Positions 1-64,000 of a DNA stretch of 64,000 nt are shown here, in pieces. A model generated the notes under the pieces. That model did not search any database, was not told the origin of the DNA, and worked only from the letters and a program-made list of their open reading frames with translations. Within the stretch, counting starts at the first letter, position 1. Each line of letters opens with the position of its first letter. Source of the stretch: Bacteroidia bacterium (GTDB lineage Bacteria; Bacteroidota; Bacteroidia; Chitinophagales; JAUHXS01); the NCBI GenBank assembly GCA_030426955.1, contig JAUHXS010000007.1, positions 1 through 64,000 on the forward strand, given 5' to 3'. The position numbers and the translations under genes are program-made.

Positions 1-251
1 AATTTTGCCTCTTAACATCGAGAGTCGTTTTTGATTTTAAAATATTGAAATTCAACGCTTTAATATAGTCAAAAACGCTCTCTTTTTATAACTTCTTCCT
101 CTTTTTCTTATCCCGAACTCACGTTAAATTATGTTAGGCTTGGTTATGCCTGTTGCGTATTTTAAAATATTGAAGATCATTTTTTTGTCAAAAAAATAGT
201 TAGCATGTAAGTCAAATCGGACACGACACTTTATGTTATTTAGACTAACTA
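1..251. other. Intergenic region at left edge, with short repeats
   Basis: No gene is visible in these bases, which lie beyond the 3' end of priA. A 16-bp sequence beginning ATTTTAAAATATTG occurs twice (34-49 and 159-174). Bases 20-34 and 69-82 are near-perfect inverted copies (GAGAGTCGTTTTTGA / TCAAAAACGCTCTC) and the right arm is followed by TTTTTAT. This could be a long-looped terminator for a plus-strand gene to the left of the window, but the 34-base loop makes that uncertain. Confidence 0.4.
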
Positions 252-2702
252 TTAGTATGGGTCAACATCAATATTAAAAATAGTCGATTTGTATTCCCTC
301 TGAATTTGATCAATGCTTTGCTCAGCAATCTTTTTAGCAAAGTTCAATCTAGCAATGTCGTCTTTATCTATCTTGATTAAAATCTCTTGTAAGTAGTAGC
401 TTTTAATTCTATTGATAATTGGCTCAGAAGGACCGATTACATAGCTTGCCAGTTGCTTTTTCAAAATGCCATAAAATTGATTAGCTGCTTTAATGACCTC
501 ATAACCTTTTTTATGTTTTAACACAATTCTAATCAATCGATAATACGGTGGATATTTAAACTGTTTTCGATGAATTAGTTCATTAGCATAAAAGCTTATG
601 AAGTCATTGTTTTTAATGTTTAACAAGATTGGGTGTTCTGGATTAGATGTTTGGACTACAACTTTTCCTCTTTTCTTTTTTCTCCCAGCTCTACCACTTA
701 CTTGAGTAATTAACTGAAAAGCTCGCTCACCTGCCCTGAAGTTGGGAAAATTTAAAAGGTGATCGGCACTCAGGACGCCTACCAAACCAACATTGTCAAA
801 GTCAAGACCTTTGGTGATCATCTGTGTTCCTATTAGGATATCAATCTGTTTGTTTTCAAACTCCCTAATGACCTTTTCATGTCCATGTTTTGTCCTAACG
901 GTATCCAAATCCATCCTGCCAACTAATGCCTCTGGGAAAAATATTCTGAGCTCATCTTCTATTTTTTCTGTACCAAAACTCTGCACTTTCATTTCATGAC
1001 TGCCACATGCACTGCAAGTGTTGATAGGCTGAGTTCTAAATCCACAATAGTGACAACGTAGATCATTGCTGTATTTGTGATAGGTCATGCTTACATCACA
1101 GAATTTGCATTGCGGAATCCAGCTACACTTAGAGCATTCAAGGTATGGTGCGTATCCCCTTCTGTTTTGGAAAAGAATTACTTGTTCCTTCTGCTCCAAC
1201 GTTTTTTCTATGTGCTCAATTAAAGTAGAGGTGAAATGTGACTTGAGTCTGTTTTTTCTTTTTTCCTCAATGGTATCGACCATAGTGATTTGTGGCATTT
1301 CTACATCTGCAAATCGCTTATTAAGTCGAACGAGGCCATACTTTTCATCTTCCGCGTTTTTTCTACTTTCCAATGAAGGCGTAGCGGAGCCTAATAGTAC
1401 TTTAGCTTCCTTGTGAACGGTCGATAAAAAGACTGCTGTATCTCTAGCATTGTAGCGAGGCGATGGATCAAACTGCTTGTAAGAAGAATCATGCTCCTCA
1501 TCAACTACTATCAGTCCCAAGTTATCAAATGGTAAAAATATAGAGGACCGAACTCCAAGGATAACTTTGTATTCACTATGGAGCGTTTTGTTCCAAATCT
1601 CTACTCGTTCATTGTCATTAAACTTAGAATGATAAATGCCCAAATCTTTGCCAAAGACTTTCTTTAATCTATCTGTAATCTGAGAGGTTAAGGCTATTTC
1701 AGGTAATAGGTAAAGTACCTGCCTCCCTTCATTTAAAGCTTCTTGAATTAGGTTGATATAAATCTGTGTCTTACCACTAGACGTCACACCGTGAAGCAAG
1801 GTCACACTTTTATTTTTAAAACAATCCTTTATTTCGTTAAGCGCTTCTTGTTGCGCTTCCGATAAGTCAATATGGTTGTCAGCTTGCTCATCAAAAGATT
1901 TGACTCTATCTATTCTGGTTTTTTCTGAGGTTAAGATTCCCTTATTCACTAACTGCTTATAAATGCTAGAAGAAACATCCGCCTCCTTGAGTAAGATCTC
2001 TTTAGGAATGGGAATAGTATGACCTTGTTGTTCCAAGTGTAAGTAGGTCATTAACAACTTAAGCTGTTGAGGTGCTTTTTGAAGGTCGTCAAAAACTGCT
2101 TTTAGCTTTTGTTCACTTTTTTTCAGGCTAGGCTTAAGCAATACAACCTCGATGGTTTTAGGTTTATACTTCTCTTTTAAGTCTTCACTAATAATAATGA
2201 CTCCTTTCTTTAAAAGTGATTGCAGAATGTGGTAGACCGTTTTTTGATCTAGAATTTGCTGAACTTCTTGTATAGTAAGTGTTTGATTTACTAATAATGC
2301 CTCTGCAATGAGATATTCTTTATTATCTAGTTCTGAAAAGTCATCACCAAATTTATCATTCAGTAAAACCTTGCTTTCACTCTCAAGCTTTAGTGCTGAT
2401 GGTAAAGCGGCGTTCATGATAGAACCATGGGAAGCCATGTAGTATTTGCTCATCCAATCCCAAAGCTGAAACTGAAATTCATTTACAACGGGAGATTCGT
2501 CTAGAACGGATAAAATTGCTTTAGGCTGATAAGCATCTGGCTTCTTGTCATGAATTTTGTAGGCTAATGCAGTATAGATTCTTTTTTTCCCAAACTGAAC
2601 AACCAGTCTTTTTCCTGTAACAACTTGTTTATCCAGCTCCTTAGGAATGGAGTAGGTATAAAGCTGCTTTAGGTTTAAGGGAAGGATGACATCGACAAAC
2701 AC
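252..2702 (-). CDS. priA: Primosomal replication restart helicase PriA
   Basis: PriA is the superfamily 2 DNA helicase that recognises stalled or repaired replication forks and reloads the replicative helicase. The 816-residue length fits the family. An N-terminal fork-binding region is followed by the helicase core with Walker A GVTSSGKT near residue 304 and a DEEH box near 401. The zinc-binding insert with paired cysteines (CSKCSWIPQCKFC, then CHYC and CSACGS) spans about 524-570. The later helicase motifs include GTQMITKGLDF and QVSGRAGR. The start is GTG: the next upstream in-frame codons lead to a stop after five codons. The gene lies 46 bases downstream of the pfkB-like gene, with a palindromic repeat filling the gap. 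Identification is secure. Confidence 0.97.
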   Translation of the reverse strand: MFVDVILPLNLKQLYTYSIPKELDKQVVTGKRLVVQFGKKRIYTALAYKIHDKKPDAYQPKAILSVLDESPVVNEFQFQLWDWMSKYYMASHGSIMNAALPSALKLESESKVLLNDKFGDDFSELDNKEYLIAEALLVNQTLTIQEVQQILDQKTVYHILQSLLKKGVIIISEDLKEKYKPKTIEVVLLKPSLKKSEQKLKAVFDDLQKAPQQLKLLMTYLHLEQQGHTIPIPKEILLKEADVSSSIYKQLVNKGILTSEKTRIDRVKSFDEQADNHIDLSEAQQEALNEIKDCFKNKSVTLLHGVTSSGKTQIYINLIQEALNEGRQVLYLLPEIALTSQITDRLKKVFGKDLGIYHSKFNDNERVEIWNKTLHSEYKVILGVRSSIFLPFDNLGLIVVDEEHDSSYKQFDPSPRYNARDTAVFLSTVHKEAKVLLGSATPSLESRKNAEDEKYGLVRLNKRFADVEMPQITMVDTIEEKRKNRLKSHFTSTLIEHIEKTLEQKEQVILFQNRRGYAPYLECSKCSWIPQCKFCDVSMTYHKYSNDLRCHYCGFRTQPINTCSACGSHEMKVQSFGTEKIEDELRIFFPEALVGRMDLDTVRTKHGHEKVIREFENKQIDILIGTQMITKGLDFDNVGLVGVLSADHLLNFPNFRAGERAFQLITQVSGRAGRKKKRGKVVVQTSNPEHPILLNIKNNDFISFYANELIHRKQFKYPPYYRLIRIVLKHKKGYEVIKAANQFYGILKKQLASYVIGPSEPIINRIKSYYLQEILIKIDKDDIARLNFAKKIAEQSIDQIQREYKSTIFNIDVDPY

Positions 2703-2703
2703 G

Positions 2704-2751
2704 TAGTTTATAATTTATAATTCAAAATTATGAATTGTAAATTATAAACTA
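2704..2751. repeat. Palindromic 7-bp-periodic intergenic repeat
   Basis: These 48 bases form an almost perfect inverted repeat around the centre (left arm TAGTTTATAATTTATAATTC, right arm GAATTGTAAATTATAAACTA). Both arms read as degenerate 7-base units (TAGTTTA, TAATTTA, TAATTCA, then AAATTAT, GAATTGT, AAATTAT). It fills the whole gap between the pfkB-like stop codon, which it overlaps, and the priA start. It could fold into a hairpin in mRNA. Similar heptamer-periodic tracts occur at 31690-31783, 38094-38121 and 54217-54251. Confidence 0.7.
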
Positions 2752-3675
2752 ACTCACTAATTCTATCTCAACTTGTACTAAATCTATAAACTTCTGAGCT
2801 CTTTCTTGAATTTCCGAATGCTCAAGGCCTACTAACTGTTCTGTTCCAAATTTCTGAACGCAAAAAGATGCCATAGCAGATCCGTAAATCAAAGCACGCT
2901 TCATATTATCGAATGAAATATCTTTTGTTTGAGCAAGATAACCTATAAACCCTCCAGCAAAAGTATCTCCGGCACCTGTTGGATCATAAACATCTTCTAA
3001 AGGCAATGCTGGTGCATAAAATAATTCATTGCCGCTTACCAATAATGCACCATGCTCTCCTTTCTTGATGATAACATATTTAGGCCCCATTGCAGAAATA
3101 ACTTTAGCAGCCTTAGCAAGAGAATGCTCTCCTGAAAGTTGTCTTGCTTCTTCATCATTAATACAAAGTACATCAACCATAGCAATAGTTTCCTTTAATG
3201 GCTCTAATGCAATGTCCATCCAGAAATTCATGGTATCCATGACGATAAGCTTTGGTCTTTCTTTCAATCGCTCTATTGTCAGCTTCTGAACTTGAGGGGA
3301 TAAGTTCCCTAGCATTAAAAACTCACAGCCTTGGTAGCTGTCTGGAATAATTGGATCAAAATGTTCTAATACATTTAGTTCGGTCACTAAAGTATCTCTA
3401 GAGTTTAAGTCGTAGTGATATTTTCCAGACCAAAAAAAAGACTTTTCATCTTCCTTTATTTGAAGCCCTTCTGTATTAACGGAATGATCTTGTAATAATT
3501 GGATATCAGATTTTGGGAAATCTCCACCCACTACAGCCACTAGGTTAACATCCTTTGTAAAATAAGATGATGCTAAAGATATATATGTGGCAGCTCCACC
3601 AATTATTTTATCTGTTTTGCCAAAAGGCGTTTCTATGGCATCGAAGGCGACTGAACCAACTACTGTAAGACTCAT
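2749..3675 (-). CDS. PfkB/ribokinase-family sugar kinase
   Basis: This 308-residue protein is a PfkB-family carbohydrate kinase, which phosphorylates a sugar or nucleoside with ATP in the cytoplasm. The N-terminal GGAATY motif (about 26-31) is the substrate-side glycine motif. The C-terminal signature DPTGAGDTFAGGF (231-243) carries the anion hole and the catalytic aspartate D237. The substrate cannot be read from sequence; adenosine-kinase-like and fructose/ribose kinases share these motifs. It is read in the same direction as priA, 46 bases upstream of it. The upstream 110 bases separate it from a divergent lipoprotein gene, so the promoter should lie there. The family call is firm and the substrate unknown. 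Confidence 0.93.
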   Translation of the reverse strand: MSLTVVGSVAFDAIETPFGKTDKIIGGAATYISLASSYFTKDVNLVAVVGGDFPKSDIQLLQDHSVNTEGLQIKEDEKSFFWSGKYHYDLNSRDTLVTELNVLEHFDPIIPDSYQGCEFLMLGNLSPQVQKLTIERLKERPKLIVMDTMNFWMDIALEPLKETIAMVDVLCINDEEARQLSGEHSLAKAAKVISAMGPKYVIIKKGEHGALLVSGNELFYAPALPLEDVYDPTGAGDTFAGGFIGYLAQTKDISFDNMKRALIYGSAMASFCVQKFGTEQLVGLEHSEIQERAQKFIDLVQVEIELVS

Positions 3676-3785
3676 AATAAAGAATTAATATTTGACGTTT
3701 AATATTTAGCAAAGATTGTAATAATTCGCGTTTATTGCAATTATATTGAGCAATTCTTATCTTTATAGAAATGTAATCATCAGTT

Positions 3786-4889
3786 ATGAAAAATATATTA
3801 AAGTATTTAGCAGTTTTCTTGGTAGGTTCTATCATTATAGTATCGTGTAAAAAGGATGAGCCAGAACCCGATCCAGATCCTCAGCAAACTATATTGCCAA
3901 AGGATATTGCTGTTTCCATTCCTAATGCTATAAGTTATAATGCTTCTTCTGGTAAAACATCTTGGTTTAAAACAACAGAGGGAGATACTTTAAATGGTGA
4001 AGACATTTATGATGGTGCTGCACTTTTCATTGCCATTGGCGAGCAGTCTGCAAAAATTGTAAATGCAATTATTTTTGCAATCATTGCTTACGATATTAAT
4101 GAGCCAATGGAATTGGACTACACATCAGATGATGATGGCAGAGAAAAGCATCTATCGGTAACTGAAGATGCGTCCTATGAAGGAGAGACTTACGAGTTCA
4201 AACTCTTGGTGACAGATGGTCAAGACAATGCTATGGCGATCTATTGGAATCAAAGCCCTAAAGAAGGTGTCGCCATTTTGTCTCCTTATGATATTAATAG
4301 AAATGAAGACCCAAAGCTTGATGGAGTGCTTTACAAAATAGAATATAGCGAAACAGGGGCAAGTGGATATTCGAAAGATATGATTGTTACCATTACAGGA
4401 TTTCCTGAAGATCCAACCGACAATGCTAGTATTGATAATTTAAGGATGTTTGCTGGCAAAAACGGTAATATTATAGATGTATATGGCAATTCAAATCACC
4501 CAAATATTCAATTAGTAGATACCACATTTAGCGGAGGTAGAAATTATGCCTTTATTGCCCGAGGTAATTCTAACGAGGAAATCGGAATATGTGAAGTAGC
4601 CTTGCCACCATCATCATTAACTTCTACTAGCAATATGCTAGACGACTATTCGATTATTGAAGTGATAACGGAGGAAGCAAACAATATGGGTATTACAGAT
4701 TCAGCGGCCATAGCAGCGTATCTTTCTGAAGCAGATGCTCCAGGATATTTTATAGATCCACAAGGGCTTGTTTCTAGTGGAACAGATGTTCCAAGTCACC
4801 CTGGGTTTACATCTAGTTTTATTGATATTAGTGCTTTGACTCCTTATGTCCCTAACGATGTTAAGAATCAAATGATTACTTGGGAATAG
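3786..4889 (+). CDS. Hypothetical surface lipoprotein, CKKDE type
   Basis: I do not recognise this 367-residue protein. It starts with a lipoprotein signal peptide: MKN, a hydrophobic stretch, then a lipobox ending IIVSC at about residue 21. The mature end is CKKDEPEPDPDPQ, an acidic run resembling the surface-export signal of Bacteroidota lipoproteins. The rest is soluble, rich in Asp, Ser and Gly, with no transmembrane segment and no catalytic motif I can name. It is followed 14 bases later by the DUF72 gene, so the two may be co-transcribed. Inference: a surface-exposed lipoprotein of unknown role. Confidence 0.75.
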   Translation: MKNILKYLAVFLVGSIIIVSCKKDEPEPDPDPQQTILPKDIAVSIPNAISYNASSGKTSWFKTTEGDTLNGEDIYDGAALFIAIGEQSAKIVNAIIFAIIAYDINEPMELDYTSDDDGREKHLSVTEDASYEGETYEFKLLVTDGQDNAMAIYWNQSPKEGVAILSPYDINRNEDPKLDGVLYKIEYSETGASGYSKDMIVTITGFPEDPTDNASIDNLRMFAGKNGNIIDVYGNSNHPNIQLVDTTFSGGRNYAFIARGNSNEEIGICEVALPPSSLTSTSNMLDDYSIIEVITEEANNMGITDSAAIAAYLSEADAPGYFIDPQGLVSSGTDVPSHPGFTSSFIDISALTPYVPNDVKNQMITWE

Positions 4890-4903
4890 ATACAGAATAG
4901 TAT

Positions 4904-5800
4904 ATGAAATTTGGAAAGGTAGACCATCCTGAATTAGTTGATTTTACCTTTCCTGATGACCATCCTGATACAGCACCTATATTCTCAAAGGAGAAAAAAT
5001 CTGATACTGATTTTTTCATCGGTTGCGCAAAATGGAATCGCAATGATCTCAAAAACTTTTATCCAAGAGGGACAAAAGATGAATTGGAGTATTATTCCTC
5101 TCAGTTCAATAGCATAGAACTAAACGCTACATTTTATAGATTTTTTCCTCCAGAGCAATTTGAGAAATGGCGAAAGAAAACACCTACGCACTTTAGGTTT
5201 TTCCCAAAAATAACGCAAGAAATCTCTCATTGGAAGCGATTGGCTGATACCAAATTATTAGTTGATGAGTATATATATGGTGTCAGTAGATTGGAAGAAA
5301 AATTGGGAATGGTTTTTCTGCAGATGCATGAAAATTTTCATCCCAAAGACTTAGACCGTGTTGAATCATTTTTTGAATGCTGGCCTAAGTCGATTCCACT
5401 AACAGTAGAGTTTCGACATACTGACTGGTACAATGATGAAGATATTGCTAAGCGATTATACGAAATATTAGAAAAGCATAACATTACAAACACCATAGTA
5501 GATACGGCTGGAAGAAGAGATCTAATGCATATGCGACTAACCACTCCAAGAGCTTTTGTGAGATACACAGGGGCTAATCACACCACTGATTATCAGCGGC
5601 TAGATGATTGGGTGGAAAGAATAAACGCTTGGGTTGGCAAGGGGATTCAGGAAGTCGATTTTTTTGTTCACCAAAATATGGAGATAGAATCGCCGTTACT
5701 GTCTGCTTATTTTATTAAAAGGCTAAATGCAAACCTTGGACTTAAATTGCAAATACCCCAAACCCTTCTTAAAAAGGACTCTCCAAACTTATTCTCATAA
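4904..5800 (+). CDS. DUF72 (YecE-like) TIM-barrel protein
   Basis: This 298-residue protein belongs to the DUF72/YecE family, a TIM-barrel fold of uncertain biochemical function. Characteristic stretches are the start of the domain FFIGCAKWNRNDLKNFYP (about 43-60), the motif FNSIELNATFYRFFP, and the later VEFRHTDWYND. There is no signal peptide, so it should be cytosolic, in contrast to the lipoprotein genes on both sides. The 14-base gap to the upstream gene suggests co-transcription. Family assignment is confident, and function is unknown for the family in general. Confidence 0.9.
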   Translation: MKFGKVDHPELVDFTFPDDHPDTAPIFSKEKKSDTDFFIGCAKWNRNDLKNFYPRGTKDELEYYSSQFNSIELNATFYRFFPPEQFEKWRKKTPTHFRFFPKITQEISHWKRLADTKLLVDEYIYGVSRLEEKLGMVFLQMHENFHPKDLDRVESFFECWPKSIPLTVEFRHTDWYNDEDIAKRLYEILEKHNITNTIVDTAGRRDLMHMRLTTPRAFVRYTGANHTTDYQRLDDWVERINAWVGKGIQEVDFFVHQNMEIESPLLSAYFIKRLNANLGLKLQIPQTLLKKDSPNLFS

Positions 5801-5822
5801 TTACACTTTACACAAATCATTC

Positions 5823-5840
5823 ACAAAGGCCTTTTTTTGT
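5823..5840 (+). terminator. Possible weak terminator after DUF72 gene
   Basis: The sequence ACAAAGGCCTTTTTTTGT is a short palindrome ending in a T-run, 22 bases after the DUF72 stop codon. The stem is only about five pairs, so it is a tentative call. Confidence 0.3.
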
Positions 5841-5915
5841 CAAGAAATAAAGAACTAATAGTGCATTTATTTCGTTATTATTAACACTATACTTAATGTT
5901 TCCCAAATATATCGT

Positions 5916-7094
5916 ATGCAAAAAAGTTTAAGAATAAGGCATTATATTTTTCATAGCGTTTGCCTAGCAATAATATTTACAATCTCCTCTTGTAAAAAAG
6001 ATGAGGTAATTGAGCCAGATGCCAACTTTATCGGTGTCTCTGAATTCGAGGCAGCAATTCCTGAATTTCATCTATCCAGCAATTTATCTCTATTGCCAAA
6101 CTTTACTATTATAGCCGATAATTCCGATCGAGTTAACGGGCCTCAAGATTTAGACTTTCATCCATCTCCTTCTCGTGAAGGGGAGCTTTGGATCATCAAT
6201 AAAGGAACTGAAAATGCTCCTACCTTTGGAGGCTCTACCGTAACTATTTATGATGCAGGAGAAACTAGTCAAACATCAGAATTAAGGCAAGATGGGAATG
6301 CTTGGCATTTTATGTCATTACCAACAGCTATTGCATTTGGTAATGGCACGTATAATGGTGAATTTAATTTTGCTACTTCTACAGGTGTATATGATGCTAA
6401 TCACGATGGTGGAGATTTCTTCACAGGCCCCTCATTATGGTCTAGTGATATGGATGTTTATGCGCGACCATCTGGTGGAAATGGAAGCCATTTGGATATG
6501 TTGCATGGAAGTCCATATTCTATGGGAATAGCCCATGAGGAAGGCAACGCCTATTGGGTATTTGATGGATATCATCAGGAAATAGTTAGATATGACTTTG
6601 TAGAGGATCATGGTCCAGGAGCGGATTATCATGGAGATGCTATTATCCAAAGGTATCCTGAAGTTCGAGTTACACGAGACCCAGAAGTACCAAGTCATAT
6701 GGTATTAGATAAATCAACTGGATGGCTTTATATTTGTGAAACCAGCCAATCTCGAATTTTGAGATTAAATATCAATAGTGGCAACGTTGCTCAAAATTTA
6801 CCTTTACTTAATGAACCTCTAGCAGAGCATTCTGAAATCGGTAATGTTGAGTGGGAGGTTTTTTATGATTCGGATTTAGAGAAGCCTTGCGGAATAGATA
6901 TTGTAGAAAACAGACTGTTTGTAAGTGATTTTGAAACAGGAGACATTATTTGCTACAATGTTGATACAAAGATGGAGCTTGCAAGAATTACGACTGATGC
7001 AACCGAAATAATGGGCATTAAAGTAGGTCCTGTAGGAAAAATCTGGTATGTAGATTATGCAGAAAACGAAGTTGTAAGAGTTGATCCTAGATAA
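5916..7094 (+). CDS. Beta-propeller lipoprotein (NHL/SMP-like)
   Basis: A 392-residue predicted lipoprotein. The signal peptide ends in a lipobox ISSC near residue 26, followed by KKDEVIEPD, an acidic stretch like the surface-export signal of Bacteroidota. The mature part contains repeated strands typical of a six-bladed beta-propeller, such as GPQDLDFHP, GELWIINKG, PSHMVLDKSTGWLYIC, KPCGIDIVENRLFVSD and GPVGKIWYVDYAENEVVRVD. No catalytic residues are evident. It is the first gene of a closely packed run of four exported-protein genes ending at 9949 (gaps of 9 and 15 bases, then a 1-base overlap), suggesting one transcript. Substrate or ligand is unknown. Confidence 0.75.
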   Translation: MQKSLRIRHYIFHSVCLAIIFTISSCKKDEVIEPDANFIGVSEFEAAIPEFHLSSNLSLLPNFTIIADNSDRVNGPQDLDFHPSPSREGELWIINKGTENAPTFGGSTVTIYDAGETSQTSELRQDGNAWHFMSLPTAIAFGNGTYNGEFNFATSTGVYDANHDGGDFFTGPSLWSSDMDVYARPSGGNGSHLDMLHGSPYSMGIAHEEGNAYWVFDGYHQEIVRYDFVEDHGPGADYHGDAIIQRYPEVRVTRDPEVPSHMVLDKSTGWLYICETSQSRILRLNINSGNVAQNLPLLNEPLAEHSEIGNVEWEVFYDSDLEKPCGIDIVENRLFVSDFETGDIICYNVDTKMELARITTDATEIMGIKVGPVGKIWYVDYAENEVVRVDPR

Positions 7095-7103
7095 TATTGT
7101 GTT

Positions 7104-7493
7104 ATGAAAAAATACCACCTGCTTATTGGTTTTATCGTGTTGACTGTATCAGTCATTTCTTGTAAAAGAAAAGGCTGTACTAATCTTTACTGCGATAACT
7201 ATGAAGAAAAGGCCAAAAAGGATGACGGAAGCTGCGATTGTAATGACGGTGTTTTATCTGTTTATATCGCCAATGACTACGGAGCAGTTGAAGTATATTT
7301 GGACAACAGTTTGGTGGGTAGTATCAACAATTACTTTCCTGATGCGGAGCCTAGATGTGCTCAAGATGGGACATTAATATTAGACTTTGCAACTGGCACA
7401 TATAGTCTTGAAGCTTCTAGTCAGTCTGGGAAATCTTGGACTAAAACTATAAGTGTGACAGAGGGACAATGCACTTTACTAGAGCTTGAATAA
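7104..7493 (+). CDS. Small lipoprotein with GCT..NY..DDGSC motif
   Basis: This 129-residue protein has a signal peptide and lipobox VISC (Cys at about residue 20). The mature N-terminus GCTNLYCDNYEEKAKKDDGS matches the cysteine-framed GCTD-NY-DDGSC segment common in exported Bacteroidota proteins. It is followed by a compact domain with a transthyretin/PEGA-like look: short strands including GAVEVYLDNSLVGSI and GTYSLEASSQSGKSWTKTI. The gene starts 9 bases after the propeller lipoprotein and ends 15 bases before the next exported protein. Function is unknown; a structural or binding role on the cell surface is inferred. Confidence 0.7.
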   Translation: MKKYHLLIGFIVLTVSVISCKRKGCTNLYCDNYEEKAKKDDGSCDCNDGVLSVYIANDYGAVEVYLDNSLVGSINNYFPDAEPRCAQDGTLILDFATGTYSLEASSQSGKSWTKTISVTEGQCTLLELE

Positions 7494-7508
7494 TAACATA
7501 GGTTTTTT

Positions 7509-8348
7509 TTGAAAAAGAAAAATTATGCAGCATTCTTATGTGCTTTACTAAGCTTAGCACCATCTATTTACACCCAGTTATCTAGCTACAATTCAGGAGC
7601 TCCTGATGGTCATACTGGTTCTCCAGGTGACGGCAGGAGTTGTGCCAGGTCGTTTTGTCATAGTTCCTTTTCAACAAGCTTTGTTCCTGATCTTATTGAA
7701 ATGAAGACACCTATAGGTATGGGGTACTATACAGATTCTGTCTATCAAGTTGAGATAAACATAAAAGAAGTTGGTATATCGCGTTTTGGTTTTCAAGCTT
7801 CTGTCCAAGATGGTTTTGGCAATCAAGCAGGTGAATGCCTGGTGCATGATCCTGTCAACACAATAAGAATTAATTCAGATAAATATATTACTCATTCCGA
7901 AGTAGGCAGCCTTTCTGATGATTCAGCCAGTTGGATTTTCAAGTGGAGCCCTCCGCAGCCAGGCGTTGGAACCGTTACTATTTTTGCGGCTGTTAACGTA
8001 ACAAACAATGATGATGAGCCTACAGGAGATAGAGTTTTACTTTCATCTCTTGCTATACCAGAAGCTTCAGATAATACGACCATCAATACTGGAATAAGTA
8101 TTGAAATGGAGGCATTAAATAATATAAAGTTCTACATTAATAAGGTGATGGGGTTTATACAAATCCAAGGTATGGAACATAGTCAAATTGATTTAACGAT
8201 ATCAGATATTCAAGGAAAAACGATACTTTACAAAAGCAAACTAATAAGCAATTTCGTGCCGTTGCCCAAAGTATGCAATCAAATACTGATAGCTACGATA
8301 GCTACCCCATCAGGAGTTCGTTTTTCTAAAAAAATATTAATCAATTAA
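7509..8348 (+). CDS. Exported choice-of-anchor-V-like protein with CX4CH
   Basis: A 279-residue exported protein starting at TTG with a signal peptide cleaved after about residue 22. The mature start, SGAPDGHTGSPGDGRSC, matches the opening of the choice-of-anchor-V family of Bacteroidota. In that family, as I recall it, a CxxCH-type motif follows; here it is C-ARSF-CH, i.e. CX4CH, so heme attachment is possible but unproven. The remainder is a beta-rich domain, including FGFQASVQDGFGNQAG and SWIFKWSPP. The last ~65 residues look like a degenerate T9SS type A sorting tail ending VRFSKKILIN. The stop codon overlaps the next start (TAATG). Function is unknown. Confidence 0.72.
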   Translation: MKKKNYAAFLCALLSLAPSIYTQLSSYNSGAPDGHTGSPGDGRSCARSFCHSSFSTSFVPDLIEMKTPIGMGYYTDSVYQVEINIKEVGISRFGFQASVQDGFGNQAGECLVHDPVNTIRINSDKYITHSEVGSLSDDSASWIFKWSPPQPGVGTVTIFAAVNVTNNDDEPTGDRVLLSSLAIPEASDNTTINTGISIEMEALNNIKFYINKVMGFIQIQGMEHSQIDLTISDIQGKTILYKSKLISNFVPLPKVCNQILIATIATPSGVRFSKKILIN

Positions 8349-9949
8349 TGCGAATCGTTAGCAAACTTTTGATCATTCTGCTGTTTACTAGGCTTGGATC
8401 TGCTCAAAACAAGTTTAGTAGGGTTTATGGGAATGAAAACCTGCAACAGGCTTATGACATTATAGAGGGAAATAATGGGAAGTACGTGATTGTAGGAACT
8501 TATGATATTGGCGGATTTCAAACTGAAATTTTCTTTTCAGAAATAGATACAATGGGAGAGCCTATATTTTCAAAAACACTTGGTGATAAAATAGATAGTA
8601 GTGCGAACAAAGTAACACATACTTTTGGTAATCAAGCCTTTTGTGTGTCAAAAACCTGGGACAAAGGTTACATTGTATCTGGAGAATCCCACGATTCAAC
8701 AAGTTCCTATGCGGATATCCTTGTATTCAAGTTAGACTCTTTGGGAGATACCGTTTGGCTTAAAGCATATGGGGATGAATTTCATGAATATGGCAATTGT
8801 ATAATAGAAGCCTCTGATTCAAGTTATGTGATTGCAGGAACAAAAGAGGACTTTTCTTCAGGAGTTGAAGTGGATGCCTTGATATTTAAGATAAACTCTT
8901 CAGGAGATACTTTATGGACAAAAACATTTGGTGGTGATGGACAAGATGTTTTAAAGCAAGTAATAGAAACTCCTGATGGTGGCTACATGGCTGCAGGATA
9001 TTCTAATAGTTGGAGTCTTCCATGGTCTAATATTTATTTGGTCAAGCTGGATAAAAATGGAGTAATTGAATGGGAAAAGATATTGGGAGATTTTTATGAC
9101 CAAAGGGCTTTCTCAATAGCTAATACTAAGGATAGTGGTGCGATTATTACAGGTAGTACAGAAGGTAGTGCAATAGATGAAAAAGACGCTTTTTTATTGA
9201 AGGTAAACGCTACTGGTGAGCAGGAGTGGTTTAGAACATATGGAGGGGAAGGCTTTGATATTGCAAACGATGTTATACAAAAGCAGAATGGTGATATTGT
9301 CTTAGTAGGGCATACTACAAGCTATGGTTATGGTAATGAAGACGTGCTAGTCGTATCAACCAATGAAGAAGGTGTTTTAAAATGGGCTCGTGTATATGGT
9401 GGCAAGTTCATAGATGTCGGGAGTAGTATTATTAATGATAGTCAAAATGGTGGAACAATTGTTGGCTATACAGGTAGTTATGGAGCTGGCGGGCTTGATA
9501 TGCTTGTTCTGGGAATAGATAGCAATGGAGAAGGTGACTGTATCGGTTTGGAGATATCCAACATCTCAACTGATTTGATATCTATTAAGGATAGCCTAGT
9601 GACTACTCCTATTAAAAAAAGCTTTAAAGTTAGCTCGATTAAAAAGATTGTGGGGAATACCAATATCATACTTAATGATGTCTGTCAATTAGTAGGTTTT
9701 GAATATACCAAGCCTGATGTATCAGGACTATTAAAAGTAATACCCAACCCAGCATACGGGATTATAAAAATAGAAACAGGTGAAGTAGACTATCAAATTG
9801 TTGAATTGATTGATGTAAAAGGTCAGGTAATGTATTCAGATAAACATCGATCTGACGTTTTAGATATTAATTGGCTGCCCTCGGGGCTTTATCTGCTCAA
9901 TTTATATCATGATAACGGAAAGCAAACTGCGCGCTTTTTTAAAGAGTAA
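8348..9949 (+). CDS. T9SS type A cargo with repeated propeller-like modules
   Basis: A 533-residue secreted protein. A signal peptide (about 1-19, ending GSAQ) is followed by six or seven repeats of about 50-60 residues built on a pattern DGGYxxxGYTxSxG...DxxVxKxDxxGxxxWxxxYGG. This pattern suggests a beta-propeller-like fold. The C-terminal ~75 residues are a Por-type sorting domain: VIPNPAYGIIKIE, then ELIDVKGQVMYSDK and LPSGLYLLNLYHDNGKQTARF. That domain directs export by the T9SS and anchoring or release at the surface. The start codon overlaps the stop of the previous gene by one base, showing tight coupling. Ligand is unknown. The same repeat type appears in the genes at 44104 and 46387. 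Confidence 0.85.
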   Translation: MRIVSKLLIILLFTRLGSAQNKFSRVYGNENLQQAYDIIEGNNGKYVIVGTYDIGGFQTEIFFSEIDTMGEPIFSKTLGDKIDSSANKVTHTFGNQAFCVSKTWDKGYIVSGESHDSTSSYADILVFKLDSLGDTVWLKAYGDEFHEYGNCIIEASDSSYVIAGTKEDFSSGVEVDALIFKINSSGDTLWTKTFGGDGQDVLKQVIETPDGGYMAAGYSNSWSLPWSNIYLVKLDKNGVIEWEKILGDFYDQRAFSIANTKDSGAIITGSTEGSAIDEKDAFLLKVNATGEQEWFRTYGGEGFDIANDVIQKQNGDIVLVGHTTSYGYGNEDVLVVSTNEEGVLKWARVYGGKFIDVGSSIINDSQNGGTIVGYTGSYGAGGLDMLVLGIDSNGEGDCIGLEISNISTDLISIKDSLVTTPIKKSFKVSSIKKIVGNTNIILNDVCQLVGFEYTKPDVSGLLKVIPNPAYGIIKIETGEVDYQIVELIDVKGQVMYSDKHRSDVLDINWLPSGLYLLNLYHDNGKQTARFFKE

Positions 9950-9977
9950 GCCTTCTTAGATTGGACAGGTTTAAAGG

Positions 9978-11957
9978 TTATTTAGCAATTACTACCTTCT
10001 CCGTTAGTACCTCTTTGCCATCAAGTAAGTACTTTAAAATATAAACTCCACTTGAATATTCAGCAGTAGAAAATGAAAATTCTTTTTCCCCAGCTGAAGC
10101 ATTTTGATCAATAAGCTGATCAACTAGTAGGCCATTTTTATAATACAAATTTACCTGTAAATCACCTTCTTCTGGAAGTTTGACTAAAGAGTAAATTCTG
10201 TCATTAGTCGGATTTGGATAAACTGTAATTTCTTGTTTACTGGGTAATGCTTCATCTTTTGTTGTTGGAGTATTTACTTCTGAAATCCAAGTACCATTTC
10301 TTGGCGTTTTGTAAAAAGCACTAGGTTGAAATAATCGACCATAAAAACCAGATAGCCAAACCGTGCCTGTATCGTCATACTTGCGCTGAATGCCAAAATA
10401 GTCCCCCCATCGTTCATATTCTGGCCCTAAAGGGCTACTCGTTACCATATTGGATATTGTGTCTCCAGATTTTATGATTACTTTATCCGCGTATCCACTA
10501 TTTTCGGAATCATTTATATAAAAAACAGCGGCTATTCCTGCATAGCCTGTTGTATCATCTGCAGGACCAGAGTAATTAAACCCAATTAAAGCATGGTCTT
10601 CAAGGGTATTTGTGCCAGTATAAGCAATGTTCGGAAATCCGAAATCAACAAGTGTATCGGGATCGCTGATCATATATCCTTTAATATCTCTGTTGCCTTC
10701 TAAGTCGGTTATAATTCCATGATAGATACCTGGAAATCCTGTTTCCATATCTCTACTATTTTGAACATATTGAATTTTGTCGTTTTCTATAAAGCATCCC
10801 AAAACCCTTGAATCATTCACATCAAAGTAATGGCCGAGTGCTTGCCTTGCGTTTGGAGGTAACCCATAAGGAATATCTGCTAAAGAAAAACCAATATTCA
10901 ATTCTGTATTTAAATTGTCTATTGTATTGGTGATTTCTAGAATAAAAATGGTATCATTTTCCAAGTCAAAGTTTCTGTTAGATAAGAAATATATATTGGG
11001 TCCTTGAAGTCCTGAACCTCCTTGAGCAGGTGTTAGGTTTCTTATTGGAGCGTTATTAAAAAGAATTGAATCGTGATAAACCAATGTCAATGAATCAGCT
11101 CCATTATAGCCACTATGCTTATCTACTTGCCAAATGATACTTTCCTTAAACAAAAATTTCCATTCATCTGGGGCACCTGTTGACCGATCTTCTAAAAGAT
11201 TTATTGTTATAAAAAGCTCATCTTGTGTCAATGCAATAGCTGGAAAGTCTGACCAGCTGGTGTCTTGTTTTGGGTTGCCTGGAATAGCGTAAATGCCCCA
11301 ATCTCCTAGCGGGTCAGATGTTAAACTAAATGCAGCAATTATATACGTATCTGAGCTATTTGACCCTGCTAGACAAATCAAAACAAATCGATCCTGTTCA
11401 GGATCATATCTTAACTTTGGATCATACCTTGTCTGTGTTGTAATGGCGTTTAAGGTATCTGTAAACACATCTAGAGATATCATGCTTACTGGGGTGCTAT
11501 CAGATTGGGTTATGTCAAAGAAATAAATACTTCTATTTACGGCTGATATCAAAATTCCATCATTAGAAATAGCCATTGTATTATCATTTGGAACACCACC
11601 GCCACCCATCAATGCTTCCCAAATATTTCCCTCAAAATTTTTTCCAATAGTTGGCTGTTCAACATCTTGGCTGTATTTATAACTAGATGCTTTACTTCTA
11701 TGTGGATAGCGATCTTTCATCTCTTTTTTGAGAGATTGTAACCCCAATCGATAACTATCATGGTCTGACTCAATATCCGATATATGATATAGCCTAGGTG
11801 GTAGCGTGCTATTCTGCGCTCTTACGTTTACACTGCTGTATTTGGCAACTTTTATTTTTTTTGACTTTGGAGTAATGTTTTGCCCATGAGAAAGTCCCCA
11901 GGATACAATTAGGATTGTAATAAAAAAACGTTTTACTAATTCTTTCCTTTGCATCAT
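9978..11957 (-). CDS. T9SS type A sorting-domain protein
   Basis: A large exported protein of about 659 residues. I place the start at the ATG ending at 11957, one base after the recQ stop; a TTG four codons upstream would overlap recQ. The signal peptide (MMQRKELVKRFFITILIVSW) ends near SHGQ. The mature part contains ordered strands such as GGGGVPNDNTMAISNDGILISAVN and YGRLFQPSAFYKT, which resemble a propeller or sialidase-like repeat fold, but no enzyme signature was identified. The C-terminal ~80 residues are a Por tail: ITVYPNPTNDRIY, LLVDQLIDQNASAG, SSGVYILKYLLDGKEVLTEK. Read with recQ as one unit. Confidence 0.82.
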   Translation of the reverse strand: MMQRKELVKRFFITILIVSWGLSHGQNITPKSKKIKVAKYSSVNVRAQNSTLPPRLYHISDIESDHDSYRLGLQSLKKEMKDRYPHRSKASSYKYSQDVEQPTIGKNFEGNIWEALMGGGGVPNDNTMAISNDGILISAVNRSIYFFDITQSDSTPVSMISLDVFTDTLNAITTQTRYDPKLRYDPEQDRFVLICLAGSNSSDTYIIAAFSLTSDPLGDWGIYAIPGNPKQDTSWSDFPAIALTQDELFITINLLEDRSTGAPDEWKFLFKESIIWQVDKHSGYNGADSLTLVYHDSILFNNAPIRNLTPAQGGSGLQGPNIYFLSNRNFDLENDTIFILEITNTIDNLNTELNIGFSLADIPYGLPPNARQALGHYFDVNDSRVLGCFIENDKIQYVQNSRDMETGFPGIYHGIITDLEGNRDIKGYMISDPDTLVDFGFPNIAYTGTNTLEDHALIGFNYSGPADDTTGYAGIAAVFYINDSENSGYADKVIIKSGDTISNMVTSSPLGPEYERWGDYFGIQRKYDDTGTVWLSGFYGRLFQPSAFYKTPRNGTWISEVNTPTTKDEALPSKQEITVYPNPTNDRIYSLVKLPEEGDLQVNLYYKNGLLVDQLIDQNASAGEKEFSFSTAEYSSGVYILKYLLDGKEVLTEKVVIAK

Positions 11958-11958
11958 A

Positions 11959-14166
11959 TTAATTCGCAACTTCAGACATGAACTTTATCCTCATCAATTG
12001 TATTTCCTCTAACGAAATATCCTCCCCCTCTAGTTCATCATACGCTTCATCAAGGTCATCTGTATCTGCTGATGAGAAGTAATCGTAAATGATGTCTTGC
12101 TTTTCTTCGTCAACGACATCATCAATGTAGTATTTGATGTTTAACCTTGTTCCCGTCAACACAATCCGTTCTATTTCCTCCAGAATCTCATCAACAGAGA
12201 TGTTTTTCATTCTAGCCATCTCTTCCAAAGGTATTTTTCGATCTATGTTTTGGATCAAGAAAACTTTTAACCCTGATTTGTTAACTACCGACTTAACTAT
12301 AAAATCTTCAGGCCGATCGATATCATTTTCTTCCACATATTGATTTATTATATCAATAAAACTACTACCATACTTATCTGCTTTGCCTTTACTAACACCC
12401 GTGATGTTTCCCAACTCTTCCATTGTTATAGGGTATTGAGTTGCCATATCTTCAAGAGAAGGGTCTTGAAATATGACAAAGGGGGGTAAATTTTTTCTCT
12501 TGGCAACGCTTCTTCGGTGATCCTTTAATAAGCTTAGTAAGTTAGGGTCAGCGCTACCGCCACTACCGCTAGAAGGTGCCTCTTCAACAAATTCGCTTTC
12601 TATTTTTTCATAGTCTCTGTCTTGAGGGATTTCGAATGTTATAGGTGATTCAATAAATTTCTCTCCTTGAGCTGTCAAGACTAATGTACCATAGTTTTCA
12701 ATTTCTTTTATGAGTAATTTATGCAAGAGAGCCTGTCTAATAATGGTATTCCAGAAAGCTTTGCTCTTTGATTTCCCTTTGCTAAAAAGTTCAAAATCTT
12801 CGTGATTGTGTTCCTTGACATCTCTGGTGACTATTCCTCTTAGCACATTATTGATATGCGTTATGCCAAACTTTTCTCCTAACCCTTTAACGACTTCTAG
12901 GGCAAGTACTACTGATTGCTGTTCGTTCTTCGTTTCTTTCGGGTCTTTACAGTTATCACACATTTTTGAGCACTTGCTCTCATTATAATCTTCTCCAAAA
13001 TATTGTAAAAGATACTTTCTTCTGCATGTAGATGTCTCAGAGTATGCGACAATGTCTTCTAATAATTGGTTCGCTATTTCTTTTTCTGCAACTGGCTTGT
13101 CCTTTGAGAATTTCTCAAGTTTAATAATGTCTTCATGACTATAGTATGCAATACAGACACCTTCTAAACCATCTCTTCCTGCTCGCCCTGTCTCCTGATA
13201 ATAGTTTTCCAGACTTTTAGGTATATTGTAATGAACAACAAAGCGAACATCGGGTTTGTCTATCCCCATGCCAAACGCTATAGTTGCGACAATAACATCG
13301 ATGGTCTCATTGAGAAACCCATCCTGTGTCCCTGCTCTTTTTGTAGCATCTAACCCTGCATGATATGGAGCAGCTTTTATCCCATTTACAGTTAAGATTT
13401 GGGCGACTTCCTCAGTGGATTTTCTGCTTAAGCAATATACTACGCCAGATTTTCCTGCATTGGATTTAATAAACTTAACTAAATCCTTTACTACCCATGA
13501 TTTTGATTTTTGGGGTCTTAATTCATAAAAAAGATTTGCTCTATTAAATGACGATTTAAAAACATCAGGGCTTTCTAGGCGTAGGTTTTTGATAATATCT
13601 TGCTGTACTTTAGGTGTTGCAGTAGCTGTGAGTGCAATCAAAGCAATCTCCGGATTTATTTCATTTACTATCCTTCTAATGTTGCGATATTCTGGTCGAA
13701 AGTCGTGCCCCCATTCTGAAATACAATGTGCTTCATCTACCGCAACAAATTCTATCGGTAATGACCTAAAAAAGTCAATATGGCTTTCTTTGGTCAATGT
13801 TTCGGGAGCAATATATAACAATTTAGTCTTGCCATCTACCAGGTCATTTCTAACAATTTTTGCCTGAGTTCTAGACAATGTAGAGTTAAGGAAGTGGGCA
13901 ATACTCTCATCCTCGCTATAAGCTCTAACCTGATCAACTTGGTTTTTCATTAAAGCAATGAGTGGAGATACAACTAAAGTAACACCATTAGAGATAAGCG
14001 CAGGCAATTGATAGCATAGCGATTTCCCGCCACCTGTGGGCATGATAACAAAAGTGTCTTTTTTAGCCAGTATGTTTTGAATGACTTTTTCTTGATCACC
14101 TTTAAAGCCAGAAAAGCCAAAGTACTTTTTTAAGCTAGCATGCAAGTCTACCCCTGTCTTTAACAT
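11959..14166 (-). CDS. recQ: ATP-dependent DNA helicase RecQ
   Basis: RecQ is a 3'-5' DNA helicase acting in recombination and repair. In this 735-residue protein the helicase core shows Walker A PTGGGKS (43-49), the DEAH box VDEAHCISEWGHDFRPEYR (143-161) and motif VI YYQETGRAGRDG. The RecQ-C-terminal zinc site follows (TCRRKYLLQYFG, then KCSKMCDNC). An HRDC domain lies near 555-625. The last ~110 residues form an acidic extension ending DEAYDELEGEDISLEEIQLM, common in Bacteroidota RecQ forms. The start is ATG. The stop is one base from the next gene, a T9SS cargo protein. The upstream 75 bases are shared with the divergent kdsD gene. Confidence 0.96.
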   Translation of the reverse strand: MLKTGVDLHASLKKYFGFSGFKGDQEKVIQNILAKKDTFVIMPTGGGKSLCYQLPALISNGVTLVVSPLIALMKNQVDQVRAYSEDESIAHFLNSTLSRTQAKIVRNDLVDGKTKLLYIAPETLTKESHIDFFRSLPIEFVAVDEAHCISEWGHDFRPEYRNIRRIVNEINPEIALIALTATATPKVQQDIIKNLRLESPDVFKSSFNRANLFYELRPQKSKSWVVKDLVKFIKSNAGKSGVVYCLSRKSTEEVAQILTVNGIKAAPYHAGLDATKRAGTQDGFLNETIDVIVATIAFGMGIDKPDVRFVVHYNIPKSLENYYQETGRAGRDGLEGVCIAYYSHEDIIKLEKFSKDKPVAEKEIANQLLEDIVAYSETSTCRRKYLLQYFGEDYNESKCSKMCDNCKDPKETKNEQQSVVLALEVVKGLGEKFGITHINNVLRGIVTRDVKEHNHEDFELFSKGKSKSKAFWNTIIRQALLHKLLIKEIENYGTLVLTAQGEKFIESPITFEIPQDRDYEKIESEFVEEAPSSGSGGSADPNLLSLLKDHRRSVAKRKNLPPFVIFQDPSLEDMATQYPITMEELGNITGVSKGKADKYGSSFIDIINQYVEENDIDRPEDFIVKSVVNKSGLKVFLIQNIDRKIPLEEMARMKNISVDEILEEIERIVLTGTRLNIKYYIDDVVDEEKQDIIYDYFSSADTDDLDEAYDELEGEDISLEEIQLMRIKFMSEVAN

Positions 14167-14241
14167 CTTGATATTATCGCCCTTGAATAACTTTATTTAT
14201 ATTAAATTTACACAAATAAAAGACAATATAATAGCGGTATT

Positions 14242-15210
14242 TTGAATTTCTCAGAAGAACAAATTAAAAAGGTTGCATTAGATACAATTAGTATCGAAGC
14301 TACTGCTATCAAAGGTCTTGAAAAATCCATTAATAAAGATTTTACTTCTGTTGTGGAGTTGATTGCCCAACTTCAAGGTAGAGTTGTTGTAACAGGAATT
14401 GGTAAAAGTGCCATCATTGCAAACAAAATTGTCGCGACACTAAATTCTACCGGGACTCCTTCGCTTTTTATGCATGCTGCCGACGCGATTCACGGGGACT
14501 TAGGTATGATAAGAAAAGAAGATGCAATCCTACTATTGTCTAAAAGTGGAGAAAGCCCTGAAATCAAAGTTTTGATTCCCATTCTAAGAAATACTGGAAA
14601 CAAACTTATTGCTATTACGGGAGCAATGGACTCTTTTTTGGCAAAGAATGTAGACTACATTTTGGACGCGACCGTTCCTGAAGAGGCATGTCCTAATAAC
14701 CTAGCACCAACAGCTAGCACTACTGCACAATTAGTACTAGGAGATGCGCTGGCAATGGCTTTATTAGAGTTAAATGGTTTTTCAGCAAAAGACTTTGCAA
14801 AATTTCATCCGGGTGGAGCCTTGGGAAAAAAGCTATATCTAAAAGCTTCTGACCTTTGTGAAAAAAACGAAAAGCCTGAGGTTGATGAGAACGATGATTT
14901 AAAAACTATTTTATTGGAGATGTCCTCTAAACGATTGGGGGCAACTATAGTCAAAGAAGGGAACAAGATAAAAGGTATCATTACGGATGGCGACTTAAGG
15001 AGAATGTTATCTTCCAATAGAGAAACAAGTGATTTAAAAGCAAGCGATGTAATGTCTTTGACCCCGAAAACTATCAATAAAGATGAACTTGCTGTAAATG
15101 CTCTTGCGACTATGCGAGAACATAACATATCACAAATAATAGTTTTAAATCAAGGAGAATATTACGGAATGATTCACATTCATGACCTAATGAAAGAGGG
15201 ACTTTTATAA
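14242..15210 (+). CDS. kdsD: D-arabinose 5-phosphate isomerase, KpsF/GutQ family
   Basis: This 322-residue protein is a KpsF/GutQ-type sugar-phosphate isomerase, interconverting ribulose 5-phosphate and arabinose 5-phosphate, the first step to the Kdo sugar of lipopolysaccharide. The SIS domain occupies about 1-190, with the phosphate-binding GIGKSAIIANKIVATLNSTG and MHAADAIHGDLGMI, then ASTTAQLVLGDALAMALLE. Two CBS domains follow (about 205-322), including GATIVKEGNKIKGIITDGDL. The family length is normal. The start is TTG. It begins a four-gene operon: the next start is 2 bases after this stop. Divergent to recQ, with a 75-base shared promoter region containing a TAAATTTA element near 14203. 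Assignment is firm. Confidence 0.93.
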   Translation: MNFSEEQIKKVALDTISIEATAIKGLEKSINKDFTSVVELIAQLQGRVVVTGIGKSAIIANKIVATLNSTGTPSLFMHAADAIHGDLGMIRKEDAILLLSKSGESPEIKVLIPILRNTGNKLIAITGAMDSFLAKNVDYILDATVPEEACPNNLAPTASTTAQLVLGDALAMALLELNGFSAKDFAKFHPGGALGKKLYLKASDLCEKNEKPEVDENDDLKTILLEMSSKRLGATIVKEGNKIKGIITDGDLRRMLSSNRETSDLKASDVMSLTPKTINKDELAVNALATMREHNISQIIVLNQGEYYGMIHIHDLMKEGLL

Positions 15211-15212
15211 AT

Positions 15213-16292
15213 ATGGGAAACAAAAATAATTATGTGGCAATCATGGCCGGCGGCATCGGAAGTCGATTTTGGCCAGTAAGTAGAACGGATAATCCCAAGC
15301 AATTTTTAGATATTTTGGGCTTAGGGAAATCATTATTGCAATTGACTTATGAACGATTTTTAGATATTTGTCCGAAGGAAAACATTTATATCGTTACCAA
15401 TTCGTCCTATGCTGATTTGGTGCATCAACAACTTCCCGATCTTACATCAAATCAGGTTTTAAAAGAACCTGCTAGGAAAAATACAGCTCCCTGTATTGCT
15501 TACTTTTCACATAAGATCAATGCGATAAATCCAGATGCGAATATAGTAGTAGCACCTTCTGATCATATTATTCTTAAACAGAATGAATTTGTTGACATCA
15601 TCAATAAGGGCTTGAATGCAACTGCAAAAGAAGATCTTTTGATAACACTGGGCATTCAGCCATCAAGACCAGATACAGGGTATGGTTATATCAATTATGG
15701 TAAGCAATCCGGCCATGAAGGGGTGTTTGAAGTTTTATCTTTTAGAGAGAAGCCTACATTAGAAGTAGCTAAAACATTTCTAGAAAGTGGAGACTTTTTA
15801 TGGAATTCAGGGATGTTTATATGGAGTGTAAAATCAATACTAAGCGCGTTTTCTAAATACTTATCAGAGGTAAATGACTTGCTAAAAAGTGATACCTATA
15901 ATACTTTAAAAGAAAAAGAATTTATAGAGCAGTCATATAAAAAATGTCCCAGCATTTCGATTGATTACGGTGTAATGGAAAAGGCCAATAATGTTTGTGT
16001 GATTCCAGCAGATTTTGGCTGGTCAGATTTAGGAACTTGGTCATCTTTGTATGATACGCGAAGCGATAAAGATGTTAACGGAAATGTTACCACTTCAAAT
16101 TCGCTACTATATGATTGCAAGGACAATATGATAGTGAGTTCTAAGGATAAGCTTATCATAGCACAAGATTTGAATGACTATATCGTTGTAGATACAGACG
16201 ATGCTCTTTTGATCATTCCAAAGTCGAAAGAGCAAGAAATAAAGCAAATTACCGGAGATATTAAGGAGAAGGGCAAAGAGCAATATTTATAA
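15213..16292 (+). CDS. manC: Mannose-1-phosphate guanylyltransferase
   Basis: The enzyme makes GDP-mannose from GTP and mannose 1-phosphate for polysaccharide and lipopolysaccharide synthesis. The 359-residue length corresponds to the single-domain form, without the phosphomannose-isomerase half of long ManC proteins. Key motifs are the nucleotide-binding MAGGIGSRFWPVSR (11-24) and NPKQFLDIL, then KEPARKNTAPCI, VAPSDHII (metal and sugar phosphate), FREKP and FLWNSGMFIW. It starts 2 bases after kdsD and ends 10 bases before the aminotransferase, so the operon links two envelope-sugar enzymes with an amino-acid salvage pair. The symbol follows family usage. The gene could equally be named rfbM or cpsB. 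Confidence 0.92.
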   Translation: MGNKNNYVAIMAGGIGSRFWPVSRTDNPKQFLDILGLGKSLLQLTYERFLDICPKENIYIVTNSSYADLVHQQLPDLTSNQVLKEPARKNTAPCIAYFSHKINAINPDANIVVAPSDHIILKQNEFVDIINKGLNATAKEDLLITLGIQPSRPDTGYGYINYGKQSGHEGVFEVLSFREKPTLEVAKTFLESGDFLWNSGMFIWSVKSILSAFSKYLSEVNDLLKSDTYNTLKEKEFIEQSYKKCPSISIDYGVMEKANNVCVIPADFGWSDLGTWSSLYDTRSDKDVNGNVTTSNSLLYDCKDNMIVSSKDKLIIAQDLNDYIVVDTDDALLIIPKSKEQEIKQITGDIKEKGKEQYL

Positions 16293-16302
16293 AACATAGC
16301 CA

Positions 16303-17451
16303 TTGGAAGTCAATTTAAAATCTAAGTTACCACAAGTCAAGACAACTATTTTTGCTACGATGTCTGCTTTGGCAAAGCAACATAATGCAATCAATCTTTC
16401 CCAAGGGTTTCCGGATTTTTCTAGTTCAAAAAAGTTAATTGAACTCGTATCAAAACATATGTCAAAAGGACATAATCAATATGCTCCAATGCAAGGCGTT
16501 CCTGAGCTAAGAGAACAAATTGCATCTAAGTATGACAGGCTATATGGTCATGCATATGATCCCGAAAAGGAAATTACAGTGACGGCTGGTGCAACGCAAG
16601 CTATTTATACTGCTATTACGGCAGTAGTTGATGAAGGAGATGAAGTAATTATTTTTGATCCAGCTTATGATTGCTATGAGCCACCGGTCATTCTTAATGG
16701 TGGGATTCCTATTCATATTAACCTAGAATATCCCAATTACTCCATTGATTGGGAAGTTGTAAAGCGACGAATTACGGCCAGAACAAAAATGATCATCATT
16801 AATACACCACATAACCCGTCTGGTAGTATCATGACGGAAGATGATTTAAAGCAACTCCAGAGACTGACAGAGAAGACGGACATCATTATATTGAGTGATG
16901 AGGTTTACGAGCACCTTATTTTTGATGGAGAGGAGCATCAAAGTATTATTCGATTTAAAGATTTAGTGGAGCGAAGTTTTGCGATCTTTTCATTTGGCAA
17001 GACTTATCATAATACGGGTTGGAAAATGGGCTATTGCTGTGCACCTGAATACCTGATGAAAGAGTTTAGAAAAGTGCATCAATATCTAGTTTTTAGTGTC
17101 AATACCCCCATACAACATGCTTTGGCTGAGTATATGAAGGATGAAAATGCATATCAAGAGCTAAACGAATTCTTTCAGGAAAAAAGAGATTTCTTTATTA
17201 ATCAGGTAAAAGGTTCGCGCTTTTTAGTTGACCCCTGTAAAGGAACGTACTTTCAAAACTTATGTTACTCTGGCATTTCTGATGATAGTGATTTGAACTT
17301 TGCGGTAAGACTTACAGAAGAACATAAAATTGCCTCAATTCCCACATCTGTATTTTACAGAAATAAATTAGATCAAAAAGTGTTGAGATTTTGCTTTGCC
17401 AAAGAGAAGGAGACACTCGAAAAAGCTGCAGAAATATTATGCAGGATTTAA
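16303..17451 (+). CDS. PLP aminotransferase, YbdL/glutamine-transaminase K type
   Basis: A 382-residue fold-type I aminotransferase. Hallmarks are INLSQGFPDFSS, YAPMQGVPELREQIA, EITVTAGATQAIYTAI, NTPHNPSGSI, the cofactor motif LSDEVYEHLIFDG, and SFGKTYHNTGWKMGYC with the PLP-binding lysine K233. These match E. coli YbdL (methionine transaminase) and mammalian glutamine transaminase K, which act on methionine, glutamine and aromatic amino acids with 2-oxo acids. The start is TTG. The gene overlaps the next one, an omega-amidase, by 13 bases, which supports the same substrate context: transamination of glutamine followed by hydrolysis of the product amide. Exact substrate choice is inferred. 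Confidence 0.88.
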   Translation: MEVNLKSKLPQVKTTIFATMSALAKQHNAINLSQGFPDFSSSKKLIELVSKHMSKGHNQYAPMQGVPELREQIASKYDRLYGHAYDPEKEITVTAGATQAIYTAITAVVDEGDEVIIFDPAYDCYEPPVILNGGIPIHINLEYPNYSIDWEVVKRRITARTKMIIINTPHNPSGSIMTEDDLKQLQRLTEKTDIIILSDEVYEHLIFDGEEHQSIIRFKDLVERSFAIFSFGKTYHNTGWKMGYCCAPEYLMKEFRKVHQYLVFSVNTPIQHALAEYMKDENAYQELNEFFQEKRDFFINQVKGSRFLVDPCKGTYFQNLCYSGISDDSDLNFAVRLTEEHKIASIPTSVFYRNKLDQKVLRFCFAKEKETLEKAAEILCRI

Positions 17452-18212
17452 AAGTAGCTTTAATTCAAAGCAGTTTGCATTGGGAAAATATCGATTCCAA
17501 TCTGAAGATGTTTGAGCAAAAGATAAGCTCAATTAAAGACAAAGTTGATGTAATCATTTTGCCAGAAATGTTTTCCACTGGATTTTCAATGAAAAGTACT
17601 GAGTTTTCAAAAGCTAATAAAAATTCGTATGGTTGGATGGAAGAAATTTCTGCTCAGTATAATTGTGTACTAACAGGTAGTTTAATCTGGGAAGAAAACG
17701 ATAAATATTTTAATAGACTTTTTTGGGTCCAACCAGATGGGACTGTAAAAACTTATGATAAGCGGCATCTGTTTAGTATGGGGAAAGAACATGAACATTA
17801 TTCAGCAGGAACGGATAAGCTTTTGGTTGAATGGAACGGTTGGAAAATCCGTCCACAAATATGCTACGATCTTCGGTTTCCCGTTTGGAATAGAAATACA
17901 GAGGATTATGACTTGTTGTTCTTTGTGGCCAACTGGCCGGAACGACGAAGTGATGCATGGAAGACTTTGCTCAAAGCTAGAGCCATTGAAAATCAGGCTT
18001 ATGTGATTGGAGTTAATCGAGTGGGAGAAGATGGAAATGGAGTTTATCACTCTGGAGATAGTTCTGTATATGATCTGGCAGGAGAATGTTTGTTTCATCA
18101 AGCTAATGAAGAGGTAACTAAGATCGTTGAGCTATCGAAAGAAAAGCTGACTACAATTCGAGAGAAACTACCTTTTCTAAAAGATCGTGATAATTTTATC
18201 TTAAGTGATTAA
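17439..18212 (+). CDS. Omega-amidase (nitrilase superfamily, YafV type)
   Basis: A 257-residue carbon-nitrogen hydrolase. The catalytic triad is visible: E43 in ILPEMFSTGFSM, K108 in YDKRHLFSMG, and C142 in ICYDLRFPVWNR. These flanking sequences are those of omega-amidases (mammalian Nit2, bacterial YafV), which hydrolyse 2-oxoglutaramate or 2-oxosuccinamate to the oxo acid and ammonia. I chose the ATG at 17439 (MQDLKVALIQ). A longer reading beginning at 17391 adds 16 residues that only mirror the end of the aminotransferase gene in another frame. The 13-base overlap with the aminotransferase argues for translational coupling. Cytosolic. Confidence 0.9.
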   Translation: MQDLKVALIQSSLHWENIDSNLKMFEQKISSIKDKVDVIILPEMFSTGFSMKSTEFSKANKNSYGWMEEISAQYNCVLTGSLIWEENDKYFNRLFWVQPDGTVKTYDKRHLFSMGKEHEHYSAGTDKLLVEWNGWKIRPQICYDLRFPVWNRNTEDYDLLFFVANWPERRSDAWKTLLKARAIENQAYVIGVNRVGEDGNGVYHSGDSSVYDLAGECLFHQANEEVTKIVELSKEKLTTIREKLPFLKDRDNFILSD

Positions 18213-18223
18213 AATAGAATGAT

Positions 18224-18251
18224 ACAAAAAACGGATAGACTCTGTTTTTGT
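18224..18251 (+). terminator. Hairpin terminator after the omega-amidase gene
   Basis: ACAAAAAACGGA (18224-18235) pairs with TCTGTTTTTGT (18241-18251) across a short loop, starting 12 bases after the stop codon. The A-rich left arm and T-rich right arm are the arrangement expected of an intrinsic terminator; the GC part of the stem is small. It would end the kdsD operon and separate it from the next lipoprotein gene. Confidence 0.5.
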
Positions 18252-18274
18252 GATAAAATAATCTAAAGCATTTA

Positions 18275-18754
18275 ATGCAAAAGGCACTTATATATCTATT
18301 AGTAATTGTTGTAATAGCTTTTCAAGGCTGCAAATCTTTTATGAAAATCCCAGCAGTTCCTCAGAATGAATTAAGCAGTTCTGAAGAATTGAAATATATT
18401 TTCAAAACCGATCAAAAAGATAGGCGTCAAGTCTTGCTTAAAGTGCTCTTTAGCTCGGAGGAAAAATACAATAAAGATCCTAAAATCATTGCTGTCTCTG
18501 AAAGAGATTCAATAAGGTTAAAACGAGTAATGCAGATAAAGGAGGAGAGTAAGCTAGAAACAGGTGACGACTTTTTCCATGCCGGTTTTATCTATTTACA
18601 CGGTGGAGGTGCAGGTATGCAAGATGATTTAGAATACCTCAAAACTGCCAAAGAGCTATTTCAAAAAGGAATGGAAAAGGCTGAGAAGAATTCTACCAAG
18701 AGAAAGTGTAAGGTTTATTCGGAGGAGGCAGCAATTATAATTGATAACTATTAA
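18275..18754 (+). CDS. Small lipoprotein, DUF6624-like C-terminal motif
   Basis: A 159-residue protein with a hydrophobic N-terminus and lipobox AFQGC (Cys at about 19), so an inner- or outer-membrane lipoprotein. The C-terminal half contains DDFFHAGFIYLHGGG, then YLKTAKELFQKGMEKAEKN and KCKVYSEEAAIIID. This is reminiscent of the QHG and tetratricopeptide-like stretch in DUF6624-type Bacteroidota proteins, but I cannot prove membership. It stands alone after a terminator-like hairpin and 145 bases before the TPR gene. Function is unknown. Confidence 0.65.
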   Translation: MQKALIYLLVIVVIAFQGCKSFMKIPAVPQNELSSSEELKYIFKTDQKDRRQVLLKVLFSSEEKYNKDPKIIAVSERDSIRLKRVMQIKEESKLETGDDFFHAGFIYLHGGGAGMQDDLEYLKTAKELFQKGMEKAEKNSTKRKCKVYSEEAAIIIDNY

Positions 18755-18899
18755 GTAATTTTTTTACTCCAACATAGTTCTAACAAATACGCCTTTCCAT
18801 CCAAAATGATTGTTAGCCAGACTGTTTTGTTATATATTAATTACCCTATGGTAACAATAATATTTCAAATAATTCAATATATTTAGTAGCTTACAAACG

Positions 18900-20168
18900 A
18901 TGAAATGGAAAGATCAGTACTTCAAATTGTGCATATTTTTCTTTGTTAATATATTGGTATGGGCTTTCAGTCTTTCTGGCTTTGCTCAATCCAGCGTTCG
19001 TTTAGCAGCAATCAATTCAGTACAAGAAGGAGATAACTTAATGCAACGAGGAATGTTCCGTGAGGCATTAGTTCGTTATAATGAGGCGATCACTACAGAT
19101 CCGGGTTTTGCTGACGCATATATGAAAAAAGCACTCTATTTAAGCAAAACCAATCAAAATACGGAAGCTCAATTGCTTTATAACCAAGCGATAGAAATGA
19201 ATCCTTATTCTGTTTATCAATATGATCCTAATTCTAGACTATCAATGTCTGTGATTGATTACAAGGATATCATATTGTTTTTAAACGAAGTAGAAGAGGT
19301 GGCAACTAACGATGATTTTGCTTCTGAGAAAAATACGTTGATATGGATTACTTTGGAGTACTATGCATCTCATATATTCAAACTGAATGATCAAATTGAA
19401 GATCTCCCTGAAGAATCAGCAAGACTTATTATCAATATAATTAGCAATTTAAAGAATGACAATATTGAAAAGGCGGAGGCCAATATAGCCAGCTTAGAGG
19501 AAAAGCACCCAACATCTGTTTTGCTATTAGAGGTTAAGGGGTTAATGGAGTTGATGAAGGATAATTACCCTCAGGCTCAAGTTTATTTTGAAAAGGCACA
19601 ATCAGTTGATCCAAACTTTGCGATGAGTTATTACAACAAGGCACTTGCCAGAGAAATACATAAAGAATACAATCAGGCTATTAATGATATTGAGCTTGCT
19701 TTAAAGTTAGATCCCCAATTAGCAGAGGCATACTACTTGAAAGGAATTGCTGAAAAAAATAGTCAAAAGCTTGAAGCTTCTGTTGATAATTTTAAAAAGG
19801 CAGTTGAACTGAATCCCAAACTTACCTCAGCTTATATCAATAAGGGAATCGTTGAAATTTTAATTCGAGATTACAATAATGCTTTGATAGATATTGACTA
19901 TGCCATAGAATATAATAAAAAAAACAGCTTTTACTACAATCTTAGGGGTTGCCTGAATAACTACCTAGGAGATTATGACAAGGCGGTTGATGATTACAAT
20001 GATGCTATTGCAATAGATAGAAGTTATGCCGCTGCTTACTTCAATAGGGGGATGGCTCAGGTTATGCGATATGCAAATGAAGCTGGTTGTAAGGATTTAC
20101 AGCACAGTCTTGACTTAGGTATTATTATTGCCGGAGATCGTATTAAATACTTTTGTGGAGAATACTAA
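18900..20168 (+). CDS. Exported tetratricopeptide-repeat protein
   Basis: A 422-residue protein with an N-terminal signal peptide (about 1-30, ending GFAQS) and around seven tetratricopeptide repeats. Clear units include FREALVRYNEAITTDPGFAD, KEYNQAINDIELALKLDPQL, KLEASVDNFKKAVELNPKL and GDYDKAVDDYNDAIAIDRSY. The C-terminus has the common closing pattern EAGCKDLQHSLDLG...IKYFC. TPRs bind partner proteins; in this exported form the partner would be periplasmic or in the outer membrane. It converges with rph, the two stops being 6 bases apart. Specific role is unknown. Confidence 0.8.
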   Translation: MKWKDQYFKLCIFFFVNILVWAFSLSGFAQSSVRLAAINSVQEGDNLMQRGMFREALVRYNEAITTDPGFADAYMKKALYLSKTNQNTEAQLLYNQAIEMNPYSVYQYDPNSRLSMSVIDYKDIILFLNEVEEVATNDDFASEKNTLIWITLEYYASHIFKLNDQIEDLPEESARLIINIISNLKNDNIEKAEANIASLEEKHPTSVLLLEVKGLMELMKDNYPQAQVYFEKAQSVDPNFAMSYYNKALAREIHKEYNQAINDIELALKLDPQLAEAYYLKGIAEKNSQKLEASVDNFKKAVELNPKLTSAYINKGIVEILIRDYNNALIDIDYAIEYNKKNSFYYNLRGCLNNYLGDYDKAVDDYNDAIAIDRSYAAAYFNRGMAQVMRYANEAGCKDLQHSLDLGIIIAGDRIKYFCGEY

Positions 20169-20174
20169 TAACAG

Positions 20175-20882
20175 CTACTTTAGCTGAATCTCTAAAATTT
20201 CTTTAATTCCCTTCATCCCAAGTTCAAGTAACGAGGCAAATTCCTCTGATTTGATTGCTCTCGTTTCTCCCGTTCCCTGAACTTCGATCAATTCCAATTT
20301 TTCATTGGCGACAATATTCAAGTCAAAATCGGCATTGGAGTCTTCGATGTAACAAAGATCTAACAAAGGCTGGTTGTCAACTATCCCTAGTGAAATTGCT
20401 GCTATCTGATTCAGTTGAAAACTTTCATCAACTAAACCTTCTTTTTTAGCCCATTTAATAGCTTCATTTACAGCAACCCAACCTCCGGTAATAGAAGCTG
20501 TTCTTGTTCCTCCATCTGCAACAATTACGTCACAGTCTATTTTGATAGTAACGCCTTCTAATTTAGATAAGTCAATTGCTTGACGTAATGACCGTCCGAT
20601 CAGTCTCTGTATTTCTTGGGTTCTGCCTCCTTGTTTTCCTGAAGTAGCCTCTCGTCTCATTCTCGTATTGGTAGAGCGCGGCAACATGCCATATTCTGAA
20701 GTTAGCCAACCACCATCGCCTTCTTTCATCCAAGGCGGGACACCTTTTTCAACCGAAGCAGTTACCAAAACTTTTGTCATCCCGCAAGATATTTCTACTG
20801 AGCCTTCTGCGTGAGGATTTACTCCTTTTACAATTTTTATAGGTCTTAACTCATCCCATTTTCTGTTGTCACTTCTTGTCAT
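20175..20882 (-). CDS. rph: Ribonuclease PH
   Basis: RNase PH is a phosphate-dependent 3'-5' exoribonuclease that trims tRNA precursors. The 235-residue length is typical. Recognisable segments are the start MTRSDNRKWDELRPIKI, then SVEISCGMTKVLVTASVEKG, GGWLTSEYGMLPRSTNTRM (with the signature region RMRREATSGKQGGRTQEIQR), DCDVIVADGGTRTASITGG and the C-terminal VEVQGTGE-like VQGTGETRAIKSEEF. Arginine-rich and Asp-Asp elements for phosphate and metal binding are present. It lies 43 bases downstream of the SMUG2-like gene, in the same direction. The identification is secure. Confidence 0.96.
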   Translation of the reverse strand: MTRSDNRKWDELRPIKIVKGVNPHAEGSVEISCGMTKVLVTASVEKGVPPWMKEGDGGWLTSEYGMLPRSTNTRMRREATSGKQGGRTQEIQRLIGRSLRQAIDLSKLEGVTIKIDCDVIVADGGTRTASITGGWVAVNEAIKWAKKEGLVDESFQLNQIAAISLGIVDNQPLLDLCYIEDSNADFDLNIVANEKLELIEVQGTGETRAIKSEEFASLLELGMKGIKEILEIQLK

Positions 20883-20925
20883 GTTCTTTTTTTAATAAAC
20901 AGGTTTTTCAAATCTGACTATGGCT

Positions 20926-21624
20926 TTAAGATAATGCTTTTAAAGTATCCACATATTTTTTGATATAAAAATCTTTCTCCTTTGATTTATATTGAACAAT
21001 ATAGCGTGGGTGCTCCAAAGGAATCACTTCTTTAAAAAGTTGGTACTTCTCATTGAGCTTTGAAAGATGGGCAAAATTCTTTCCAGTTCCCCAACAAACA
21101 CAAACATCTTTCAAACCAAATGAGATCTGAGCTTTAATCTTAGAAACGATATATGATTCAAGGCGATTGGCAAAATCTTTATCATCATAATAGTTGAAGT
21201 TTAGCTCGTTACCCTTTTCATTTTGTTTCACAAACCCTAAAGGAGAGATAGAGCTGATGTAAAAATCAGCGTAGAATTTTTCGGCTCCGCCATATGCTTC
21301 AATCATTTCATAAACAAATACAGACGATGGTTCATGCAAATGGAAGTCATCAAAAGCAATGCCACATTCCTTGTTTAACCTTTTTGTATCTGTAAAAGGT
21401 ATGCCCGTTGCCCCTGCGCCAAGTCTACCGGGATTGATGCCAAGAATTAATGTTCTGGACTTATTATCGCTATAAAACTTTTGGTAAAACGTCTTTATTA
21501 CACCTTGCACTTTATCTGAACTTTCAACGTATGGATTCATCGCCCTAACACCATCAGGCATTTTGATTGATATATCCAATGTTTGAAAAAAAACTAGAAT
21601 TTTGTTTGCAAGATTTTTCTCCAT
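20926..21624 (-). CDS. SMUG2-family uracil-DNA glycosylase (DUF4918)
   Basis: This 232-residue protein matches the SMUG2 branch of the uracil-DNA glycosylase superfamily, which excises uracil and related damaged bases. The active-site segment LILGINPGRLGAGATGIPFT (about 59-78) corresponds to the GINPG motif of SMUG enzymes. The C-terminal LEHPRYIVQYKSKEKD matches the HPRYIVQY motif that inserts into the DNA groove. The start is the ATG at 21622-21624. It lies upstream of rph in the same direction. The region upstream also holds the promoter of the divergent desaturase. Family call is confident; substrate preference is by analogy. Confidence 0.85.
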   Translation of the reverse strand: MEKNLANKILVFFQTLDISIKMPDGVRAMNPYVESSDKVQGVIKTFYQKFYSDNKSRTLILGINPGRLGAGATGIPFTDTKRLNKECGIAFDDFHLHEPSSVFVYEMIEAYGGAEKFYADFYISSISPLGFVKQNEKGNELNFNYYDDKDFANRLESYIVSKIKAQISFGLKDVCVCWGTGKNFAHLSKLNEKYQLFKEVIPLEHPRYIVQYKSKEKDFYIKKYVDTLKALS

Positions 21625-21654
21625 ACCACTTTTAGGTTACATCATAAGAGACGC

Positions 21655-21684
21655 ATTGCCTCCCGCACTTTTTTCGTATATTTG
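21655..21684 (+). promoter_or_regulatory. Bacteroidota-type promoter for the desaturase gene
   Basis: A perfect -7 element TATATTTG (consensus TAnnTTTG) lies at 21677-21684. ATTG at 21655-21658, 18 bases upstream, resembles the -33 TTTG box. Transcription would begin near 21691, giving a leader of roughly 57 bases before the desaturase ATG at 21748. Confidence 0.55.
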
Positions 21685-21747
21685 TAGCATCAAGAATGCT
21701 CTTGAAGTTTTGAAGGCAATTCTGCTTAACAAAATTAAACATTCCTT

Positions 21748-22839
21748 ATGACAACACTAAAACAAGTCAGATTCGAAAAACCAACTCCTGACGGTTTTTA
21801 TTTAGTACTTAAGAAAAGAGTAGATAACTACTTTAACGAAAATAACATTTCAAAGAATGCGAATGGCTTGATGATCTTCAAAACCATTTTTATCATATCA
21901 ATGGTAATCATTACATATGCTGTTATCATCTCAAATACAGTTACAGGGTGGCCTTTACTAGCACTAGTTGCTGTGAATGGTTTTTTTACAGCTATGATCG
22001 GTTTAAATATTGCGCATGATGCTATTCATGGTGCCTATTCGTCGAGTACTAAGGTGAATAAAGCGATTGGCCTGACATTTAACTTAATCGGTGCAAATGA
22101 TTACATGTGGGATATTATGCATAACTCTGTTCATCACATGTTTACGAATATTCCGGATCACGATGCAGATATTGATCAACCGCCGATTATAAGGACTAAT
22201 CCTCACCAAGATTTATGGTGGATTCATCGGTTTCAGCATATCTATGTGTTTTTCATCTACCCTTTAGCATCTATTTCTTGGGTTTTTATCAAAGACTACG
22301 TGAAGTTTTTTTCTCCGCAGATCGGCAACTACAAAATGAACAAGAAGCCCAAGTTTGCTTTTTTGAGGATGTTGGCGTTTAAGCTTTTATACTATACCAT
22401 ATTCCTTGTGATCCCAATGATCGTGATTGACCTACCTTGGCATGTAATCCTTGGTGGATTTTTCTTTATGCATTTTGTTGAAGGGATTACATTGGCTTTG
22501 GTTTTTCAATTGGGGCATGTCGTCGAGGGAACTCAATTTCCGGAACCAAATCCGGATAGTAGAATCAATACAGACTGGGCAGCGCACCAAATGTATACTT
22601 CAGCGAACTTTGCCAATAATAACTTCTTTGCTAATTTCTTTACAGGAGGTCTCAATTTTCAGATTGAGCATCACTTATTTCCTAAAGTATGCCACATACA
22701 TTACAAAAAAATCAAGCCAATAGTGATGCAAACAGCAAAGGAGTTTAACTTACCCTATATCGAAAACAAAACCTTTTTCGGAGCATTGGGTTCTCATGTG
22801 AGACTGATGAAGCGTTTTGGCAGGTCTGTAACCATTTAA
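21748..22839 (+). CDS. Membrane fatty-acid (acyl-CoA) desaturase
   Basis: A 363-residue di-iron membrane desaturase that introduces a double bond in fatty acyl chains, of the linoleoyl/delta-6-like family. The three histidine boxes are intact: HDAIHG (90-95), HNSVHH (125-130) and QIEHHLFP (305-312), the last with the Q-x-x-H-H form of front-end desaturases. Four hydrophobic segments flank them. No cytochrome b5 domain is fused. The family usually depends on a separate ferredoxin or b5. It is followed 2 bases later by rmuC, so both may be on one transcript. Preceded by a good TATATTTG promoter. Function in membrane fluidity is inferred. Confidence 0.93.
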   Translation: MTTLKQVRFEKPTPDGFYLVLKKRVDNYFNENNISKNANGLMIFKTIFIISMVIITYAVIISNTVTGWPLLALVAVNGFFTAMIGLNIAHDAIHGAYSSSTKVNKAIGLTFNLIGANDYMWDIMHNSVHHMFTNIPDHDADIDQPPIIRTNPHQDLWWIHRFQHIYVFFIYPLASISWVFIKDYVKFFSPQIGNYKMNKKPKFAFLRMLAFKLLYYTIFLVIPMIVIDLPWHVILGGFFFMHFVEGITLALVFQLGHVVEGTQFPEPNPDSRINTDWAAHQMYTSANFANNNFFANFFTGGLNFQIEHHLFPKVCHIHYKKIKPIVMQTAKEFNLPYIENKTFFGALGSHVRLMKRFGRSVTI

Positions 22840-22841
22840 TT

Positions 22842-24194
22842 ATGGAGAGTGCATTGTTTTTATTCCTTGGAATTTTATTAGGAGGAGGCATTGCATGGCT
22901 TTTAGCAAAACAAAAATTTTCCAATACAGGTAACGATACCCTTTCTAATGATCTAGACAAGGAAAAAGCAGTTTTAGAGGATCGACTCAATAACTCTATT
23001 ACCAAGTTTCAACAGCAAGATCAAGAGCTTAAGCAGGAACGTGAAAAAGTAGTTGAGTTAAATAAACATTTAGCACAAACAGAGGCTAACTACAAAAATG
23101 TTGAGGAAAAGCTTATTACTCAAAAGCAGGAATTGGAGGAGCTACAAAAAAAGTTTACAACTGAATTTGAAAATATTGCCAACAAGATATTGGAACAGAA
23201 GTCTGAAAAGTTTACCGAAGCGAATAAGAAAAACATTAATGAAGTACTTTCGCCTTTAAAAGAAAGATTAGAAGGATTCCAAAAGAAGGTGGAGGATGTT
23301 CACAAGGAAAGTTTGCAAAGCAATGCTGCACTAAAGCAACAAATATTAGGTCTTAAAGAGTTGAATGAGCAGATGAGTAAAGAGGCAAATAACCTTACAA
23401 AAGCACTAAAAGGTGATGTGAAAACGCAAGGAAATTGGGGTGAAGTAATTTTAGAAAGAGTACTGGAAAGGTCTGGGCTACAAAAAGGTGCTGAATACAC
23501 GATCCAAGGAAAGGATATGAAATTAGTAGATGAGACTGGGAGGCGTTTACAACCTGATGTTATTATTAACTTACCAGAGGACAAACACTTAATAGTAGAC
23601 TCAAAAGTATCTCTAGTTGCTTATGAGAAACTAGCCAATGAAGATGATAAAGAAAAGCGTGAACAACTGTCAAAACAATTGATCATATCGGTTAAAAAAC
23701 ACATCAATGATCTCTTTGAGAAGCATTATCAAAATATTGATGGACTAAATACACCTGACTTTGTTTTACTCTTTATTCCGATCGAAGCAAAATTCAGTAC
23801 TGCGTTAAAGGAAGATCCAGAGTTGTTTAACACTGCTTGGGAAAAGAAAGTGGTCATCGTTAGTCCAACTACTTTATTGGCGACACTCAAAACAGTTGCC
23901 TCTATTTGGAAACAAGAAAAGCAGTCTAAAAATGCCATGGAGATTGCCCGTCAAGGAGGAGAGTTATATAACAAATTTGTTGGCTTTGTTGAAGACATGG
24001 TCAAAATCGGAGATAACATTGATAGATCGAAAAATGTTTATCTCGATGCCATGAATAAACTTAAGACGGGAACTGGGAATCTAATCGGTCGAGCTGAAAA
24101 GATCAGAAAGCTAGGTGCAAAAGCAAAAAAAGAGTTGCCAAGAGATTTAATAGAAGAGCAACAGTTTATTGAGGAAGCTGATGACATAAGTTAA
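22842..24194 (+). CDS. rmuC: DNA recombination protein RmuC
   Basis: RmuC limits DNA inversions and is a predicted nuclease tethered to the membrane. This 450-residue protein has the expected layout. An N-terminal hydrophobic segment (LFLFLGILLGGGIAWLLA, about 4-21) precedes a long coiled coil (about 30-190). The RmuC domain follows, with KTQGNWGEVILERVLE (about 193-210), LQPDVIINLPEDKHLIVDSK (a PD-(D/E)XK-like core, about 238-257) and a C-terminal EKIRKLGAKAKK. It starts 2 bases after the desaturase stop. The pair has no obvious functional link. Assignment is firm. Confidence 0.94.
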   Translation: MESALFLFLGILLGGGIAWLLAKQKFSNTGNDTLSNDLDKEKAVLEDRLNNSITKFQQQDQELKQEREKVVELNKHLAQTEANYKNVEEKLITQKQELEELQKKFTTEFENIANKILEQKSEKFTEANKKNINEVLSPLKERLEGFQKKVEDVHKESLQSNAALKQQILGLKELNEQMSKEANNLTKALKGDVKTQGNWGEVILERVLERSGLQKGAEYTIQGKDMKLVDETGRRLQPDVIINLPEDKHLIVDSKVSLVAYEKLANEDDKEKREQLSKQLIISVKKHINDLFEKHYQNIDGLNTPDFVLLFIPIEAKFSTALKEDPELFNTAWEKKVVIVSPTTLLATLKTVASIWKQEKQSKNAMEIARQGGELYNKFVGFVEDMVKIGDNIDRSKNVYLDAMNKLKTGTGNLIGRAEKIRKLGAKAKKELPRDLIEEQQFIEEADDIS

Positions 24195-24218
24195 ACCTTA
24201 ACGCAAAAAGCAAGAGCT

Positions 24219-25145
24219 TTGAATCGCCCATTATTCGTTTTTTTTATACTATTTCTTTCAATAGCGCTTCAAGCTCAAGAGGAAGATCCATTTGTTGAAA
24301 AGAGCGGCAAACTGATTGAGGCATTTAGGAAAGCAGAGAAACCTTGGATATTCTCAGCAGGAATAGGATTGCCTTACTTAGAGGGAGAAGTTATATCTAG
24401 AGCTGGTTTTAATATTCACTTATCTGCTAAAAGGCAGCTAACCCGACTACTGACAGTTGGCTTAAACTTAAATAACGGTATAAGTACTGGAAGAAACTGG
24501 TATATGAACAGTGGCTTTTTCAACAACCCAGCATGGAATGGCACATTTAATCCTAATGCAAATTATATCGAAGCAAATAATGGGGTAATTGTTGTGTTCA
24601 ACTATAAAGCTGTCATATCCACCACAAACCTTGAGCTTTCTACGGATTTGATACAAATTCTTTATCAAAAATATGCCAACCAAGGTAATTTTAAATGGCG
24701 GCTTCCTATTGGTCTAGGATTTGGGACAATGCTATTTAATACAAAAATTAATGCCATGAATACGAACGAGAATATCTATGACTTCACCTCAATAGGGAAT
24801 GGAGAAGCTATAACGAATGCTGACATTCTATTTAAGGAACAGGCTAAGACAGACATAAAAGCACTATTTGACAAAAGTTATGAAACATCAGCTACTTCAG
24901 AAAAAGCCCAATTTTTAGGAGCGAGCTTAACACCTATTTTCACGTTTAATTATGGGTTTGTATACAAAGCAAACGAAACCACAGGTATTGGACTTCAATT
25001 CGTTTTTATAAAAACTTTTTCTGATTTAGTTGACGGTCATCAATGGACTGAACAGAACGAGTTATCAAAATATGATGATTGGGTTTACTATTTAAACCTT
25101 AATTTGCAGTATTCTCTGGGCAAAATCAAATTGAAAAGAAAGTAG
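24219..25145 (+). CDS. Exported beta-barrel-like hypothetical protein
   Basis: A 308-residue protein with a signal peptide (start TTG; cleavage near residue 20 after LQAQ). The mature part has alternating hydrophobic strands ending in an aromatic residue, such as WIFSAGIGLPYLEGEV, FNIHLSAKRQLTRLLTVGLN, FTFNYGFVYKANETTGIGLQ and DDWVYYLNLNLQYSLGKI. This is compatible with an outer-membrane beta-barrel. I know no specific family. Its stop is 2 bases from the start of the TPR-CHAT gene, suggesting they are produced together and possibly interact. The call as an outer-membrane protein is an inference. Confidence 0.6.
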   Translation: MNRPLFVFFILFLSIALQAQEEDPFVEKSGKLIEAFRKAEKPWIFSAGIGLPYLEGEVISRAGFNIHLSAKRQLTRLLTVGLNLNNGISTGRNWYMNSGFFNNPAWNGTFNPNANYIEANNGVIVVFNYKAVISTTNLELSTDLIQILYQKYANQGNFKWRLPIGLGFGTMLFNTKINAMNTNENIYDFTSIGNGEAITNADILFKEQAKTDIKALFDKSYETSATSEKAQFLGASLTPIFTFNYGFVYKANETTGIGLQFVFIKTFSDLVDGHQWTEQNELSKYDDWVYYLNLNLQYSLGKIKLKRK

Positions 25146-25147
25146 CG

Positions 25148-28100
25148 TTGAAACGAAATCTATGTCTTATTGTTTTCTATTTTACCATCTTGACTTGGAG
25201 TGCTAACGCGCAATCCTATCTAAATTTTCAAAAAAAAGCAGAACAAGCTTTTGAAGCCAATAACTTGGAAGGCGCTTTGAAAAACATTAGCAAAGCAGAA
25301 AAGTTTGCCAAAATTGATGTTGGAGAAGGCCATCTAGACTATGCTCTTATCATCCATGACTTTGCATTGTATGAATACTTTGCAGGAAACTTTGTGTCGG
25401 GAATTGAAAAGATGCAAAAGGCTTGTGATATAGTAAAACTCAAAAAAGGTGATGAAAACAAAGATTATGCACTTTATTTAAGTGAGCTGGGGGCAATATA
25501 CTATGGCAATGGAGAAGTACTCAAAGCAAAGTCAATTAACAAAGCAACAATTGCACTTCAAGAAAAAATATCCGGAAAGGAAAGTATAGATTATGCGATC
25601 GAAGTGAATAATCTGGCACTCTTACTAAAAGAACTTGGAGATGTAGATTCAAGTTTAGCTGTATTAAGGTCTTGTGAGGACGTTTTTGAGGAAAATAGGA
25701 AAGCATACCCCTTGGAATATGGTTTGCTATGCAATAATCTGGGCGATCTTTATCAGGAAAAAGAACAGTACCTTATCGCCGAAGACCAATATAAGCAAGC
25801 TTCAAAAACATTGTTAAAAGTTGAAGGAGAGCAAGGTTACAATTATGGTATAACCGCACAAAATCTCGGTAATTTATATACGGAAATGAACCGATATGAA
25901 GATGCACTTCGTCAGTTCAAACAAGCGGAAGCAATTAAAGCAGTTACAAATGGAACGGAAAGCTATGAATATAGCAAAATTTTAAACGATCTGGCGAATG
26001 TATATCATCACGTGGGAAATTACATTTTAGCAGAGCAAAACTATTTACAGTCCTTAAACATTAAAACCAAAACCGTAGGGGAAACACATCCTTCTTTTAT
26101 GAGAGGGCAAAACAACTTAAGTCTTCTTTATAAAGACTTAGGTAGAATTGATGAGGCTTATAAGCTAATTCAAAGTGCATTGACAAAAATTGAATTACAA
26201 AGGGAAAGTCAAATCCTTCTATATGCTACGATTCTTCAAAATGTATCCTCTGTTTATCGGGAGTTATTTTACATTAAGGGGCAAAAGGAGTATATCAACA
26301 AAGCTAAAGACTATTTACTGGAGACTATTGGTCTTTTTGAAAACTCCTATTCCGAAGATAATATTGGACAACATGCATCATTATTGAATAATCTTGCATT
26401 GATATATGCGGATATAAATGATTATGCTAAGTCAGAGGAAGTATACCTGAAAGCTATTGAGCTGCTTGAAAACAAACCTAATTACGCAACAATACTACTT
26501 GATGTTTATTACAATTTAGGGCTCTTGCACTTTCAACAAAAGAAACTTGAAAGCGCAGAAACGTATTTAAAAGATGCTGTAAAACTAGCTGAAAAGAACT
26601 TTAACGTAAATAACCTAGAGCAAATATATTTTTATTCAAATCTGGCTCAAGTTCAAGCCGAGTTAGGAAATACTAAAAGTGCTTCAGAAAACTTCGAAAA
26701 AAGCAATACCATCATTTCCAATGCCATTACCAATCAGTTGGACTACTTATCTGAAATCGAAAAGGGACAGTTTTATCACAATTTGAAAATTCCATTGAGC
26801 TATTTTAAAAGATTTGCCTACGAAAACAGTAATGAGTATCCGGAATTACTAGAGGAGCTATATAATATCCATTTAATCACAAAATCATTTTTGATTAGAT
26901 CATCACAACAGCTGAGAGAAAAAATATTGGCAAGCAATGACGAAAGTATAATCTTCAAATACCATGATTGGAAAGCAAGCAGGGAATATCTAAATAAACT
27001 ATACAGCTTATCTAATGCAGAAATCTTAGAAAAAGATGTCAATATTAGTTCACTTGAAGATAAGGTCAATCTACTTGAAAAAGAATTGAGCCTTGCTTTT
27101 TCGGGTTTTAAGACTGAGTTGCCTTCCCTGAGACAAATTCAGAAAGCACTTTCTGATGGAGAAGCAGCAATCGAAATCATTCGGGTGCCGCATTACGGGC
27201 AAGATAAGGAAGACTTCGATATTACATACCTAGCATTGATTGCTATCAAAGAAAGCAATGTACCTGAGGTGATTGTTTTTGAAGAGGGAAGAAAAATAGA
27301 GGGGCAATACGCTGATACCTACTTCTATTGTATGGAAGAGGAAATTAAAGATACTTTATCATATAATAGGCTTTGGGCTCCTCTAGGTAATGCACTAAAA
27401 AATCAAGGTGCTAAGGAAGTCTTTATTTCTATGGAAGGAAAGTATAGCGTTTTTAATTTGAACACCTTGTTCAATTCTCAAACAAATGAATATGTTTTAG
27501 ATGAGGTGGACTTGAGAGTTCTCAGTTCTACAGCTAATATCAAAGAAGACAAAGATATTGTTCCAAACAATTCAAAAATTGCCAAACTATTTGGATACCC
27601 CAATTACTATTTGGACATAAGTACTATTGCCGTTAAGGATAATGAGAAAAAAGAAAGCATTTCTTCTTTTGCCCTTCAAAGATCTGCGGTTGAAAATGTC
27701 GATTATTCAGCAGCCTATTATCTATCTGACCTGCCGGGAACCAAACAAGAAGTAAATGAGATCAACAAGATACTTACCACTTCTGGTTGGACAACGGATA
27801 TTTATATGGAAGGTGCCGCCACAGAACAGAAGGTTAAGGAAATTGATAACGCGAGTTTACTTCATATCGCCACTCATGGCTACTTTGATTATGATGAAGA
27901 TATTAACCTTGAAGCAACAAGGGTTTCCGGTAAAGTTGAGCTACAACATCCTTTGCTAAGATCAGGTTTGATTTTAGCTGGCGCGGGCAATACTTTTAAG
28001 TTAACATCTGAAAATATTCAGTATTGGAAGGCACTTGAAGATGGTGTGCTCACGGCGCATGAAGTAATGGGATTAAATTGTTCCAATACAGAACTGGTGG

Positions 28101-28381
28101 TATTGAGTGCATGCCTTAGTGGTGTTGGCTCAGGTAAACTTAGTGATGCAGAAGGGTATTGGGGATTGCTAAAAGCATTTTCAGTAGCAGGTGCAAAAAA
28201 CATTTTAACTTCTTACTGGCCAGTGGATGATAACGCTACTAGAGATTTAATGATCGCCTTTTATACCACCTTAGCAGGCGGGGGAACAGTTCAAAGTGCT
28301 TTTAATTTGGCACAAAAAAAGACCAGAGAAAATTATCCTCACCCTTATTATTGGGGTGCTTTTGGGTTGATGGGTCGATAA
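25148..28381 (+). CDS. Exported TPR-CHAT caspase-like protease
   Basis: A 1077-residue protein with TTG start and signal peptide (MKRNLCLIVFYF..., cleavage after ANAQ near residue 24). Residues about 25-560 hold a long array of tetratricopeptide repeats, e.g. YGITAQNLGNLYTEMNRYED and YSKILNDLANVYHHVGNYI. The C-terminal ~350 residues form a CHAT domain, a caspase-like cysteine peptidase fold. Its conserved HIATHGYF carries the catalytic His910, and LSACLSG carries Cys989, followed by GYWGLLKAFSVAGAK and LTSYWPVDDNATRDLM. Both catalytic residues are intact, so it should be active. Because it is exported it acts outside the cytoplasm. The preceding gene ends 2 bases upstream. Target is unknown. 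Confidence 0.9.
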   Translation: MKRNLCLIVFYFTILTWSANAQSYLNFQKKAEQAFEANNLEGALKNISKAEKFAKIDVGEGHLDYALIIHDFALYEYFAGNFVSGIEKMQKACDIVKLKKGDENKDYALYLSELGAIYYGNGEVLKAKSINKATIALQEKISGKESIDYAIEVNNLALLLKELGDVDSSLAVLRSCEDVFEENRKAYPLEYGLLCNNLGDLYQEKEQYLIAEDQYKQASKTLLKVEGEQGYNYGITAQNLGNLYTEMNRYEDALRQFKQAEAIKAVTNGTESYEYSKILNDLANVYHHVGNYILAEQNYLQSLNIKTKTVGETHPSFMRGQNNLSLLYKDLGRIDEAYKLIQSALTKIELQRESQILLYATILQNVSSVYRELFYIKGQKEYINKAKDYLLETIGLFENSYSEDNIGQHASLLNNLALIYADINDYAKSEEVYLKAIELLENKPNYATILLDVYYNLGLLHFQQKKLESAETYLKDAVKLAEKNFNVNNLEQIYFYSNLAQVQAELGNTKSASENFEKSNTIISNAITNQLDYLSEIEKGQFYHNLKIPLSYFKRFAYENSNEYPELLEELYNIHLITKSFLIRSSQQLREKILASNDESIIFKYHDWKASREYLNKLYSLSNAEILEKDVNISSLEDKVNLLEKELSLAFSGFKTELPSLRQIQKALSDGEAAIEIIRVPHYGQDKEDFDITYLALIAIKESNVPEVIVFEEGRKIEGQYADTYFYCMEEEIKDTLSYNRLWAPLGNALKNQGAKEVFISMEGKYSVFNLNTLFNSQTNEYVLDEVDLRVLSSTANIKEDKDIVPNNSKIAKLFGYPNYYLDISTIAVKDNEKKESISSFALQRSAVENVDYSAAYYLSDLPGTKQEVNEINKILTTSGWTTDIYMEGAATEQKVKEIDNASLLHIATHGYFDYDEDINLEATRVSGKVELQHPLLRSGLILAGAGNTFKLTSENIQYWKALEDGVLTAHEVMGLNCSNTELVVLSACLSGVGSGKLSDAEGYWGLLKAFSVAGAKNILTSYWPVDDNATRDLMIAFYTTLAGGGTVQSAFNLAQKKTRENYPHPYYWGAFGLMGR

Positions 28382-28394
28382 GAACGTTTTATAA

Positions 28395-28411
28395 ATGTTG
28401 GAACTCAACAT
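28395..28411 (+). terminator. Small hairpin after the CHAT gene
   Basis: ATGTTG-GAACT-CAACAT forms a six-pair stem with a five-base loop, 13 bases after the CHAT stop. No T-run follows, so a terminator role is only a possibility. It lies in the 63-base gap before apt. Confidence 0.3.
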
Positions 28412-28444
28412 CAATTACTAGAGTTTTGATTGTATCTTTAAAAT

Positions 28445-28972
28445 ATGATAGAGCAAAAACTAAAAAAGGTCATCCGAGATGTTCAGGACTTTCCTATAAA
28501 GGGTGTTTTGTTTAGAGACATTATGCCAATATTTCAGGATCATCAGCTATGTGCAGAAATTGTTGATGCCTTTATTGAAGAACTAAAAGATTACAAAATT
28601 GATGTAATTGCCGGAATTGAGAGTCGAGGGTTTTTATTTGGAATGCTATTAGCCCAACGTCTAAAAGTTCCTTTTGTTCCTATAAGAAAAGAAGGCAAGC
28701 TACCGGGCAATACAACAACTTACTCTTACAATTTGGAATATGGCTCGGCCACCCTAGAAGTTCAAAAATCTTCCTTTAAGGCTGGGCAAAACGTTTTGAT
28801 TCATGATGACCTTTTGGCAACAGGTGGTACAGCTTATGCGGCAAGCGAATTAGTAAAAAAACAAGGTGCAAATGTCAAAGCGTTTGCCTTTTTAGTGACA
28901 TTAGATTTCTTAGATGGCAAGCAACAGCTCTTGAATCATTCATCAAATGTGATTAACTTAGTGAGCTATTAG
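28445..28972 (+). CDS. apt: Adenine phosphoribosyltransferase
   Basis: Apt salvages adenine to AMP using PRPP. The 175-residue length is standard. Diagnostic segments are FPIKGVLFRDIMPIFQD (near the N-terminus), VIAGIESRGFLFG, FVPIRKEGKLPG, and the PRPP-binding motif NVLIHDDLLATGGTA (near 116-130). The 3' end of the gene, including nearly all of its last 14 codons, is present a second time as an exact 42-bp copy at 30397-30438. The gene between the copies is an ATPase. The product is intact. Cytosolic. Confidence 0.96.
   Translation: MIEQKLKKVIRDVQDFPIKGVLFRDIMPIFQDHQLCAEIVDAFIEELKDYKIDVIAGIESRGFLFGMLLAQRLKVPFVPIRKEGKLPGNTTTYSYNLEYGSATLEVQKSSFKAGQNVLIHDDLLATGGTAYAASELVKKQGANVKAFAFLVTLDFLDGKQQLLNHSSNVINLVSY
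28930..28971. repeat. 42-bp direct repeat, left copy (apt 3' end)
   Basis: This exact 42-bp sequence, beginning CTTGAATCATTCATC and ending GTGAGCTATTA, recurs without a mismatch at 30397-30438. It covers the end of the apt coding region up to the second base of the stop codon. The bases before and after differ between the copies, so the repeat is exactly delimited. The two copies bracket the ATPase gene, 1467 bases apart. Confidence 0.97.
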
Positions 28973-29059
28973 AAGCGAGAAACCAGTTTAAAATTAGAGA
29001 GCAGAAACGTGAAATGAGGTGTTTGGGATGAGGAAAGAGAAATAAGGGATTAAACTTTA

Positions 29060-30250
29060 TTAATACAATAGTCCCACCATCCACAGAGGAATTTTTTGTT
29101 TTAGCCCCATCTCGATATCATCAGCCAATATATAGCTGTCTTTTTCTCCTTTTATTTGGAGATCATCCTTGTTTTTTCCTCCAACTTCAAAGGTAAAGCC
29201 ACCGTCTACTATAAAATCTCCTTTGTCAGCTTTGTTAATATCATGCTTTGCATTTATGAATTGATTCAATACAAAAGTTTCTCTTAAGCTTCCAACATCT
29301 GGTGATTCTTTAAGTGCATAACTTAGGTTGGTATTTTCTAGATATATCTTGTCAGGTTTTTGCAACGCAGCTATCCCTTTTCCCTGTTTATTCAAGAAAT
29401 TTAATATTCTGGCTTGCTCCAATGCAATCAAATAATTCATAACACTATCTCTTCCCAATTGCATTTTTCTTGCAATTTTTGAGATATTAGGCTCATAAGG
29501 CACCATTTCTGCTAGTAAGCCCAACAAGCGTTTTATTTTTTTTGTATTCGAAGCAGAGTAATCTTGAATTTGGGCTAGGTCGCTTTCCAGTACGGTATTT
29601 AAGATATTAATTAATCTTTTTGAATATTCATATTCCTCCAATTCTTTTGCAAATGGTAAATACCCTAATTTGAGATACATTTTAAAACTAGGTAATGGTC
29701 GTAGCTTTTTAGTAATAGTATGAGCAATGTTTACATGATTTTGAAGCAATTGCTTTAGGGTAACTCGTTTTATATCCAACCCAAATGTAAAGTTTAAATA
29801 TTCCCTGAATGACATTCCTGGAAGTTCAAAAACACTGGCTCTTCTACTAAGATCAGCCTCGCCCTTAAAAATATCTAATGCAGATGAAGAGCTGAATACT
29901 ACTTTTAGTTCTGGAAAGCTATCATATATTGCTTTAAGCTCTCTAGACCAATTTTCGGCGCGATGAATTTCATCAAGAATTAACAATGTTCCACCATTTA
30001 AAGCGAAAGTCTCAGCTAAGTCAAAAATACTATGTGTGTAAAAATAAGGATGATCAAAAGAGGCATATAAAGAAGTCTTCAGGTCATTCTTGTGTAGGTA
30101 TTGCAATAATAGTGTTGTCTTGCCAGAACCTCTAAACCCCTTTATTGCAATAAGCCGTTGATTCCAATTTATTTCATCAAATAATGGTCTATAATAATCA
30201 GTGCTTAACTGTTTTAATAAATTATTTTGGACACTATAAAGTTGTTGCAT
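29060..30250 (-). CDS. AAA ATPase with DUF4143 C-terminus, on an inserted unit
   Basis: A 396-residue ATP-binding protein of the AAA_14/DUF4143 type. Walker A is GFRGSGKT (38-45), Walker B is LLILDE (89-94), with a sensor stretch VVFSSSSA (117-124) and an arginine-bearing LSRRA (134-138). The C-terminal half holds a winged-helix-like region (YEPNISKIARKMQLGRD) and ends FTFEVGGKNKDDLQIKGEKD ... KIPLWMVGLLY, the PD-(D/E)XK-like ending of this family. These genes are often solitary and patchily distributed in Bacteroidota. Here it is transcribed against both neighbours and flanked by 42-bp direct repeats of the apt end. Function of the family is unknown. The start ATG lies just downstream of palindromic AAGTCA sites. 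Confidence 0.88.
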   Translation of the reverse strand: MQQLYSVQNNLLKQLSTDYYRPLFDEINWNQRLIAIKGFRGSGKTTLLLQYLHKNDLKTSLYASFDHPYFYTHSIFDLAETFALNGGTLLILDEIHRAENWSRELKAIYDSFPELKVVFSSSSALDIFKGEADLSRRASVFELPGMSFREYLNFTFGLDIKRVTLKQLLQNHVNIAHTITKKLRPLPSFKMYLKLGYLPFAKELEEYEYSKRLINILNTVLESDLAQIQDYSASNTKKIKRLLGLLAEMVPYEPNISKIARKMQLGRDSVMNYLIALEQARILNFLNKQGKGIAALQKPDKIYLENTNLSYALKESPDVGSLRETFVLNQFINAKHDINKADKGDFIVDGGFTFEVGGKNKDDLQIKGEKDSYILADDIEMGLKQKIPLWMVGLLY

Positions 30251-30266
30251 GCATATTGATCTTGTT

Positions 30267-30330
30267 ACAAGTCAAATTTAAATATTTTTTGACTTAAATT
30301 CAAGTCAAAATTTTTAATAAAATGACTTGT
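30267..30330. promoter_or_regulatory. Four AAGTCA half-sites upstream of the ATPase gene
   Basis: Between the ATPase start and the right 42-bp repeat, the hexamer AAGTCA or its complement TGACTT occurs four times in alternating orientation: ACAAGTCA (30267-30274), TTTTGACTT (30287-30295), AAGTCAAAA (30302-30310) and TGACTTGT (30323-30330). The inner pair is a perfect palindrome (TTTTGACTT / AAGTCAAAA) and the outer pair mirrors it. The layout looks like a cooperative operator controlling the ATPase promoter, but no regulator is encoded in the unit. Confidence 0.5.
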
Positions 30331-30396
30331 TTTCGGATCACTATACTGTTGGGGTTTTGGGTTTTTAGATTTCCTTATATTCAACTGCGCCCTATG

Positions 30397-30438
30397 CTTG
30401 AATCATTCATCAAATGTGATTAACTTAGTGAGCTATTA
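30397..30438. repeat. 42-bp direct repeat, right copy
   Basis: Exact second copy of the apt 3'-end sequence (first copy 28930-28971). It ends 11 bases before the acyl-CoA dehydrogenase start, so an uninterrupted ancestral arrangement would have placed apt directly before that gene. It is not translated as part of any recognised gene here. Confidence 0.97.
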
Positions 30439-30449
30439 AAAAATTTGGA

Positions 30450-31619
30450 ATGGAAACTGCAGTAGAAAATAAAACAGGATTAGATTTTGGGCTAAACGAA
30501 AATCAGCAAATGATTGCTGATATGGTTCGTGATTTTGGCGAGAAGCACATCAAACCCAAAATGATGGAGTGGGATGAAAGTCAAGAATTTCCGGTTGATG
30601 TTTTCAAGAAGTTAGGAGAGCTAGGATTAATGGGTGTTTTGGTGCCCACGGAATATGGTGGATCAGGATTCGGTTATTTTGAATACGTTACTGCTGTTTC
30701 TGAAATTGCTAAGATAGATGGCTCAATAGGTTTATCCGTTGCTGCTCACAACTCTTTATGTACAGGTCATATTTTACAGTTTGGCAATGAAGAACAAAAG
30801 CAAAAGTATTTGCCCAAATTGGCTACAGCAGAATGGATTGGTGCTTGGGGACTTACCGAGCCCAATACTGGATCCGATGCCATGCGAATGAAATGTGTCG
30901 CAAAAAAAGACGGTAATGACTGGATTTTGAACGGCGCGAAATGTTTTATCACACACGGTAAATCTGGCGATGTTGTAGTGGTACTGGCAAGAACCGGGGA
31001 GCTGCTAGACTCAAGAGGGATCACAGCTTTTGTAGTTGATAGAGGAACTCCAGGATTGAAAGCAGGTAAGAAAGAAGACAAACTAGGAATGCGTGCTTCA
31101 GAAACAACTGAAGTTATTTTTGAGGATTGTCGGGTACCACAGGAAAATGTCTTAGGAGAAGTTGGGGAAGGCTTCATTCAAGCAATGAAAGTATTAGACG
31201 GAGGAAGAATATCTATTGCGTCACTAGGTCTAGGTATTGCAAAAGGAGCTTACGAGGCGGCCTTAGCATACTCAAAAGAAAGGGAACAATTTGGCAAACC
31301 CATTTCGGATTTTCAAGCAATTGCTTTTAAATTAGCTGACATGGCAGTTAAAATTGAGAATGGTGAATTGTTGACTTTCAAGGCAGCAGACTTGAAAAAC
31401 AAAGGACAAAAAATGACCAGAGAATCTGCTGAGGCAAAATACTATACCTCTGAAATAGCTGTTGAAATTGCCAACGATGCCATTCAGGTATTTGGTGGTT
31501 ACGGCTATACGAAAGAATTCCCAGTAGAAAAGCACTACCGTGATGCCAAGCTTTGTACAATTGGTGAAGGAACTTCTGAAATCCAGAAGTTAGTGATTGC
31601 TAAGAGTATACTACAATAG
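30450..31619 (+). CDS. Acyl-CoA dehydrogenase
   Basis: A 389-residue FAD flavoprotein that oxidises acyl-CoA thioesters to 2-enoyl-CoA, feeding electrons to electron-transfer flavoprotein. Family signatures are WGLTEPNTGSDAMRMKC (FAD and substrate contacts), WILNGAKCFITHG, and the C-terminal GGYGYTKEFPVEKHYRDAKL followed by IGEGTSEIQKLVI, where E373 is the expected catalytic base. Length and domain order match short-chain or glutaryl-type enzymes; the chain-length preference cannot be read. The start ATG is 11 bases after the right 42-bp repeat. It probably formed part of the apt transcript before insertion of the ATPase unit. Confidence 0.94.
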   Translation: METAVENKTGLDFGLNENQQMIADMVRDFGEKHIKPKMMEWDESQEFPVDVFKKLGELGLMGVLVPTEYGGSGFGYFEYVTAVSEIAKIDGSIGLSVAAHNSLCTGHILQFGNEEQKQKYLPKLATAEWIGAWGLTEPNTGSDAMRMKCVAKKDGNDWILNGAKCFITHGKSGDVVVVLARTGELLDSRGITAFVVDRGTPGLKAGKKEDKLGMRASETTEVIFEDCRVPQENVLGEVGEGFIQAMKVLDGGRISIASLGLGIAKGAYEAALAYSKEREQFGKPISDFQAIAFKLADMAVKIENGELLTFKAADLKNKGQKMTRESAEAKYYTSEIAVEIANDAIQVFGGYGYTKEFPVEKHYRDAKLCTIGEGTSEIQKLVIAKSILQ

Positions 31620-31689
31620 ATTTTATTGGGGGTGTTTGAACCAGGCAATTTTGCTATTACGATCCAGCCTCAAGCAAAGTGTTTTATAC

Positions 31690-31783
31690 GTTACTAGTTT
31701 TTAGTTATGAGTTTTTAATTGTACATCTGTAGTTATATAGTAATAAATGAACTACGAACTAGAAACTTTAAACTCGTAACTAT
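31690..31783. repeat. Inverted heptamer-periodic repeat cluster
   Basis: The left half (31690-31717) reads GTTACTA GTTTTTA GTTATGA GTTTTTA. The right half (31749-31783) reads GAACTAC GAACTAG AAACTTT AAACTCG TAACTAT. The two halves are roughly reverse complements, so the region can fold into a long imperfect stem. It sits in the 173-base gap between the convergent acyl-CoA dehydrogenase and beta-barrel genes. A terminator role for both is possible. Confidence 0.65.
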
Positions 31784-31792
31784 TAAACAGTC

Positions 31793-32401
31793 CTACAATC
31801 CAATATTAAAGCCCATCCTAACTACCGGGTTTCGATAAGGTGAATATTGGTTGTCCAATACGTTGAATAGCAGTAAAATGTTAAAAGATGATCTTTCACC
31901 TATTCTCTGTCTATAGCCTCCTCCAACGAAAAAGCTAGGCACCCACCTTCTCGGTAAAATAAACAGACCATTACTACTAATAAATGCAGGTTCAAAGTTT
32001 AACACCTCATACTCAGCATGAGCAAATATGCTTTCAAAAATTAAATACCTAGAAAATAACCCGGCTCCATAACTGGAGGTTTGGTAATTCAAAAACCTAT
32101 CATTGTAATAAGTATAGGTGAGGTTTGTTCCGACTAAGAACTTGTCTGTCAATCTATACCCTATCGTGGGGTTGACTGACACATAGGTCTCCGTTCCAAA
32201 GTTTAGCCCTAAATTGCCGCCTGTAAAAACTCTATCCCAACTAAAGTTGCCTTTATCGGGTCTTTTCTCTTTACTGCTTTTTTTATCAAGACTTTTACTC
32301 TTTTTATAGTTAGGAGGATGAAAATCGTCGTCTTGAGCAAAAGTTGAGGTTAGGGTAATACTTAAGACAAAAACAACGATATAAGTTCTAATATTAGGCA
32401 T
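31793..32401 (-). CDS. Predicted small outer-membrane beta-barrel protein
   Basis: A 202-residue exported protein with a signal peptide (about 1-22, ending TFAQ) and a basic linker (KKSKSLDKKSSKEKRPDKG). The rest shows regular amphipathic strands such as GGNLGLNFGTETYVSVNPTI, YRLTDKFLVGTNLTYTYYND, YLIFESIFAHAEYEVLNFEP and WVPSFFVGGGYRQRIGERSS. It ends VRMGFNIGL, with a near-C-terminal aromatic residue. This is the pattern of an outer-membrane beta-barrel of about eight strands. No specific family was recognised. The ATG lies 5 bases after a consensus -7 promoter element, which suggests a very short or absent leader. Confidence 0.65.
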   Translation of the reverse strand: MPNIRTYIVVFVLSITLTSTFAQDDDFHPPNYKKSKSLDKKSSKEKRPDKGNFSWDRVFTGGNLGLNFGTETYVSVNPTIGYRLTDKFLVGTNLTYTYYNDRFLNYQTSSYGAGLFSRYLIFESIFAHAEYEVLNFEPAFISSNGLFILPRRWVPSFFVGGGYRQRIGERSSFNILLLFNVLDNQYSPYRNPVVRMGFNIGL

Positions 32402-32406
32402 TTCAA

Positions 32407-32422
32407 CAAAGATACGTCTTTG
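32407..32422 (-). promoter_or_regulatory. -7 element and palindrome at the barrel gene start
   Basis: On the minus strand TATCTTTG (plus-strand 32407-32414) fits the Bacteroidota -7 consensus TAnnTTTG and ends only five bases before the start codon. It overlaps a palindrome CAAAGA-TACG-TCTTTG (32407-32422). A matching -33 TTTG is not clear, GTTTCG being the nearest. Either the transcript is leaderless or the real start lies further in. Confidence 0.35.
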
Positions 32423-32471
32423 TTATATAAAACGAAACCTTGTTAGTCGGAGTATAAAAAGCACAAGGTTT

Positions 32472-35465
32472 TTACCTTAATATTTGGATCAGCCCAGCCT
32501 GCTCTATTTCCTCATGAGACTCAGTAATCGCTTTTAAATGATAGTAATAGGTTTCTTGACTTACTAGCTTGCCTTGATATGTGCCATCCCAATTAATTTC
32601 AGACAAATCGTTGTCATAAAATACCTGTTTTCCAAATCGATCATAGATGCTAAATTCTATTTCTCTGGCACCGCTTGTACGTAATGATATATTATCGTTG
32701 TATCCATCGCCATTTAAGGAAATGGCATTGGGGATAAATACTTCAAAGCAGACAATTCTATTTTCATTCACTTCTATAAAAAGAGTAGTATCAATACAGG
32801 AACTATCTGTAACGGTCACTGAATAGGAGCCCTCACATAAACCAATAGCAGTTGCATTAGTCTGTCCATCGTTCCAGAGGTAATAAAACTGTGAGTCTGG
32901 AGCAATAACATTGACTATCGCATATGCTTGACAGATACTATCACACTCTGAGTTTCCAAATTCAGAATAAATTTCTGCCTCTATCGGAACTTGATTTTTA
33001 ATTACGTCTTGTGTGATCTCTATATCAATAGCAGTATCAATACATGCACTATCTGTAATAACTACAGAGTAGTTGCCAATACATAAATCTGTTGCGGAAT
33101 CGCCCTCTTGTCCATTGCTCCAAAAGAAAAGAAATTGCGAGTCTGGAGCAATAACATTGACTATTGCATATGCTTGACAAGTGCTATCACAGTGCGAAGG
33201 TGCTATGCCGATATTAACTTCTGCATCTATTTGCGTAGCCTGAAACGGTATGATCTTCATGATGAAAGCATCATCAATGCCATTAAAAGAATCGTCAAAA
33301 TAGGCGGTGCCTCCAGGATCACTTAACGGATATCCCATGCTATTTGAGATAGAAGTCCATTCGCCAGACATCCATATATTATCATTATTATCTATATCTA
33401 TAACCGGTCCAAAATCAAACCCATCTCCTCCGAAATAGGTCGCCTCCAAAATAGTGTGAAACTTATTTAGCTTTAGATAAAAGTCATCGGCAGTTCCTTC
33501 CATAAACCCTTTGAAATAGCCGCTTCCACAATAGTCAGAAGTAGTTATATCTGTTGATTCTGTATGAAAACAGAAGTAAATGTTGTCTCTACTATCAATT
33601 GTCAGTTGATCATACCTCTGATTTGTATTTTCTCTATCAGTTCCTCCAAAATAGGTTGACCATAGAAAACTGGAACCACTAGAATCTATGCTAAATAAAA
33701 ATGCATCTGTATTACCCAATCGGGTATTCTGAATGGGATCTTGTAATGGTAGATCGTCCGATAATGTCTGTCCAACAACATATATTTGACTTTGGCTATT
33801 TAGCTCAATAGAGTAAGGAAACTCTGCTCCAGTGCCACCATAATAACTACTCCATATAACATTTCCGTCTGGATCCATTTTAGTGACAAACGCATCACCT
33901 CCTCCAGCGTTAGAGATCTGAGCAACGGTTCCAATGCTAAGGTTTGTTGAACCTGCATTACCAGTAAGGTATAGATTGCTATTTACGTCACTTATGAGGG
34001 AAAAAATATTATCAGAGCCATTTCCACCATAGTAACTTAACCAAATAACGTTACCGTCGGTATCCAGCTTTACAATCATTCCATCTGAGAACCCTGCCAT
34101 TGAAGGTTGGGCTGCATTGTGTACACTTAAGTTATTTGAATTTGTATTGCCGACAGCGATTATGTTGTTATTGGCGTCTACTTGAATGGAGTTTGCTAAT
34201 TCATTGTTACTTCCTCCCCAATAGCTTGCCCATTCTCTAACTCCAGAAGGGTCAAATTTCATAACTATTGCATCTCTGGTTCCTCCAGCAAAAGCGTTTT
34301 GGAAGGCATTTTGAACTGGAAAATCGTTGGAATAGGTATAGCCTGTTAGAAATATATTATCATTTTGATCTGTTGTAACATAATTGCAATCATCATTAGC
34401 TGATCCACCGTAGTAAGTCGCAAAAACTCTTTGACCATCATTTGTGAACTTAGCGAACATAATATCTAATGTGCCACCTGCGTGAGTTCCCTGAAAAGCA
34501 TTTTCTGTAGGAAAGTCTAGCGAATAAGTATAGCCTGCAATAATTGCATTATCTGTATTATCCGTCTTTATACTCTTAATGCCATCTGCATTGTTTCCTC
34601 CATAAAAAGTAGACCATTCCAACTCTGGGTCAATTCGCAACGTACTTGACTGATCACGAACGGTTTGTTTTGCCTTATCCTCAATTTCGAAACGTATGAT
34701 ATTGTTGTAAATACTGTATTGGTCAGCATATATTGCCTCTAGCTTAAAGCTACTTGCTACGAATTGATTATCTAAATATGATATGGGAGCGTTTTCTAAT
34801 AAACCACCAGTAGGAAGTTTTAAGCTTAAACAGCCTTTACCATCAATATTAATCTTACTTTTTGAACGATAATTCAATTTAATCTGGTCTGGATCAGCTC
34901 CAGAATGTAAGATAAAGTCGTATTTATATCCTCTTTCATTTGAATTATAAAATACGATATCAATATTAGGATAAACGTTCTTAATAGTGATCTCTCCATA
35001 TTCCTTAACACCATAAATACCCTCTGGACAGTGGGCGTAGAAATAGTTTAAATGCCCTTGCTTTGATGGCTGATTGGTAATGATATTTTCTTTCTCAATA
35101 TTTGCATCTACCAATAGAAGTTGCACTTTATCCCAGTCTGTATACTTTTTGCTAGGTTCTTTTCCAGTGATTTCAAGTTTTAATTGATCGTCTTCAGTCC
35201 ATTCACTTAAAGGCAGTTGTTCTTTCTTACGTTGCTTAAAAACATAAGTCACTCCTTTTTTTGTAATATAAAAATCTAAACCTGGTGCTTCCATTTTGAA
35301 AAAAACTGATGGAACTGGATCGTTATTCATGTTTTTAAACTGACCTTTATTTTCAATAAAAAGTAAGTCTTGATCTCTAGCGCTTAAAGATGTCAGGGAT
35401 AGACAGTATAGAACGATTAAGGAGTAACCGTAAATCCTTAATCTGCAATTATTGACTTTTTTCAT
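32472..35465 (-). CDS. T9SS type B giant SBBP-repeat adhesin
   Basis: A 997-residue secreted protein. After a signal peptide (about 1-28) comes the DUF7948-like region starting LLFIENKGQFKNM (about 34-250), then around eight SBBP-type repeats built on STYFGGxGxD...xxDxxxNxYxxGxTxSxDFP. A tandem pair of SprB-like modules near residues 745-900 shares CQAYAIVNVIAPDSQF, followed by the type B sorting domain: VFIPNAISLNGDGYND, EFSIYDRFGKQVFYDND, INWDGTYQGKLVSQETYYY. Type B tails direct export by T9SS with a PorP/SprF-family partner. It most likely acts as a surface adhesin or filament. The tandem modules appear recently duplicated (41 identical or near-identical bases). Confidence 0.88.
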   Translation of the reverse strand: MKKVNNCRLRIYGYSLIVLYCLSLTSLSARDQDLLFIENKGQFKNMNNDPVPSVFFKMEAPGLDFYITKKGVTYVFKQRKKEQLPLSEWTEDDQLKLEITGKEPSKKYTDWDKVQLLLVDANIEKENIITNQPSKQGHLNYFYAHCPEGIYGVKEYGEITIKNVYPNIDIVFYNSNERGYKYDFILHSGADPDQIKLNYRSKSKINIDGKGCLSLKLPTGGLLENAPISYLDNQFVASSFKLEAIYADQYSIYNNIIRFEIEDKAKQTVRDQSSTLRIDPELEWSTFYGGNNADGIKSIKTDNTDNAIIAGYTYSLDFPTENAFQGTHAGGTLDIMFAKFTNDGQRVFATYYGGSANDDCNYVTTDQNDNIFLTGYTYSNDFPVQNAFQNAFAGGTRDAIVMKFDPSGVREWASYWGGSNNELANSIQVDANNNIIAVGNTNSNNLSVHNAAQPSMAGFSDGMIVKLDTDGNVIWLSYYGGNGSDNIFSLISDVNSNLYLTGNAGSTNLSIGTVAQISNAGGGDAFVTKMDPDGNVIWSSYYGGTGAEFPYSIELNSQSQIYVVGQTLSDDLPLQDPIQNTRLGNTDAFLFSIDSSGSSFLWSTYFGGTDRENTNQRYDQLTIDSRDNIYFCFHTESTDITTSDYCGSGYFKGFMEGTADDFYLKLNKFHTILEATYFGGDGFDFGPVIDIDNNDNIWMSGEWTSISNSMGYPLSDPGGTAYFDDSFNGIDDAFIMKIIPFQATQIDAEVNIGIAPSHCDSTCQAYAIVNVIAPDSQFLFFWSNGQEGDSATDLCIGNYSVVITDSACIDTAIDIEITQDVIKNQVPIEAEIYSEFGNSECDSICQAYAIVNVIAPDSQFYYLWNDGQTNATAIGLCEGSYSVTVTDSSCIDTTLFIEVNENRIVCFEVFIPNAISLNGDGYNDNISLRTSGAREIEFSIYDRFGKQVFYDNDLSEINWDGTYQGKLVSQETYYYHLKAITESHEEIEQAGLIQILR
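32893..33179. repeat. Internal tandem duplication in the SBBP adhesin
   Basis: Bases 32893-32933 and 33139-33179 differ at only one position over 41 bases (starting GAGTCTGGAGCAATAACATT), 246 bases apart, equal to 82 codons. They encode the repeated module in the C-terminal part of the adhesin. Confidence 0.85.
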
Positions 35466-35614
35466 AGTGATAGTGTGAGTAGCAAGTATTAACGCTTACA
35501 GTTAAAAGGCTTAAATAATTACTATAGAGCAGAATATAGAGAATAGAGCATGAACGAGACGAATAAAAATTTTTCTATTCTTACAATTTCAAGTGGTTTT
35601 TTCGCGCCAAAATG

Positions 35615-37015
35615 CTAGAATATTTTTCCGGGATTCATGATCCCATTAGGATCAAAAATACCTTTAATAGAGCGCATTAGGTCTATCTGCAGATCAGAAA
35701 AAACAATATTTAAATACTCTTTTTGCACTAGGCCTATTCCATGTTCACCAGAAATAGTACCTCCTAGCTGGTGACATAATTGAAAAATCTCTTTAATGCC
35801 TTCTGACAATCTTTCATTCCAATCATCATTTGACATATCGCCTTTAATGATATTAATATGTAAGTTGCCATCTCCAGCATGACCATAGCAAACGGATTTA
35901 AAGCCATATTTCTTACCGATCTCTTTAACACCTTTTAGCAACTCTGGAAGTTCTGCTCTCGGTACCACCGTATCTTCTTCTTTGTAAATTGAGTTTGCCT
36001 TAACTGCCTCTCCAACCGTTCTTCTCAATTGCCATAGATCCTCTTTCTGTTTAGCATTATCGGCGAACAATATATCTCCACAATCAAATTGCTCAACTAT
36101 TTTCATGATGGTCTCGCACTCTTCCATCAAAATGTCAGGATAGTTACCATCTACTTCAATTAGCAAATGGGCTTCAGTTTCATCATCTAACTGGATTGTA
36201 CTTTTATTATTATACTTCAGTGACCATTCGATGGCATCTCGCTCCATAAACTCCATTGCAGAAGGCGTGACACCCGCCCTGAAAATCTCACTAACAGCTT
36301 CACAAGCTTTCTCTGCTGATGTAAACGGAACAAGCATCAACAAATCATGTTTAGGATGTGGAATGAGTTTTAAAACTATTTTTGTTACTATTCCAAGAGT
36401 TCCCTCGCTTCCTACTACAAGTTGTGTCAAGTTATATCCTGTTGCATTTTTCAAAACATTTGCTCCAGTCCAGATCATTTCACCGTTGGGTAATACAACT
36501 TCAAGATTTAGGACGTAATCTTTGACCACACCATATTTAACGGCTTTTGGTCCTCCAGAGTTTTCGGCGATATTGCCTCCTATAAAACAAGAGCCACGAC
36601 TCGCTGGATCGGGTGGATAAAACAATCCTTTTTCTGCTACAGTCTCCTGTAAAACTTGAGTGATTACTCCAGGCTCTACAGTGATTTGAAGGTTGCGTTC
36701 ATCAATGTTTAAAATTTTGTCTAATCGTTCAACTGATAAAACAACACCACCATAGATCGGCAAGGCACCTCCACTTAGGCCTGTTCCTGCTCCTCTTGGG
36801 GTAATAGGGATATAGTGTTCATTACAAAGCTTGACGATTTTACTAACTTCCTCTACTGATCCAGGTTTGATGACTACTTCCGGAAAGTATTTAAGATCTT
36901 CTGTTTCATCCTTAGCGTATTGTATAAGTTGCTCACGGTCTAATATAATAGCACTTTGATCTACAATAGCTTCAAATTGGGCAATTAAATCGGAGTTGAC
37001 TTTTTTATACTTCAC
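35615..37015 (-). CDS. FAD-linked oxidase, GlcD/D-lactate dehydrogenase type
   Basis: A 466-residue FAD-binding PCMH-type oxidoreductase related to glycolate oxidase subunit GlcD and D-lactate dehydrogenase. The FAD site is visible in ITPRGAGTGLSGGALPIYGG (about 75-94) and PPDPASRGSCFIGGNIAENS, with GSEGTLGIVTKIVLKL as the second FAD contact. The C-terminal VCYGHAGDGNLHINI and GEHGIGLVQKEYL (substrate and active-site histidine region) are intact. Start is GTG. Likely donates electrons to the respiratory chain. It follows sprF in the same direction with a 33-base gap, so it may share its transcript. The substrate (glycolate, lactate or 2-hydroxyglutarate) is unresolved. Confidence 0.92.
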   Translation of the reverse strand: MKYKKVNSDLIAQFEAIVDQSAIILDREQLIQYAKDETEDLKYFPEVVIKPGSVEEVSKIVKLCNEHYIPITPRGAGTGLSGGALPIYGGVVLSVERLDKILNIDERNLQITVEPGVITQVLQETVAEKGLFYPPDPASRGSCFIGGNIAENSGGPKAVKYGVVKDYVLNLEVVLPNGEMIWTGANVLKNATGYNLTQLVVGSEGTLGIVTKIVLKLIPHPKHDLLMLVPFTSAEKACEAVSEIFRAGVTPSAMEFMERDAIEWSLKYNNKSTIQLDDETEAHLLIEVDGNYPDILMEECETIMKIVEQFDCGDILFADNAKQKEDLWQLRRTVGEAVKANSIYKEEDTVVPRAELPELLKGVKEIGKKYGFKSVCYGHAGDGNLHINIIKGDMSNDDWNERLSEGIKEIFQLCHQLGGTISGEHGIGLVQKEYLNIVFSDLQIDLMRSIKGIFDPNGIMNPGKIF

Positions 37016-37048
37016 TAATCTTTTAGTCTTAAAACTAGTAATTCATGA

Positions 37049-38149
37049 TTAAAATCTAAAACAAGGGATAATCACATCGTGAGAGATAGAGTATAAACGT
37101 CCCAAATAAATAAGTGAAATTTCTAACCCTCCCTTGCCATTAGTTGCTGGGCTTAAGTCTGAGACATTTACGTCATAGCTGATTCCTACTCTTATATCTT
37201 TTATCTCGATGCCAACAACAGGTGCCAGCGCATCGAAGTTATTGGCTCTAAATTGAATTCCTCCAAATAGTATTGGCTGCATACCTGATTTAAGCTTCGA
37301 ACTTGATTGTAATTTATAATTACCAATGATACTAATATGAAATTCTTTTGCTCCCTCTAAACTGCTATAAAACAAGTTGGGGGTTAAATCAAAAAGATCA
37401 TTAATACTCCATATTGCCCCTGCATGAAATAATGGTCTTTGCTTTATGCGGTTATCTCCTCCTAAAAAAGTCTCCTTGGGTGAATTGATGTGATAAATAG
37501 TAATTCCTCCATTTAACGCAAGCCAATCGTCTAATCTTGAAAAGATGGATATGCCAGTATTGATATCAAAGTAGCTCATAGAACTTCCTGTTACTGGTTC
37601 TCCGTTGGGCTGTCCGTTGGGTCCGTCGTCATCTAGTTGATTGCCAAAAACGAGCTTGTCAAAGTCTAGCGTTCTAATAATATATCCTGATTGCAAACCA
37701 AAAGATAAAATGTTGTTTTGCTCTTTATCCAAGACTTTGTGATAAGATCCCGATAAATTTATTTTTGTTGCAGATAGGTCTCCTGCACCTGCTTTATCTT
37801 TCAAAACATATAAGCCCGCACCAATCCAATCATCATTTTTAAGATTAAACTGTCCCTCTCCACCTGCACTATAAGTAAGGTATGGGTTGCCAATAGAAGC
37901 CCATTGAGATCTATAATTTGCAGTTACCCTAAAGTCATATGAGGTATTAAAAAATCCAGTTTGAGCGGGATTTAGACTTAGTGGAGAGGCATAAAACTGA
38001 GTGAAATGAATGTCTTGAGATAAAGCAGTTCCCGTCATTAAAAAAATAGATAAGATAATTTGACTAACACGGTTATAAGAAGAATAGCGGATCGACGATT
38101 GACGATTGACAATTGACGAATAATGTTTTCGTAATTCTAAAATCTTCAT
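37049..38149 (-). CDS. PorP/SprF-family T9SS outer-membrane protein
   Basis: A roughly 366-residue PorP/SprF-family protein, the outer-membrane partner needed for export or attachment of type B T9SS cargo. Family signs are the mature start QDIHFTQFYASPLSLNPAQTG, then YRSQWASIG, strands such as FDINTGISIFSRLDDWLALN and GGIQFRANNFDALAPVVGI, and the aromatic C-terminus. The upstream reading starting at 38206 overlaps the previous gene, so I prefer ATG at 38149, 10 bases after that stop. Before the hydrophobic signal segment lies SSIVNRQSSIRYSS, encoded by a 7-bp-periodic repeat. The signal peptide is therefore unusually long. The true start could also be further downstream. Confidence 0.88.
   Translation of the reverse strand: MKILELRKHYSSIVNRQSSIRYSSYNRVSQIILSIFLMTGTALSQDIHFTQFYASPLSLNPAQTGFFNTSYDFRVTANYRSQWASIGNPYLTYSAGGEGQFNLKNDDWIGAGLYVLKDKAGAGDLSATKINLSGSYHKVLDKEQNNILSFGLQSGYIIRTLDFDKLVFGNQLDDDGPNGQPNGEPVTGSSMSYFDINTGISIFSRLDDWLALNGGITIYHINSPKETFLGGDNRIKQRPLFHAGAIWSINDLFDLTPNLFYSSLEGAKEFHISIIGNYKLQSSSKLKSGMQPILFGGIQFRANNFDALAPVVGIEIKDIRVGISYDVNVSDLSPATNGKGGLEISLIYLGRLYSISHDVIIPCFRF
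38094..38121. repeat. Four heptamer units inside the SprF leader
   Basis: Plus-strand bases read GACGATT GACGATT GACAATT GACGAAT, four 7-base units. On the minus strand they encode part of SSIVNRQSSI in the SprF-family leader. Confidence 0.75.
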
Positions 38150-38159
38150 TCGTAATTTC

Positions 38160-41100
38160 TTAGTGTACCAATGTAATATCTCCTTTTCCACTATCTTCAT
38201 CGCCATTTATAAAACTAACGGTATAATGATATACGAAAACGTCCATCCCTTGTAGTTTGCCGTTGAAGTATCCATCCCAGCCTTTTTGAGGATTGAATAA
38301 CTCGTTTACATCATCGGATATATAAACTAGTTCTCCCCATCTATTAAAAATTTTAAACTCTATGTTGGTAATTCCTTTGCCCTTAAGGAAATATCGATCA
38401 TTCTCACCATCTGCATTAGGAGAAAATGCAGTAGGTATGTGTAGGCGACCTTTGATTACTTCAATATCTAAACAATAAGTGGAGTCACAACCTGTAACGT
38501 TATTAACGGTAAGGCAAACCGTATATATGCCCTCCTCTTTAAAAGAATGCCGACCTCCTTCAACGCCGTTTGCGCTATTACCATCTCCAAAATCCCAAAA
38601 ATAAGTCTCAGCAAAAGAACTATTATCTATAAAGTCAATAAGCTCGTCAATTGATACGAGGGGCTTTAAAGGGGCTTGATAGTCAAACAAGGCTAATGCG
38701 CCATTGAGCACAGAAATGGTTACCTCAGCGCTGTCTGTACAGCCATTTGTATCTGATACTAACAACTTATAAGTTGTTGTTGTGTCTGGTCTTGCAAAAG
38801 GTTCAGGGGAACTGCTATCTGATAAAAATTCTGAGGGCTCCCATAAAAAGGTTGCTCCTCCTTCTCCAATTATTGTTACACCTTGCCCAGGACAGATGAA
38901 CGTATCAGGATAAGCATCAGCATTGAGGTTTTCAGGAAAAACATTGATGACTATCATATCCGTATCTTGGAGAGTGCAAGTCGTGCTATCTGTTATGATT
39001 AAGGAGGCTGTGTAAGTTCCAACTCCATCATAAGTATGAATAACACTATCTGTAGAATTTAATGTTGTATCTGTTCCATCTCCAAAAAACCACTTGTGTG
39101 TGATGCCTCCTTGGCTATTGTTTTGAAAAACAACATCAGCAGTGCCACAGATATTAATAATATCTGCATCTAGCTCAGCTGTCAACTCTGAAAAATCAAA
39201 TTTGATAACACCATTATTGCAATTATTGCTGTTATTGGTTCTAGACCAAGCATCTATAGTAGTGGGGAAATTATCGCTATTCTGACAGCTAGCACAGACC
39301 GACTGATATATAATACCATTTTTATCAAAGCGACTAGTCCCCCCATCAACATGGTCATTTCTTGTAGGATCGCCGAAAAAAGTAGCATATAAAATGTCGG
39401 TAGCATTAGCAGTCAGTACTAAAAAATAAAAATCGCCCCCATCTGTATTGATTTGATAAGCACCCGGAGTAAAGTCCAAGCCATCAGTTCTTGAGTTTCT
39501 TAAATTATTTCCATCTAAAGTTCCTCCCCAACCTGATATAAAAATATTTCCACAGGTATTAACCAAAAACGCCGATGGAACAAGGTTAGGAAATATTGAC
39601 CCAGTGCGACCAAAGGTTGTCGAGAAATCTGTCTTACTTAATGAATCATTTAATTTATGAATAAACTGCCTGCTATCAGGTTGAAAATAAACTTGCATTT
39701 CTCCATCAGCAGTATCAATAGTATAATTACCTGTGGTTTGCCCCAAAACATATACGCTCCCTGCTGAGTCCAACTGCACAAAGTACGCTTGGTCATACAT
39801 ATCAGTGCCTAGATAAGTTGAATGCTTCATTACAGTGCCATTGCCGTCCAGACATACAATAAAACCATCAACATCTCCAGAGAATGTATCTTTAAATGAC
39901 CATGTAGTGATGGGGAATAACGTGTCACTTGTTGTGCCACCTGCTACATATAAGTCGCCTGCATTATTGGTTTGCAAGGAGTACGTAACGTCATCACTTG
40001 TTCCTCCTAAGTAAGTACTCCAAAGTAAGGTCGAAAGATCGGGTGTCATTTTGAATACAACTCCATCTTGGTTACCAAGAAGTGTATTTTGAATAGGTGT
40101 TGCAGAAAGGTCAAAATTAGTAGATCTTGTGCAAGAGGCCACAACAACGTTAGATTGATTATCTAAAATGATTTCTCCCCGATAAGCATCAGCGTAGTTA
40201 TACTCTAAGCTAGTCGCTTGATTTAAGCCATCATTATTTGAACCTCCTATGTAAGTTGAAGCCATTAACTCTGAACCATCTTCGCTTAATCTTAAAACAA
40301 AAATGTCTGATCCTGTAGGATAAATTATACCACTCGCTGCAAAAAAATTCCCTCCATTAAAAATACTTTGGAAAGGAGTACCCGCTGTGGGGAAATTATT
40401 AGACCCTGTGCTACCGTAGATAAACAACTCGTTATCTTCATTGACTATCATACTATGAGGCAACTCTGTATTTCCTCCACCTATGTAAGTTGAATAAATT
40501 AAAGTTGTGCCGTCAAACCGATATTTAGTTATCGCAAGATCGGTATTCCCACCATTAAAAGTGGTGTCAAATGCACCTGTAGTTGTTACAAACCCTGGGC
40601 CACCATTAAAAGTGATACCTCCAGTATATAGGTTTCCTTCCTCATCATAAGTTGCTGTATTACCCCAATTATCGGCTATAGATCCAGAATAGGATGAGAA
40701 TATAAGCCTTGGGTCGATTATCAGCTTTTTCGATTTATCATAGTTATCCTTTATATAAAATTTTAATAGATTGTTTTTAAGCTTAAAAGCACTTTCTACT
40801 CTTTGCTTTTGTCCATCTAAAAGTTGAAAGGTATATGGCTTTGATTCTAATAGTTGGTTCACAGATGTAGTTAGTTTTAAAACTTCATTATCTACTTTTA
40901 AATCGTCCAAACCATCATAAATCAGTTCAATATCTTCATATTTTCCGCCAGGATGAATTATAAAATCGTATTCTAGTCCTTCTCCTTTAACGTAAATCCT
41001 CCAGTCTATATTAGGCCAGATTTCTTTAAAATATAATTCACCGTAACGCTTTACATTACCAGCCCACTTGGAAGGATCATTTCCTAAAAAGTAATTGTAC

Positions 41101-41453
41101 TTACCTGATAGTTCATGCCTGCCTTCTACTTGAACATTTTTGTTTGCCTTTTTTAGTTTAACTTTAAAACAGTGACCATGCACCAGAATGCCGCCAGGAG
41201 GTAAATCATGTGGATGTTTGTTAACCTTCTTTAAGTCCTCTTCAGCATAGAAAACATAAGTCAATACATCATTTTCGATAAATAATCTCCCATTGGGTAT
41301 ATCTGCTTGAAATAGAATATTTTTCCTCCATTGCCCTTTGTTTTCAATAAAGTCTATTCCACCATGAGCAATGTGTTCATGATTAAGATGGTTTGCTCTT
41401 GTTATAACAAATATAATTTGGCTTAATAGTAGTATGTAAAACTTATGTGGCAA
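38160..41453 (-). CDS. T9SS type B giant SBBP/PKD adhesin
   Basis: A 1097-residue secreted protein with TTG start and signal peptide (MPHKFYILLLSQIIFVI, ending near residue 20). A DUF7948-like start (GGIDFIENKGQWRKNI, about 31-46) is followed by SBBP repeats of the form STYIGGxxxDxxxxxxxDxxGxxYVxGxT. Two PKD domains (e.g. FFGDGTDTTLNSTD near residue 790, and WDFGDGNSANGVEGG near 960) precede the type B sorting domain IPTAFSPNADGENDRYFLKG, FNRWGELVYISDD, KGWDGYFNGKLQGMDVFVY. The stop is 10 bases upstream of the SprF-family start, forming a cargo-partner pair. Role as surface adhesin or matrix protein is inferred. Confidence 0.88.
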   Translation of the reverse strand: MPHKFYILLLSQIIFVITRANHLNHEHIAHGGIDFIENKGQWRKNILFQADIPNGRLFIENDVLTYVFYAEEDLKKVNKHPHDLPPGGILVHGHCFKVKLKKANKNVQVEGRHELSGKYNYFLGNDPSKWAGNVKRYGELYFKEIWPNIDWRIYVKGEGLEYDFIIHPGGKYEDIELIYDGLDDLKVDNEVLKLTTSVNQLLESKPYTFQLLDGQKQRVESAFKLKNNLLKFYIKDNYDKSKKLIIDPRLIFSSYSGSIADNWGNTATYDEEGNLYTGGITFNGGPGFVTTTGAFDTTFNGGNTDLAITKYRFDGTTLIYSTYIGGGNTELPHSMIVNEDNELFIYGSTGSNNFPTAGTPFQSIFNGGNFFAASGIIYPTGSDIFVLRLSEDGSELMASTYIGGSNNDGLNQATSLEYNYADAYRGEIILDNQSNVVVASCTRSTNFDLSATPIQNTLLGNQDGVVFKMTPDLSTLLWSTYLGGTSDDVTYSLQTNNAGDLYVAGGTTSDTLFPITTWSFKDTFSGDVDGFIVCLDGNGTVMKHSTYLGTDMYDQAYFVQLDSAGSVYVLGQTTGNYTIDTADGEMQVYFQPDSRQFIHKLNDSLSKTDFSTTFGRTGSIFPNLVPSAFLVNTCGNIFISGWGGTLDGNNLRNSRTDGLDFTPGAYQINTDGGDFYFLVLTANATDILYATFFGDPTRNDHVDGGTSRFDKNGIIYQSVCASCQNSDNFPTTIDAWSRTNNSNNCNNGVIKFDFSELTAELDADIINICGTADVVFQNNSQGGITHKWFFGDGTDTTLNSTDSVIHTYDGVGTYTASLIITDSTTCTLQDTDMIVINVFPENLNADAYPDTFICPGQGVTIIGEGGATFLWEPSEFLSDSSSPEPFARPDTTTTYKLLVSDTNGCTDSAEVTISVLNGALALFDYQAPLKPLVSIDELIDFIDNSSFAETYFWDFGDGNSANGVEGGRHSFKEEGIYTVCLTVNNVTGCDSTYCLDIEVIKGRLHIPTAFSPNADGENDRYFLKGKGITNIEFKIFNRWGELVYISDDVNELFNPQKGWDGYFNGKLQGMDVFVYHYTVSFINGDEDSGKGDITLVH

Positions 41454-41681
41454 CAGGCTTTTAAATTAATATCTAAAAGCTCAATATAGCCATATTTATG
41501 CCTAAATCCAATTTCAAAAAGCATCTGTTTTTACAAGTCTATTCGGCTTTAAAAGACTGCTTGTGGTTGATCGTCAATGTATTGAAATTAAAATTAGTTG
41601 CTTTTGTTATTTTATTTAAAAACGTTCTTTCTAATTTTGAGTATAATTGTACTTATTAGTTTCTAGATTAAATATTAGACC

Positions 41682-43889
41682 ATGGTACTTCATAAAATAA
41701 AATATTATACAGCTCTCCTTATCTTGCTTGCCCTGAGCATCATTAGTAAAAATGCAATTGGCGCTCAACCTGATTATACGCTTGAAGATGTTTTTAAGAG
41801 CTACAAATTTTCTCAGGAAGGAATAGAGGACATCAAGTTTTCCAATGATGGTAAACATTACTTTAAAATAAAAGCAGACGAGAAGTACAGAGACATTGTT
41901 AAATATGATATTGCAAGAGGGAAGCAGAGAGCCATCATCTTTAAGGGAAAAGACTTTATTGTAGACGCTAACACGTTAAGATTTAAGAGATATTATTTTT
42001 CAGCCGACGAGCAGAGTCTTTTACTTGAAACAGATTACGAAAAGCTATATAGGAGGTCTAGCAAAGCCAACTTCTACATTTATAATACTAAGTCCAAGAA
42101 TGTAACTCCACTATCTGTAAATGGAAAGCAAAGGTTAGCTACTTTTTCTCCCGACGCTACAAAAATCGGTTTTGTTAGAGAAAACAATTTATATGTGAAA
42201 GACCTTTCAAATAATAAAGAGTTTACTATAACAGATGATGGCGTTATCAATAAAATAATTAATGGGGCAACAGATTGGGTTTATGAAGAGGAATTTGGAT
42301 TTAGCAAAGCTTTTTTTTGGTCGCCAGATGGCAGTAAAATTGCCTATTACAAGTTTGATGAAGAGCGGGTAAAAGAGTTTTCTATGCCCATTTATAAAAA
42401 TAACTTATACCCAGAATTGTATACTTTCAAGTATCCCAAAGCTGGAGAAGAAAACTCCATTGTCTCGATATGGATTTATGATTTTGAAAATAAGGCTAAT
42501 ACAAAAGTTGATATTGGAGTATATGATGATCAATATATTCCAAGAATTCAATGGAGTAACAATTCAAGCCAGCTAACTGTTCAGAGGATGAATCGTGAGC
42601 AAAATAAATTGGAATTACTTCTTGTTGATGCGTCTACAGGAAAAACGAATATCATTTTAAGAGAAGAAACTGAAACGTATATTGATGTACATAACAACCT
42701 CACTTTTATCAATAACTCTGATCAGTTTATATGGACTAGTGATAAATCAGGATATAATCATATTTATCTGTATGACCTAGCTGGCAAGGAACTCAAACAA
42801 CTTACAAAAGGAGATTGGGAAGTTACTCAAGTCTATGGAGTAGATCAGCTAAACCAAAAAGTGTATTATCAATCCGCTGAAAATTCACCTCTTGAAAGAG
42901 CGATTTATAGTATTGACATGAAAGGAGAAAACAAGAAGGCTATTTTTGATCAAAAGGGAGTTAATTCAGCTCGATTTAACAATGCTTTTACTTATGCAAT
43001 ACATTCCTTTTCTAATACGGAAACCCCCACTGTTACGAACTTAACAGAATCTAGTGGCAACATTGTAAGAGCATTAGAAAATAACCATCGATTGGAAGAA
43101 GAAATAGAGAAAGTGAATATTGGGAAAAAAGAGTTTTTTAGTTTTGAAACTGTAGATGGTTCGATGCTAAATGGATATATGATAAAGCCGAATAGCTTTG
43201 ATCCAAGCCAAAAATATCCAGTTATGATGTATGTTTACGGTGGGCCAGGTTCTCAAACTGTAAAAAATCAATGGAGTAGTGGCGGTAGAGATATGTGGCT
43301 GAGAAGCTTAACAAATAAAGGCTACATTATCGTATCTGTAGATAATAGGGGGACTGGAGCAAGAGGGAGTACATTTCAAAAAGCAACGTATAAAAACTTA
43401 GGTCAGCTTGAAACAATAGACCAAATAGAGGCGGCCAAGTATCTTTCTAGCTTGGACTATATTGACAAGGGACGTATTGGCATATTTGGATGGAGCTATG
43501 GAGGCTATATGTCATCTCTTTGTATTTTAAAGGGAGCAGATGTATTCAAATTGGCGATTGCCGTTGCACCTGTTACACATTGGAAATTTTATGATTCTAT
43601 TTATACAGAAAGATATATGAATTTACCTAAAAACAATCAGGAAGGCTACGATAGCAATGCCCCTTTGGATCATGTTGATAAGCTTAGGGGAAAGTATTTA
43701 CTAATTCATGGCACTGCTGATGATAATGTCCATTTTCAAAATACTGCTGTAATGATTGAAAGATTAGTTCAAGCAAATAAGCAATTTGATTTATTTACGT
43801 ACCCAGATAAGGCTCATGGAATTAGTGGAGGGAATACAAGCTTGCATATATACACTAAGATGAATGATTTTGTGTTAAATAATTTGTAA
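41682..43889 (+). CDS. Dipeptidyl peptidase IV (S9 family)
   Basis: A 735-residue prolyl-dipeptidase that removes Xaa-Pro dipeptides. The N-terminal beta-propeller carries the double-glutamate substrate clamp DWVYEEEF (E202-E204, matching the Glu pair of human DPP4). The C-terminal alpha/beta-hydrolase has the catalytic triad: S605 in GWSYGGYM, D680 in HGTADDNV and H712 in KAHGIS. A signal peptide or signal anchor (about 1-28, ending NAIGAQ) places it in the periplasm or outside the cell. Upstream 228 bases are shared with the divergent adhesin gene, where a TAATTTTG element (41632-41639) may be its promoter. All catalytic residues are present. Confidence 0.94.
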   Translation: MVLHKIKYYTALLILLALSIISKNAIGAQPDYTLEDVFKSYKFSQEGIEDIKFSNDGKHYFKIKADEKYRDIVKYDIARGKQRAIIFKGKDFIVDANTLRFKRYYFSADEQSLLLETDYEKLYRRSSKANFYIYNTKSKNVTPLSVNGKQRLATFSPDATKIGFVRENNLYVKDLSNNKEFTITDDGVINKIINGATDWVYEEEFGFSKAFFWSPDGSKIAYYKFDEERVKEFSMPIYKNNLYPELYTFKYPKAGEENSIVSIWIYDFENKANTKVDIGVYDDQYIPRIQWSNNSSQLTVQRMNREQNKLELLLVDASTGKTNIILREETETYIDVHNNLTFINNSDQFIWTSDKSGYNHIYLYDLAGKELKQLTKGDWEVTQVYGVDQLNQKVYYQSAENSPLERAIYSIDMKGENKKAIFDQKGVNSARFNNAFTYAIHSFSNTETPTVTNLTESSGNIVRALENNHRLEEEIEKVNIGKKEFFSFETVDGSMLNGYMIKPNSFDPSQKYPVMMYVYGGPGSQTVKNQWSSGGRDMWLRSLTNKGYIIVSVDNRGTGARGSTFQKATYKNLGQLETIDQIEAAKYLSSLDYIDKGRIGIFGWSYGGYMSSLCILKGADVFKLAIAVAPVTHWKFYDSIYTERYMNLPKNNQEGYDSNAPLDHVDKLRGKYLLIHGTADDNVHFQNTAVMIERLVQANKQFDLFTYPDKAHGISGGNTSLHIYTKMNDFVLNNL

Positions 43890-43909
43890 CAAACAAGTAT
43901 TGTAAGTAT

Positions 43910-43960
43910 ATGATTATCATTTTATTATTTTGAATATAAATTGATTAGAATGATAATTAT
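43910..43960. terminator. Possible hairpin after the peptidase gene
   Basis: ATGATTATCATT (43910-43921) and AATGATAATTAT (43949-43960) are inverted copies with two mismatches, in the 214-base gene-free stretch between the peptidase and the next T9SS gene. The AT-only stem is weak. I see no other feature in the stretch. Confidence 0.25.
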
Positions 43961-44103
43961 AGCTAATTTATTCTATCTTTTTCAGCTTATTAATTGTTAT
44001 TATTACAAAATAGCTTTGAGATAACCAGACATTAATAAGTATGGAGAGACTGTTTTGGTTTCGGTGCTCGATGGTTATTATTAGTGTTTAAAGTTTTGTC
44101 ATT

Positions 44104-46398
44104 ATGCGTTACATAGCCCTATTAAAAATATTCATCCTATTTTTTATATGTACTTACGGGCAAACTAGTTTCCTTAAGACCTATCCGGGTAGTAGCAGTA
44201 TTTATAGACCAAATACGATTATACAAACGCTTGATAGCTGTTATATCTTACAGTCTATCATCTTAGCAAATCAACCCTCTAATTTGATGAAGTTAGATCA
44301 AGAAGGTGAAATTGTTTGGAAAAAGGGCTATTCAGCTGATGGGAATGCCTTTTCAGGACATGATGTTATTCAAACAAAAGATACTGGGTTTGCATTGGTT
44401 GGCAATATTTTTGTACCTGGAAGGTTTAATGACATCTGTCTTGTGAAAACAGATGATACTGGAGGAGTGGAGTGGATGAAATTATATGGAACAACTAAAC
44501 ATGATGGTATTATTAATGTTGCAATAGGAACAGACTCACGAAGGACAAGAGTGTATGAGACTACTGATGGAGGGTATATCATTGCTTCTATTACTTCAGG
44601 ATATGGTACACGAGAGTCTGCTTATGTTTTGAGGGTCGATGGAATGGGAACACTACAATGGTCAAGGGTATTCAAAAGGTCTTCGACAAGCGATGATTAT
44701 TGCATTGCACTAGTCGTTAATGAAGATGGGACGTTTACCATGGTCAGTAATTATTTTGACTTAGGAGCAGACTGGGGAATAAGTATGTGGAAGTTAAATA
44801 GTAATGGAACAGTAATATGGCAAGAAAATTATAAAATCAATACTGTTTCTTCTAACAATCCAAGAAGTGGCAACATTGTTAAGGCGAGTGATGGAGGGTA
44901 CATATTTAACGGTGCTAGAATACTTCCTAAAAACTCATACGTCATCAAAACGGACTCTCTTGGAAATATTCAGTGGACTAAAACTCATAATACAGGTAAC
45001 ATAGATTGCCCAATGTATCTCAATCAAACGAGTGATGGAGGAATTGTCGTTACTACAAAAGAGTTGAATTATTCAGCAGGGGTGGGGTCAGTTATGTATA
45101 AACTCGACGCAAATGGGGAGCTACAATGGTCGAAAGGATATGCACCATCACTAGATACCTGGGGAGATATTGTCATTGAAACCAAAGATGGAGGGTTGCT
45201 GATGTCTGCAGTTGATCGTTCCAACCCAAACCAGGGCGCGCTTTTAGTCAAGACAGATGCAAATGGCGAAACTCATTGTGAACATCATGATGTACCACTG
45301 ACGGAAGATACACTAGCATATTCACTTTCTTTAGGACAGCTTACAACAACATTGGCAACTGGAGAGTTTAATCCAGTTTCTAGTATTTCTATCCCTATGG
45401 TTTGGATAGACGACGACTGTCCTATTGATGTGACAATAGATTGGCTTAGCAGTGATTACTTATGTTATGGAGATAGCGGCTTGGCCATTGCAAGAGCAAG
45501 TGGTGGAATGATGCCTTATTCTTATTCCTGGTCTCCCAGTGGAGATACCACAGATACTGTCTTTTTAGATGTTGGGATGCATATTGTAACTATTACGGAT
45601 GCTTCCTCCGATACAGCTCGTGATACAATCTTCATATCTGGTGCTGACACCAGCTTCTCTGTGGCAATCACTCCTAACAACTTAATTAGCTGTTATGGAT
45701 TAGACACCACGCTCATGGTTTCCTTCGAGGAGGGTATTCCAAGTGGTTCGCTAGACTCATTAATATTTATTTGGAATAGTGATACTCAAAGTATAGCGTT
45801 TTCTTTTACTATTGAATCAGATACTATTTTCTTTGTTGATGCTTTTGATAGCATTGGTTGTAAAGCGAGTGATTCAATTATAATTAATGTTATAGATTCT
45901 ATAACCCTTCCACAAGATACTTTAGTAAATGCTTGTATTGGAGAAGATCTTCAACTAAAAGTCAATACAGCTGAAAACCTTGATTGGCAAGTATCGGTCG
46001 GGAATATTGATACTTCTGAGATGCCTACGATAAAGATAACGGAGAGCAGTACATTTTTTGCCTATGCATCTAATGAATGTTTTGGCGATACTTTAACTTA
46101 TGAAGTGATTGCGGAGAGTTGTGAAATGACCTACTTTATTCCTAATGCTTTTTCTCCTGATCAAGACAATGAAAATTTCTCCTTTGGGGCTTTGGCCACA
46201 AACATAGCTTCTTACAATATCAAGATATATTCCAACAGAGGCAATCTCATTTTTGAAAGTTCTTCATTAGATCAAAAATGGGATGGGACGAGAAAAAATA
46301 AACAGATGCCTGATGGGGTGTATACCTACCAAGTTATTCTTCAATCAAAGCTTGGTGAAACAATATACGAACAGGGTACGGTTACTCTAGTCCGGTAG
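44104..46398 (+). CDS. T9SS type B protein with propeller-like repeats
   Basis: A 764-residue secreted protein. A signal peptide (about 1-19) is followed by about seven repeats of the DGGYIIxSxT...VLRVDGxGxLQWSRxF kind (residues 20-390), as in the proteins at 8348 and 46387. A SprB-like module follows (DYLCYGDSGLAIARASGGMM, then TDTVFLDVGMHIVTITDA). The type B sorting domain closes it: TYFIPNAFSPDQDNENFSF, IYSNRGNLIFESSSLDQKWD, MPDGVYTYQVILQ, ending TLVR. Its last 12 bases overlap, tail to tail, the end of the neighbouring gene on the other strand. Probably surface displayed; ligand unknown. Confidence 0.86.
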   Translation: MRYIALLKIFILFFICTYGQTSFLKTYPGSSSIYRPNTIIQTLDSCYILQSIILANQPSNLMKLDQEGEIVWKKGYSADGNAFSGHDVIQTKDTGFALVGNIFVPGRFNDICLVKTDDTGGVEWMKLYGTTKHDGIINVAIGTDSRRTRVYETTDGGYIIASITSGYGTRESAYVLRVDGMGTLQWSRVFKRSSTSDDYCIALVVNEDGTFTMVSNYFDLGADWGISMWKLNSNGTVIWQENYKINTVSSNNPRSGNIVKASDGGYIFNGARILPKNSYVIKTDSLGNIQWTKTHNTGNIDCPMYLNQTSDGGIVVTTKELNYSAGVGSVMYKLDANGELQWSKGYAPSLDTWGDIVIETKDGGLLMSAVDRSNPNQGALLVKTDANGETHCEHHDVPLTEDTLAYSLSLGQLTTTLATGEFNPVSSISIPMVWIDDDCPIDVTIDWLSSDYLCYGDSGLAIARASGGMMPYSYSWSPSGDTTDTVFLDVGMHIVTITDASSDTARDTIFISGADTSFSVAITPNNLISCYGLDTTLMVSFEEGIPSGSLDSLIFIWNSDTQSIAFSFTIESDTIFFVDAFDSIGCKASDSIIINVIDSITLPQDTLVNACIGEDLQLKVNTAENLDWQVSVGNIDTSEMPTIKITESSTFFAYASNECFGDTLTYEVIAESCEMTYFIPNAFSPDQDNENFSFGALATNIASYNIKIYSNRGNLIFESSSLDQKWDGTRKNKQMPDGVYTYQVILQSKLGETIYEQGTVTLVR

Positions 46399-48315
46399 AA
46401 TTAAGACCATTCCTGAAACCAGATAATTATTATTATCTAAATCGTTTGTATACATCAGGGAATAGGTATAGCTATTGCTGCTTAAGTGGTCTCGCTTATA
46501 CTTTCCTGTCCAGGTAATATCGAGATTGTTAGTTTCAAAAACCATTTTACCCATTCGATCATAAATACTCAAATAGGCACTGGATATTCCTTTGTGATGA
46601 ATAAAAAAGTGATCATTCTTACCATCATTGTTTGGAGAAAATGCGTTAGGTATAAAAAGATAAAACATTGATGAAACATCATTATCGGTAGAATCTTCAA
46701 TATCAGGGATAGAATCTTTAATGCAATCAAGGCTATCTTCAAAAATCTCTGAGCCACTCGTGTAATTGACAGAAAAGAACTGTGTATCTGGAGCTCCGCA
46801 AAAAGGCTCCGTTACTAGCCCTGCCAGATAATTTCCTGGATCATTATAAATGTGGCTTGTATTTAATGAAGAATCCATATTGCCATCACCAAAGAACCAA
46901 TAGATATCTTTGGTGAAAGGATTTAATACCTCCGCTTCAAAATGGACAGAGTCCCCAAAACAATGCGCATAAATACTTAACTCATTAGTTGGTTTGAATT
47001 CAGGTTCTAGCTTTACCAGCCAAAAGTCATTTTCGCCGTTACCTTCATCTGTCTTATCTGCTCCAATTCCGAAAGAGGCTACGGAGGAAACAAGGTACCC
47101 CTTATCTTTTGTCGGAATTATTGATGCAAACTCATCGTGTCTTGTAGAACTAACAACCATATCCCAAATGATTTCTCCATCATCATCAATTTTAACAATC
47201 CAGTTTGTTTCGTCACTGCCTTTGTTATCTACCGTTTTGTTACCACTGATCACATCAGAATAGCTATCTGTTGCAAAAACAAAACCTCCGTTATAGTCAA
47301 TATTTATTTGAACACTTCCATTACCTTCTTCTTTTTTATCCCCACCATAAACCCTATCCCAGGTTATGTTTCCAATTGAATTTAACCGAATTACTCTTAT
47401 ATCAAATTCGGATCCACTTATGTGCGAATTGGACTGTCCAGCAAATATATATCCATCCTCTAAAGCTTTAATGGACTGAACATTTATCTCAGATTTGGCA
47501 TCACCATAAGTTTTATCCCATTCTATGTTCCCATCTTCATCAAGCTTAACAATCCAATAGTCATAGCCATCGGAGTGTTCGGACTTATTGCCACTAATAT
47601 CAGAATTAGAAGCTCCCCCAATAATAGAACCTCCATCTTGGGTGAAATCAATAGAGTAGGCTCTATCAATAGAATCTCCTCCAAGTGTTTTATCCCATAA
47701 AAGATTTCCCTCAACATCTACTTTTACAACCCAGTAATCCACCTCTCCAAAAGAATTTTCAGACTTTTCAAACCCTACATCAGAATTAGAATATCCTACA
47801 AGATAGTAGCCGTCTAATGATTTAACAATTTGATAACAGATGTCCATGCCACTGCCTCCATAAGTTTTATCCCATTCATAGTTCCCGTTTTTATTCATCT
47901 TCATCATCCAAAAATCATCTCCTCCTCTAGCGGCTTCACTTTTGTGGGGGCCAATACCTGAGTTCGCTTTTCCTACGATAATATAACCACTATCAGTAGT
48001 CTGAATGGTACTATAAATATTAATTTGGCAACTAGCATCTCCACCAAAAGCACTTTCCCACTCGATATTTCCTTCACAATCTGTTTTGACTACCCAAGCA
48101 TCAACCCTTCCAATAGGCTCTTGGGATCTGTCTCCTCCGCTTTCAGGCTTGCCATATCCAGCAGCAAAAAAACCGCCATCATAGGTTTCTAAAATAGCAC
48201 CATGTATCTGCTCAGATTGCGGTCCACCATAAGAGTTATCCCAGGAAATAATAAGATCTTGTGCTACCAAGGATAGCGTAATGAAGAATGATGTGAATAG
48301 CAAAATTTGCTTCAT
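46387..48315 (-). CDS. T9SS type B protein with PKD and repeat propeller
   Basis: A 642-residue exported protein with signal peptide (about 1-19, ending VAQD). Residues 20-425 carry about seven repeats such as DGGFFAAGYGKPESGG and DYWVVKVDVEGNLLWDKTLG, each ending in WDKTYGG-like text. A PKD-type domain (DIYWFFGDGNMDSSLNTSHI) lies around 465-485. The type B sorting domain follows: LFIPNAFSPNNDGKNDHFF, LSIYDRMGKMVFETNN, LSSNSYTYSLMYTND, ending VLILPD. The 12-base overlap with the convergent gene at 44104 means the two sorting domains share sequence. Surface protein; role unknown. Confidence 0.86.
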   Translation of the reverse strand: MKQILLFTSFFITLSLVAQDLIISWDNSYGGPQSEQIHGAILETYDGGFFAAGYGKPESGGDRSQEPIGRVDAWVVKTDCEGNIEWESAFGGDASCQINIYSTIQTTDSGYIIVGKANSGIGPHKSEAARGGDDFWMMKMNKNGNYEWDKTYGGSGMDICYQIVKSLDGYYLVGYSNSDVGFEKSENSFGEVDYWVVKVDVEGNLLWDKTLGGDSIDRAYSIDFTQDGGSIIGGASNSDISGNKSEHSDGYDYWIVKLDEDGNIEWDKTYGDAKSEINVQSIKALEDGYIFAGQSNSHISGSEFDIRVIRLNSIGNITWDRVYGGDKKEEGNGSVQINIDYNGGFVFATDSYSDVISGNKTVDNKGSDETNWIVKIDDDGEIIWDMVVSSTRHDEFASIIPTKDKGYLVSSVASFGIGADKTDEGNGENDFWLVKLEPEFKPTNELSIYAHCFGDSVHFEAEVLNPFTKDIYWFFGDGNMDSSLNTSHIYNDPGNYLAGLVTEPFCGAPDTQFFSVNYTSGSEIFEDSLDCIKDSIPDIEDSTDNDVSSMFYLFIPNAFSPNNDGKNDHFFIHHKGISSAYLSIYDRMGKMVFETNNLDITWTGKYKRDHLSSNSYTYSLMYTNDLDNNNYLVSGMVLILPD

Positions 48316-48488
48316 AAGCCTGATTTAATTAGTCAAGCTAATATAACTCAAGGCCTAAGTAATAACTATGGAAATATGGTCAAAAAAAAGGAGTCGAAAT
48401 GACACCCTTTTGCGATTTTTATTTTACTATTTTTCATCTAGCGTGCCTTTGAGCGTTAGCAGTAACGCGAAAATATACTATTGGAATA

Positions 48489-48785
48489 TCATAGTGTTAA
48501 GCCATCTGGATTTTGACGAGTGTCGAAAAAGGTAAGTAAATTTACATGATCATCATTAAAAACAAAAAACAAAGTTGTTTGTTTGCTAATAACACATTTT
48601 CGGATCTTATTCTGCTTGTTTGACTGTGGAAAGCTTTGGGGATAATTTGAAATCTGTTGTAAGACTTTATTTACCCTTTTTACAAAAGTAATTGCTTCTT
48701 TTTCTGTCCATTCCTCAGCAATATAACCTACAATGGCATTAAGCTTCTTTTGTGCATTTGGCGACCAAATTATATTTACAGCCAT
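48489..48785 (-). CDS. ParE/RelE-type toxin
   Basis: A 98-residue type II toxin of the ParE/RelE superfamily. Motifs include the start NIIWSPNAQKKLNAIVGYIA, FVKRVNKVLQQI, NYPQSFPQSNKQNKIRKCVI and the C-terminal VNLLTFFDTRQNP, matching the FDTRQNP ending common in Bacteroidota ParE-like toxins. Such toxins either poison gyrase (ParE) or cut mRNA on the ribosome (RelE); the branch cannot be decided by eye. The start overlaps the upstream antitoxin stop by 10 bases, typical of such pairs. It is transcribed away from the HTTM gene. A hairpin lies downstream of it. Confidence 0.88.
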   Translation of the reverse strand: MAVNIIWSPNAQKKLNAIVGYIAEEWTEKEAITFVKRVNKVLQQISNYPQSFPQSNKQNKIRKCVISKQTTLFFVFNDDHVNLLTFFDTRQNPDGLTL

Positions 48786-49015
48786 TGCCGATATTTGCCC
48801 ATAACTTGCTCATGAGGGATTCCCTTGCCTTCTTCAATTTGTTTCATGCCTTCTAGTACTTCATTCTGCTGATCCACGGTTAGTTCATCCCAAAAGTCAA
48901 CTTCTTTTCTATTAGTCAATTTAGCTAGTATGGCATAAACGGCATGCAATACGCTATTGTCTTCAATACCATCTATTAGTTTGTGTAAGTTACTTTTTAG
49001 CTCGGCGGTACTCAT
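48776..49015 (-). CDS. Cognate antitoxin of the ParE/RelE-type toxin
   Basis: A 79-residue protein directly upstream of the toxin, overlapping it by 10 bases. It is rich in charged helices (MSTAELKSNLHKLIDGIEDN; DQQNEVLEGMKQIEEGKGIP) and resembles the small antitoxins that pair with ParE/RelE toxins in Bacteroidota (HEQVMGKYRQWL ending). It should bind and neutralise the toxin and repress the shared promoter. No classical DNA-binding fold is obvious in the sequence. The palindrome upstream of it at 49041-49057 may be the operator. Confidence 0.85.
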   Translation of the reverse strand: MSTAELKSNLHKLIDGIEDNSVLHAVYAILAKLTNRKEVDFWDELTVDQQNEVLEGMKQIEEGKGIPHEQVMGKYRQWL

Positions 49016-49040
49016 AATTTGTACTTTATCTAATAAATAT

Positions 49041-49057
49041 AACGTAAAATTACCGTT
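49041..49057. promoter_or_regulatory. Candidate operator upstream of the antitoxin
   Basis: AACGTAAAATTACCGTT is a near-palindrome 26 bases upstream of the antitoxin start, overlapping a TATATTTA element on the minus strand. It is where autoregulation of the toxin-antitoxin pair would be expected. Confidence 0.35.
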
Positions 49058-49211
49058 TTTGTTTCATTATCAATAGTCATACATCTTCTAGCGTGCGTCA
49101 TTACAGGTAGATAAATTCGTAACGTTGGTCTTCCATATCAAATACCATATTTTAGGTATTGGCTTTATCGAATTCATGTAATACATTCAAATCCTTTAGT
49201 ATAAATTAGAC

Positions 49212-50624
49212 GTGTTCCTTTCGAAATTAAATCTATCTCTTTTCCTTTATAAAAGAATCTCGGTATACCCCTTGGTAACATTCCGAATTTTTTTCGGAAT
49301 ATTGATGCTCATCAGTATTATACGATTTGCCGCCAACGACTGGATCAATGAGATGTACATCAAGCCACAATTTTATTTTACCTACTATGGTTTTGATTGG
49401 GTGCAATCTTTGGGTAATTGGATGTACCTTGTTTTTGTTTTGCTTGGAGTAGCTGCGCTCTTCATTTCCCTAGGTCTTTTTTACCGCATAAGCACAATCA
49501 CATTTTTTACACTCTTTACCTATGTGGAGTTGATTGATAAAACCAACTACCTCAATCATTATTACTTTGTGAGCCTGATCAGTTTTCTACTGATTTTTCT
49601 GCCAGCAAATAGATGCTTTTCACTAGACTTATTTTGGAAACCTAACTTGAAACGAGATACTGTTCCAGCGTGGAGTATTAACATATTAAAATTCCAATTG
49701 GCAGTAGTCTATTTTTTCGCTGGTGTAGCTAAATTAAACTCTGATTGGTTATTCCATGCATTACCATTGCGAATGTGGTTGCCAGCAAATGATCACTTGC
49801 CAATTATTGGAAGCTTTCTGAATAAAACATGGGTGGCATACGCATTTTCTTGGTTTGGCTGTCTATATGATTTGTCTATTCCCTTTTTACTATTGAATAA
49901 AAAGTTTAGACCTTATGCATACATTGCTGTTGTAGTATTTCATTTAATGACACGTGTGCTTTTCCCTATTGGTATGTTCCCATACATCATGATTGTTGCA
50001 ACGCTGATTTTCTTTGACAACGACGTTCACAAAAAAATAATAACTTTTATTACTAAAGGCTTAGGTCTAAAAAAAGAATTCTCGATTCCCCTCCCTCAGG
50101 GAGGCCTGCCTGCCGGCAAGGCAGGGGACAGGTCGCTTACGCTTCATAGCTTCAGCGACGAAGCGGGTGGTCAAAGAATTTTGATCACAACTTGCTTGAT
50201 ATTATTTATAGCTATCCAACTAGCTCTTCCCTTCCGCTATACTTTATATTCTGGTAATCTCTTCTGGACAGAGCAAGGCTATCGTTTTTCATGGCGAGTA
50301 ATGCTTGCGGAAAAGGCAGGATACGCTATATTTAGAATTAAGGATCCCATATCTGGTAAAGAAGGCGAAATAACCAATAGCGACTATTTGACTCTCAACC
50401 AAGAGAAAATGATGTCCACCCAGCCAGATATGATATTACAATTTGCCCATTTTATAAGAGACAAATACCATAAAAAGGGTATTAAAAACCCAATTGTGAC
50501 GGTAGAAAGTTATGTAACTTTGAACGGCAGAGGCAGTCGCCTATTCATTGACAGTTCAGTTAACCTGTCTACAATTGAAAGAGGTTGGCATACAAAAGAT
50601 TGGATTTTGCCTTACGAGGAATAA
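49212..50624 (+). CDS. HTTM-domain integral membrane protein
   Basis: A 470-residue polytopic membrane protein of the HTTM family, bacterial relatives of vitamin K-dependent gamma-carboxylase. Start GTG. About eight hydrophobic segments are visible, e.g. LVTFRIFFGILMLISIIRFA, YFVSLISFLLIFLPANR and LKFQLAVVYFFAGVAKLNSD, then FLLLNKKFRPYAYIAVVVFH. The family motif NYLNHYYFVSLI is present. The C-terminal soluble part ends IERGWHTKDWILPYEE. A GC-rich repeat insertion at residues about 292-320 (PAGKAG at 300-305) lies in a cytoplasmic loop. Its stop is 2 bases from the TonB-receptor start. Enzymatic role is uncertain. Confidence 0.88.
   Translation: MFLSKLNLSLFLYKRISVYPLVTFRIFFGILMLISIIRFAANDWINEMYIKPQFYFTYYGFDWVQSLGNWMYLVFVLLGVAALFISLGLFYRISTITFFTLFTYVELIDKTNYLNHYYFVSLISFLLIFLPANRCFSLDLFWKPNLKRDTVPAWSINILKFQLAVVYFFAGVAKLNSDWLFHALPLRMWLPANDHLPIIGSFLNKTWVAYAFSWFGCLYDLSIPFLLLNKKFRPYAYIAVVVFHLMTRVLFPIGMFPYIMIVATLIFFDNDVHKKIITFITKGLGLKKEFSIPLPQGGLPAGKAGDRSLTLHSFSDEAGGQRILITTCLILFIAIQLALPFRYTLYSGNLFWTEQGYRFSWRVMLAEKAGYAIFRIKDPISGKEGEITNSDYLTLNQEKMMSTQPDMILQFAHFIRDKYHKKGIKNPIVTVESYVTLNGRGSRLFIDSSVNLSTIERGWHTKDWILPYEE
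50073..50180. repeat. GC-rich palindromic PAGKAG-type repeat within HTTM gene
   Basis: Inside an AT-rich gene, bases 50091-50165 are GC-rich and palindromic: CCTCCCTCAGGGAGG (50090-50104), then GCCTGCCGGCAAGGCAGG. The same kind of sequence, encoding LPAGKAGDR-like peptides, recurs widely in Bacteroidota genomes, as I recall it. AAAGAATT occurs on both sides at 50073-50080 and 50173-50180, exactly 100 bases apart. The reading frame continues through it. Confidence 0.7.
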
Positions 50625-50626
50625 TT

Positions 50627-53050
50627 TTGCAAAAATTTCAGATTCATATTTTGGTCCTTTTATTGGCATTTAGCCAACTAGCATACGCTCAGTATCAAAT
50701 TAGTGGTCATGTCATTGATGCAAAAACGAAAAAGGAGATAGTAGATGCCTCCATATTAATAAAAAATATTAAGGAAGAATTAAGAACAAACCATCATGGA
50801 CGTTTTAAGGTTAAGTCCTTGAACCCAGGCAAATACGATCTTATCTTTTTTATGTTGGGATATACGAGTGTCAATAAAACCATAGAGGTCATTGATCAAA
50901 ATGTGGAGTTTACTATTGCAATGATCCCTTTGGAGAGAGATTTGGAAGAAGTCATCATAAAAACAGAAAAAGACAATACGTTCGAATTAAGACAACTCAG
51001 TCCAGTGGAAGGGGTCGCCATTTATGCTTCAAAAAAGAATGAAGTTGTTCAGCTAGATAATGTCAATGGTAATCTAGCAACTAATAATAGCAGGCAGATC
51101 TTTTCGAAAATTGCGGGGCTTAATATTTGGGAAAGCGATGGCGCTGGACTTCAATTGGGTATTGGAGGACGAGGGCTTAACCCGAGTAGGACATCTAACT
51201 TCAATACACGACAAAACGGCTATGATATTAGTGCAGATGCAATAGGCTATCCAGAGAGTTATTACACTCCACCTTCAGAAGCACTTGAGGAGATTCAGAT
51301 TGTAAGAGGGGCTTCCTCTCTTCAATATGGACCTCAGTTTGGAGGAATGGTTAATTTCATTTTTAAAAAGGGATCAGAAGATAGAGGCTCGCAAATTGTG
51401 ACTAGGCAAACAGTAGGTTCCTATGGGCTTTTTAACACATTTAATAGTATTGGAGGAACGCTAAAGAAGCTGAATTACTATGCCTTCTTTCAATATAAAA
51501 GAGGAGATGGGTGGCGAGAAAATTCGAACTTCAAATCACATACTGGCTTTATTGGACTCAGTTACAATGTCAATAACAAGTTGACATTAGGACTAGACCT
51601 GACTCATATGAACTACTTGGCACAACAGCCTGGAGGACTTACTGATGCGATGTTTGAAGATGATCCGACCCAATCAATAAGAGATAGGAATTGGTTTATG
51701 GTGAATTGGAATATAGGAGCTTTTACAGTAGATTATGATATTTCGGAAAGGACTAAACTGAATATTAGAACTTTTGCTTTACAAGCGGAGCGAAATGCAC
51801 TTGGTTACCTTGGCTTTATCAATCGTGCAGACCCTATGGAAAATAGAAGTTTGATTAAAGGAGAATACCATAATATTGGTCAAGAGGGTAGACTTTTACA
51901 TCAATATAAATTTAAAAGTCAACCAGCTACTTTCCTAATTGGGTATAGAGCATATTCTGGTTTTACGATTAACCAACAAGGAGACGCAAACGATCTTTCT
52001 ACTCCAGATTTTGACTTTTTAAATCCTAATAACTTAGAAGAATCAGACTATGAAAATCCAAGCAGGAATTTTGCTCTATTTAGTGAAAACGTTTTTAATA
52101 TTTCAGACCGATGGAGCATTACACCTGGAGTTCGCTTGGAATATATAAATAGTGGAGCTGTGGGAAATTACAGGCAGGTTGCAAGAGACCTTGCGGGAAA
52201 CATTATCGCAGAAAACATTATAGACGAAAATAAACAAAGAAAAAGAACCTTTTTCCTAGCGGGTATTGGGTCAAGCTATAAGTTTAAAGAAAGGCTGGAG
52301 TTATATGCCAATTTCTCTCAAAACTACCGTGGTATCACCTTCAATGACTTGAGAGTAGTCAATCCAAATTTTAGAATTGATCCTGATATACAAGATGAGA
52401 GAGGGTATAACGCCGATATTGGTTTTAGAGGTCGAATTAAAAATTTAATGTTATTTGACATAAGTACCTTTTACCTAAGGTATCAAGACAAGATTGGTCT
52501 GATTCAGCAAGTAGATGAGCAATTATTTACCATTTATCAGTACCGCACAAATATCTCTGACTCTAGAAATATTGGTTTAGAAGCATACACAGAAATAAAC
52601 GTTTTGAACTTTTTTAAATCGGATAATACAAAACATAATGTAAAGTGGTTTGTCAATGGATCTGTGATTGATGCTCGCTATATTAATACAGACGAGCCTG
52701 CTATCGCGAACAAACAAGTTGAACTCGTACCTCCTGTTACACTAAAAACAGGCGCTTCATATCAATACAAAAACTTCAAAACAGCCTTGCAATATTCTTA
52801 TACACAAGAACATTTTACAGATGCTACCAATGCTACTTTTACAGCAAATGCAGTAAATGGGGTTATTCCCACTTATGATGTTTGGGACGTTTCATTTGAG
52901 TATAGATACAAATTTTTACAATTAGAGGCTGGAGTGAACAACTTACTCAATCGATTCTATTTCACAAGACGAGCTGAAGCTTATCCTGGTCCAGGAATTA
53001 TCCCTTCAGATCCTAGAACGTTTTATATAACATTGCAAGGAATATTTTAA
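50627..53050 (+). CDS. TonB-dependent receptor, FecA-like
   Basis: An outer-membrane importer of about 807 residues. I start it at the TTG at 50627, giving LQKFQIHILVLLLAFSQLAY and a proper signal peptide; a longer reading overlaps the HTTM gene. After the signal comes a carboxypeptidase-regulatory-like domain (YQISGHVIDAKTKKEIVDAS). The plug follows (SKIAGLNIWESDGAGLQLGI, then SEALEEIQIVRGASSLQYGP and FGGMVNFIFKKG), then a 22-stranded barrel ending RTFYITLQGIF. The plug resembles FecA-type ferric-citrate receptors, so iron or another metal chelate is the likely ligand. It starts 2 bases after the HTTM gene, with which it should be translated. Confidence 0.9.
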   Translation: MQKFQIHILVLLLAFSQLAYAQYQISGHVIDAKTKKEIVDASILIKNIKEELRTNHHGRFKVKSLNPGKYDLIFFMLGYTSVNKTIEVIDQNVEFTIAMIPLERDLEEVIIKTEKDNTFELRQLSPVEGVAIYASKKNEVVQLDNVNGNLATNNSRQIFSKIAGLNIWESDGAGLQLGIGGRGLNPSRTSNFNTRQNGYDISADAIGYPESYYTPPSEALEEIQIVRGASSLQYGPQFGGMVNFIFKKGSEDRGSQIVTRQTVGSYGLFNTFNSIGGTLKKLNYYAFFQYKRGDGWRENSNFKSHTGFIGLSYNVNNKLTLGLDLTHMNYLAQQPGGLTDAMFEDDPTQSIRDRNWFMVNWNIGAFTVDYDISERTKLNIRTFALQAERNALGYLGFINRADPMENRSLIKGEYHNIGQEGRLLHQYKFKSQPATFLIGYRAYSGFTINQQGDANDLSTPDFDFLNPNNLEESDYENPSRNFALFSENVFNISDRWSITPGVRLEYINSGAVGNYRQVARDLAGNIIAENIIDENKQRKRTFFLAGIGSSYKFKERLELYANFSQNYRGITFNDLRVVNPNFRIDPDIQDERGYNADIGFRGRIKNLMLFDISTFYLRYQDKIGLIQQVDEQLFTIYQYRTNISDSRNIGLEAYTEINVLNFFKSDNTKHNVKWFVNGSVIDARYINTDEPAIANKQVELVPPVTLKTGASYQYKNFKTALQYSYTQEHFTDATNATFTANAVNGVIPTYDVWDVSFEYRYKFLQLEAGVNNLLNRFYFTRRAEAYPGPGIIPSDPRTFYITLQGIF

Positions 53051-53052
53051 CC

Positions 53053-53247
53053 AAAACTTGTGAAAAGTCGGATTATTAAATAGCTCTAAAATCTACTAAA
53101 ACCCGTTCCGTCACTGCGAGGTATCGAAGCAGTCTCAATATTTAATATGTAGATTGCTTCAAGTTTTCGCAATGACGAGGTTGCTTATTTAGAAATAGTT
53201 TTAGTAGATTTTATTCAAAAAATAACTTTTGACTTTTCACAGGTTTT
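53053..53247. repeat. Nested ~195-bp palindrome (GTCATTGCGAGG-type)
   Basis: Four sets of inverted arms nest around 53150: AAAACTTGTGAAAAGTC (53053-53069) with GACTTTTCACAGGTTTT (53231-53247); TAAAATCTACTAAAAC (53087-53102) with its exact complement (53198-53213); CGTCACTGCG (53109-53118) with CGCAATGACG (53169-53178); GAAGCAGTCT (53126-53135) with AGATTGCTTC (53151-53160). The inner sequence is of the dispersed type GTCATTGCGAGG...GAAGCAATCT. It could be a non-autonomous mobile element, or a terminator after the receptor gene. Confidence 0.85.
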
Positions 53248-53275
53248 AATTTCTATACCATGCTCTTAGAAAAAG

Positions 53276-53413
53276 CTAAGAAAAATCAGGACAAGTATTA
53301 CAATCCTTTTTCTTCTTTTCTTTATATTTTTTCTGTGTCTTATGTAGTTCACTATTGCAAGCCGTACAAAAAATAACAGCAAGGAGTAGTAGGAATTTTG
53401 AAAGGTGCTTCAT
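53276..53413 (-). CDS. Small lysine-rich lipoprotein, 45 residues
   Basis: An unlisted minus-strand reading frame starting ATG at 53411-53413. It encodes MKHLSKFLLLLAVIFCTACN followed by SELHKTQKKYKEKKKKDCNT and CPDFS. The first part is a textbook lipoprotein signal with lipobox FCTAC (Cys at residue 19), and the mature part is a 26-residue basic peptide with a CNTC pair. It is small but well formed, and occupies a gap otherwise empty of genes (53248-53478). Orientation is opposite to the neighbours. Function is unknown; it could bind a metal through CNTC or lipopolysaccharide through its lysines, but both are guesses. Confidence 0.55.
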   Translation of the reverse strand: MKHLSKFLLLLAVIFCTACNSELHKTQKKYKEKKKKDCNTCPDFS

Positions 53414-53478
53414 GTTATACTAATCTAACGAAAAATGATAAATATTCTTTTACTTTGGTCTAACTATAAGATGCTTCT

Positions 53479-54495
53479 TTGAGCAATATTCCACAAAAAA
53501 AAGTATTAATCGCACCATTAGACTGGGGGCTTGGTCACGCAACCAGATGTGTACCAATTGTTTATCAGCAAATAGCAAAAGGTAATAAAGTTGTAATAGC
53601 AGCCGATGGAAATGGGTTTGAATTGCTCGGTCAGGAGTTCCCAGAAGTAGAAATCATACGATTAAAGGGGTATAATATTTGGTATAGTTACAAGCTAGGC
53701 ATGACGCTAAGTATTTTATTGCAAGTACCGAAAATTCTTGTTTCTATCATTAGAGAGCATCAACAGCTAAAAAGTATAGTTAAGCGTCACAGAATAGATA
53801 TAGTCATTTCTGATAACCGATTTGGGTTATGGCACAGCAAGGTGAAGTCTATTTTTATAACGCATCAGATAATGATAAAGATGCCCAATATGTTGAAGTT
53901 TTTAGAAAAACTAGTATACCAAATCAATAAGCTTTTTATCAATAAGTATCATGAGTGTTGGGTTCCAGATCATGAAGATATTTCTCAAAGCCTTTCTGGA
54001 GACTTGAGTCATCTGTACCCATTGCCTTCAAATGCTAAGTTTATTGGACCATTATCGAGGTTTGCAAATTCACAACACGATGATGTTAAACAAGACATTG
54101 ATTTGCTAATTATTCTTTCTGGTCCTGAACCGATGAGAAGTCAATTTGAGGATATACTTTTAAAACAGTTGCAAGAGTTTCAGGGAGCGGTTTGTTTGGT
54201 TAGAGGAAGCAGCTTAAAACTAGAGACTCGAAACTCAAAACTCAAAACGAATATTAAAATATTTAATTTGGTTAGCGCGAAAGATCTAGAAATACTTATT
54301 AAACGATCAAAGAAAGTTGTCTCTCGCTCAGGCTATAGCACGATTATGGATTTAGTTACCTTGAACAAGAGTGCTATTTTAGTGCCTACTCCTGGGCAAA
54401 CGGAGCAAGAGTACTTAGCGAAACATTTATCGGATCACCCAAATTTTGAGTACTTTGAGCAGAAATCTTGTAGCTTAAAACAAGTTTTGAAATGA
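53479..54495 (+). CDS. MurG-like glycosyltransferase (GT28 type)
   Basis: A 338-residue GT-B glycosyltransferase. Start TTG; the N-terminus VLIAPLDWGLGHATRCVPIV is the family's acceptor-side glycine-rich signature. The C-terminal donor-binding half has SGPEPMRSQFEDILL, LVSAKDLEILIKRSKKVVSR, SGYSTIMDLVTLNKSAILVP and TPGQTEQEYLAKHL, as in MurG-related enzymes. No transmembrane region is present. Residues 247-258 (LKLETRNSKLKT) are encoded by a heptamer-periodic repeat. The start of the next gene overlaps its stop by 4 bases (ATGA). Product is probably a cell-envelope glycoconjugate. The sugar and acceptor are unknown. Confidence 0.87.
   Translation: MSNIPQKKVLIAPLDWGLGHATRCVPIVYQQIAKGNKVVIAADGNGFELLGQEFPEVEIIRLKGYNIWYSYKLGMTLSILLQVPKILVSIIREHQQLKSIVKRHRIDIVISDNRFGLWHSKVKSIFITHQIMIKMPNMLKFLEKLVYQINKLFINKYHECWVPDHEDISQSLSGDLSHLYPLPSNAKFIGPLSRFANSQHDDVKQDIDLLIILSGPEPMRSQFEDILLKQLQEFQGAVCLVRGSSLKLETRNSKLKTNIKIFNLVSAKDLEILIKRSKKVVSRSGYSTIMDLVTLNKSAILVPTPGQTEQEYLAKHLSDHPNFEYFEQKSCSLKQVLK
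54217..54251. repeat. Five heptamer units inside the glycosyltransferase gene
   Basis: The plus strand reads AAACTAG AGACTCG AAACTCA AAACTCA AAACGAA. The five 7-base units encode KLETRNSKLKTN. They have the same base-composition and period as the intergenic tract at 31749-31783. Confidence 0.75.
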
Positions 54496-54827
54496 AAGAT
54501 AAGTCCGACTTTTTTAAAAAGGTGTATGAAGTTGTCTTGCAAATTCCTGAAGGAAGGGCAACCTCGTATGGGGCAATTGCAAAGTATCTAGGAACGGGAA
54601 GATCGGCGAGGGTAGTTGGTTGGGCAATGAATAATTGTCATCAATATAATATGAATATCCCTGCACATCGTGTCGTTAATAGAAATGGATTACTATCAGG
54701 CAAACATCATTTTGGTGCTCCCAACCTCATGCAGCAACTATTAGAAAATGAAGGTATACAAGTTAAAGGTGACCAGATTCGGAATTTTGATGAGATTTTC
54801 TGGGATCCCATGAAAGAACTTGAATAA
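54492..54827 (+). CDS. MGMT-family alkyltransferase-like protein (ATL)
   Basis: A 111-residue member of the methylguanine-methyltransferase family. The DNA-binding part is intact: VLQIPEGRATSYGAIAKYLG (about 17-36), then GRSARVVGWAMNNC. The active-site motif PCHRV reads P57-A58-H59-R60, so the alkyl-accepting cysteine is replaced by alanine. Alkyltransferase-like proteins lacking this cysteine bind O6-alkylguanine and hand it to nucleotide excision repair. This one is therefore expected to flag damage, not reverse it. It overlaps the glycosyltransferase by 4 bases, so it may be co-expressed with it. The 44 bases downstream contain a weak promoter-like CTTG-N20-TATATTTA for the next gene. Confidence 0.9.
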   Translation: MKDKSDFFKKVYEVVLQIPEGRATSYGAIAKYLGTGRSARVVGWAMNNCHQYNMNIPAHRVVNRNGLLSGKHHFGAPNLMQQLLENEGIQVKGDQIRNFDEIFWDPMKELE

Positions 54828-54871
54828 ACAATTGCAAAACTTTATATTTACATAAATGATAAGACACTAAT

Positions 54872-55537
54872 ATGAAAACGTTTACAATTGCTATTTGCAT
54901 CTTGACATCTACGACCTTTTTGTTTGCACAACAAAAGATAAAAGTAAAAGCGGTAACAGAGAAAATGAGCCAAGGTTACAAACAAGGATTATCAGTAACT
55001 ATTCCTGAGGCTGAAGAGAGAGAGGTGTCAAAAGAATGGAAGAAAGAACTAAAAGATTTTGGTGGAAAAATATCCAATAACAAAGGAGAAATATTTTCTG
55101 ATGATGCTACTATAAAAGAAATTAGTAGTAATACGATCGACATATATTCGATTATATCTCAAAATGGAGACAATGTAGATTTAACAGTTTTCTTTGATCT
55201 AGGGGGAGCTTTTATATCTGCGGAAGATAACTCCAGTCAATATTTAAAAGCAGATGCCATTATGGAAAGATTTGCAGTTTCTGCTGCCAAAACAGCAGTC
55301 TCGAATCAGGTAGATATAGCATCTAAAGAGTTAAAAGATTTAGAGAATGACCACGAGAAGTTGTTGAAAGACAAAGAAAACTTGCAAAAAAACATTGAAC
55401 AATGGAAGAAAGATATAGAAAAAGCACAAGCTGATATCAAAACAAATGAAAAAGATCAGGAGAGCAAAAAAGTTGCCATTGAGACGCAGAGCAAAAATAT
55501 TGCAAAGCTGAAAGACAAGCTTAATGCAATCAAGTAA
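54872..55537 (+). CDS. Exported coiled-coil protein of unknown function
   Basis: A 221-residue protein with signal peptide (about 1-20, ending LFAQQ), so periplasmic or outer-membrane associated. An N-terminal globular part (about 21-145) contains KIKVKAVTEKMSQGYKQGLS and DNVDLTVFFDLGGAFISAED, with conserved Asp and Gly. The C-terminal ~75 residues are a charged coiled coil (KELKDLENDHEKLLKDKENL onwards, heptad pattern of Lys, Glu and Leu). No family was recognised. It stands alone on the plus strand, between ATL and the YyaL-type gene. Structural role is inferred. Confidence 0.65.
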   Translation: MKTFTIAICILTSTTFLFAQQKIKVKAVTEKMSQGYKQGLSVTIPEAEEREVSKEWKKELKDFGGKISNNKGEIFSDDATIKEISSNTIDIYSIISQNGDNVDLTVFFDLGGAFISAEDNSSQYLKADAIMERFAVSAAKTAVSNQVDIASKELKDLENDHEKLLKDKENLQKNIEQWKKDIEKAQADIKTNEKDQESKKVAIETQSKNIAKLKDKLNAIK

Positions 55538-55573
55538 CTTTTTTCCAACTTTTAGACGACGTTTTACGCCTTC

Positions 55574-57718
55574 ATGGTAAAATGTAGCTTAGCTGCTTTT
55601 GCTTTGTTATGCATTTATTCTTGTTCTTCGATTAACCCTAAAAGTCATCAGTCTATGAATTACCAGCATACGAATGCGTTGATTGATGAGACCAGCCCCT
55701 ACCTTTTGCAACATGCTCATAATCCAGTCAATTGGTATCCATGGGGTGAAGAAGCCCTAGAAAAGGCTCAAGAAGAAAATAAATTGCTGCTTATTAGTGT
55801 TGGCTATTCTGCCTGCCATTGGTGTCATGTAATGGAGCGGGAAAGCTTTGAAGATACGGCAGTAGCAAAAATCATGAACGAACATTTTGTCTCTATAAAA
55901 GTTGATCGGGAAGAGCGTCCAGATATAGATCAAGTATATATGACAGCAGTTCAGTTAATGACACAGCAGGGAGGATGGCCATTAAATTGCTTTGCGCTTC
56001 CTGACGGAAGACCAATTTATGGCGGCACTTACTTTAGAAAAGAGCAATGGATGAAAGTATTAAGTACACTTGCTCAAGGGTATGAAAATGAGCCAGAAAA
56101 ATATGAAGATTATGCTCAAAAGTTAACAGCGGGGATACAGCAATCTGAATTGGTGCAGGTCAATAAGAAAGAGGGTGACTTTACGATGGAAATGCTGGAT
56201 ACTATGGTATTAAATTGGTCAAAGAGTTTTGACCATCAAGAAGGCGGAACTAATCGCGCGCCTAAATTCCCATTACCCAACAATTATGAGTTTTTACTTC
56301 AATATGCCAACCTGAAAAAGGATCAAAAACTGACTGACTTTGTTAAACTAACTTTAGACAAGATGGCAATGGGCGGCATATATGATCATGTAGGTGGTGG
56401 TTTCGCTCGCTACTCAACTGATGTAAAATGGAAAGTTCCTCATTTTGAAAAAATGTTGTATGATAATGCTCAATTGATATCATTATACTCAAAGGCATAT
56501 CAGCTTACAAAATCCCCCCTATATAAAAAAGTAATATTGGAGTCTGTAGAATGGACAGAGCGAGAGATGATGAGCATGGAAGGAGGGTTTTATGCTGCTT
56601 TAGATGCGGATAGCGAAGGTGAAGAGGGTAAGTTTTATATCTGGTCCAAACCTGAACTAAAAGAGATTCTAGGAGATGACTTTGAGATTGCCAAAGACTA
56701 TTTCAATGTCAATACAAAGGGATATTGGGAACATGAAAATTATATTTTATTAAAAGATGAAGACGATTCTGATTTTGCAGAGAAACATGGTTTATCTATT
56801 GAAGCGATGGATAATGAAATCAAATCAATAAAAGAGAGATTGTTGATAGAGAGGGCAAAACGAGTCCGCCCTGGGTTAGACGACAAAATTTTGACTTCAT
56901 GGAATGGACTAATGATAAAAGGACTTTCAGATGCTTATTTGGCTACAAACGAATCTGCCTCGCCAGCAGACAGGCGTTCTTTTTTAGATATGGCAATTAA
57001 AAACGCGAATTTTATTTTAACTAAAATGCGAAGAGAAGATGGAGGACTTTGGCATAGCTATAAAAATGGAAAGAGTAAGATAAACGGCTACTTGGAGGAT
57101 TACTGTTTTGTTATCGAAGGGTTGATTGCACTCTATCAAGCTACATTTGAGGAAAAATGGCTGAATGAAGCCAAAGCTTTAACCGATTATACGATCAATC
57201 ACTTTTACGATTCGAAAAGTGGTATGTTCTTCTTTACTTCAGATCTCGACGAACAATTGATTGTACGAAAAATGGAAATTAATGATAATGTAATTCCAGC
57301 TTCAAACTCAACCATGGCAAAGAATCTCTTCCTGCTTGGTAAATACTTTGATAATGAGGATTACTTGAAAAAGTCAAAACAGATGCTCAAAAATGTTGAA
57401 TCCAATATGTCAGGTTATGGACCAGGCTATTCTAACTGGGCTTCAACGATGCTATATCATGTTAAACCATTTTATGAGATTGCGATTACAGGAACAGGTG
57501 CAGAAAAGAAGCTACTAGAACTGAATCAAAATTACATTCCCAATAGATTATTTGTCGGAGCGAAACGTGAGAGCACATTGCCATTATTAAAAGGCAAGTA
57601 TCAGGCAAATGAAACTATGATTTATGTATGTGTGAATAAGGCTTGTCAACTTCCCACTTCTGATGTCAATATTGCTAAGACACTAATAGAGTATTGTCAA
57701 TACCATTTTCTAAGATAG
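55574..57718 (+). CDS. YyaL/DUF255 thioredoxin-domain protein, lipoprotein form
   Basis: A 714-residue protein of the DUF255/YyaL (spermatogenesis-associated protein 20) family. It begins with a lipoprotein-type signal ([19 protein letters not shown], lipobox Cys near 17). A thioredoxin-like domain follows, whose motif [11 protein letters not shown] carries C81 and C84, with the flanking NPVNWYPWG and [13 protein letters not shown]. The C-terminal ~500 residues are an alpha/alpha-barrel with [32 protein letters not shown] and [20 protein letters not shown], shared with glycosidases. Residues 461-468 (SASPADRR) sit in a GC-rich repeat-like patch. The enzyme activity of the family is unproven; most homologues are cytosolic, so the lipoprotein start is unusual. 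Confidence 0.88.
56954..56980. repeat. Short GC-rich repeat-like patch in the YyaL gene
   Basis: TCTGCCTCGCCAGCAGACAGG, encoding SASPADR, is GC-rich against its surroundings and resembles short PADRQ-type repeats. The GCCT/AGGC arms give a weak palindrome. Confidence 0.4.
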
Positions 57719-57914
57719 ATTTATAAGGCTAAATTGTTTCTGAATTTAACTAGATGACAATCAGTTTAAAATATGCTCTTAGGCAGTGAAAAAACTAAAG
57801 TATAGTACAAATAATTATTGCAAAAAATCAATATTATTTTTTAAGTTAGTTGTACTGGGCATTATTTTTTACATTAAATTGTAAGTTGACATACATTCTT
57901 AATCTTATTCTAGC

Positions 57915-60900
57915 ATGATTCGTTTATTTGTAATATTAATTGCTGTTGTATTTAGCCTTAAGACTTTTGCTCAAGATGTCGTTCCTACAAAAGGAAAAGA
58001 GTTTTGGTTTGGGTTCATGTTTAATCCTGATGCTAACGTAATAACGAGTGATAATCTATTATATGTATACATATCTTCTAATAAGAATACAAATGGTAAT
58101 ATAACCATTCCAGGAGGCACTTATAATGAAAACTTTACAGTTACCGCGAATGTAACCAAAGAGATCATTATTGATAAACCTATAGGGCATGCAGTACTCT
58201 CTGAACAAATTGAAAAGAAAGGCTTTGTGTTGACAACCGAGGACACCGTAAGTGTATTTGTCGTTAACTTTGAAAGTGCTTCTGCTGATGGAACAAAAGT
58301 CTTGCCTATACGGTCGATAGGCAACCAATATAGGCTTTTAGGTTATGAGTCACGATTTGAAGGTTTAAGTAGTGAGTTTTTAATAGTTGCTACTGCTGAT
58401 AACACTGAGGTAGAAATCATCCCTGCTGCAAATACGATTGGTGGAAGACCTGCTGGAGTTCCCTTTTATACCGTGTTAAATAGAGGAGATGTATATCAAG
58501 TAAGGAGCTTAGATGATTTGACTGGAAGTGAAGTCAGAACAACTGACCAAAGTGGCTCTTGCAAGCCTTTTGCTTTTTTTGGAGGTGCAGAGTGTGCTAA
58601 TATTCCAGCAGATCCTTTTTGTACTTTTTGTGACCATATCGTAGACCAGCAGTTTCCAACCTCTGCTTGGGGTAGGGAGTACCATATGGCGCCTATTTTA
58701 GGGACAACAAGTTATACCTATAGAGTCATGGCAGATCGAGACAATACGAGCCTTACAATCAATGGGGGTACACCAATTATCTTGAATGAAGGGGAATTTA
58801 TTGAACGTAATGATGTAAGTACCCCTCAGGTATTTAACGCAGATAAAAGTATTTTGGTCGTGCAATACTTAGAAGGTAATAGCTGTGCAGGGGCAGGCGA
58901 CCCCTCTATGATGTCTTTAAATGCTACGGAGCAACGTATAAATAATATAACTTTTACAACAATAAAATCTGTCAGGATTACTCAACATGCTATTAATGTG
59001 ATTACCCCTACAGATCATATTAGTGAACTGCTACTAGATAATGCCGCTGTAAACCCTGCCTCATTTGTTCCCTTTCCTGCTGATCCGAGTTTTTCATATG
59101 CTAGAATCACAATTAATGAAGGTAGTCATACCTTGATGTCTCCTCAAGGATTTATTGCATACATTTATGGTGTTGGTGCTGACGAAAGCTATGCTTATTC
59201 AGCGGGTTCATTTTCACCCATTACCAAGTTGGGGGATACAATATACTGCACAGAAGATTCAGTAACTTTAACGAACATCTTAAACTTTGAAGATCCCTAC
59301 TGGACAACAGCTGACGATCCAAACGATACGTTAGCAACTGGAGATGTGTTCAAAGTGCTTCCAGAAGGAGGAAAAACGTATTTGGTTCATGGACTAGAGA
59401 TTCCTTCATTATGTCCCAAAGAATACTTTTATGTGGTAGAGTCTCCTGCACCTCCTGCAATAAGCTTTATAAAAGACGATGATACGCTCTGTGCGTCGCA
59501 GCCTGTTGAAATATCAGTTGTTACTAATCCTTCTTCTTCACTATATAGGTATCAATGGTCTCCATCTAGCTTAGTAAATAATCCATCTTCCTCTACTGTT
59601 TTAGTGTCACCTCCCGAAAGTATGTGGTTTTATTGCAGAGTATATACTGCTACACTTTGTACTGATGTGGTAGATAGTATTTTTGTTGAAGTAAAGCCTA
59701 GCGAAATAGTTTCTCTTCAGCCAGTATCTAATGATTCATTTATATGTAGAGGAGATACTATAACGCTCAAAGCTAACTCACAAACCCAACTTTTTTATGA
59801 TAATTTCAATAGTGGAATTAGTGGTAATTGGCTGACTGTAGATGGAGGAGAGGCCTCTGTAGCTTGTAGTTCTACTACTGGTGAGGGACTTTGGTTTAAT
59901 GGTAATGGTGTAAGACAGGCGGTAACTCCTGATCTAAATGTTAGTGGAGGAGGAACTATTACTTTCGACCTAAAAATTGCCAATGGAACGTTTCCTTGTG
60001 ATAATGCTGACTTTGGAGAAGATGTCGTCCTGGAATACTCCTTGAATGGAGGAGGAAATTGGTTTGTAATTGAAACATTCTTTGAAATATTATATCCTAA
60101 TTTCACTAGGCTAGAAATAGCCATTCCAGAAGTTGCTCATACTGCTAATAGTAGGTTTCGTTGGAGGCAATTATCCAACAGCGGCTTAAATCAAGATAAT
60201 TGGATGATTGATGAGGTTTTGATTACCTCTGTAGATTCAATTGGATTTACATATCAGTGGACACCTGATGATAGTGTTTTTTCTGACCTAACTTACACCA
60301 CACAAGCAAGTCCTAAGAAAGATATAAAATATTACGTAACAGCTGAGTCCGCTGAAAACTGTGAGTACCTCGACTCTATACTAATAGAAGTCGGAGACCC
60401 ATTTGATTTAAATACAACAAACGATACCTTAATGTGCTATTTGAATGGATTGCCAATCTATGCTATGCCTACTGCTGGTGAAGGGCATACTATTGCTTGG
60501 ATGCCCGATAGTGGTTTGTCCGATCCGCTAAGCTTTACGCCAATAGCTTCGCCAAATAAAACAACAAGCTACATAGCAGAGGTTACATCTAGACACGGTT
60601 GCTTTGCTCAAGATACAGTTACGATAACTTATGTAAGACAAGCTGAACTATTGATTTTCCCTCCAAGTGATACTATTTGCATTGGAGATACTTTAAACTT
60701 ATTGGGTCAAATATACAATTCACATGATTGCTACACAGATACTGTTCTAACTCCTATTGATATTGATACTTCATTGATAGTAGAGCCAGATATCATACAT
60801 ACAAACAACAGTATCTTTAACGCATTAAATACAAATACAGGACGGATACAATATAAAATAAACACCATAAATGAGGGATTCGGAGGAGCTCCCACCATTG

Positions 60901-62963
60901 AAGGACCATTGACAGATGTAGGTATAGTTGCTGATGAGCTTATTATGGGTATTGGTGTATTTATTGACTCAACGGGAGCAGATAGCACATTTGAAAACTT
61001 TACCATACGAATGCGCTGTGGCGATCTTGGAGAGCCCTTGCCAGTAGGTTTTGGGGCGTACATCTTTTTTAATGACCTAACAACAGTATATACTCCTAAA
61101 ACGGTTAGCCTTAATACAGGGTGGAACTACTTTTCATTTGATACTTCCTATTTTTTACAAGGCTCCTTGTCAAACATCTATGTAGATATATGTTATCAAA
61201 ATAGTGACTCTAATAGTTATGCATCTATTCGTGTAGAAGATTCTCCTGGTCAAGGACAGGGTATGGTATCTGGTATGAATGCTTGTGATACAGCAGAAGG
61301 TGGTATCTACAACTTTATACCAGCCACCCAGATTGTACATTCTCCAGTTGTCGAACCCAATATGGTTTTTAGCTGGACACCAGTAGGAGAAGTAGATGAC
61401 CCTGACCATTACGAAGTAATTACCTCTCCTGATACTACAGTCATTTATGAGCTTAGTGCCAAGGATACTATTTCTGGCTGTGTGTTTAAGCAAAACTCAA
61501 GAGTTCAAGTAGATGATAGTGTGATTAATGTGTCAGTTATACCAAATGATACTTTTATTTGTGAGGGTGGTATTATGCAGCTAACTGCTTCTGGAGGGAA
61601 CTTCTATGAATGGACACCTGCAATCAGTTTGAACAACCCTAATATTCCTACTCCAATAGCCTCTCCAAATGACAGTACCACCTACTCCGTTACTATTTCC
61701 AATGCTTGCTGGACAACTATGCGTGAAGCAACAATTGATGTAGAGCCGTCACCTATGTTGGAAAAGCCAGATAATATTGAACTGTGCTCTGGAGATACAA
61801 TACAAGTTGCTCTTACTAGCGACGATGGTATCATAAAGTGGACACCAAGTTATGGTCTAGATAGTCCTAATATCCAAAATCCTTTGATTTACACAGATCA
61901 AACTTTAACATATAATATACTAGTTACAGATTCTTTTACAAAATGTTTTAGCTCTACTTCTTTAACAGTAGATGTTTATAGCGATAATAATGGTGTCATA
62001 TTAACAGGCGATACTAGCATTTGTAAAGGGGATACCGTTACCCTTCGAGGGGCAAATGCAATAGATTATGAGTGGCTACCTGCAAACCTGATTTTAGGGA
62101 ACAATGATATACCTCAAGTAAGTAGCATTTCTGATACTTCTGTTCGCTATAATTTGGTGTTTGCGTATCAATACTGTGGTAATGATACGCAAAGTGTTTT
62201 AGTGACAGTTGATAGTCCCTCGTTTGAAGTTTTTCAGGATAGTGTGATTTGTATTGGCGATAATGTGCTATTGTATGTTGAAGGAGATACAAACAATAGC
62301 TACAATTGGTCCCCATTAGAAGATTTAACAATACTCAGTAATGACTCCGCATTGGTAGAGCCTAGTACGACCAGAACATATTATGTGACTGGAGAAAACA
62401 CGTTAGGTTGTAATAAAACAGATTCAGTGCTCATTCGGGTAGTTTCTTTGGCTGGGCTTGATGCATTAGAAGATACTTCCATTGCTTTAGGTTCAAGTAT
62501 TGTATTATCAGATTACCCTAGTGATCTTATTTATGCATGGACTCCTTCTGATTATCTTGACTGTGCAGATTGTCCTCGGCCTACTAGTACTCCTGATGAC
62601 AATATTTTATATACTGTTGTCATTACAGATAGCTTGAACGTTTGTATGGCAAGAGATTCAATGATGATTACTGTAGTCAATCCTTACTTAGATATTCCTT
62701 CTGCTTTTAGTCCAAATGATGATGACAAAAATGATGTTTTTATGCCAATTCAGGAAGGAGTAAAAGAAATACAAATTTTTGAAATATATAATAGGTGGGG
62801 GCAATTGGTCTTTTCTACTAGTCAAGTTAATACTGGTTGGGACGGTACACATAATGGAGAAATTCAGCCTATTGGTATCTATACATATGTTTTTAAAGCT
62901 ACCCTTTTTGGAGAAAACGATACTGATATTGAACGAAATGGTGTAGTTACCTTGCTAAAGTAG
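57915..62963 (+). CDS. T9SS type B protein, 1682 aa, IgGFc-binding N-terminus
   Basis: A very large secreted protein. A signal peptide (about 1-20) precedes an IgGFc-binding-like N-terminal domain (about 22-440): TKGKEFWFGFMFNPDANVIT, NKNTNGNITIPGGTYNEN, VLPIRSIGNQYRLLGYESRF and ILVVQYLEGNSCAGAGDPSM. Residues about 445-1590 form repeated Ig-like and gliding-type modules, each with CxGDxxxLxA-type cysteines and YxWxPxxxLxDxxxxxPxAxP (e.g. FICEGGIMQLTASGG, FICRGDTITLKANS). A type B sorting domain ends it: IPSAFSPNDDDKNDVFMPIQ, IYNRWGQLVFSTSQVNTGWD, IGIYTYVFKATLFGEND. Function is as a surface-displayed binding protein; whether it binds IgG is not implied. Confidence 0.88.
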   Translation: MIRLFVILIAVVFSLKTFAQDVVPTKGKEFWFGFMFNPDANVITSDNLLYVYISSNKNTNGNITIPGGTYNENFTVTANVTKEIIIDKPIGHAVLSEQIEKKGFVLTTEDTVSVFVVNFESASADGTKVLPIRSIGNQYRLLGYESRFEGLSSEFLIVATADNTEVEIIPAANTIGGRPAGVPFYTVLNRGDVYQVRSLDDLTGSEVRTTDQSGSCKPFAFFGGAECANIPADPFCTFCDHIVDQQFPTSAWGREYHMAPILGTTSYTYRVMADRDNTSLTINGGTPIILNEGEFIERNDVSTPQVFNADKSILVVQYLEGNSCAGAGDPSMMSLNATEQRINNITFTTIKSVRITQHAINVITPTDHISELLLDNAAVNPASFVPFPADPSFSYARITINEGSHTLMSPQGFIAYIYGVGADESYAYSAGSFSPITKLGDTIYCTEDSVTLTNILNFEDPYWTTADDPNDTLATGDVFKVLPEGGKTYLVHGLEIPSLCPKEYFYVVESPAPPAISFIKDDDTLCASQPVEISVVTNPSSSLYRYQWSPSSLVNNPSSSTVLVSPPESMWFYCRVYTATLCTDVVDSIFVEVKPSEIVSLQPVSNDSFICRGDTITLKANSQTQLFYDNFNSGISGNWLTVDGGEASVACSSTTGEGLWFNGNGVRQAVTPDLNVSGGGTITFDLKIANGTFPCDNADFGEDVVLEYSLNGGGNWFVIETFFEILYPNFTRLEIAIPEVAHTANSRFRWRQLSNSGLNQDNWMIDEVLITSVDSIGFTYQWTPDDSVFSDLTYTTQASPKKDIKYYVTAESAENCEYLDSILIEVGDPFDLNTTNDTLMCYLNGLPIYAMPTAGEGHTIAWMPDSGLSDPLSFTPIASPNKTTSYIAEVTSRHGCFAQDTVTITYVRQAELLIFPPSDTICIGDTLNLLGQIYNSHDCYTDTVLTPIDIDTSLIVEPDIIHTNNSIFNALNTNTGRIQYKINTINEGFGGAPTIEGPLTDVGIVADELIMGIGVFIDSTGADSTFENFTIRMRCGDLGEPLPVGFGAYIFFNDLTTVYTPKTVSLNTGWNYFSFDTSYFLQGSLSNIYVDICYQNSDSNSYASIRVEDSPGQGQGMVSGMNACDTAEGGIYNFIPATQIVHSPVVEPNMVFSWTPVGEVDDPDHYEVITSPDTTVIYELSAKDTISGCVFKQNSRVQVDDSVINVSVIPNDTFICEGGIMQLTASGGNFYEWTPAISLNNPNIPTPIASPNDSTTYSVTISNACWTTMREATIDVEPSPMLEKPDNIELCSGDTIQVALTSDDGIIKWTPSYGLDSPNIQNPLIYTDQTLTYNILVTDSFTKCFSSTSLTVDVYSDNNGVILTGDTSICKGDTVTLRGANAIDYEWLPANLILGNNDIPQVSSISDTSVRYNLVFAYQYCGNDTQSVLVTVDSPSFEVFQDSVICIGDNVLLYVEGDTNNSYNWSPLEDLTILSNDSALVEPSTTRTYYVTGENTLGCNKTDSVLIRVVSLAGLDALEDTSIALGSSIVLSDYPSDLIYAWTPSDYLDCADCPRPTSTPDDNILYTVVITDSLNVCMARDSMMITVVNPYLDIPSAFSPNDDDKNDVFMPIQEGVKEIQIFEIYNRWGQLVFSTSQVNTGWDGTHNGEIQPIGIYTYVFKATLFGENDTDIERNGVVTLLK

Positions 62964-63174
62964 TAACTTCGTAAAATCTTAATAAACGCTCATACAAGCG
63001 TCTATTTCCTTTCAATATAGAGTGGAATAGATATCAGGTACCATTCTATTTAATTAGACATCTTTTATTTTTGTTTGTGAATAATTATTTGAAATAATCC
63101 TTATTGATACAAGCATTTAGCAATAACTTTAAGCTTAATATTGGACTATTCAAAGCTTGAATAAATTATAAATC

Positions 63175-64000
63175 ATGAACTCAAAACTAATCCAAAGATT
63201 ATTTTTTTTGTGTAGTATAATCTCTTTTTTCTACGCTTGTGTACCAGCTAATAAGCTTCAAGATGAAGAAGCTGCAAGGAGAAGAGCAGAAGAGGAAAGT
63301 TCCAATTGTAGAGAAAAGTTACAGCAAGCCTTACAAGATGCCGAGAATAAAAGTAAACTTTTAAGTGAAGCGGAAAAGTCAATCAAAGAATTGGTAGAAG
63401 ATACAGCAACGCTTTCTTCTCAATACAGCCGAATGAAGGCCATGAATAAAGATCTTGATGCACTTTATGATAAGGTAATTGCTCAAAATAAAGATCTCTT
63501 GAATACGAGTACAATAGAAAATCAAAAACTAAGCATTGAGCTAGAAAATAAAGAAGAAGAGCTAGAAAAAGAAGCTGAAAAACTAAAAGCTTTAGAAGCT
63601 TCTTTGAAAAAGAAAGAATCTGATATTGATGCCTTAAATAAAAGCCTAAGCTCAAGAGAAGCTAAAGTAAAAGAGCTAGAGGATGTATTGAAGAAGAAGG
63701 ACGAGGCGACATTGGCATTAAAGAAAAAAATCAATGATGCGCTACTTGGTTTTGAAGGAGATCTTACTGTTAAGCAAAAAAATGGCAAAGTCTATGTATC
63801 TATTTCCGAAAAGCTGCTATTTCAATCTGGCCGAACAGAAGTTGACCCTAAAGGAAAAGAGGCGTTGGAAAAAGTAGCGCAAGTATTGAAGAAAAATGAT
63901 GACATTAATGTTCTTATCGAAGGACATACAGATAGTATCCCGATGACACCTAACGCTAGAATAAAAGATAACTGGGATCTAAGTGTACTGCGTGCAACAT
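63175..64000 (+). CDS. OmpA-family lipoprotein with coiled coil (truncated by window)
   Basis: The reading frame starts at ATG 63175 and runs off the right edge, so the C-terminus is unseen. The first 22 residues give a lipoprotein signal (IISFFYAC). A long coiled coil follows (about 30-195), rich in Glu, Lys and Ala (ARRRAEEESSNCREKLQQAL; LENKEEELEKEAEKLKALE). The visible OmpA-like domain has VSISEKLLFQSGRTEVDPKG and VLIEGHTDSIPMTP followed by NWDLSVLRAT, typical of OmpA/MotB peptidoglycan-binding domains. It should tether the outer membrane to peptidoglycan. It lies 211 bases after the IgGFc-like gene; the gap contains a small ACGCT-AGCGT hairpin and nothing else recognised. Confidence 0.88.
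   Translation, partial: MNSKLIQRLFFLCSIISFFYACVPANKLQDEEAARRRAEEESSNCREKLQQALQDAENKSKLLSEAEKSIKELVEDTATLSSQYSRMKAMNKDLDALYDKVIAQNKDLLNTSTIENQKLSIELENKEEELEKEAEKLKALEASLKKKESDIDALNKSLSSREAKVKELEDVLKKKDEATLALKKKINDALLGFEGDLTVKQKNGKVYVSISEKLLFQSGRTEVDPKGKEALEKVAQVLKKNDDINVLIEGHTDSIPMTPNARIKDNWDLSVLRAT

What the first reader, a model, noticed from the sequence alone, without database searches (positions are those of the whole stretch)
28930..30438. ATPase gene inserted beside a 42-bp duplication of the apt 3' end
Seen directly: the last 42 bases before the apt stop codon's final G are repeated exactly at 30397-30438, and the only gene between the copies is a DUF4143-type AAA ATPase in the opposite direction. 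Without the unit, apt would sit about 14 bases before the acyl-CoA dehydrogenase, with which it would form an operon. The layout resembles an integration event that duplicates a gene's 3' end, but the unit (1467 bases) holds no recombinase. Inference: a single-gene mobile ATPase unit using the apt end as an attachment site, or moved by homology-directed template switching.
Basis: partly seen in the sequence, partly recalled or inferred. Interest (0 to 1): 0.72.

Follow-up and report, generated by a model that had tools for sequence, protein, structure and literature searches.

The report
Accessory ATPase gene inserted behind apt
A lone ATPase gene of a candidate anti-phage family was inserted between two old operon neighbours and left an exact 42-bp copy of the end of the upstream gene on its far side, a footprint already described for restriction-modification genes and found here around two unrelated families of mobile single genes, so the ATPase itself is probably not what moved it.

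Summary
28930-28971 and 30397-30438 are identical, and one AAA_14/DUF4143 ATPase gene (29060-30250, minus strand) lies between them. In 9 of 17 relatives of the same order with a clear apt, the acyl-CoA dehydrogenase gene follows apt directly on the same strand, never with an ATPase between, so the unit is an insertion. Of 157 homologues with adequate flanks, 21 are flanked by direct repeats, against 0 of 169 ordinary genes. Some of the 21 are dispersed or tandem repeats, but several duplicate the end of a neighbouring gene. The targets are unrelated and share no attachment sequence. In diverged pairs the copies differ mostly at third codon positions, suggesting two alleles rather than one site copied at insertion. 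The decisive control: YhcG (PF06250), an unrelated patchy single-gene family, shows the same footprint as often (10 of 68, p = 0.83). [quoted passage not shown] the ATPase is cargo. A site-specific or self-mobile ATPase is not supported. No nucleotide-level empty site was found. Side finding: about half of the ATPase family has twin 16-bp promoter palindromes, mostly 32-33 bp apart.

The parts
28445..28972 (+). apt (adenine phosphoribosyltransferase-like), intact, target gene of the insertion
   Evidence: ORF of 175 aa; Pfam Pribosyltran E 6e-17; orthologues 48-57% identical in the order
28930..28971 (+). first copy of the 42-bp repeat, the 3' end of apt
   Evidence: exact match to 30397-30438
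28972..29059 (.). spacer between apt and the end of the ATPase gene, purine-rich
   Evidence: sequence; a 36-bp stretch has an 86% match at an intergenic place elsewhere in the genome, C18
29060..30250 (-). AAA_14/DUF4143 ATPase gene, 396 aa, the inserted cargo
   Evidence: matches PADLOC PDC-S01 profiles, best E 6.5e-28; AlphaFold2 model pLDDT 95
30258..30339 (-). three operator-like sites with a 33-bp period upstream of the ATPase: 30258-30273, 30291-30306, 30324-30339 (the middle one 14/16 palindromic, the outer two degenerate)
   Evidence: read by eye in the same architecture as homologue L133 and 77 of 159 homologues; the automatic score of the window copy itself (31) is below the cut-off of 34
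30397..30438 (+). second, solitary copy of the apt 3' end
30450..31619 (+). acyl-CoA dehydrogenase gene, the ancestral downstream neighbour of apt
   Evidence: follows apt on the same strand in 9 of 17 relatives

Best explanation
The 1467-bp unit is an accessory single gene, a PDC-S01-like AAA/DUF4143 ATPase, inserted between apt and the acyl-CoA dehydrogenase gene with a long target duplication. Shown: the structure, the conserved adjacency without the gene in relatives, and a family-wide excess of flanking repeats, several of which duplicate gene ends. Inferred: incoming DNA from a related genome carried the ATPase together with its own copy of the apt 3' end; recombination or template switching at that shared stretch added the segment beside the resident apt end instead of replacing it, leaving apt intact on one side and a solitary 42-bp remnant before the dehydrogenase on the other. 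Host recombination does this; the ATPase is cargo. Insertions at gene ends persist because the flanking gene stays whole. Deletion across the 42-bp repeat should restore the ancestral junction.
For: Exact repeat. Adjacency apt - dehydrogenase in 9 of 17 relatives, no ATPase between. Patchy ATPase. 21 of 157 homologues with flanking repeats against 0 of 169 ordinary genes. Unrelated targets: apt, the CCA-adding-enzyme-like gene of L230, the DUF255-like gene of L216, the conserved gene of L086. Differences between copies fall on third codon positions in 34 of 67 cases, p = 0.002, and the solitary copies are about as close to orthologues as the gene-attached copies. YhcG shows the same rate, 10 of 68. 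Precedent: insertion with long target duplication of R-M genes (PMC1643837; PMC3031569), and an R-M system lost or restored across 80-bp repeats (PMC7494987).
Against: No nucleotide-level empty site was found in any case. The window's two copies are identical, so they cannot show donor origin. The third-codon signal is modest, the pairs were chosen after inspection, and L315 goes the other way. Several repeats counted in the 21 are dispersed or tandem repeats. YhcG also has a nuclease-like domain, so a nuclease-linked route shared by both families is not excluded.
Confidence: 0.6

Rival explanations
1. The ATPase is itself the mover: its PD-(D/E)XK-like C-terminal domain cuts gene ends, and repair from an ATPase-bearing molecule inserts the gene (homing without a classical homing endonuclease), with long staggered or resected ends giving the duplication.
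For: The family is described as an ATPase fused to a PD-(D/E)XK-superfamily domain (PMC12988326); D345 and E355 are conserved; homologues are inserted at several unrelated gene ends.
Against: YhcG shows the footprint at the same rate. The usual catalytic lysine at E+2 is glycine in 73 of 79 homologues. Targets share no sequence.
Confidence: 0.1
2. A plain target-site duplication: a transposase or other enzyme acting in trans made a long staggered cut and fill-in produced the repeats.
For: Perfect identity of the window's copies; sharp repeat edges in L052, L086, L099 and L113.
Against: In L230 and L086 the solitary copy has kept a coding-like pattern, and it is about as close to orthologues as the gene's own end. 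In L216 and L230 the similarity runs to the stop codons, which differ in L230. No transposase in the unit, and repeat lengths vary widely.
Confidence: 0.13
3. A remnant or trans-mobilised integrative element: the repeats are attL and attR of a site-specific recombinase acting in trans, and the ATPase is what is left between them.
For: A gene 3' end is duplicated and restored, as in elements that integrate at gene 3' ends (established knowledge).
Against: No recombinase in the unit. Homologous units lie at unrelated genes, sometimes at 5' ends (L099), with repeats from about 22 to 200 bp and no shared core.
Confidence: 0.1
4. Tandem duplication of a segment holding the apt end and the ATPase, followed by loss of one ATPase copy, without any horizontal insertion at this place.
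For: Tandem ATPase arrays with repeated spacers exist (L095/L272, L213).
Against: It needs an ancestral apt-ATPase order, which none of 17 relatives shows, and a second, precise loss.
Confidence: 0.05

Closest known systems
Insertion with long target duplication of restriction-modification genes (Nobusato et al. 2000, Gene 259:99; Furuta et al. 2010, NAR 38:2428; originals not held here, known through PMC1643837, PMC3031569, PMC3154945)
   Same: A self-standing accessory gene flanked by long, variable direct repeats of the target, no transposase or recombinase, patchy distribution.
   Different: Described for R-M genes, mostly in Helicobacter; here an ATPase of a candidate defence family (and YhcG) in Bacteroidota. 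The original cases rest on strain pairs with an empty site; here the empty site is shown only as gene order.
HpyAII R-M locus with 80-bp flanking repeats (Aras et al. 2001, cited in PMC7494987)
   Same: Direct repeats flank an accessory system; recombination across them removes or restores it.
   Different: Loss and restoration were not observed here; the repeat is 42 bp.
PDC-S01 candidate defence family (PADLOC; PMC12988326)
   Same: The protein matches PDC-S01 profiles and has the AAA - winged helix - DUF4143 layout.
   Different: Its glycine-rich EVGGK motif departs from the usual E-x-K; no defence activity was tested.
Integrative elements that target gene 3' ends (tyrosine-recombinase islands)
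   Same: A gene 3' end is duplicated and the gene is left intact.
   Different: No recombinase, no common attachment core among homologous units, variable repeat length.

Membership tests
Insertion with long target duplication | inserted segment flanked by long direct repeats of the target | tested here: met
   42 of 42 identical, spacing 1467
Insertion with long target duplication | empty site with one copy in a relative | tested here: inconclusive
   adjacent genes without the ATPase in 9 distant relatives; no close genome held
Insertion with long target duplication | no mobility gene in the segment | tested here: met
   only one gene between the repeats
Site-specific integrative element | recombinase gene in the element | tested here: not met
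   none between the repeats
Site-specific integrative element | common attachment core shared by related elements | tested here: not met
   repeats of L052, L086, L099, L113, L216 and L230 are unrelated in sequence and target
PDC-S01 / AAA_14-DUF4143 ATPase | profile match over ATPase and C-terminal part | tested here: met
   six PDC-S01 profiles, best E 6.5e-28 over residues 29-344; AAA_14 and DUF4143 above the Pfam cut-offs
PDC-S01 / AAA_14-DUF4143 ATPase | anti-phage activity | not testable with these tools
   needs an experiment
PD-(D/E)XK nuclease (C-terminal domain) | D ... E-x-K catalytic residues | tested here: inconclusive
   D345 and E355 conserved in 76 and 75 of 79; E+2 is glycine in 73 of 79, a conserved lysine lies at E+6 (K361, 75 of 79)

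The most novel reading that the evidence does not exclude
A general, transposase-free route inserts single accessory and defence genes of different families at gene ends in Bacteroidota, adding each together with its own copy of the flanking gene end; roughly one in seven such genes would still show the footprint, and it would be a main way in which single-gene systems spread without mobile elements.
Probability: 0.35. Interest if true: 0.65.

Novelty: new member of a known kind. Interest (0 to 1): 0.42.

Why it matters
Many candidate defence genes are single, patchy and carry no mobility genes, and how they move is unclear. The footprint described for R-M genes is here seen around two unrelated single-gene families and is absent from the ordinary genes tested, which points to recombination on flanking gene ends as a shared route. 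It gives a simple screen (compare the two flanks of every accessory gene) and a testable prediction: strains lacking the gene should have one copy of the repeat.

Tried and rejected
Empty site at nucleotide level: flanks of L086, L230, L216, L099 and the YhcG locus L371 were searched in their genera; flanking genes were found at about 66-90% identity but no contiguous empty junction. Plasmid copies (Parabacteroides, Segatella, Aliarcobacter, Persicobacter): no informative empty relatives and no flanking repeats. Phage link: only 2 phage records and 5 viral contigs, so not a phage gene. Palindromes as element ends: L107 has a twin palindrome behind the gene too, but over 71 homologues downstream copies are no more common than in shuffled sequence (7 against 6), so they are read as promoter elements. 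Larger repeats around L095, L144, L194, L111 and L213/L155 were set aside as dispersed or tandem repeats, although they are included in the count of 21. L090 (15 bp) is near the chance level. In one search the second-palindrome column is void (masked letters matched themselves); one search replaces it. Searches read only part of the loci because the files are split; one search replaces.

Full report
What is there. The window holds apt (28445-28972, plus strand), then an AAA_14/DUF4143 ATPase on the minus strand (29060-30250), then an acyl-CoA dehydrogenase (30450-31619, plus). The last 42 bases of apt before the final G of its stop codon recur exactly at 30397-30438; extending to 45 bases gives 98%. 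The start-to-start distance is 1467. In the second copy the stop codon reads TAA and lies 10 bases before the dehydrogenase ATG. The repeat is unique in the window, and no other single gene there is framed this way.

Is it an insertion? The genome has no held relative in its own family, so apt was traced in the order. Of 17 relatives with a clear apt (48-57% identical), nine have the acyl-CoA dehydrogenase next to it on the same strand, with gaps from overlap to about 216 bases, and none has an ATPase between. The ATPase is patchy: 136 of 398 genomes of the order have any match, fewer have a full-length close homologue. The ATPase gene is lower in G+C than the genes beside it. So the ATPase was inserted into an older pair. 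This empty site is shown by gene order, not by nucleotides.

Is it repeated elsewhere? 161 full-length homologues were collected with their flanks from the order and the class. Comparing the 700 bases on each side, 21 of the 157 with adequate flanks have a direct repeat scoring 15 or more, while 0 of 169 other genes from 20 of these genomes and the window do (the single control hit was by its sequence another ATPase, in a repeat array). Some repeats are dispersed or tandem sequences, but several are ends of a neighbouring gene: L086 (70 bp with two differences, the conserved 3' end of a gene present across the genus), L230 (about 190-200 bp, 3' end of a CCA-adding-enzyme-like gene), L216 (3' end of a DUF255-like gene, the solitary copy ending 22 bases before the start of the next gene) and L099 (22 bp at the 5' end of a gene). 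Gene names for these neighbours are my reading of the translations, not a database match. The window's case fits this group.

How do the copies differ? Over six coding pairs (three ATPase, three YhcG) 34 of 67 differences fall on third codon positions (p = 0.002); in L086 both differences are silent, in L230 seven of ten are third-position, and the two copies in L230 end in different stop codons. Compared with sister-species genes, the solitary copy is about as similar as the gene-attached copy. A copy left behind by a staggered cut and then freed from selection should instead decay evenly. I read this as two alleles meeting: the incoming DNA brought its own gene end. The signal is modest, the pairs were chosen after inspection, one pair (L315) goes the other way, and the window's identical copies cannot add to it.

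Is the ATPase the cause? The same test on YhcG_C (PF06250), an unrelated patchy single-gene family of the same order, gave 10 of 68 loci with flanking repeats, against 21 of 157 for the ATPase (Fisher p = 0.83). Among them are duplicated gene 5' ends (L315, L332, L371). The footprint therefore belongs to how such genes arrive, not to this ATPase. A caution: YhcG also has a nuclease-like domain, so a control without one is still needed.

Mechanism. [quoted passage not shown] 2000, cited in PMC1643837 and PMC3031569), where flanking repeats of 80 bp are also reported to let an R-M system be deleted and restored (PMC7494987). Steps shown: insertion, duplication, varied targets, no recombinase, equal rate in an unrelated family. 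Steps inferred: arrival with a donor copy of the gene end, recombination or template switching at that end, persistence because the flanking gene stays whole. A circular intermediate and a template switch would leave the same product and are not separated here.

The cargo. The protein matches six PDC-S01 profiles. That candidate family is described as an ATPase fused to a PD-(D/E)XK-superfamily domain and as the fourth most common defence across prokaryotes, with experimental proof pending for most such candidates (PMC12988326). The predicted structure is confident (pLDDT 95); the nearest solved structure is the archaeal AAA+ ATPase 2fna. D345 and E355 are conserved, but the residue two after E355 is glycine and a conserved lysine lies at E+6, so nuclease activity is open.

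A side finding on regulation. 77 of 159 homologues carry, within 180 bases upstream of the gene, two similar 16-bp palindromes; in 67 of these 77 the spacing is 32 or 33 bp; shuffled sequence gives 4 of 159 and other genes 3 of 98. The palindrome sequence differs from homologue to homologue while the spacing stays. Copies downstream are no more common than by chance. This looks like a self-regulated promoter. The window has three sites of this kind with a 33-bp period (30258-30339), the outer two degenerate; they were recognised by eye and the window's own automatic score is below the cut-off.

Verdict. It is a new member of a known kind; the generality across two families is the more interesting part.

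Noticed in passing
window 30258-30339 and the upstream regions of 77 of 159 ATPase homologues: Twin 16-bp palindromes 32-33 bp apart in the promoter region; their sequence changes between homologues while spacing is kept, as expected for an autoregulator and its operators.
   Followed up: partly
L315, L332, L364, L371 (YhcG loci): YhcG genes are also flanked by long direct repeats, several of them copies of a neighbouring gene's 5' end.
   Followed up: partly
L095 and L272 (same genome region): Several DUF4143-type ATPases in a row separated by near-identical intergenic repeats of 100-200 bp, perhaps a platform for amplification or exchange.
   Followed up: no
L089, around 1424-1498 and 2779-2853: The ATPase lies between inverted repeats whose translation looks like type I R-M specificity-subunit conserved regions (my reading).
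   Followed up: no
L107 3136-3191: A second twin palindrome with the same 16-17-16 layout lies just behind the ATPase gene, possibly the scar of a lost neighbouring copy.
   Followed up: no
window 28987-29022 and G000:C18:297311-297346: The purine-rich spacer behind apt shares a 36-bp stretch (86%) with an intergenic place elsewhere in the genome; the origin of such sequences is unknown.
   Followed up: no
L086 3034-4167: Next to the repeat-flanked ATPase lies a second, different AAA ATPase, so such genes may cluster at the same sites.
   Followed up: no
A1 columns for residues 345-361 of the window protein: The conserved EVGGKxK motif replaces the usual E-x-K of DUF4143/PD-(D/E)XK domains, with a conserved lysine at E+6.
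   Followed up: partly
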